A stretch of 20,262 bases of DNA from Prevotella sp. (GTDB taxonomy: Bacteria; Bacteroidota; Bacteroidia; Bacteroidales; Dysgonomonadaceae): positions 1-20,262 of the forward strand of contig JAISKQ010000313.1 of assembly GCA_031260865.1 (NCBI GenBank). The letters are read 5' to 3'. The position numbers and the translations under genes were made by a program. How positions within the stretch are numbered: the stretch's first letter is position 1; each line of letters begins with the position of its first letter. Under the pieces are notes generated by a model. The model made no database searches. It worked only from the letters and a program-made list of their open reading frames with translations, and had not been told where the DNA came from. Below are positions 1 through 20,262 of the stretch, in pieces.

Positions 1-260
1 TGCTTATCCACAACCTCGCCATTCTTTATAAACAAGATTGTAGGAATATTACGGATACCGTATTTGGATGTAATTTCGTCATTATTATCTACATCTACTT
101 TTCCGATGGTTACTTTACCATCATATTCTGTAGCCAATTCTTCTACGATAGGTCCTACCATGCGGCAGGGACCGCACCATTCTGCCCAAAAATCAATAAC
201 AAGCGGTTTGTCTGATTTCAATAGATCTTCAAAACCTGCATCTGTAATCTCTAAAGCCAT
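1..260 (-). CDS. trxA: Thioredoxin, N-terminal 86 residues (3' end outside window)
   Basis: Cytosolic thiol-disulfide reductase that donates electrons to reductases such as ribonucleotide reductase. The start codon is the ATG read from 260 to 258. The translation begins MALEITDAGFEDLL and carries FWAEWCGPC, with the redox cysteines at residues 29 and 32, then KVDVD and the cis-proline motif RNIPTI of the thioredoxin fold. About 86 of the usual ~105 residues are visible and no stop is reached, so the gene is partial because of the window edge, not because it is broken. It lies 95 bases downstream of dnaE on the same strand and has its own promoter-like element in that gap (TACCTTTG read on the minus strand at 328-321), so it can be expressed independently of dnaE. 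Family assignment is secure; trxA as opposed to a paralogue is inferred from the short, single-domain form without a signal peptide. Confidence 0.96.
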   Translation of the reverse strand, partial: MALEITDAGFEDLLKSDKPLVIDFWAEWCGPCRMVGPIVEELATEYDGKVTIGKVDVDNNDEITSKYGIRNIPTILFIKNGEVVDK

Positions 261-320
261 AATTTTTATCTATTAATTTATATTACTAATTAATTAAATC
301 TATTTTACTCTTTCGATTTG

Positions 321-354
321 CAAAGGTAAAAAATCTATTTTAGATACGAAAATT
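321..354 (-). promoter_or_regulatory. Bacteroidetes-type promoter of trxA
   Basis: Read on the minus strand, TACCTTTG at 328-321 matches the Bacteroidetes -7 consensus TAnnTTTG exactly. A TTTCG sequence about 20 bases upstream can serve as the -33 element. It lies about 60 bases before the trxA ATG and just beyond the dnaE stop, which suggests trxA is transcribed separately from dnaE. Assignment is by motif and spacing only. Confidence 0.7.
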
Positions 355-355
355 T

Positions 356-3300
356 TTAGTTTACCCTAAAGACAAAATTCTCGTTTTCCGTCAGATAATC
401 AATGAGTTCTTTTTTCACACTTATTTTGTAATGATGAGAAAACAAATCCACCTTCATATTTCGTTCGCCATCTACTATCTCGAAATATAACAAAGATTTA
501 CCCGGATTGTTTTTAGTCAACGTGGATAATTCTTCCACCATTTGGGTATTCATGTCGTGGAGAGGCAATACAATCGTAAATTTCTCTATCAGTGAGTCCT
601 TTACATCCGGTAACAACTGAATGGAAAAAATCTTAAATTCCAGCTGATTCGCATCGTATTTACGCCCTTGAACGCGTCCTTTTACGTATATATACAGTCC
701 CTGACGTCCATATTTTCCGAAGTTGATATAGTCATCGCCAAACAGAGGAATCTCTCCGCTGCCTGTAAAGTCCTCGATGCGGAGTATCATAAAAGGCTTG
801 CCGTTCTTTGTTATTCCTTCCCTTACATTCGAGACTAATCCGCCTAATGTTACTTCTTTGTTTTTCAACGCGTCCTTATCTTCGATGTCGGACATTCCCA
901 CATTACACACATAATTAAGAATAATCTTATATTCATCCAACGGATGCGCCGACAAATATATACCGATAAGTTCCCGTTCCTTGTTTAACCGCTCAAGATC
1001 CGACCACTTTTCTACTTTAGGTATCTCGGGATGAGCAATATCGAAAGAAGAATCATCACCAAACAACGAATTTGCCGCTTGATTTTTATCTATCTGATAT
1101 TTATTACCATAACGTATAAGTAAATCGATAAACGTTTCACCTTTTCCATTTATTCCAAAGAATTGCTCTCTGCTTATTTCGGCAAAAGTGTCGAAAGCGC
1201 CTGCCAGAGCCATAGATTCGATATTTTTCTTGTTGCAGGAACTAAGATTTACCCGTTCTACAAAATCAAATATATTTTTAAAAGCCCCGTTTTTTGTCCT
1301 TTCTTCGATTATATTCATCACGGCGCCCTCTCCTACTCCCTTTACGGCAGCCAATCCGAAACGAATATCGCCTCCTTTATTCACGGAGAATTTAAGATAT
1401 GATTCATTTACATCCGGTCCGAATACATTCAGCCCAATGGCTTTGCATTCATCCATAAACTTGGTGATTTCCGTAATGTTCGATAAGTTCCGCGATAGTA
1501 CGGCAGCCATGTATTCGGATGTATAATTCGCTTTTAACCAAGCTGTTTGGTATGCTATCCACGAATAACACGTCGCATGTGATTTATTGAAAGCGTAAGA
1601 AGCGAATTTTTCCCAGTCAGCCCATATCTTTTCCAGTATTTTCTTATCATACCCGTTCTTCATACCTCCGGCAAGGAATTTTTCCTTCAAGGAATTCATC
1701 TTGTCGATAAGTTTCTTACCCATCGCTTTACGCAACTCATCCGATTGTCCACGCGTAAAATCGGCGAGCAATCGTGAAAGTAACATGACCTGTTCCTGAT
1801 AGACGGTAATACCGTAGGTATCGTTCAGGTAACGCTCCATGATAGGTATATCGTACGAAATGTCTTCCCGACCATGCTTGCGGGCGATAAAAGATGGGAT
1901 ATAGTCCATCGGACCCGGACGATAAAGGGCGTTCATCGCTATAAGGTCTTCAAACTTGGTCGGCTGCAGTTCCTTTAAATACTTCTGCATACCGGCGGAC
2001 TCAAATTGGAATGTACCGGTGGTTTTTCCCTGGCTATATAATTCATAAGTCTTTGTATCTTCCAGAGATATAGTATTTATATCTACATCTTCGCCTGTCG
2101 TATGCTTGATGTTTTCAAGAGCTTCCTTGATTATTGAAAGCGTTTTCAACCCGAGAAAGTCCATTTTGATAAGGCCTGTTTCCTCAATAACCGTACCTTC
2201 GTACTGAGTAACCAGTATATTTTCGCCCGTTTCCTTATCTTCGGCGATACTTACCGGAACAATATCCGAAATAGCTTGCTGACCGATGATGATACCGCAA
2301 GCATGTACTCCTGTGTTCCGCACATTTCCCTCCAGCATCTGGGCATATTTCAGCGTATCCCGAGTAACCGGATCGGGACTATTCGCCGCGTCTTTCAGTT
2401 CCGGCACATACTCAATAGCGTCACGCAGCGTTACTTTCTTTTTGTCAGGAATACGGTCAGGTACAAATTTCGCCAGGCGGTTTGATTCCGCCAATGGAAG
2501 TTTTTGCACGCGAGCCACATCCTTTATCGCTGATTTTGTAGCCATTGTGCCATAAGTGATAATATGCGCCACCCGTTCCTGCCCATATTTTTCCGTTACC
2601 CATTTCAGCACCTTTCCCCGCCCGTCATCATCGAAGTCAATATCAATATCGGGCATTGATATACGATCGGGATTCAAAAAACGTTCAAACAGAAGATCGT
2701 ACTTAACCGGGTCTATATCGGTGATACCTAAGCAAAAAGCCACGGCTGACCCCGCGGCCGAACCACGTCCGGGACCAACAGCTACGCCCATATCGCGCGC
2801 CGCGGCTATAAAGTCTTGCACAATAAGAAAATACCCGGGAAATCCCATCGTTTTCATTACATTCAACTCAAAGTCTATACGTTCCGATATTTCGACACTC
2901 CTGTCTTTTCCGTACCGTTTATCAGCGCCTATCATCGTCAGATGCCGCAGGTAATCGGATTCTAATTTTATACGAATCACCTTATTATATCCGCCTAAGC
3001 GAAAATATTCCTTTTTCCCAAATTCTTTGATAAGGTCTTCTTCCGAATATTTGGCTTTATAACCTTCCTCCGTGCCAAAAGAAGCATCTATAATAAAGAA
3101 AGGCATCAGCGCGTCGGAATCGATAGAGAAAAACTCCACTTTATCCGCTATCTCCAATGTATTGCTCAATACTTCAGGATGATCGGCGAATATCCCTTCC
3201 ATTTCGGCTGTCGTTTTCAACCATTCCTGTTTTGTATAGCGCATTCTATTGGGATCGTCAAAATCTTTTCCTGTACTCAGGCAAATAAGGCGATCATGCG

Positions 3301-4105
3301 CGTCGGCGTCATCTTCTTCCACGAAGTGTACGTCATTGGTAGCTATAAGTTTAACGCCATATTTTTCACTCATGCGAATCAATTCGACATTCACTTTTTC
3401 TTGCATGGGATACGCCTCCGCGTTCGCGTCAGGGCGGTTTGTCTTATGACGTTGCAATTCCAAGTAAAAATCATCTCCAAAAAGATTTTTAAACCATTGT
3501 ACTGCCTTTTCAGCATCTTCTATATCTCCGTTCGTTATTTTTTTAGGAATTTCGCCTCCAAGACAGGCTGAAGAGATAATCAACCCTTCGTGATATTTTT
3601 CCAATAGCTCTTTATCGATGCGCGGACGCATATAGAACCCTTCAGTCCATCCATGCGAAACCATCTTGATAAGGTTCTTATAACCCTTCAGGTTCTTCGC
3701 CAACACGACTAAATGCCAGCCGCTCATATCCGGCTTACCGTCCTTTAAGAGCCTGCCACGACGAGCGACATAACATTCACAGCCAAGTATAGGCTTAAAT
3801 AGTTTAGCTTCTTCTTCTTGTATTTCCGATTTGACAACTGCTATCAGCGCGGTATTATCGAGTGATGTATCTGCTTCCAATTTTTTAATTTTGGCTTTCA
3901 AATCCTTTATGGCAGTATTGCGTTTGGAATTTTTCTTTTTTACGTAATTGTAAAATTCTTTTATGCCAAACATAGCGCCATGATCTGTAAGAGCGATAGC
4001 CTTCATACCATCAGCCATAGCCTTATCTACCAAGTTAGGAATACTCGCTTGACCATCAAGAAGTGAATATTGGGAATGGACGTGTAAGTGTACAAAATTA
4101 TTCAT
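356..4105 (-). CDS. dnaE: DNA polymerase III alpha subunit (replicative polymerase DnaE)
   Basis: Catalytic subunit of the replicative DNA polymerase, 1249 residues against about 1160 in E. coli. The N-terminal PHP domain opens with HLHVHSQYSLLDG and keeps what look like all nine metal-ligand positions of active PHP domains (His8, His10, Asp17, His42, Glu110, His151, Cys181, Asp258, His260). The palm has PDIDIDFDDDGR with catalytic Asp486 and Asp488, and the third acidic residue is Asp649 in KMDFLGLKTL. A probable sliding-clamp binding motif, QAANSLFG, lies at 1009-1016, followed by an OB fold at about 1085-1165. A charged, probably helical insertion (about residues 57-105) separates the DHG motif from GCE in the PHP domain and accounts for some of the extra length. 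The ATG at 4105 is directly followed by the PHP motif, so the start is firm. The frame is intact with no stops. Confidence 0.98.
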   Translation of the reverse strand: MNNFVHLHVHSQYSLLDGQASIPNLVDKAMADGMKAIALTDHGAMFGIKEFYNYVKKKNSKRNTAIKDLKAKIKKLEADTSLDNTALIAVVKSEIQEEEAKLFKPILGCECYVARRGRLLKDGKPDMSGWHLVVLAKNLKGYKNLIKMVSHGWTEGFYMRPRIDKELLEKYHEGLIISSACLGGEIPKKITNGDIEDAEKAVQWFKNLFGDDFYLELQRHKTNRPDANAEAYPMQEKVNVELIRMSEKYGVKLIATNDVHFVEEDDADAHDRLICLSTGKDFDDPNRMRYTKQEWLKTTAEMEGIFADHPEVLSNTLEIADKVEFFSIDSDALMPFFIIDASFGTEEGYKAKYSEEDLIKEFGKKEYFRLGGYNKVIRIKLESDYLRHLTMIGADKRYGKDRSVEISERIDFELNVMKTMGFPGYFLIVQDFIAAARDMGVAVGPGRGSAAGSAVAFCLGITDIDPVKYDLLFERFLNPDRISMPDIDIDFDDDGRGKVLKWVTEKYGQERVAHIITYGTMATKSAIKDVARVQKLPLAESNRLAKFVPDRIPDKKKVTLRDAIEYVPELKDAANSPDPVTRDTLKYAQMLEGNVRNTGVHACGIIIGQQAISDIVPVSIAEDKETGENILVTQYEGTVIEETGLIKMDFLGLKTLSIIKEALENIKHTTGEDVDINTISLEDTKTYELYSQGKTTGTFQFESAGMQKYLKELQPTKFEDLIAMNALYRPGPMDYIPSFIARKHGREDISYDIPIMERYLNDTYGITVYQEQVMLLSRLLADFTRGQSDELRKAMGKKLIDKMNSLKEKFLAGGMKNGYDKKILEKIWADWEKFASYAFNKSHATCYSWIAYQTAWLKANYTSEYMAAVLSRNLSNITEITKFMDECKAIGLNVFGPDVNESYLKFSVNKGGDIRFGLAAVKGVGEGAVMNIIEERTKNGAFKNIFDFVERVNLSSCNKKNIESMALAGAFDTFAEISREQFFGINGKGETFIDLLIRYGNKYQIDKNQAANSLFGDDSSFDIAHPEIPKVEKWSDLERLNKERELIGIYLSAHPLDEYKIILNYVCNVGMSDIEDKDALKNKEVTLGGLVSNVREGITKNGKPFMILRIEDFTGSGEIPLFGDDYINFGKYGRQGLYIYVKGRVQGRKYDANQLEFKIFSIQLLPDVKDSLIEKFTIVLPLHDMNTQMVEELSTLTKNNPGKSLLYFEIVDGERNMKVDLFSHHYKISVKKELIDYLTENENFVFRVN

Positions 4106-4132
4106 ATCGCGTATTTATTTTTTCTCATTTTG

Positions 4133-4165
4133 TAAAGTTACAACAAATAGTAGCCTCTATCGAAA
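4133..4165 (-). promoter_or_regulatory. Probable dnaE promoter
   Basis: On the minus strand TAACTTTA (4140-4133) matches seven of eight positions of TAnnTTTG, with TTTCG about 20 bases upstream. It lies 28 bases before the dnaE ATG. It is weaker than the other promoter matches in the window because the last base of the -7 element differs. Confidence 0.45.
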
Positions 4166-4243
4166 ATATCATTAAGCAGTTTTCAACAACTGATGCTTTT
4201 TATATTTTTGAATGAAGTTCTGTTTTAATATAGTAATAAATAC

Positions 4244-4274
4244 TTGGTTCACAGAAAATATATCCATAAATTTG
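4244..4274 (+). promoter_or_regulatory. Promoter of the TonB-dependent receptor gene
   Basis: TAAATTTG at 4267-4274 matches the Bacteroidetes -7 consensus exactly, and TTG at 4244-4246 is spaced about 20 bases upstream as a -33 element. It lies 23 bases before the receptor ATG and is divergent from the dnaE promoter in the same 192-base gap. Confidence 0.65.
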
Positions 4275-4297
4275 TCAATACAAATTAGATTAATTAT

Positions 4298-6709
4298 ATG
4301 ACTAAGAAAAGCATTCTGTCACTCTTCATATTGGTTTCCCCATTTGTTTACTCACAGCAAATCAAGATTACAGGAAAAGTCATAAATCAACAAAGGGAGA
4401 TATTGGAACAAGTATCTGTTTCGGAAACCAATAGTCGAAATGGAGTGATGACGAATAGCAAAGGAATCTACACGCTGAATATCGCCCCTAAAGATTCTAT
4501 AAAGATAATATTTTCATCGGTAGGTTATCAACGGCGCCGGTTTGTGATACCTCGTCCCGATCATGATTTAACGCTAAATGTAATAATGACGGAAGACGAT
4601 AATGTATTGGGCGCGGTAACTGTTGAAGGACAACAGACGGTGACCACGGTTATCGAGCGTGTCGACTATTTAGCGACTCGGCGGGCTTCAAATCCTTGGG
4701 GAAGCATAGAATCCCTGCTGGCGACAATGGGCGGCGTAAGTTCGAAGAATGAACTAAGTTCGCAATATTCTGTACGCGGGGGCAACTTTGACGAGAACAT
4801 TGTATATGTCAACGGCATAGAAATATACCGTCCGCTTTTAGTCCGTTCAGCCCAACAGGAAGGGTTAAGTTTTATAAATCCGAATATGGTTCAAACCGTA
4901 GGCTTTTCCGCCGGAGGGTTCAGCGCCGAGTATGGAGATAAGATGTCGTCGGTGTTGGATATAACATACCGGAAACCCGAAAAATTTGAAGCGTCGGCCT
5001 CCGCCGGATTTTTGGGCGGGGACATTCACATAGGGAACTCAACCGGAAATTTTTCGCAAATCACAGGCATACGTTACAAGACCGTACGTTCGCTATTGAA
5101 TACCACCGACACCAAAGCCGAATACGATCCGTCTTTCATCGACGCGCAAACGTATATGACATACAACCTGTCGTCGAAGTGGGAAGTCAGCCTATTGGGT
5201 AATTATTCTCACAACATCTATCAGTTTACCCCTAAAACACGTGATACCAGCTTCGGGACTTTGGATACCCCACGAAACTTCACCGTACACTTCGACGGAT
5301 GGGAAAACGACAAGTTTATAACCTATCAGGCGGCGGTAACCTTAAAAGGGAAAATAAACGACAACCTGAATGTAGGCATTACCGGATCGACTTTTTCATC
5401 AGATGAACGCGAACGATATGATATTGAAGGGAGTTACATCTTAAAGGAACTTGATTTTAGTGGCGAAAACGAGACTGTTGACGAATCATCTCTATTAGGC
5501 ATAGGGTCTTACATCGAGCATGCCCGTAACAAAGTGAAATCAAATGTATATACAATCAGCCATTTTGGCGATTTCAAAATTGACAATAATCTTTTGAAAT
5601 GGGGGTTGACCTATCAAAAAGAGAATGTGACCGACAAAATAAAAGAATGGGAACTGCGCGATTCCGCCGGATATTCTTTGCCAAGCAACGGTACGGATGT
5701 TAATCTATATTCAAATCTAAGCGCGAATAATATAATCAAGCCGTCGCGTTTTTCCGGATTTATACAAGATACATATCGGCTCAATACGAACAAAGGATTA
5801 CTCATCATAAATGCCGGAATAAGAGCCGGCTACTGGACTTTCAACAAAGAATTGATAATCAGCCCGCGCGGAGCTATCGCCTTTGTTCCTGCCGGAATGG
5901 AGGATTTCTCGGTGCGCCTCGCCGGAGGAATATATTACCAAGCTCCTTTTTATAAGGAATTTCAACATATTGTAACCATTGGCGGCAATAATGAAATAGA
6001 ACTCAATAAAGATATTAAATCGCAGAAATCCATCCATATCGTCTTGGGCAGCGATTATTATTTTGGCGGTGAACATAATTCACATCCATTCAAGTTATCA
6101 GGAGAACTTTATTATAAAAAACTATCCGATCTTGTGCCTTATACCGTAAATAATGTGAAAATAAGATATTCGGGGGAAAACAGCGCCAAAGGATACGCCA
6201 TAGGAATGGATATGAAGCTCTATGGCGAATTTATACCGGGTGTAGATAGTTGGATTAGTTTCGGGCTGATGAAAGCGCAACAGGAGATTGACGGCATAAA
6301 AGTACCTCTGCCTACCGACCAACGATTCAACTTCGCTCTTTTCTATCAGGACTATTTACCCGGATATGAGCGGTTGAAAATGAGTTTAAGAGGATTATGG
6401 TCGCAAGGATTGCCGGTTTCAGCCCCATACCGAGGATATGAAAACGGATATTTCCGCACTCCGTCTTATAAGCGCGTGGATATAGGTTTCTCATGGCAGG
6501 TGTTAGGCGAAAACTTTGCCATCCGCGATAAGAATTCGTTTTGCGGAGCATTCAAGAATATTTGGTTAGGATTTGATATTTTCAACATCTTTGATATGCA
6601 AAATACAAACACATACTATTGGGTAACTGACGTTTACAATCATCAATACGCCGTACCCAATTACTTGACCGGACGTCGGTTGAATGTAAAATTACTGATT
6701 GAATTCTGA
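4298..6709 (+). CDS. TonB-dependent outer-membrane receptor with carboxypeptidase-regulatory-like N-domain
   Basis: Outer-membrane beta-barrel that would import a ligand using TonB-ExbBD energy. The 803-residue product starts with a Sec signal peptide (MTKKSILSLFILVSPFVYSQ). A CarboxypepD_reg-like beta-sandwich follows at about 22-108 (ITGKVINQQ ... FSSVGYQRRRFVI), the extension typical of Bacteroidetes receptors. The plug domain lies at about 125-235 and contains YSVRGGNFDENIVYVNGIEI and the later GGFSAEYGDKMSSVLDI. The rest is barrel, ending in the aromatic C-terminal residue expected of outer-membrane proteins (LNVKLLIEF). No SusD-like lipoprotein follows, so it is not a standard SusCD glycan transporter. 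A siderophore, metal, vitamin or peptide ligand is possible, but nothing in the sequence or neighbours identifies it. It is followed by an alcohol dehydrogenase gene with its own promoter, so a shared operon is unlikely. Confidence 0.93.
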   Translation: MTKKSILSLFILVSPFVYSQQIKITGKVINQQREILEQVSVSETNSRNGVMTNSKGIYTLNIAPKDSIKIIFSSVGYQRRRFVIPRPDHDLTLNVIMTEDDNVLGAVTVEGQQTVTTVIERVDYLATRRASNPWGSIESLLATMGGVSSKNELSSQYSVRGGNFDENIVYVNGIEIYRPLLVRSAQQEGLSFINPNMVQTVGFSAGGFSAEYGDKMSSVLDITYRKPEKFEASASAGFLGGDIHIGNSTGNFSQITGIRYKTVRSLLNTTDTKAEYDPSFIDAQTYMTYNLSSKWEVSLLGNYSHNIYQFTPKTRDTSFGTLDTPRNFTVHFDGWENDKFITYQAAVTLKGKINDNLNVGITGSTFSSDERERYDIEGSYILKELDFSGENETVDESSLLGIGSYIEHARNKVKSNVYTISHFGDFKIDNNLLKWGLTYQKENVTDKIKEWELRDSAGYSLPSNGTDVNLYSNLSANNIIKPSRFSGFIQDTYRLNTNKGLLIINAGIRAGYWTFNKELIISPRGAIAFVPAGMEDFSVRLAGGIYYQAPFYKEFQHIVTIGGNNEIELNKDIKSQKSIHIVLGSDYYFGGEHNSHPFKLSGELYYKKLSDLVPYTVNNVKIRYSGENSAKGYAIGMDMKLYGEFIPGVDSWISFGLMKAQQEIDGIKVPLPTDQRFNFALFYQDYLPGYERLKMSLRGLWSQGLPVSAPYRGYENGYFRTPSYKRVDIGFSWQVLGENFAIRDKNSFCGAFKNIWLGFDIFNIFDMQNTNTYYWVTDVYNHQYAVPNYLTGRRLNVKLLIEF

Positions 6710-6750
6710 TGAAAATTATCTATTGAAATTTAGCTTATTTAATAGTCCTA

Positions 6751-6783
6751 TTTCCACTCCTTTAGTGAAATAGTATATCTTTG
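6751..6783 (+). promoter_or_regulatory. Promoter of the alcohol dehydrogenase gene
   Basis: TATCTTTG at 6776-6783 is an exact TAnnTTTG match, with TTTC at 6751-6754 placed 21 bases upstream. It lies 23 bases before the alcohol dehydrogenase ATG. This makes the gene its own transcription unit rather than a read-through from the receptor gene. Confidence 0.65.
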
Positions 6784-6806
6784 TTATAATCAAAAAACAA
6801 TAAATT

Positions 6807-7952
6807 ATGGAAAATTTTTCTATGGCGAATCCCGTAAAAATTATTTTCGGGAAAGATATGATTAAGGAGATAGCGAACGAAATACCTCAAGGCAGCAAAG
6901 TATTGCTGACTTATGGCGGCGGCAGTATAAAAAAGAATGAGGTTTACGATCAGGTAGTAAAAGCGCTCAGCGGATTTGAATGGTATGAGTTTTCGGGAAT
7001 TGAGCCTAACCCACATTATGAAACCTGTATGAAAGCCGTAGCCTTGATAAAAGAAAAAGACATCGATTTTTTGCTGTCTGTTGGCGGCGGATCCGTTCTG
7101 GATGCGACTAAATTCATCGCGGCGGCAGTATGTTTCGACGATGGCGATCCAGGGAAGATACTGAAAGGCGGCAAGATAAAAAAAGCGTTGCCTTTCGGCG
7201 ACGTTATCACACTGCCCGCCACAGGTTCGGAAATGAATAACGGCGCGGTTATCACTCGCGCCGAAACGCAAGAAAAACTTTCATTCGGTTCGTCACTCAC
7301 CTATCCTAAGTTTTCGATACTTGATCCGACGGTAACCTATTCTTTACCTCCTCGTCAAACAGGTAACGGCGTGGTTGACGCTTTTGTGCATGTGATGGAA
7401 CAATACCTTACCTACTACGAAGGCGATTCCCTGTTGCAGGATAATATGGCTGAAGCTATTGTGAGAACATTGGTTACGGTAGGACCTAAAGCCTTGGAAG
7501 AACCGACAAATTACGATGTGCGCGCCAATTTGATGTGGGCTTCCACATGGGCGTTAAACGGCTGGATTGCGTGCGGCGTACCCCAAGATTGGGCTACACA
7601 CATGATAGGTCATGAATTGACGGCGTTCTATGGCTTGGATCACGCCCAGACTTTAGCTATCGTGCTTCCGGGTATTATGACTGTACTTAAAGACCAAAAA
7701 GGGAAGAAAATAAAACGATTGGGGAAAGAAGTGTTCGGAATAGAAGGCGACGATGCTATTGACCGGACGATAAAAGCTGTCGAAAATTTCTTTGAATCAA
7801 TGGGCGTAAAGACTCATTTATCTGATTACAACCTGAATGACGAGGCTATAACGAAAGTAACGGAACGCTTGGCAAGCAGAGGCTGGAAACTTGGTGAATG
7901 CCAGAATATCACGCCGGATGTGGTAAAAGAAGTATTAACGCTGAGAAAGTAA
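6807..7952 (+). CDS. Iron-containing (group III) alcohol dehydrogenase, YqhD/BDH-type
   Basis: Cytosolic NAD(P)H-dependent reductase of aldehydes to alcohols, 381 residues, close to the ~387 of E. coli YqhD. The N-terminal dinucleotide-binding half shows GGGS at 37-40, the motif linked to NADPH preference in YqhD, and GGGSVLDATK at 93-102. The C-terminal helical half has the metal site: Asp191 and His195 in VVDAFVHVMEQY, His265 in WATHMIGHELTA, and His279 in LDHAQT. These sit two to three residues from the YqhD ligands Asp194, His198, His267 and His281. All key residues are present and the frame is clean. NADP preference and a role in aldehyde detoxification or fermentative butanol/propanol formation are inferred from the family, not shown here. 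It is a monocistronic unit between its promoter and the hairpin at 7987-8021. Confidence 0.95.
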   Translation: MENFSMANPVKIIFGKDMIKEIANEIPQGSKVLLTYGGGSIKKNEVYDQVVKALSGFEWYEFSGIEPNPHYETCMKAVALIKEKDIDFLLSVGGGSVLDATKFIAAAVCFDDGDPGKILKGGKIKKALPFGDVITLPATGSEMNNGAVITRAETQEKLSFGSSLTYPKFSILDPTVTYSLPPRQTGNGVVDAFVHVMEQYLTYYEGDSLLQDNMAEAIVRTLVTVGPKALEEPTNYDVRANLMWASTWALNGWIACGVPQDWATHMIGHELTAFYGLDHAQTLAIVLPGIMTVLKDQKGKKIKRLGKEVFGIEGDDAIDRTIKAVENFFESMGVKTHLSDYNLNDEAITKVTERLASRGWKLGECQNITPDVVKEVLTLRK

Positions 7953-7986
7953 CGGATAGCTGTATTATAATAAGATTATTATATAA

Positions 7987-8021
7987 ACAAGAGGTCTTCT
8001 ATATAATAGGAGACCTCTTGT
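7987..8021 (+). terminator. Hairpin terminator after the alcohol dehydrogenase gene
   Basis: A perfect 11-base inverted repeat, ACAAGAGGTCT (7987-7997) and AGACCTCTTGT (8011-8021), with a 13-base AT-rich loop. It lies 35 bases after the stop codon. The T-tract that follows is weak, so it is a factor-independent terminator by position and stem strength rather than a textbook one. It marks the left edge of the accessory island. Confidence 0.7.
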
Positions 8022-8060
8022 CTGCTTAATTATTCACAGCAACAAAACTATAATAATGTT

Positions 8061-8186
8061 TTATAACCCCAATTTTGTAAAATATTTTAAATCTTCTATT
8101 TTGTAATTATCAGGTAGTACATAGCCGTTTACCAAAATAGTAGGAGTAGCTCTCAACCCTGTTTGCTTTTTCCATGTTCCTTTTTT
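8061..8186 (-). pseudogene. C-terminal remnant of a DsbA/VKOR-thioredoxin-like protein
   Basis: The open minus-strand frame from 8186 to the stop at 8061 encodes 41 residues, with no start codon and a stop directly upstream. It contains TGLRATPTILVNGYVLPDNY followed by KIEDLKYF. A thioredoxin-fold cis-Pro motif (TPT) followed by VNGY.LP..YKIEDLKYF is what I recall from the C-terminus of thioredoxin domains fused to vitamin K epoxide reductase domains in Bacteroidetes peptide-export clusters. Only this tail remains; the CxxC helix and any membrane part are missing. It lies downstream of, and in the same direction as, the GG-leader precursor gene, which fits a decayed locus for disulfide-containing secreted peptides. 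The family match is from memory of the pattern and needs a search. Confidence 0.6.
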
Positions 8187-8208
8187 TTAGTTAATACAAT
8201 CGAATAAC

Positions 8209-8233
8209 CGAAACGGAAAATAATTCCGTTTCG
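8209..8233. repeat. 10-base perfect inverted repeat (hairpin)
   Basis: CGAAACGGAA (8209-8218) pairs perfectly with TTCCGTTTCG (8224-8233) around a 5-base loop. It lies between the thioredoxin-like remnant and the precursor peptide gene. No T-tract follows on either strand, so a terminator role is uncertain; a structural RNA or protein-binding site is equally possible. A weaker six-base pair, TGTTTC (8236-8241) with GAAACA (8254-8259), follows directly and reuses the same GAAAC word. Confidence 0.5.
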
Positions 8234-8263
8234 ACTGTTTCATTACTGTGTACGAAACATAAC

Positions 8264-8295
8264 AGATAGAAGAAAGAGCATTTTTTCTTCTATCT
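8264..8295 (-). terminator. Hairpin terminator after the precursor peptide gene
   Basis: AGATAGAAGAAA (8264-8275) and TTTCTTCTATCT (8284-8295) form a perfect 12-base stem with an 8-base loop. It lies 27 bases beyond the stop of the precursor peptide on the minus strand, which is the normal place for a terminator of that transcript. Confidence 0.6.
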
Positions 8296-8322
8296 TAAAT
8301 GATTATTTGCTAACATCATTTT

Positions 8323-8532
8323 TTAGTCTCCAAGACAGAAAATACATCCTTTCCAATTACCATTCTCGTAACACTCTACACCGCCTGGGATAGATTTACA
8401 CTCGCCATAACAAGTGATTGTTTCAGTATGCCCATTAATTTCAGCTTGTCCATATCCCCCTACGATGTTTTTCATTTCAACATCGTTCATTTCAAAAAAA
8501 ATTTTCAACTTTAAACTTTTCAATTTTCCCAT
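8323..8532 (-). CDS. Cysteine-rich precursor peptide with GG-Bacteroidales-type leader
   Basis: A 69-residue peptide. Residues 1-26 form a leader rich in Lys and Leu that ends EMNDVEMKNIVGG. The pattern (acidic residue)-M-K-N-hydrophobic-GG is that of the Bacteroidales double-glycine natural-product precursors (TIGR04149-like). Cleavage after Gly26 would release a 43-residue core starting YGQAEING. The core holds five cysteines at 41, 45, 54, 63 and 66, spaced C-x3-C-x8-C-x8-C-x2-C, and ends CIFCLGD. The odd cysteine number allows two disulfides plus a free thiol, a thioether link or a dimer. Such leaders are normally cut by the C39 peptidase of an ABC exporter, but no exporter, HlyD-like adaptor or radical SAM enzyme is present in this window. 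A TlpA-type lipoprotein gene lies 267 bases upstream on the same strand. The mature activity (bacteriocin, signal or other) is unknown. Confidence 0.75.
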   Translation of the reverse strand: MGKLKSLKLKIFFEMNDVEMKNIVGGYGQAEINGHTETITCYGECKSIPGGVECYENGNWKGCIFCLGD

Positions 8533-8799
8533 AAATAAATAGTTTTAAAAGATCAATAGTCAGTTTAAAAGTTAAATAATAAACAGATAAACAATAAAAT
8601 AAGTTTAATTTATTTGGTGAAAACCGAAGAAATTCGTATCTTAAAAGTATTGGTTGACAATCTTATGCTTTGAATATGATCCATACAATTTATGTTCGAT
8701 GTACAAAAATTGTATTAATTGTATTAACTGCATTATCAAATGTAAAAATAAATAAAAGAAACGCAACTTTATGCTTGAGATATTTATTTAGCGATAATA
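8533..8799. other. AT-rich intergenic region between the lipoprotein and precursor peptide genes
   Basis: This 267-base stretch has no convincing gene. Read on the minus strand, TAACTTTT lies about 35 bases before the precursor ATG, with a TTG roughly 17-20 bases further upstream. That is a weak match to the Bacteroidetes promoter and would allow the peptide to be expressed separately from the lipoprotein gene. A plus-strand open frame that starts at 8670 runs antisense into the lipoprotein gene and has no recognisable content. Confidence 0.35.
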
Positions 8800-10317
8800 T
8801 CAATAAAGGCTTTCAATCATATTCTTCATTGCTTCATTACCCGGATAACCGGTTAATTTTTCTTTCAACACATTGTTTTTGTCATAAATAAGATAACTTG
8901 GTATTCCATCAAAGTTAAAACTATCCATTATGTATCCCCATTCTTCTTGGGTCAGGTAATAATGCTCACTTCCAATTCCCGCAAGTTTTTCTTCCCATAA
9001 TTTATGTGGAGAAGTTTCACCGGATATATATACGAAAACAACATCTTTATCCCGCATGCTATCTTTTAGTTCTCTGGAATCGATTATGGCTTTAAGGCAA
9101 GGACTGCACCAAGTTGCCCAAAAATCAATCAAAACAACTTTTCCTTTATACTTGGATATAATAGCATCCATCAATTTTTCTTTCGCCACAGTCGGCGTTT
9201 CATTGATTACCAACTTTATTTTTTTGCTATTCAGTTTTATTATTTTCTCATTTTTCCTCAAAAGAATTTTTTCTATCTCTCCACCTTTAAAATAAGCATT
9301 AATATTGTTTCTTTGTTTCTCCGACAAAGGTTTTAACTCATTTTTGAATTGTAGCGCGTAAGCGTTAGAAATAAGTAGATCATAAAACAATCCCTCATCA
9401 AAACCGACTAAATCAGACAAAGTTTTCTTTACCTCTTTCAACCAGTTATCTATTGGCGTTTCGTTAATTGGAGGTATATTGAGCGTGTCATTTGATAATA
9501 TTTTTCCCATAAAATCAGTATGTTCGCCACAATATAAATATTGAGGATTGTTCAAGTCTAAATCTTTTAAAAAAGAATAATATGATTTGTCAGGCTGTTG
9601 TGGAGGAATAAAATCATTCCATTTTTCTTTTGAATTTGTTTGTTCAAAATTTACGACCATCTCTTGGCTGTAGTAAAAAACTGTATTTGCAATCCAACAT
9701 AATTTAAAATCATTTGTCATATAATTTTTAGCCTGTTGGGATAGATTTGTATCATTTACCACTACTTTTTCAATTCTATAATTAATATTATCCATTACAG
9801 ATTGGATGAAAAAATTAGGACTTTTATCATAAAGAGGTCTTATTCCGGTAATTAATAAAGTATCATAAAAACTATATTGATCCATTTTTATTAATAGATC
9901 AATACCGTTTGTAATATCGTATGAATTTAACGGAATACGACCTGTCATATCAACATTCATTTTGCCTGCTTCGCCAAAACTAATTTTCAGTTTGGTTTCT
10001 TCATTAACAGCTAAGCCAACGATGATAGTGGAATTAAAAAAATCCGAATAAAGAGTGGCTATTGCCAGATCAGTCTCAACCGGAACTATGAAAGAAAAAT
10101 TACCATCTTTATTTATTTGTGTTTTGAAAGTGGTTGGTTCTCCCGTAACCGGGTTATGAATAGATAAATTTAATATAGGCGTACCTTCTATGTTTTTTAT
10201 TATTTTGCCCGATATTTTAGCTATACCTTCTTTAACTTTAGGTTCAGGCAATGTATTTGTTGGTCGACAAGAAAATGATAGAATGCTGATTAGCAATAAG
10301 AATAATATTTTATTCAT
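8800..10317 (-). CDS. TlpA-type thioredoxin-domain lipoprotein
   Basis: Predicted envelope-anchored thiol-disulfide protein of 505 residues. The N-terminus is a lipoprotein signal (MNKILFLLLISILSFSC) with the lipobox cysteine at 17. Residues of about 30-130 resemble a beta-rich domain of the DUF4369 or carboxypeptidase-regulatory kind (ISGKIIKNIEGTPIL ... NKDGNFSF); I am not sure which. A long middle section, about 130-380, is mostly helical and unrecognised. The C-terminal thioredoxin domain (about 385-505) shows VVLIDFWATWCSPC, with the active-site cysteines at 404 and 407 and the cis-proline in GIPSYL near 473. The catalytic site is complete, so the protein is probably active. It lies upstream of the cysteine-rich precursor peptide on the same strand, so a role in reducing or isomerising its disulfides is possible but inferred. 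Similar lipoproteins are common and multi-copy in Bacteroidales. Confidence 0.9.
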   Translation of the reverse strand: MNKILFLLLISILSFSCRPTNTLPEPKVKEGIAKISGKIIKNIEGTPILNLSIHNPVTGEPTTFKTQINKDGNFSFIVPVETDLAIATLYSDFFNSTIIVGLAVNEETKLKISFGEAGKMNVDMTGRIPLNSYDITNGIDLLIKMDQYSFYDTLLITGIRPLYDKSPNFFIQSVMDNINYRIEKVVVNDTNLSQQAKNYMTNDFKLCWIANTVFYYSQEMVVNFEQTNSKEKWNDFIPPQQPDKSYYSFLKDLDLNNPQYLYCGEHTDFMGKILSNDTLNIPPINETPIDNWLKEVKKTLSDLVGFDEGLFYDLLISNAYALQFKNELKPLSEKQRNNINAYFKGGEIEKILLRKNEKIIKLNSKKIKLVINETPTVAKEKLMDAIISKYKGKVVLIDFWATWCSPCLKAIIDSRELKDSMRDKDVVFVYISGETSPHKLWEEKLAGIGSEHYYLTQEEWGYIMDSFNFDGIPSYLIYDKNNVLKEKLTGYPGNEAMKNMIESLY

Positions 10318-10350
10318 AAATTATTTTTTTAAAAGATTAAAGTTTAATAA

Positions 10351-10443
10351 TTAATACGTTACCGTTATATCCAATTTCTTAGGCTCTTTATTAACGATTC
10401 TTCTAATGAAGCCGTCTTGACTTTTGAAAAAAAGAGAAGAGCT
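10351..10443 (-). pseudogene. Short C-terminal remnant of an unknown protein
   Basis: The minus-strand frame from 10443 to the TAA at 10351 encodes 30 residues ending GFIRRIVNKEPKKLDITVTY. A stop lies directly upstream (10446-10444) and there is no start codon. The composition (a charged stretch followed by alternating hydrophobic residues) reads like a real protein C-terminus rather than random AT-rich sequence. I cannot name the family. It ends 33 bases before the lipoprotein ATG, which would suit a formerly co-transcribed upstream gene. It could still be chance. Confidence 0.35.
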
Positions 10444-10492
10444 TTATTGTTTCTTATGGCTGAATATATGTATTCTATTAAAAAAAATATTT

Positions 10493-10570
10493 CTAAAATT
10501 TTACATTTTTCATTTCGCTGTCACTCAAAAGAGTCGCATTCATTGAACTTAATTTATCCAAATTTTTCAT
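10493..10570 (-). pseudogene. Truncated leader-peptide ORF (degenerate GG precursor)
   Basis: An ATG at 10570 opens a 25-residue minus-strand frame, MKNLDKLSSMNATLLSDSEM followed by KNVKF and a TAG stop. LSDSEMKNV is the end of a GG-Bacteroidales leader, and it aligns with EMNDVEMKNIVGG of the intact precursor at 8323-8532. Here the reading stops exactly where the GG and the core peptide should follow, and no other frame restores a GG. It is therefore probably the surviving leader of a second precursor whose core was deleted. It is too short for standard gene callers. A conventional start-proximal segment (AAAGACAAAAAACT) lies upstream without a clear ribosome site, as is usual in this phylum. 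Confidence 0.55.
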
Positions 10571-10998
10571 AGTTTTTTGTCTTTATATTGATATTAGTAT
10601 TTGTTGCGAAGCTACAGACTTCGTTCTTTCTTTTACACAACCAGTCTGTAAAAAAAATACAAATCAGATATACTAAACTTGTCCATATATCTACGGAGAT
10701 TTTAGTAGTTTTATATTTCTTTACCGTGCCCTCTTTATAGTATTAGTTAATAATTAAATTCTTAGTCAAGGTTCTTAATTTAAGCTATCCTTCTGCAAGG
10801 AAGCTTTTTTAAGGTAGCGAGCCTTAATTTTATTCGCGATGTGAATTTACATATTTTTTTTAATACAAACAATTTTTCACAACAAAAATGTCTATATTTT
10901 TCTTTTTTAATTACTGACTATTAAATATTTAATTTTGATTTAATTAACCTTGATATAATTTTTTAATAAATGAATATGGTTTTTCTATCCAATTACAA
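10571..10998. other. AT-rich region without genes, with several hairpins
   Basis: About 430 bases with stops in all frames and no coding signal that I can defend. It holds an 8-base perfect inverted repeat, TACAGACT (10613-10620) with AGTCTGTA (10643-10650), which would lie in the 5' leader of the truncated precursor ORF. It also holds two plus-strand hairpins at 10782-10827. No tRNA or known riboswitch pattern was seen. Confidence 0.6.
10782..10830 (+). terminator. Orphan plus-strand hairpin terminator, possibly tandem
   Basis: AAGCT (10782-10786) plus TCCTT (10788-10792) pair with AAGGA (10797-10801) plus AGCTT (10802-10806), giving a 10-base stem with one bulged A and a 4-base loop. It runs directly into six Ts (10805-10810), the layout of an intrinsic terminator for plus-strand transcription. 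A second hairpin, TTAAGG (10809-10814) with CCTTAA (10822-10827), follows and also ends in Ts. No plus-strand gene lies upstream, so what they would terminate is unclear. Confidence 0.45.
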
Positions 10999-11038
10999 CA
11001 TAAAAAAAACTCTGATTTTCATCAGAGTTTTTTTTATG
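10999..11038 (-). terminator. Strong (bidirectional) terminator after rpsP
   Basis: A perfect 18-base inverted repeat, CATAAAAAAAACTCTGAT (10999-11016) and ATCAGAGTTTTTTTTATG (11021-11038), with a 4-base loop. The core stem ACTCTGAT/ATCAGAGT is flanked by eight As on one side and eight Ts on the other, so it works as an intrinsic terminator on either strand. It begins 15 bases after the rpsP stop and insulates rpsP from the accessory island. Confidence 0.88.
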
Positions 11039-11053
11039 CTGTTTAATTAATTA

Positions 11054-11608
11054 TTATTCAGCGCTTTTTTCTTCGTTAGCTTCAGCAACAGGAGCTTCTT
11101 CCGCCGGAGCAGCTTGTTCAGCTTCCGCTTGTGCCTGCGCGGCATTTTCTTCCGCTTTCTTCTTAGCTACGGCTTCCGCTTTTGCTTTGTTAGTTGCTTT
11201 TTCGGCATCTAAACGAGCTTTAATTTCCGCCTGAACTTTTGTTTGATTTTTGTTGATAACAGCCTGAGTGCCTTTTTCCTTATCAGCTTTCCATGCTTCA
11301 AATTTAGTTTCCGCGTCAGCTTCAGTGAACGCGCCTTTAGCAACGCCGCCAAGAAGGTGTTTCTTCAAAAGAACGCCTTGTTCTGAAAGGATGTTACGCG
11401 CGGTATCGGTAGGTTGAGCGCCAACTTGCAGCCAGTACAAAGCCCTATCGAAATTTATAGTTATTGTAGCAGGATCGGTGTTCGGATTGTACGAACCAAC
11501 CTTTTCAATAAATTTTCCATCACGTGGAGCTCTGCTATCAGCAATGACAATGTGATAAAAAGGATAACCTTTGCGTCCTCTTCTTTGTAAACGGATTTTT
11601 GTAGCCAT
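11054..11608 (-). CDS. rpsP: 30S ribosomal protein S16 with extended acidic tail
   Basis: Small-subunit ribosomal protein needed for 30S assembly. The N-terminal ~80 residues are the S16 fold: [20 protein letters not shown], then [26 protein letters not shown] and the [15 protein letters not shown] helix. The total of 184 residues is about twice the E. coli protein. The extra C-terminal part (about 100-184) is a low-complexity Ala/Glu/Lys helix ending EEKSAE, as is usual in Bacteroidetes. It is a single-gene unit with a promoter at about 11738-11770 and a strong terminator downstream, unlike the rpsP-rimM-trmD-rplS operon of many bacteria. Confidence 0.97.
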
Positions 11609-11715
11609 TTTTCTTTTTAGTTAATTTTAATTATACATAATTGTTATTAAGCAAATAATGCCCTGTCTTAAAGATATAACTAACAATAGTCGTTATACTT
11701 GGATGGACAATATAT

Positions 11716-11728
11716 AGGTCTTCGACCT
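11716..11728 (-). promoter_or_regulatory. Small hairpin near the 5' end of the rpsP transcript
   Basis: AGGTC (11716-11720) and GACCT (11724-11728) form a 5-base stem with a 3-base loop. It starts about ten bases after the -7 element of the rpsP promoter, so it would sit at the very 5' end of a roughly 120-base leader. It may stabilise the mRNA or take part in autoregulation; this is a guess from position. Confidence 0.3.
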
Positions 11729-11737
11729 TAGCGGCTG

Positions 11738-11771
11738 CAAAGGTAAGAATAAGTTTTTAGATAAAAGACTT
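11738..11771 (-). promoter_or_regulatory. rpsP promoter
   Basis: On the minus strand, TACCTTTG (11745-11738) is an exact TAnnTTTG match and continues into CAGCCGC. The region about 20 bases upstream is T-rich (CTTTTAT), a fair -33 element. It lies about 130 bases before the rpsP start codon, giving a long 5' leader. Confidence 0.7.
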
Positions 11772-11805
11772 TTATAACGTAAAACTCCGAAAAAATACTG
11801 TTTCG

Positions 11806-12552
11806 TTACTCTTGTACCGCCAAATAATTATAGTCCGTCACCACTTTTCGCAAGAATATCCTGTCCGGACCGTCATAGGTATATCCGGTAATAAGCTTAA
11901 TCCTGTCAGCCAAACGTTTATTAAAATACTCATTATATTGCATACGCTGATCATCTATAATGGAAGTAATCGTATGAATATCCTTGTCCGACAATTTATC
12001 CAGCACATCTTTGTAAGTGACTTTGTAATCTTCGTGGAAATCAAGGTCTGACAATTTCAATTCTTTATTTTTTGCGTTTAGACGTAAATCAATCACTGTT
12101 GTTCCAACTAAATAATCGCCCAAGCGTTGCGATTTTTTTGTCGCCGCTATCATGATAATGGCTAAGAATCCATCTGTTATACTGAAATCCACTAACCTGA
12201 ATAGCCAACGTAATAAATATGAACTATTGGAAGGAGCTGTGCCATCTACATTGACAACCCTGATTTTTACAATCATTTTGCCGATGCTTTGACCATTGTT
12301 CAATGTCTCGAAAAGTAAATCGTAAAATAAGATAGGGGATACAATGATAATAATCATAGAAATCATAAACCAATTACCATCAAAAGCCGCCCAAATTCCC
12401 GTTTCCGAAAAGATGGATATAATACCAATCCATCCGAGATACCAAACGATAATAACTATCCAATCGAGAATATAAGCCAATAACCGATACCCCACACCTG
12501 CCGTTTCGTAGTCAATTGTTACATTTTGAGTTGTTTGAACTTCTATAATCAT
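11806..12552 (-). CDS. RDD family integral membrane protein
   Basis: 248 residues. An N-terminal RDD domain (about 1-155) has GYRLLAYILDWIVI, with the conserved Arg23 and Asp30, three to four hydrophobic segments (about 24-48, 57-80 and 105-135) and the characteristic NGQSIGKMIVKIRVVN and QRLGDYLVGTTVI stretches. The C-terminal ~90 residues are soluble, charged and predicted helical (DLDFHEDYKVTYKDVLDKL), ending in the cytoplasm. RDD proteins are of poorly known function, with transport or ion homeostasis proposed. The gene is divergent from the SpoIIM/MoxR operon, and an RDD gene beside that module is a recurring arrangement, so a functional link is likely but not proven. Confidence 0.93.
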   Translation of the reverse strand: MIIEVQTTQNVTIDYETAGVGYRLLAYILDWIVIIVWYLGWIGIISIFSETGIWAAFDGNWFMISMIIIIVSPILFYDLLFETLNNGQSIGKMIVKIRVVNVDGTAPSNSSYLLRWLFRLVDFSITDGFLAIIMIAATKKSQRLGDYLVGTTVIDLRLNAKNKELKLSDLDFHEDYKVTYKDVLDKLSDKDIHTITSIIDDQRMQYNEYFNKRLADRIKLITGYTYDGPDRIFLRKVVTDYNYLAVQE

Positions 12553-12575
12553 AATTGCTGATAAAAAATGAAAAA

Positions 12576-12583
12576 CAAATTTA
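12576..12583 (-). promoter_or_regulatory. Probable promoter (-7 element) of the RDD gene
   Basis: On the minus strand TAAATTTG (12583-12576) matches TAnnTTTG exactly and lies 24 bases before the RDD start codon. I see no clear -33 element at the expected distance. Confidence 0.5.
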
Positions 12584-12637
12584 ATTTTTTTTGCGCGATT
12601 AATAGCTTATTTTCTTCATTCTTTTTATTCAAAGAGC

Positions 12638-12645
12638 TATATTTG
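12638..12645 (+). promoter_or_regulatory. Promoter (-7 element) of the SpoIIM/MoxR operon
   Basis: TATATTTG at 12638-12645 matches TAnnTTTG exactly and lies 36 bases before the first ATG of the operon at 12681. The T-rich stretch about 20 bases upstream (CTTTTTATT) can serve as the -33 region. It is the only good match in front of the operon. Confidence 0.6.
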
Positions 12646-12680
12646 TCAAAAATAACCAAGTAATACAAACACGTAGCTTG

Positions 12681-13670
12681 ATGAGAGAAGCCGCATTTGT
12701 TAAACAAAATCGGGAAAAGTGGCAGCAGATAGACCATGAAACAAAAGGGAGAAATATCCCTGCTGAAACTCTCGCAGATAATTTCATCGAGTTGACCGAT
12801 GATTTATCTTATGCCCGCACGTTCTATCCTAAATCACAAACCGTAAGATATTTAAACCAATTAGCAGGACGTTATTTCATCAATATATACCAATACCGAA
12901 AAAGAGAAAAAGGTCGTTTTCTGCGCTTTTGGACACAAGAAGTTCCTCTTATTATATACCGTCGCCGTAAATTCCTGCTCTATTCTTTTATCGCCATGTT
13001 GGTAGGCGTCTTGCTGGGTATATTCTCTTTGGAACAGGATTCGAGTTTTGCCAGTCTTATATTGGGACCCGGCTATGTAAACCAAACACTCGAAAATATT
13101 GAAAGCGGCGATCCGATGGCAATTTATAAAAGTTCAGACGAAGCTCCTATGTTTTTCGGCATCGCGACCAATAATATAAGGGTAGCGTTTTTTGCTTTTA
13201 TAATGGGAATATTTTGCTCTGTTTTCACTGTATATATTCTATTTTCAAACGGAGTAATGCTGGGAGTATTCCAATATCTCTTCTTCAAGAAGGGATTACT
13301 CTTTACTTCCGCTATATCTATCTGGTTGCATGGCACACTTGAAATATCAGCTATCATAATAGCCGGAGGAGCAGGTATGATACTGGGAAACAGCCTTTTG
13401 TTTCCGGGTACGTTCAGCCGTTCGCTGTCGCTGCAACGCGCGACCAAAGATGCGGTAAAGATAGTTGTGGCTCTGATACCTGTATTTATTACCGCGGCGT
13501 TTATAGAAAGTTACCTGACTCGCCTGACGGAAATGCCCGTCTATTTTAATCTGACAATAATAGGGTTATCCGCCTTATTTATTATATGGTATTTTATTTA
13601 TTATCCTTATCGCTTAAATAAAAAATTGAATGGAACAACAGAAAAAAATCAAGTTGTATCAAAGCCGTGA
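12681..13670 (+). CDS. SpoIIM family (stage II sporulation protein M-like) membrane protein
   Basis: Integral membrane protein of 329 residues. I chose the ATG at 12681 over the TTG three bases upstream because the protein then starts MREAAFVKQNREKW, the usual start of Bacteroidetes homologues. The cytoplasmic N-terminal part (about 1-95) contains ELTDDLSYARTFYP, followed by hydrophobic segments at about 103-118, 162-190, 209-235 and two to three more to residue 310, consistent with the SpoIIM fold. The end is basic (YYPYRLNKK). Despite the name it has no tie to sporulation in this phylum. It is the first gene of the operon, and its 3' end overlaps the next start by 41 bases, which suggests translational coupling. 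Confidence 0.9.
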   Translation: MREAAFVKQNREKWQQIDHETKGRNIPAETLADNFIELTDDLSYARTFYPKSQTVRYLNQLAGRYFINIYQYRKREKGRFLRFWTQEVPLIIYRRRKFLLYSFIAMLVGVLLGIFSLEQDSSFASLILGPGYVNQTLENIESGDPMAIYKSSDEAPMFFGIATNNIRVAFFAFIMGIFCSVFTVYILFSNGVMLGVFQYLFFKKGLLFTSAISIWLHGTLEISAIIIAGGAGMILGNSLLFPGTFSRSLSLQRATKDAVKIVVALIPVFITAAFIESYLTRLTEMPVYFNLTIIGLSALFIIWYFIYYPYRLNKKLNGTTEKNQVVSKP

Positions 13671-14487
13671 TTTCGGTGGAAACTTTGATACGTCAATAGC
13701 ATTTATTAAACAAAATTATGGCGCGATTTTAAAAAGCCTGCTCATATTTATACCCGTTTTATTGGTGGCGGTGTACCTTTTCATGGATATACTGACATTT
13801 TCCACAGCAGGCGTGTACGCACAAACTGATCCCGAAGGTGTTTTTTTCTCCATATTTTCATGGAAATTCTTCGTCGGCATGTTACTTATAATGGTAGCAT
13901 CATACATAACATACTTATATCCTTTCTGTTATATGGTAGCCTACGAGGAATCGACGGACGGGGTTGTTAATAGCGCGGATGTTTGGGCTAAAGTAAGAAA
14001 ATCAGCTTTGCCCTTGATAGGATATGGTATCATCTATTTTATATTGGTTCTTATAGGAACTATGCTGTGCTTTATTCCGGGTATTATTATTGGCGTTTAC
14101 TTAAGTCTATATATTTATGTATATTTAGTTGAAGATCGCGGAGTTGTTCAAACATTTCAACGCAGTTACGACTTAGTCAGCCACAATTGGTGGGTAACTT
14201 TCGGCTTGATGATTCTATTCTGGTTGATTATCATCGTCATCAGTTTTGTATTTACATTACCTGTCTATGGAACGATGTTAGGCACACTACTTAAGATTGA
14301 TTTCCTTACCGGCGATATATATATTTATATTACAAATTTAATACGTTATATAGTTAGTTTCTTCCTTAATCCTGTTTTGTGCCTCGTCTTAGGAGTCATG
14401 TATTACAGTTACCGAAACAAGCTGGAAGGCATCAGCACATATGATGAGATAGATCAGATAGGAACAAACCGGGACACGCAATATTAA
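13630..14487 (+). CDS. Multi-pass membrane protein of the MoxR/DUF58 operon
   Basis: 285 residues with about six hydrophobic segments (near 31-51, 76-98, 119-160 as two, 181-207, and 236-262). The product starts MEQQKKIKLYQSRDFGGNFDTSIAFIKQNYG, with a short soluble N-terminus before the first membrane segment. The repeated Gly- and Pro-rich turn FIPGIIIGVYL resembles membrane domains of DUF4013 or glycerophosphodiesterase-associated families, but I do not recognise it firmly. The start lies inside the 3' end of the SpoIIM gene in another frame, and the next gene follows after 13 bases. Its job is unknown; position and overlap suggest it forms a membrane complex with the SpoIIM-like and DUF4129-like products. 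Confidence 0.85.
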   Translation: MEQQKKIKLYQSRDFGGNFDTSIAFIKQNYGAILKSLLIFIPVLLVAVYLFMDILTFSTAGVYAQTDPEGVFFSIFSWKFFVGMLLIMVASYITYLYPFCYMVAYEESTDGVVNSADVWAKVRKSALPLIGYGIIYFILVLIGTMLCFIPGIIIGVYLSLYIYVYLVEDRGVVQTFQRSYDLVSHNWWVTFGLMILFWLIIIVISFVFTLPVYGTMLGTLLKIDFLTGDIYIYITNLIRYIVSFFLNPVLCLVLGVMYYSYRNKLEGISTYDEIDQIGTNRDTQY

Positions 14488-14500
14488 TTATACTGCTTTC

Positions 14501-15238
14501 GTGATCAATAAAACAAATATATCAACAGTTAAGAGCATTCTGATTATGCTCTTGATCTGTTTTTGCTCTACCGTTTTTGCTCAGGACTCAACGAATACGG
14601 TTGTAGCCACGGAGCAGAAACAGGAGGTTTTTCGCATCCCCGCCCAAAGTAAAATAGAGAAATATCAGAAAGATTCACGTTTCCAGTACAAAAAAGAAGA
14701 ACGGGACATTTCATGGTGGGATAAATTTTGGTATAGAGTTAATGATTTTATCGATAATATGTTCCATGCCGCCGCAGATTCCGGGATGTTGAGCGTTATT
14801 GTAGTCCTCATTCTCGTTTTGGTTGTAGCGCTTATTGTCTTAAAATTATTAGGCGTTAATTATAAAACCCTCTTGGGAAAGAAAAAATTGGATACGTCCG
14901 AAATAGATATCTATACGGAAAATGTACATAATATGAACTTCGACGAATTGATAGCTAACGCGTTAAAAAACAAAGACTATCGTTTGACAGTGCGTTTCCT
15001 GTACCTGAAGAATCTGAAACTAATGTCGGATAAGGAAATTATAGAATGGAACACAACCAAAACGAATTATAGTTACCTGTACGAAATAAAAAATGATTCG
15101 TTGCGAAAAAAGTTTAGTGAAACAACGTATATCTTTGATTATGTATGGTATGGTGAATTTGCATTGAACGACTCTCTTTTTTCGGATATTCACAGCCGAA
15201 TGAACGAATTTAATAATATGGTAAGCCATGAAAGATAA
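14501..15238 (+). CDS. DUF4129-like membrane protein
   Basis: 245 residues from a GTG start. The GTG is preferred because it gives a full signal peptide (MINKTNISTVKSILIMLLIC to TVFAQ), whereas the next ATG would leave a stub. After cleavage comes a periplasmic segment of about 65 residues containing ISWWDKFWYRVNDFIDNMF, a membrane helix at about 95-118 (SVIVVLILVLVVALIVLKLL), and a cytoplasmic domain of about 120 residues with FDELIANALKNKDYRLTVRF and LYLKNLKLMSD, the helical pattern seen in DUF4129 C-termini. It ends by overlapping the DUF4350-like gene by 11 bases. No enzyme activity is known for the family; its recurring partner is MoxR/DUF58. Confidence 0.82.
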   Translation: MINKTNISTVKSILIMLLICFCSTVFAQDSTNTVVATEQKQEVFRIPAQSKIEKYQKDSRFQYKKEERDISWWDKFWYRVNDFIDNMFHAAADSGMLSVIVVLILVLVVALIVLKLLGVNYKTLLGKKKLDTSEIDIYTENVHNMNFDELIANALKNKDYRLTVRFLYLKNLKLMSDKEIIEWNTTKTNYSYLYEIKNDSLRKKFSETTYIFDYVWYGEFALNDSLFSDIHSRMNEFNNMVSHER

Positions 15239-16505
15239 AAAGATGATTATACTGGTCGCGGTGATTATCGTCTTACTGATCGGATTATCATACGCAAGCA
15301 GCAAAGCGCCTAAAGCGGTGGACTGGGAGCCAACATTTATTAATACAAAGACAAGTCCTTACGGCACATATATCACGTATGAGTTGTTAGGCGACTTATT
15401 TGATAAAAAGAATATCCGATCAACCCGCAGACCGATATACAATAATCTGAAAAAAAGCGATGTAACGAATACGATACAGAAAGAAGTTGTTACGGAAGCG
15501 AATACAATAAAAAACGACCCGACCGCATGGTATAGGGATATAGAGGCGTCTATTGATACCACATCCTACATTTTTATTAATACAACATTTTTATTAGACA
15601 AAGTTGATTTACAATATTTACTCAATTTTGTAGGATTAGGAAATAATGTGTTCATTTCTTCCGAAGAATTTTCTTCAAGCCTGATGGACACACTTAAAAT
15701 ACAAACGAAAAAAGTCTTTTTCGGATTTGAAGCGGATACGATTTATTCATTGGTCGATTTTCCCGATAAAAAATATCGTTTCAAAAGCATACAAAGTCAA
15801 ACCCGGTTAAACACAGATAGTTGTTTGCTGCCTGTACGCCCGTTAGCTTTTAATAATAAGAAAGATACGGTATTTGTGGACGTGCAATACGGTAAAGGAC
15901 ATTTTTACATCCATACAATACCTTCGGCATTTGCGAATGTGAACCTGTTGCAAATTGACAAATATGATTTTGCCTTCAAAAGTTTATCTTATTTGCCCAA
16001 AAACAGCAAAATAATATGGGATGAATATCAGAAGCAGGGAGGTATCGGCGATAACGACAGCATATTCAGGGCGATGCTGAATAACAAACCGCTACGCATC
16101 GCGTTATACCTTATTCTGGCAGGATTTCTCCTGTTTATGATTTTCAGGGCAAAACGCGCGCAACGTGTTATACCTGTCATAAATCCGCCTGTAAACTCAT
16201 CGCTGGAATTTTTGAGTACGGTTAGCAACCTGTATTACAGGAAGAAGGATTTTAAAACTATCGCCGAAAAACGCCAGTCCTACTTCCTTGACTTTATAAG
16301 GAAGAATTATTATATGTCAACCGAAAATATAAATGATGAATTTTTGAATGTGTTGAGCGCAAAATCGGGTATGGACAAAGGGCATTTGACCGAATTGTTC
16401 TCGCTGTATAAAGATATGGTTATATTACCGTATGCGCCGAATGATATATTCTTAAAATATAATAATTTACTGGAAGAGTTTTACCGAATAGTAAAAAACA
16501 AATAA
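15228..16505 (+). CDS. DUF4350-like membrane protein
   Basis: 425 residues. An N-terminal membrane anchor (about 5-23, IILVAVIIVLLIGLSYA) is followed by a roughly 260-residue extracytoplasmic domain. Its early SPYGTYITYELLGDLFDKKNIRSTRRPI and later KGHFYIHTIPSAFANVNLL are typical of DUF4350, a domain with a Rossmann/ThuA-like fold. A second membrane helix at about 285-305 (ALYLILAGFLLFMIF) leads to a cytoplasmic helical tail of about 115 residues. The ATG overlaps the stop of the previous gene (11 bases shared), indicating coupled translation, and the MoxR gene starts 12 bases later. Homologous sets occur in other phyla; I recall the mycobacterial moxR2 neighbourhood as having the same families. 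Confidence 0.82.
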   Translation: MKDKKMIILVAVIIVLLIGLSYASSKAPKAVDWEPTFINTKTSPYGTYITYELLGDLFDKKNIRSTRRPIYNNLKKSDVTNTIQKEVVTEANTIKNDPTAWYRDIEASIDTTSYIFINTTFLLDKVDLQYLLNFVGLGNNVFISSEEFSSSLMDTLKIQTKKVFFGFEADTIYSLVDFPDKKYRFKSIQSQTRLNTDSCLLPVRPLAFNNKKDTVFVDVQYGKGHFYIHTIPSAFANVNLLQIDKYDFAFKSLSYLPKNSKIIWDEYQKQGGIGDNDSIFRAMLNNKPLRIALYLILAGFLLFMIFRAKRAQRVIPVINPPVNSSLEFLSTVSNLYYRKKDFKTIAEKRQSYFLDFIRKNYYMSTENINDEFLNVLSAKSGMDKGHLTELFSLYKDMVILPYAPNDIFLKYNNLLEEFYRIVKNK

Positions 16506-16517
16506 AACAGAATATAT

Positions 16518-17492
16518 ATGTCAGATTTTGAATTTCAATCAAGAATAGATTTTTCCGAATTGAGCCGAAGCGTTCAGGAAATAAAAAACGAGATAGGGCG
16601 TGTCATCGTTGGACAGCATCAATTGGTGGAGCAAATGATTATCGCCGTATTGGCGAACGGGCACGTACTGGTAGAGGGCGTTCCGGGCGTTGCCAAGACA
16701 CTATCCGCCAAGCTTTTCGCAAAAACAATCGACGTCGGGTTCAGCCGTATTCAGTTTACGCCTGACCTTATGCCTTCCGATGTATTGGGCACAAGCATTT
16801 TCCTTCCCGGATCAGGAAAGTTTGAATTTAAGAAAGGACCTGTTTTTTCTAATATCGTCCTTATCGATGAAATAAACCGTTCTCCGGCAAAAACGCAGGC
16901 TGCCCTTTTTGAAGTAATGGAAGAACGTCAGGTGACAAATGACGGCGTCACTTATAAAATGGGGTATCCATTTCTTGTAATGGCTACTCAAAACCCGATA
17001 GAACAAGAAGGAACTTACCGTTTGCCCGAAGCGCAGCTCGACCGTTTCTTGTTTAAGATTGTGGTGGATTATCCGAATATAACGGACGAAATAAATATCT
17101 TAGACAGGCAGAATAAAGGCGAATTATCCGCGGAGATAGGCATACGTCCCGTACTTACCGCCGAAAAACTGAACAGTTTGCGTCAGGCCGTGGAGAAAGT
17201 GTCGGTAGAACGCCAGCTCTTGGAATATATAGCCCAAATAGTAGCGGCTACTCGTCAAAGCCCTTGGATTACGCTGGGAGCTTCGCCCCGCGCGTCATTA
17301 GCCATACTGAACGCTTCTAAGGCGCTGGCTGCTATCAGAGGCCGCGATTTTATCACGCCGGACGATATTAAAGAAGTTGCTGTCCCTGTGCTTCGACACA
17401 GGATATTATTAACACCCGAAAAAGAAATGGACGGTACATCTACCGATACAATTATATGCCAGCTAATAGACAAAGCGGAGGTTCCCCGATAA
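16518..17492 (+). CDS. MoxR family AAA+ ATPase
   Basis: Cytosolic chaperone-like ATPase of 324 residues, the normal length. It shows Walker A GVPGVAKT at 54-61, Walker B IVLIDE at 113-118 followed by the sensor/arginine region NRSPAKTQAALFEVMEERQV, sensor 1 in VMATQNPIEQEGTYRLPEAQLDRF, and a sensor 2 region near SPRASLAILNASKALA. All ATP-binding and hydrolysis residues are present. MoxR proteins typically act with a VWA-domain partner to insert cofactors or mature protein complexes. Here the partner is the DUF58 protein encoded directly downstream with a 37-base overlap. The substrate is not identified. Confidence 0.97.
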   Translation: MSDFEFQSRIDFSELSRSVQEIKNEIGRVIVGQHQLVEQMIIAVLANGHVLVEGVPGVAKTLSAKLFAKTIDVGFSRIQFTPDLMPSDVLGTSIFLPGSGKFEFKKGPVFSNIVLIDEINRSPAKTQAALFEVMEERQVTNDGVTYKMGYPFLVMATQNPIEQEGTYRLPEAQLDRFLFKIVVDYPNITDEINILDRQNKGELSAEIGIRPVLTAEKLNSLRQAVEKVSVERQLLEYIAQIVAATRQSPWITLGASPRASLAILNASKALAAIRGRDFITPDDIKEVAVPVLRHRILLTPEKEMDGTSTDTIICQLIDKAEVPR

Positions 17493-18823
17493 TAGGTTTC
17501 TTTAAGAGTTTATATCTTTCAAACCGGTTTTTCATCACACTTATCGTATGTGTGGTGGGGCTTTTCGCATGCTTCATATTTGATAATTTTTTATTCATCA
17601 TGCTCATCGTTTTGGGTGTGGCGGCGGTTTTCCTGTCGCTTGATATATTTTCGTTATACAGGCAGTCCCGCGGAATTACGGCATTCCGTAATTGCCCCGA
17701 AAGATTATCGAACGGGGATGTGAATACCATATCAATATCCATAACAAATAAGTATCCTTTCAAAACGGGGATTACGCTTGTGGAAGAAGTACCTTTCCAG
17801 TTTCAGAAAAGAGACTTAATCTTTAAAATGTCGCTGGGTGTAGATAAAACGGAAACGTTATATTACGACCTCCGTCCTACCGAAAGAGGATTATATAGAT
17901 TCGGCGCGGTAAATGTGTTCGCAACCGGGCTATTCGGATTAATAACGAGGCGTTATATTTTTGATGAAGAAAAAGACGTGGCTGTTTATCCGTCTTTCAT
18001 CGAAATGCACAAATATGAATTATTGGCGGCGTCGCATCGTCTTACCGATTATGGAATAAAGAAAATAAGGCGTATCGGTCACGCCACGGAATTTGATCAT
18101 ATAAAGCATTACGTTATGGGGGATGACCCTCGTACAATCAATTATAAGGCTACCGCCCGTATGAATCAAATGATGGTGAATACCTATCAGGAAGAAAAAT
18201 CACAACCTGTATATTGCCTTATCGACAAGGGACGTACCATGAAGATGCCGTTCAACGGGATGACGCTGCTGGACTATGCCATCAATTCCACATTGATGGT
18301 GTGTAGCACCGCCCTGAATAAAGGAGATAAAGCCGGATTGATTACTTTTTCGAAAGATATAGATGAAATTCTTCCTGCCGACAGGCAACGGCGTCAACGC
18401 GATAAAATATTGGAGACGCTGTATGCTCAGAAAACTGATTTTAAAGAATCCGACTATGAGCGTCTATATACCACCGTTCATCGTAAACTGTCGCAAAGAA
18501 GCCTGATTATTCTATACACGAACTTTGAGACGGTAAACGGAATGCGACGCCAGCTTAAATACCTGAGCCGCATGGCAAAAGATCATTTGGTCTTAGTTTC
18601 TTTTTTCCTTAACTCGGAATTTAACGAAGTGCTGGAAACACCGCCTACCAATCTGGAGGAGACATTCCGAAAAGGAATAGCGGAAAAACTGTGGAATGAT
18701 AAATACCTGATTGTAAAAGAGCTTAATCGCTATGGTATTTATACCATTCTTTCCAAACCTGAAAACCTGACGATAGATTCTATTAATAAATACCTTGAAT
18801 TTAAAGCCAGAGGATTGATATAA
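17456..18823 (+). CDS. DUF58 domain protein (VWA-like partner of MoxR)
   Basis: 455 residues. Two hydrophobic segments near 26-62 anchor it in the membrane, followed by a beta-rich region and then DUF58 proper. The family hallmark GDDPRTINYKATAR lies at 222-235. The VWA-like domain begins at about 250 with VYCLIDKGRTM, where the usual metal site DxSxS reads D-K-G-R-T (residues 257-261), so metal binding may be altered. The ATG at 17456 lies inside the MoxR gene. I keep it because there is no later ATG before the membrane segments, and overlap matches the coupling in the rest of the operon, though an upstream-shifted non-ATG start near 17497 is possible. It is the last gene of the operon; no BatA/BatB-type VWA gene follows. 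Confidence 0.92.
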   Translation: MPANRQSGGSPIIGFFKSLYLSNRFFITLIVCVVGLFACFIFDNFLFIMLIVLGVAAVFLSLDIFSLYRQSRGITAFRNCPERLSNGDVNTISISITNKYPFKTGITLVEEVPFQFQKRDLIFKMSLGVDKTETLYYDLRPTERGLYRFGAVNVFATGLFGLITRRYIFDEEKDVAVYPSFIEMHKYELLAASHRLTDYGIKKIRRIGHATEFDHIKHYVMGDDPRTINYKATARMNQMMVNTYQEEKSQPVYCLIDKGRTMKMPFNGMTLLDYAINSTLMVCSTALNKGDKAGLITFSKDIDEILPADRQRRQRDKILETLYAQKTDFKESDYERLYTTVHRKLSQRSLIILYTNFETVNGMRRQLKYLSRMAKDHLVLVSFFLNSEFNEVLETPPTNLEETFRKGIAEKLWNDKYLIVKELNRYGIYTILSKPENLTIDSINKYLEFKARGLI

Positions 18824-18852
18824 TCTATTTTATTTTTAGGTTGATGTACTGG

Positions 18853-18879
18853 TTGTTTAGTTAATTATTCGTACTTTTG
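18853..18879 (+). promoter_or_regulatory. Promoter of the CoA-transferase gene
   Basis: TACTTTTG at 18872-18879 is an exact match to TAnnTTTG and is followed by CAACGCG. A TTG at 18853-18855 lies 16 bases upstream, which is a little short for the usual 19-21 spacing. It lies 73 bases before the ATG and separates this gene from the DUF58 operon. Confidence 0.6.
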
Positions 18880-18951
18880 CAACGCGAAAGAAAAGGCGTA
18901 AAAAACAACTTTATACATAATATTAAATCATCCTTTTATAAAAAAAAGAAC

Positions 18952-20262
18952 ATGGCTTTAAAATTTATGACTGCTGAAGAGGCAGCCGCACTTATCAACA
19001 ACAACTATAATATAGGATTCAGTGGCTTCACACACGCGGGATGTCCTAAAGTTGTTCCCGGATTTATTGCAAAGCGTGCTGAAGAAGAACATGCAAAAGG
19101 TAATCCATTTAAAATTAATGTATTTACCGGCGCTTCTTCCGGTGATAAATTAGACGGCGTTTTGTCAAGAGCCAACGCGATTAATTTTCGCGCTCCTTAT
19201 CAAACGAACAAAGACATGCGTAGCGCCATCAACAACGGCGCTGTGAAATATTGCGACTTGCACCTTTCGACCATGGCTCAGGATATTCGTTACGGATTCT
19301 ACGGCAACATTGACGTGGCTATTATTGAAGCGTGTGACGTGACCGAAGACGGAGAAATCGTACCTACTTGCGGCGTTGGCATCTCGCCCACAGTAGCCCG
19401 TTTGGCAAAAATCGTCATCGTTGAGCTAAACAGATGGAATCCAAAAGAAATGAGAGGTATACACGATATACCCGAACCACAAGACCCGCCTCAACGCAAG
19501 GATATACCTGTTTATGCGGTTCGCGACAGAGTTGGTAAAAACTATGTGAAAATTGATCCAAGCAAAATAATCGTTGTGGAAACCAATGTACCGAATGAAG
19601 GCAATAGTTTTACTCCGGTTGATGAAGTGACTGCCAAAATCGGTGAAAATGTAGCGAACTTCTTCGTTAAGGAAATGGAGGAAGGTCGTATGCCGAAGAG
19701 CTTCTTGCCGGTTCAATCGGGAGTAGGTAATATCGCTAACGCGGTACTCTCCGCTATGGGCGACAGCAAAGATATTCCGAATTTCGACGTTTACACGGAA
19801 GTGATTCAGGACGCCGTTATAGACCTGATGGAATCGGGTCGTGTAAAATTCGCCAGCGGATGTTCATTGACAGTAAGTAATCCTTGCATCGAACATATAT
19901 ATCAGAACCTTGACTTCTTTAAAGAAAGAATCATATTACGTCCATCCGAATACTCAAACAGCCCGGAAGTTGTCCGCCGTTTAGGAGTTATAGCTATCAA
20001 TACAGCTATCGAAGCCGATATTTATGGCAACATCAATTCCACACACGTGATGGGTACTAAAATGATGAATGGTATCGGAGGCTCGGGCGACTTTACGCGT
20101 AGCTCTTATGTGTCTATCTTTGTAACTCCGTCTGTTGCCAAAGATGGTAAGATCAGCTCCATTGTGCCATTGGTAGCACACGAAGATCATAGCGAACACT
20201 CTGTTAAAGTTATCATTACAGAATATGGCGTAGCCGATCTTCGCGGCAAATGTCCGCAAGAC
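18952..20262 (+). CDS. Acetyl-CoA hydrolase/succinate CoA-transferase (3' end outside window)
   Basis: Cytosolic CoA-transferase that moves CoA between acids such as succinate, acetate and propionate; in Bacteroidales it works in fermentative acetate and propionate formation. The 437 residues visible start MALKFMTAEEAAALINNNYN and run off the end on a codon boundary with no stop. The full family length is about 500. Family signatures are GFSGFTHAGCPKVVPGF near the start, VQSGVGNIANAVLSAM, and NTAIEADIYGNINSTHVMG followed by GGSGDFTRSS. The glutamate of IEADIYGN is the catalytic residue that forms the CoA thioester in the class I family. Hydrolase versus transferase cannot be separated by reading alone; transferase is favoured because the Bacteroidales members characterised are transferases. 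Partial because of the window edge. Confidence 0.95.
   Translation, partial: MALKFMTAEEAAALINNNYNIGFSGFTHAGCPKVVPGFIAKRAEEEHAKGNPFKINVFTGASSGDKLDGVLSRANAINFRAPYQTNKDMRSAINNGAVKYCDLHLSTMAQDIRYGFYGNIDVAIIEACDVTEDGEIVPTCGVGISPTVARLAKIVIVELNRWNPKEMRGIHDIPEPQDPPQRKDIPVYAVRDRVGKNYVKIDPSKIIVVETNVPNEGNSFTPVDEVTAKIGENVANFFVKEMEEGRMPKSFLPVQSGVGNIANAVLSAMGDSKDIPNFDVYTEVIQDAVIDLMESGRVKFASGCSLTVSNPCIEHIYQNLDFFKERIILRPSEYSNSPEVVRRLGVIAINTAIEADIYGNINSTHVMGTKMMNGIGGSGDFTRSSYVSIFVTPSVAKDGKISSIVPLVAHEDHSEHSVKVIITEYGVADLRGKCPQD

Follow-up and report, generated by a model that had tools for sequence, protein, structure and literature searches.

A double-glycine-leader peptide gene in a Prevotella sp. contig, likely the survivor of a decayed TIGR04149-type locus, and its mostly six-cysteine relatives

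A small open reading frame in a contig of Prevotella sp. (JAISKQ010000313.1, assembly GCA_031260865.1) encodes a cysteine-rich peptide behind a double-glycine leader, and raises the question of whether it is a working precursor, the remainder of a lost peptide locus or a frame that arose by chance. The stretch of DNA analysed here, termed the window, is 20,262 nucleotides long. The first-pass annotation had described a 69-aa product with a leader ending in MKNIVGG, a 43-residue core and cysteines at residues 41, 45, 54, 63 and 66, all of which translation confirmed on the minus strand; frame 1 of the plus strand of 8323-8532 is interrupted by a stop. The features concerned are as follows.

8323..8532, minus strand: precursor gene, 69 aa plus stop (ORF translation; TIGR04149 at 20 bits)
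8455..8532, minus strand: leader, residues 1-26, with EMKNIVGG at its end (translation, TIGR04149 match, alignment with relatives)
8326..8454, minus strand: core, residues 27-69, with 5 cysteines (translation, alignment, profile score)
8264..8295, minus strand: terminator-like hairpin 3' of the precursor gene (pattern scan only)
8067..8186, minus strand: relic, C-terminal tail of a VKOR-thioredoxin fusion (identity to relatives' proteins)
8800..10317, minus strand: intact thioredoxin-fold (TlpA/ResA-like) protein, 505 aa (Pfam Redoxin, Thioredoxin_8)
10493..10570, minus strand: relic, second TIGR04149-type leader, 25 aa, with no core (leader profile)

A TIGR04149-type peptide locus has probably decayed here, and we consider the ORF its surviving precursor gene; the locus would have extended on the minus strand from about 10570 to 8067. 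The precursor, referred to as P0001, gave a single match in NCBIfam, TIGR04149 (E 4.5e-4, 20 bits), and none in Pfam. This score lies below the curated cut-off of 25 bits, so that the Bacteroidales double-glycine leader named in the first-pass annotation holds as a TIGR04149-like leader and falls short of a formal match; the relative P0010 scores 33.6 bits, above the cut-off. The feature of TIGR04149, an N-terminal EMKxxxGG leader and a subsequent core, is present in P0001. A profile made from the relatives' leaders placed 2 of the 413 stop-to-stop frames of the window above its inclusion threshold, with the precursor ORF at 12.0 bits, a score reached by 2 of 5000 shuffled P0001 leaders. From its leader and its setting, membership of P0001 in this leader family is firm, its score under the curated cut-off included. 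The high cysteine number is by itself weak evidence for a real precursor, at least five cysteines being found in 5 of the 105 window frames of 50-120 aa. A pattern scan detected three hairpins in the region where 0.9 were expected, whereas the promoter scan remained at chance level; PADLOC (two proteins), Rfam and tRNA scans were empty. A 10-pair inverted repeat at 8209-8233, between the precursor and the VKOR tail, may be a terminator or may mark where an element was lost.

The VKOR-thioredoxin tail adjoins the precursor downstream on the same strand, where roughly 40 codons are open. The tail shares 73% identity over 37 aa with a protein of the G016 genome and 55-79% over 36-40 residues with the C-termini of the proteins at loci L058, L059, L062, L063 and L153; matches to further proteins were weaker or shorter. 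According to Pfam, the copies of L062, L063 and L153 (the last cut by the locus end) contain C39-like, VKOR and Thioredoxin_4 domains, and the L059 copy VKOR and Thioredoxin_4 domains. Upstream of the precursor is the gene of the 505-aa thioredoxin-like protein, whose best relative in the genus, 51% identical, is located within the peptide cluster of genome G008, and further upstream is the second leader, which ends before its GG and scores 20.8 bits in the leader profile, higher than the precursor ORF. The first-pass annotation had reported no modifying enzyme in the window, a claim that the VKOR-thioredoxin tail (8186-8067) and the thioredoxin-like protein (8800-10317) do not bear out. No radical SAM/SPASM ORF was seen in the window by eye, and the HMM scan covered P0001 and the 505-aa protein. 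The GC content over 8060-10570 is 29.5%, against 39-45% in the flanking genes measured. Neither a precursor nor a thioredoxin gene followed the alcohol dehydrogenase in any of 20 relatives' stretches at E 1e-3, which indicates that the locus is lineage-specific, and the rpsP stretches of 18 genomes held no older copy of either gene. One record in a plasmid collection, from Phocaeicola massiliensis, had a 69-base match to the VKOR tail. An unannotated P. massiliensis record labelled a plasmid (L058, OY725986.1) encodes a C39-exporter-like ORF and a 101-aa ORF with the VKOR-thioredoxin tail; it also carries apparently chromosomal genes and is possibly a mislabelled piece of chromosome.

As the first-pass annotation had stated, no exporter is found in the window: by eye, no C39 exporter lies beside the precursor among the window ORFs. 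The genome-wide check that it proposed gave the same answer: the assembled genome, which is 74% complete, yielded no match to a C39 peptidase domain. A C39 domain was matched at E 0.1 in 17 of 25 genomes of the genus. The 745-residue ABC exporter is matched in the own genome from residue 164 onwards at the earliest, so that all these matches are without the peptidase part, and the VKOR tail is the sole match there to the L059 protein at E 1. Because the assembly is incomplete and divided into 335 contigs, an exporter may have been missed.

What such a locus looks like when complete is illustrated by the relatives. In G016 (contig C122), a VKOR fusion is followed by a precursor, a thioredoxin-like protein, LanC-like and glycosyltransferase-like proteins (both assigned by eye), a C39 ABC exporter and HlyD; upstream of this cluster, a short SPASM-like tail and a transposase-like ORF were seen by eye. 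G008 (contig C21, L063) groups a C39 exporter and a VKOR fusion with three precursors and with six thioredoxin-like proteins, all different from one another (L063, 1973-11426), and none of eight other ORFs scanned there matched radical SAM at E 1e-5. By eye, G013 (contig C18) has two radical SAM/SPASM-like ORFs between a TIGR04149 precursor and a C39 exporter, and on L178, a contig titled as a Porphyromonadaceae MAG, two precursors lie beside Porph_ging-type proteins (the second such ORF assigned by eye) and a CarbopepD_reg outer-membrane-type protein. Clusters of two kinds or more therefore make use of this leader family. Proteins of the GLPGLI/Porph_ging/PNGase_F-II_N type and CarbopepD_reg proteins lie beside precursors at L178 1102-1989, 2063-4684 and 5080-5988 and at L153 1919-2827, and could take part in immunity or in passage through the outer membrane.

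In the intact relatives, the leader of the precursor would be recognised first, the cysteines would be oxidised by the C39-like/VKOR/thioredoxin fusion together with the thioredoxin-like proteins, and the precursor would then be cut after the GG and exported through the C39-peptidase ABC transporter and its HlyD adaptor. The product would be a small peptide held by disulphides, comparable to bacteriocins or signalling peptides. Judging from these families, the ancestor of the window peptide most likely took this route and then acted outside the cell against its neighbours or as a signal to them. The sequences show gene content: the leader, the two relics, the intact thioredoxin-like gene, no C39 exporter in the assembled genome, and the cysteine order of the relatives. 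We infer the order of these maturation steps, the disulphide pairing, any activity and the death of the locus.

The first-pass annotation had named an absence of homologues with the double glycine and the cysteines as an argument against its reading, and the searches bear it out for close homologues only. With P0001 as the single query, a search of 5.8 billion proteins gave nothing beyond the window's own entries, scans of viral and genome contigs matched stretches in which no relative was confirmed, and a 14-member profile against viral contigs likewise gave no confirmed relative; none of the protein, viral-contig and genome-contig searches yielded a close homologue usable for measuring selection. 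Profiles, on the other hand, do find relatives. The first with a shared leader and core came from 101 genomes of the family with weak E-values (matches at E 0.1 in 12 of the 101, own genome included; best other E 4.7e-4). At E 0.01 a four-member profile then matched 43 proteins, a count that includes the two entries of the window itself, and a 19-member profile matched 179, of which at least 120 were examined. Across the order, 12 of 393 genomes matched at E 0.01, the own genome included and the others weakly, and a scan of genome contigs with P0007 gave three loci, one being P0007 itself in the MAG of L178. TIGR04149 was matched by 19 of 19 members at E 1 and by 31 of 31 members at E 0.1. Three precursors (P0030, P0091 and P0103) come from MAGs called Tissierellia and Oscillospiraceae, and would represent contamination or cross-phylum transfer.

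The relatives have near-constant leaders and hypervariable cores. From 131 proteins we retained the 128 with the leader pattern, the three without it being dropped, which gave 123 distinct cores; these are related to one another, so that counts over them are non-independent. Exactly six cysteines are present in 92 of the 123, and five in 5 of the 123, the window peptide included. The aligned members have in common the C-x-G-x-C motif, the last cysteine and, between them, a fourth cysteine spaced nine to eleven residues from the motif. The pattern C.{3,20}C...C.{4,30}C.{3,20}C.C fits 38 of the 123 distinct cores, all of them from relatives, and corresponds to the CS-alpha-beta order of insect defensins and scorpion toxins; the full cysteine order with GxC fits 25 of the 123. 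Because this pattern was devised with the seeds already in view, the count to rely on is 24 of the 104 cores outside the A4 seeds (three of which, P0004-P0006, had also been seen beforehand), whereas 300 rounds with shuffled cores gave 0.16 on average and never more than 2. Behind the same leader, P0026, P0067, P0071, P0080, P0086, P0092 and P0096 have their six cysteines in another order, which includes vicinal CC pairs; it is knot-like by eye and had no match among solved cysteine-rich peptide structures. One leader type carries several scaffolds.

Where does the odd cysteine number of the window peptide come from? Six residues ahead of the CxGxC cysteine, a further cysteine is present in P0007, P0009 and P0010 and absent in the window peptide, which seems to lack the first cysteine of the six-cysteine order; this is the simplest account of the odd number. 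The first cysteine is also absent in at least one other relative, P0045, and the second in P0012, so five cysteines need not mean decay. At the C-terminus two alignments can be drawn, one with C63-x2-C66 as the last pair and another with C63 as the last cysteine, which puts a lysine at the place of the relatives' fifth cysteine. In the relatives' core profile the window core scores 8.5 bits, reached by 15 of 2000 full shuffles, by 82 of 2000 with the cysteines fixed and by 30 of 2000 with the cysteines moved; with the four nearest relatives left out of the profile it scores 5.3 bits, reached by 54, 230 and 99 of 2000, respectively. The match of the window core to the relatives' cores is therefore suggestive at the level of sequence, and a place for the peptide in the six-cysteine branch is probable. 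Less certainly, the core would belong to the branch with the order C1-xn-C2-xxx-C3-xn-C4-xn-C5-x-C6. Defensins pair their cysteines 1-4, 2-5 and 3-6, and if the pairing were the same here, the lack of a cysteine at the C1 place would leave C4 unpaired. The first-pass annotation had found the spacing to match no scaffold known to it; the order does resemble a known one, the relatives being mostly six-cysteine peptides with many in the order C..CxxxC..C..CxC.

With these data the status of the frame can be weighed. A chance ORF resembling a GG precursor would agree with the sub-threshold family score and with the missing close homologues, but the leader outscores 4998 of 5000 shuffles and two further pieces of the same kind of cluster lie nearby, which makes this account very hard to believe. 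A working orphan, expressed and matured in trans by an exporter and an oxidase whose genes lie in the quarter of the genome that is not assembled, with five natural cysteines of which one is free or dimerising, deserves more attention and is still unlikely in our view: the precursor ORF and its thioredoxin-like neighbour are intact, only 74% of the genome is assembled and other five-cysteine members exist, yet a cut-down second leader and a VKOR tail adjoin the precursor, and the assembled part of the genome has neither a C39 domain nor a second VKOR fusion. The first-pass annotation had left the choice between maturation in trans and a relic undecided; the truncated leader, the VKOR tail and the missing C39 domain favour the latter, and the window copy is probably a relic. 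The intact precursor ORF and thioredoxin-like gene are the counterpoint to decay. The thioredoxin-like family is common away from peptide clusters, so that its link to the locus may be due to chance; among ten other stretches listed for its relatives, one (L096) adjoins a VKOR fusion.

The relatives' cores recall peptides of the CS-alpha-beta kind. We compared A6, 31 hand-picked precursors without P0001, with A8, 19 hand-picked precursors with the same leaders and other cysteine orders. The A6 profile matched 46 PDB sequences at E 10 (best E 0.0014, with the cysteines aligned one-to-one), 43 of which are by name scorpion toxins, defensins or similar, the other three being carnobacteriocin B2, a cell-wall hydrolase and ribosomal protein L28. 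A 19-member profile that includes P0001 gave 33 matches, 27 of which we class as being of the CS-alpha-beta kind. By contrast, the control with reversed cores gave no PDB match, and the A8 control gave 20, none of them CS-alpha-beta, and no match to Toxin_3. Against Pfam Toxin_3, P0120 scores 26.0, above the cut-off of 21.5, and P0014, among the nearest to P0001, 18.6; at E 1 the NCBIfam actinodefensin model is matched by 4 of 19 members (lowest E 1.9e-4), and at E 0.1 by 6 of 31. Among the 19 A4 members, all with weak E-values, two leader-type bacteriocin models were matched more often than Toxin_3: Antimicrobial17 by 8 and L_biotic_typeA by 7, against 5 for Toxin_3. The window peptide itself, with five cysteines and a CxxC end, departs from the six-cysteine order C..CxxxC..C..CxC, has GGVEC instead of GxC (the gamma core) before the fourth cysteine, and its core alone had no match in the PDB; judged by its sequence, it fails the defensin features tested.

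Whether the relatives share the fold as well as the spacing is a finer question, and there is close to an even chance that their six-cysteine cores adopt another disulphide fold (EGF-like, knot-like or new) that has only the CS-alpha-beta spacing. AlphaFold models of P0010 and P0120 contain strands and at most a three-residue helix ahead of CxxxC, which does not show the CS-alpha-beta fold, and they had no significant match among solved structures (top for P0010: copsin, E 1.5); the helix stretch is moreover glycine-rich (CxGxC). These models are of low confidence, with mean pLDDT of 65.6 and 63.1 (71-80 and 56-85 in ten-residue blocks of the cores) from alignments of 19 and 37 sequences, and another fold would also have to accommodate PDB profile matches that are almost all CS-alpha-beta with aligned cysteines, controls that lack them, and a P0120 score above the Toxin_3 cut-off. 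The family name of TIGR04149 (GG_sam_targ_CFB) suggests instead a radical-SAM-modified RiPP, whose cysteines would donate their sulphur to thioether links instead of forming disulphides. Radical SAM neighbours of TIGR04149 precursors have been described (PMC4573289, as far as the accessible text goes), and the SPASM/radical SAM-like ORFs of G013 and the SPASM-like tail of G016, all seen by eye, fit with this, but no such ORF was seen by eye in the window or detected in the eight G008 ORFs scanned, VKOR and thioredoxin genes are present instead, and an even cysteine number is near-constant in the relatives (six in 92 of 123); we regard this explanation as improbable. The EMKxxxGG leader is common to TIGR04149 and the window copy, which differs in its score under the cut-off and in having no radical SAM enzyme seen adjoining, and several relatives' loci have the VKOR-thioredoxin fusion.

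Among known systems, the bacteroidetocins, class IIf bacteriocins related to class IIa, would offer the nearest worked-out parallel to the maturation proposed here. According to the available part of their description (PMC6671954), they too come from Bacteroidota, have a GG leader and an ABC peptidase transporter, with a thiol oxidoreductase gene in most regions and cysteine-bearing mature peptides of 42-48 aa; their leaders are 15-16 aa long, compared with 24-26 in most members here and 26 in P0001, and bacteroidetocins A and B have four cysteines and others at least two, compared with six in most relatives here. P0001 itself departs from them in its leader length and in the lack of a nearby ABC peptidase transporter. 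The bacterial cis-defensins actifensin (PMC6989792), actinomycesin (PMC8819291) and xanthusin (PMC11561630) share, in the text accessible to us, C..CxxxC..GxC..CxC with the relatives and differ from them in leader, maturation genes and phylum. For bacterial defensin-like peptides, PMC8819291 gives actinobacteria and myxobacteria as sources, and PMC11561630 gives myxobacteria and proteobacteria together with single other cases; the main texts of both papers, as available, contain no word beginning with Bacteroid-. The accessible text of a survey of Bacteroidales RiPPs (PMC10352776) has no mention of defensin, VKOR or disulfide, and no title or abstract start among the matches listed from the open literature, which excludes preprints and most subscription papers, names a Bacteroidota defensin-like family. 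The survey of Dash 2019 with 147 bacterial CS-alpha-beta sequences, cited in the part of PMC6989792 available, may include Bacteroidota ones. The leader family with six-cysteine cores may be new.

Our broader proposal, made tentatively and short of even confidence, is that Bacteroidales may produce a hypervariable set of six-cysteine mini-proteins, akin to a toxin library, on one nearly constant double-glycine leader, that a large branch of them may be truly CS-alpha-beta and folded by a dedicated C39-like/VKOR/thioredoxin oxidase, that many Bacteroidota peptides listed as 'rSAM-modified RiPP' may be disulphide peptides, and that the window peptide would be a decaying member. Bacteroides are said, in the accessible text of PMC6671954, to be without a general disulphide-formation machinery, which makes the role of a cluster-borne oxidase directly testable. 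If true, a defensin-like lineage in Bacteroidota that brings its own oxidising enzymes would matter for how defensins arose and would provide six-cysteine scaffolds as a natural library behind a single leader; TIGR04149 peptides could then no longer be expected to be radical-SAM products.
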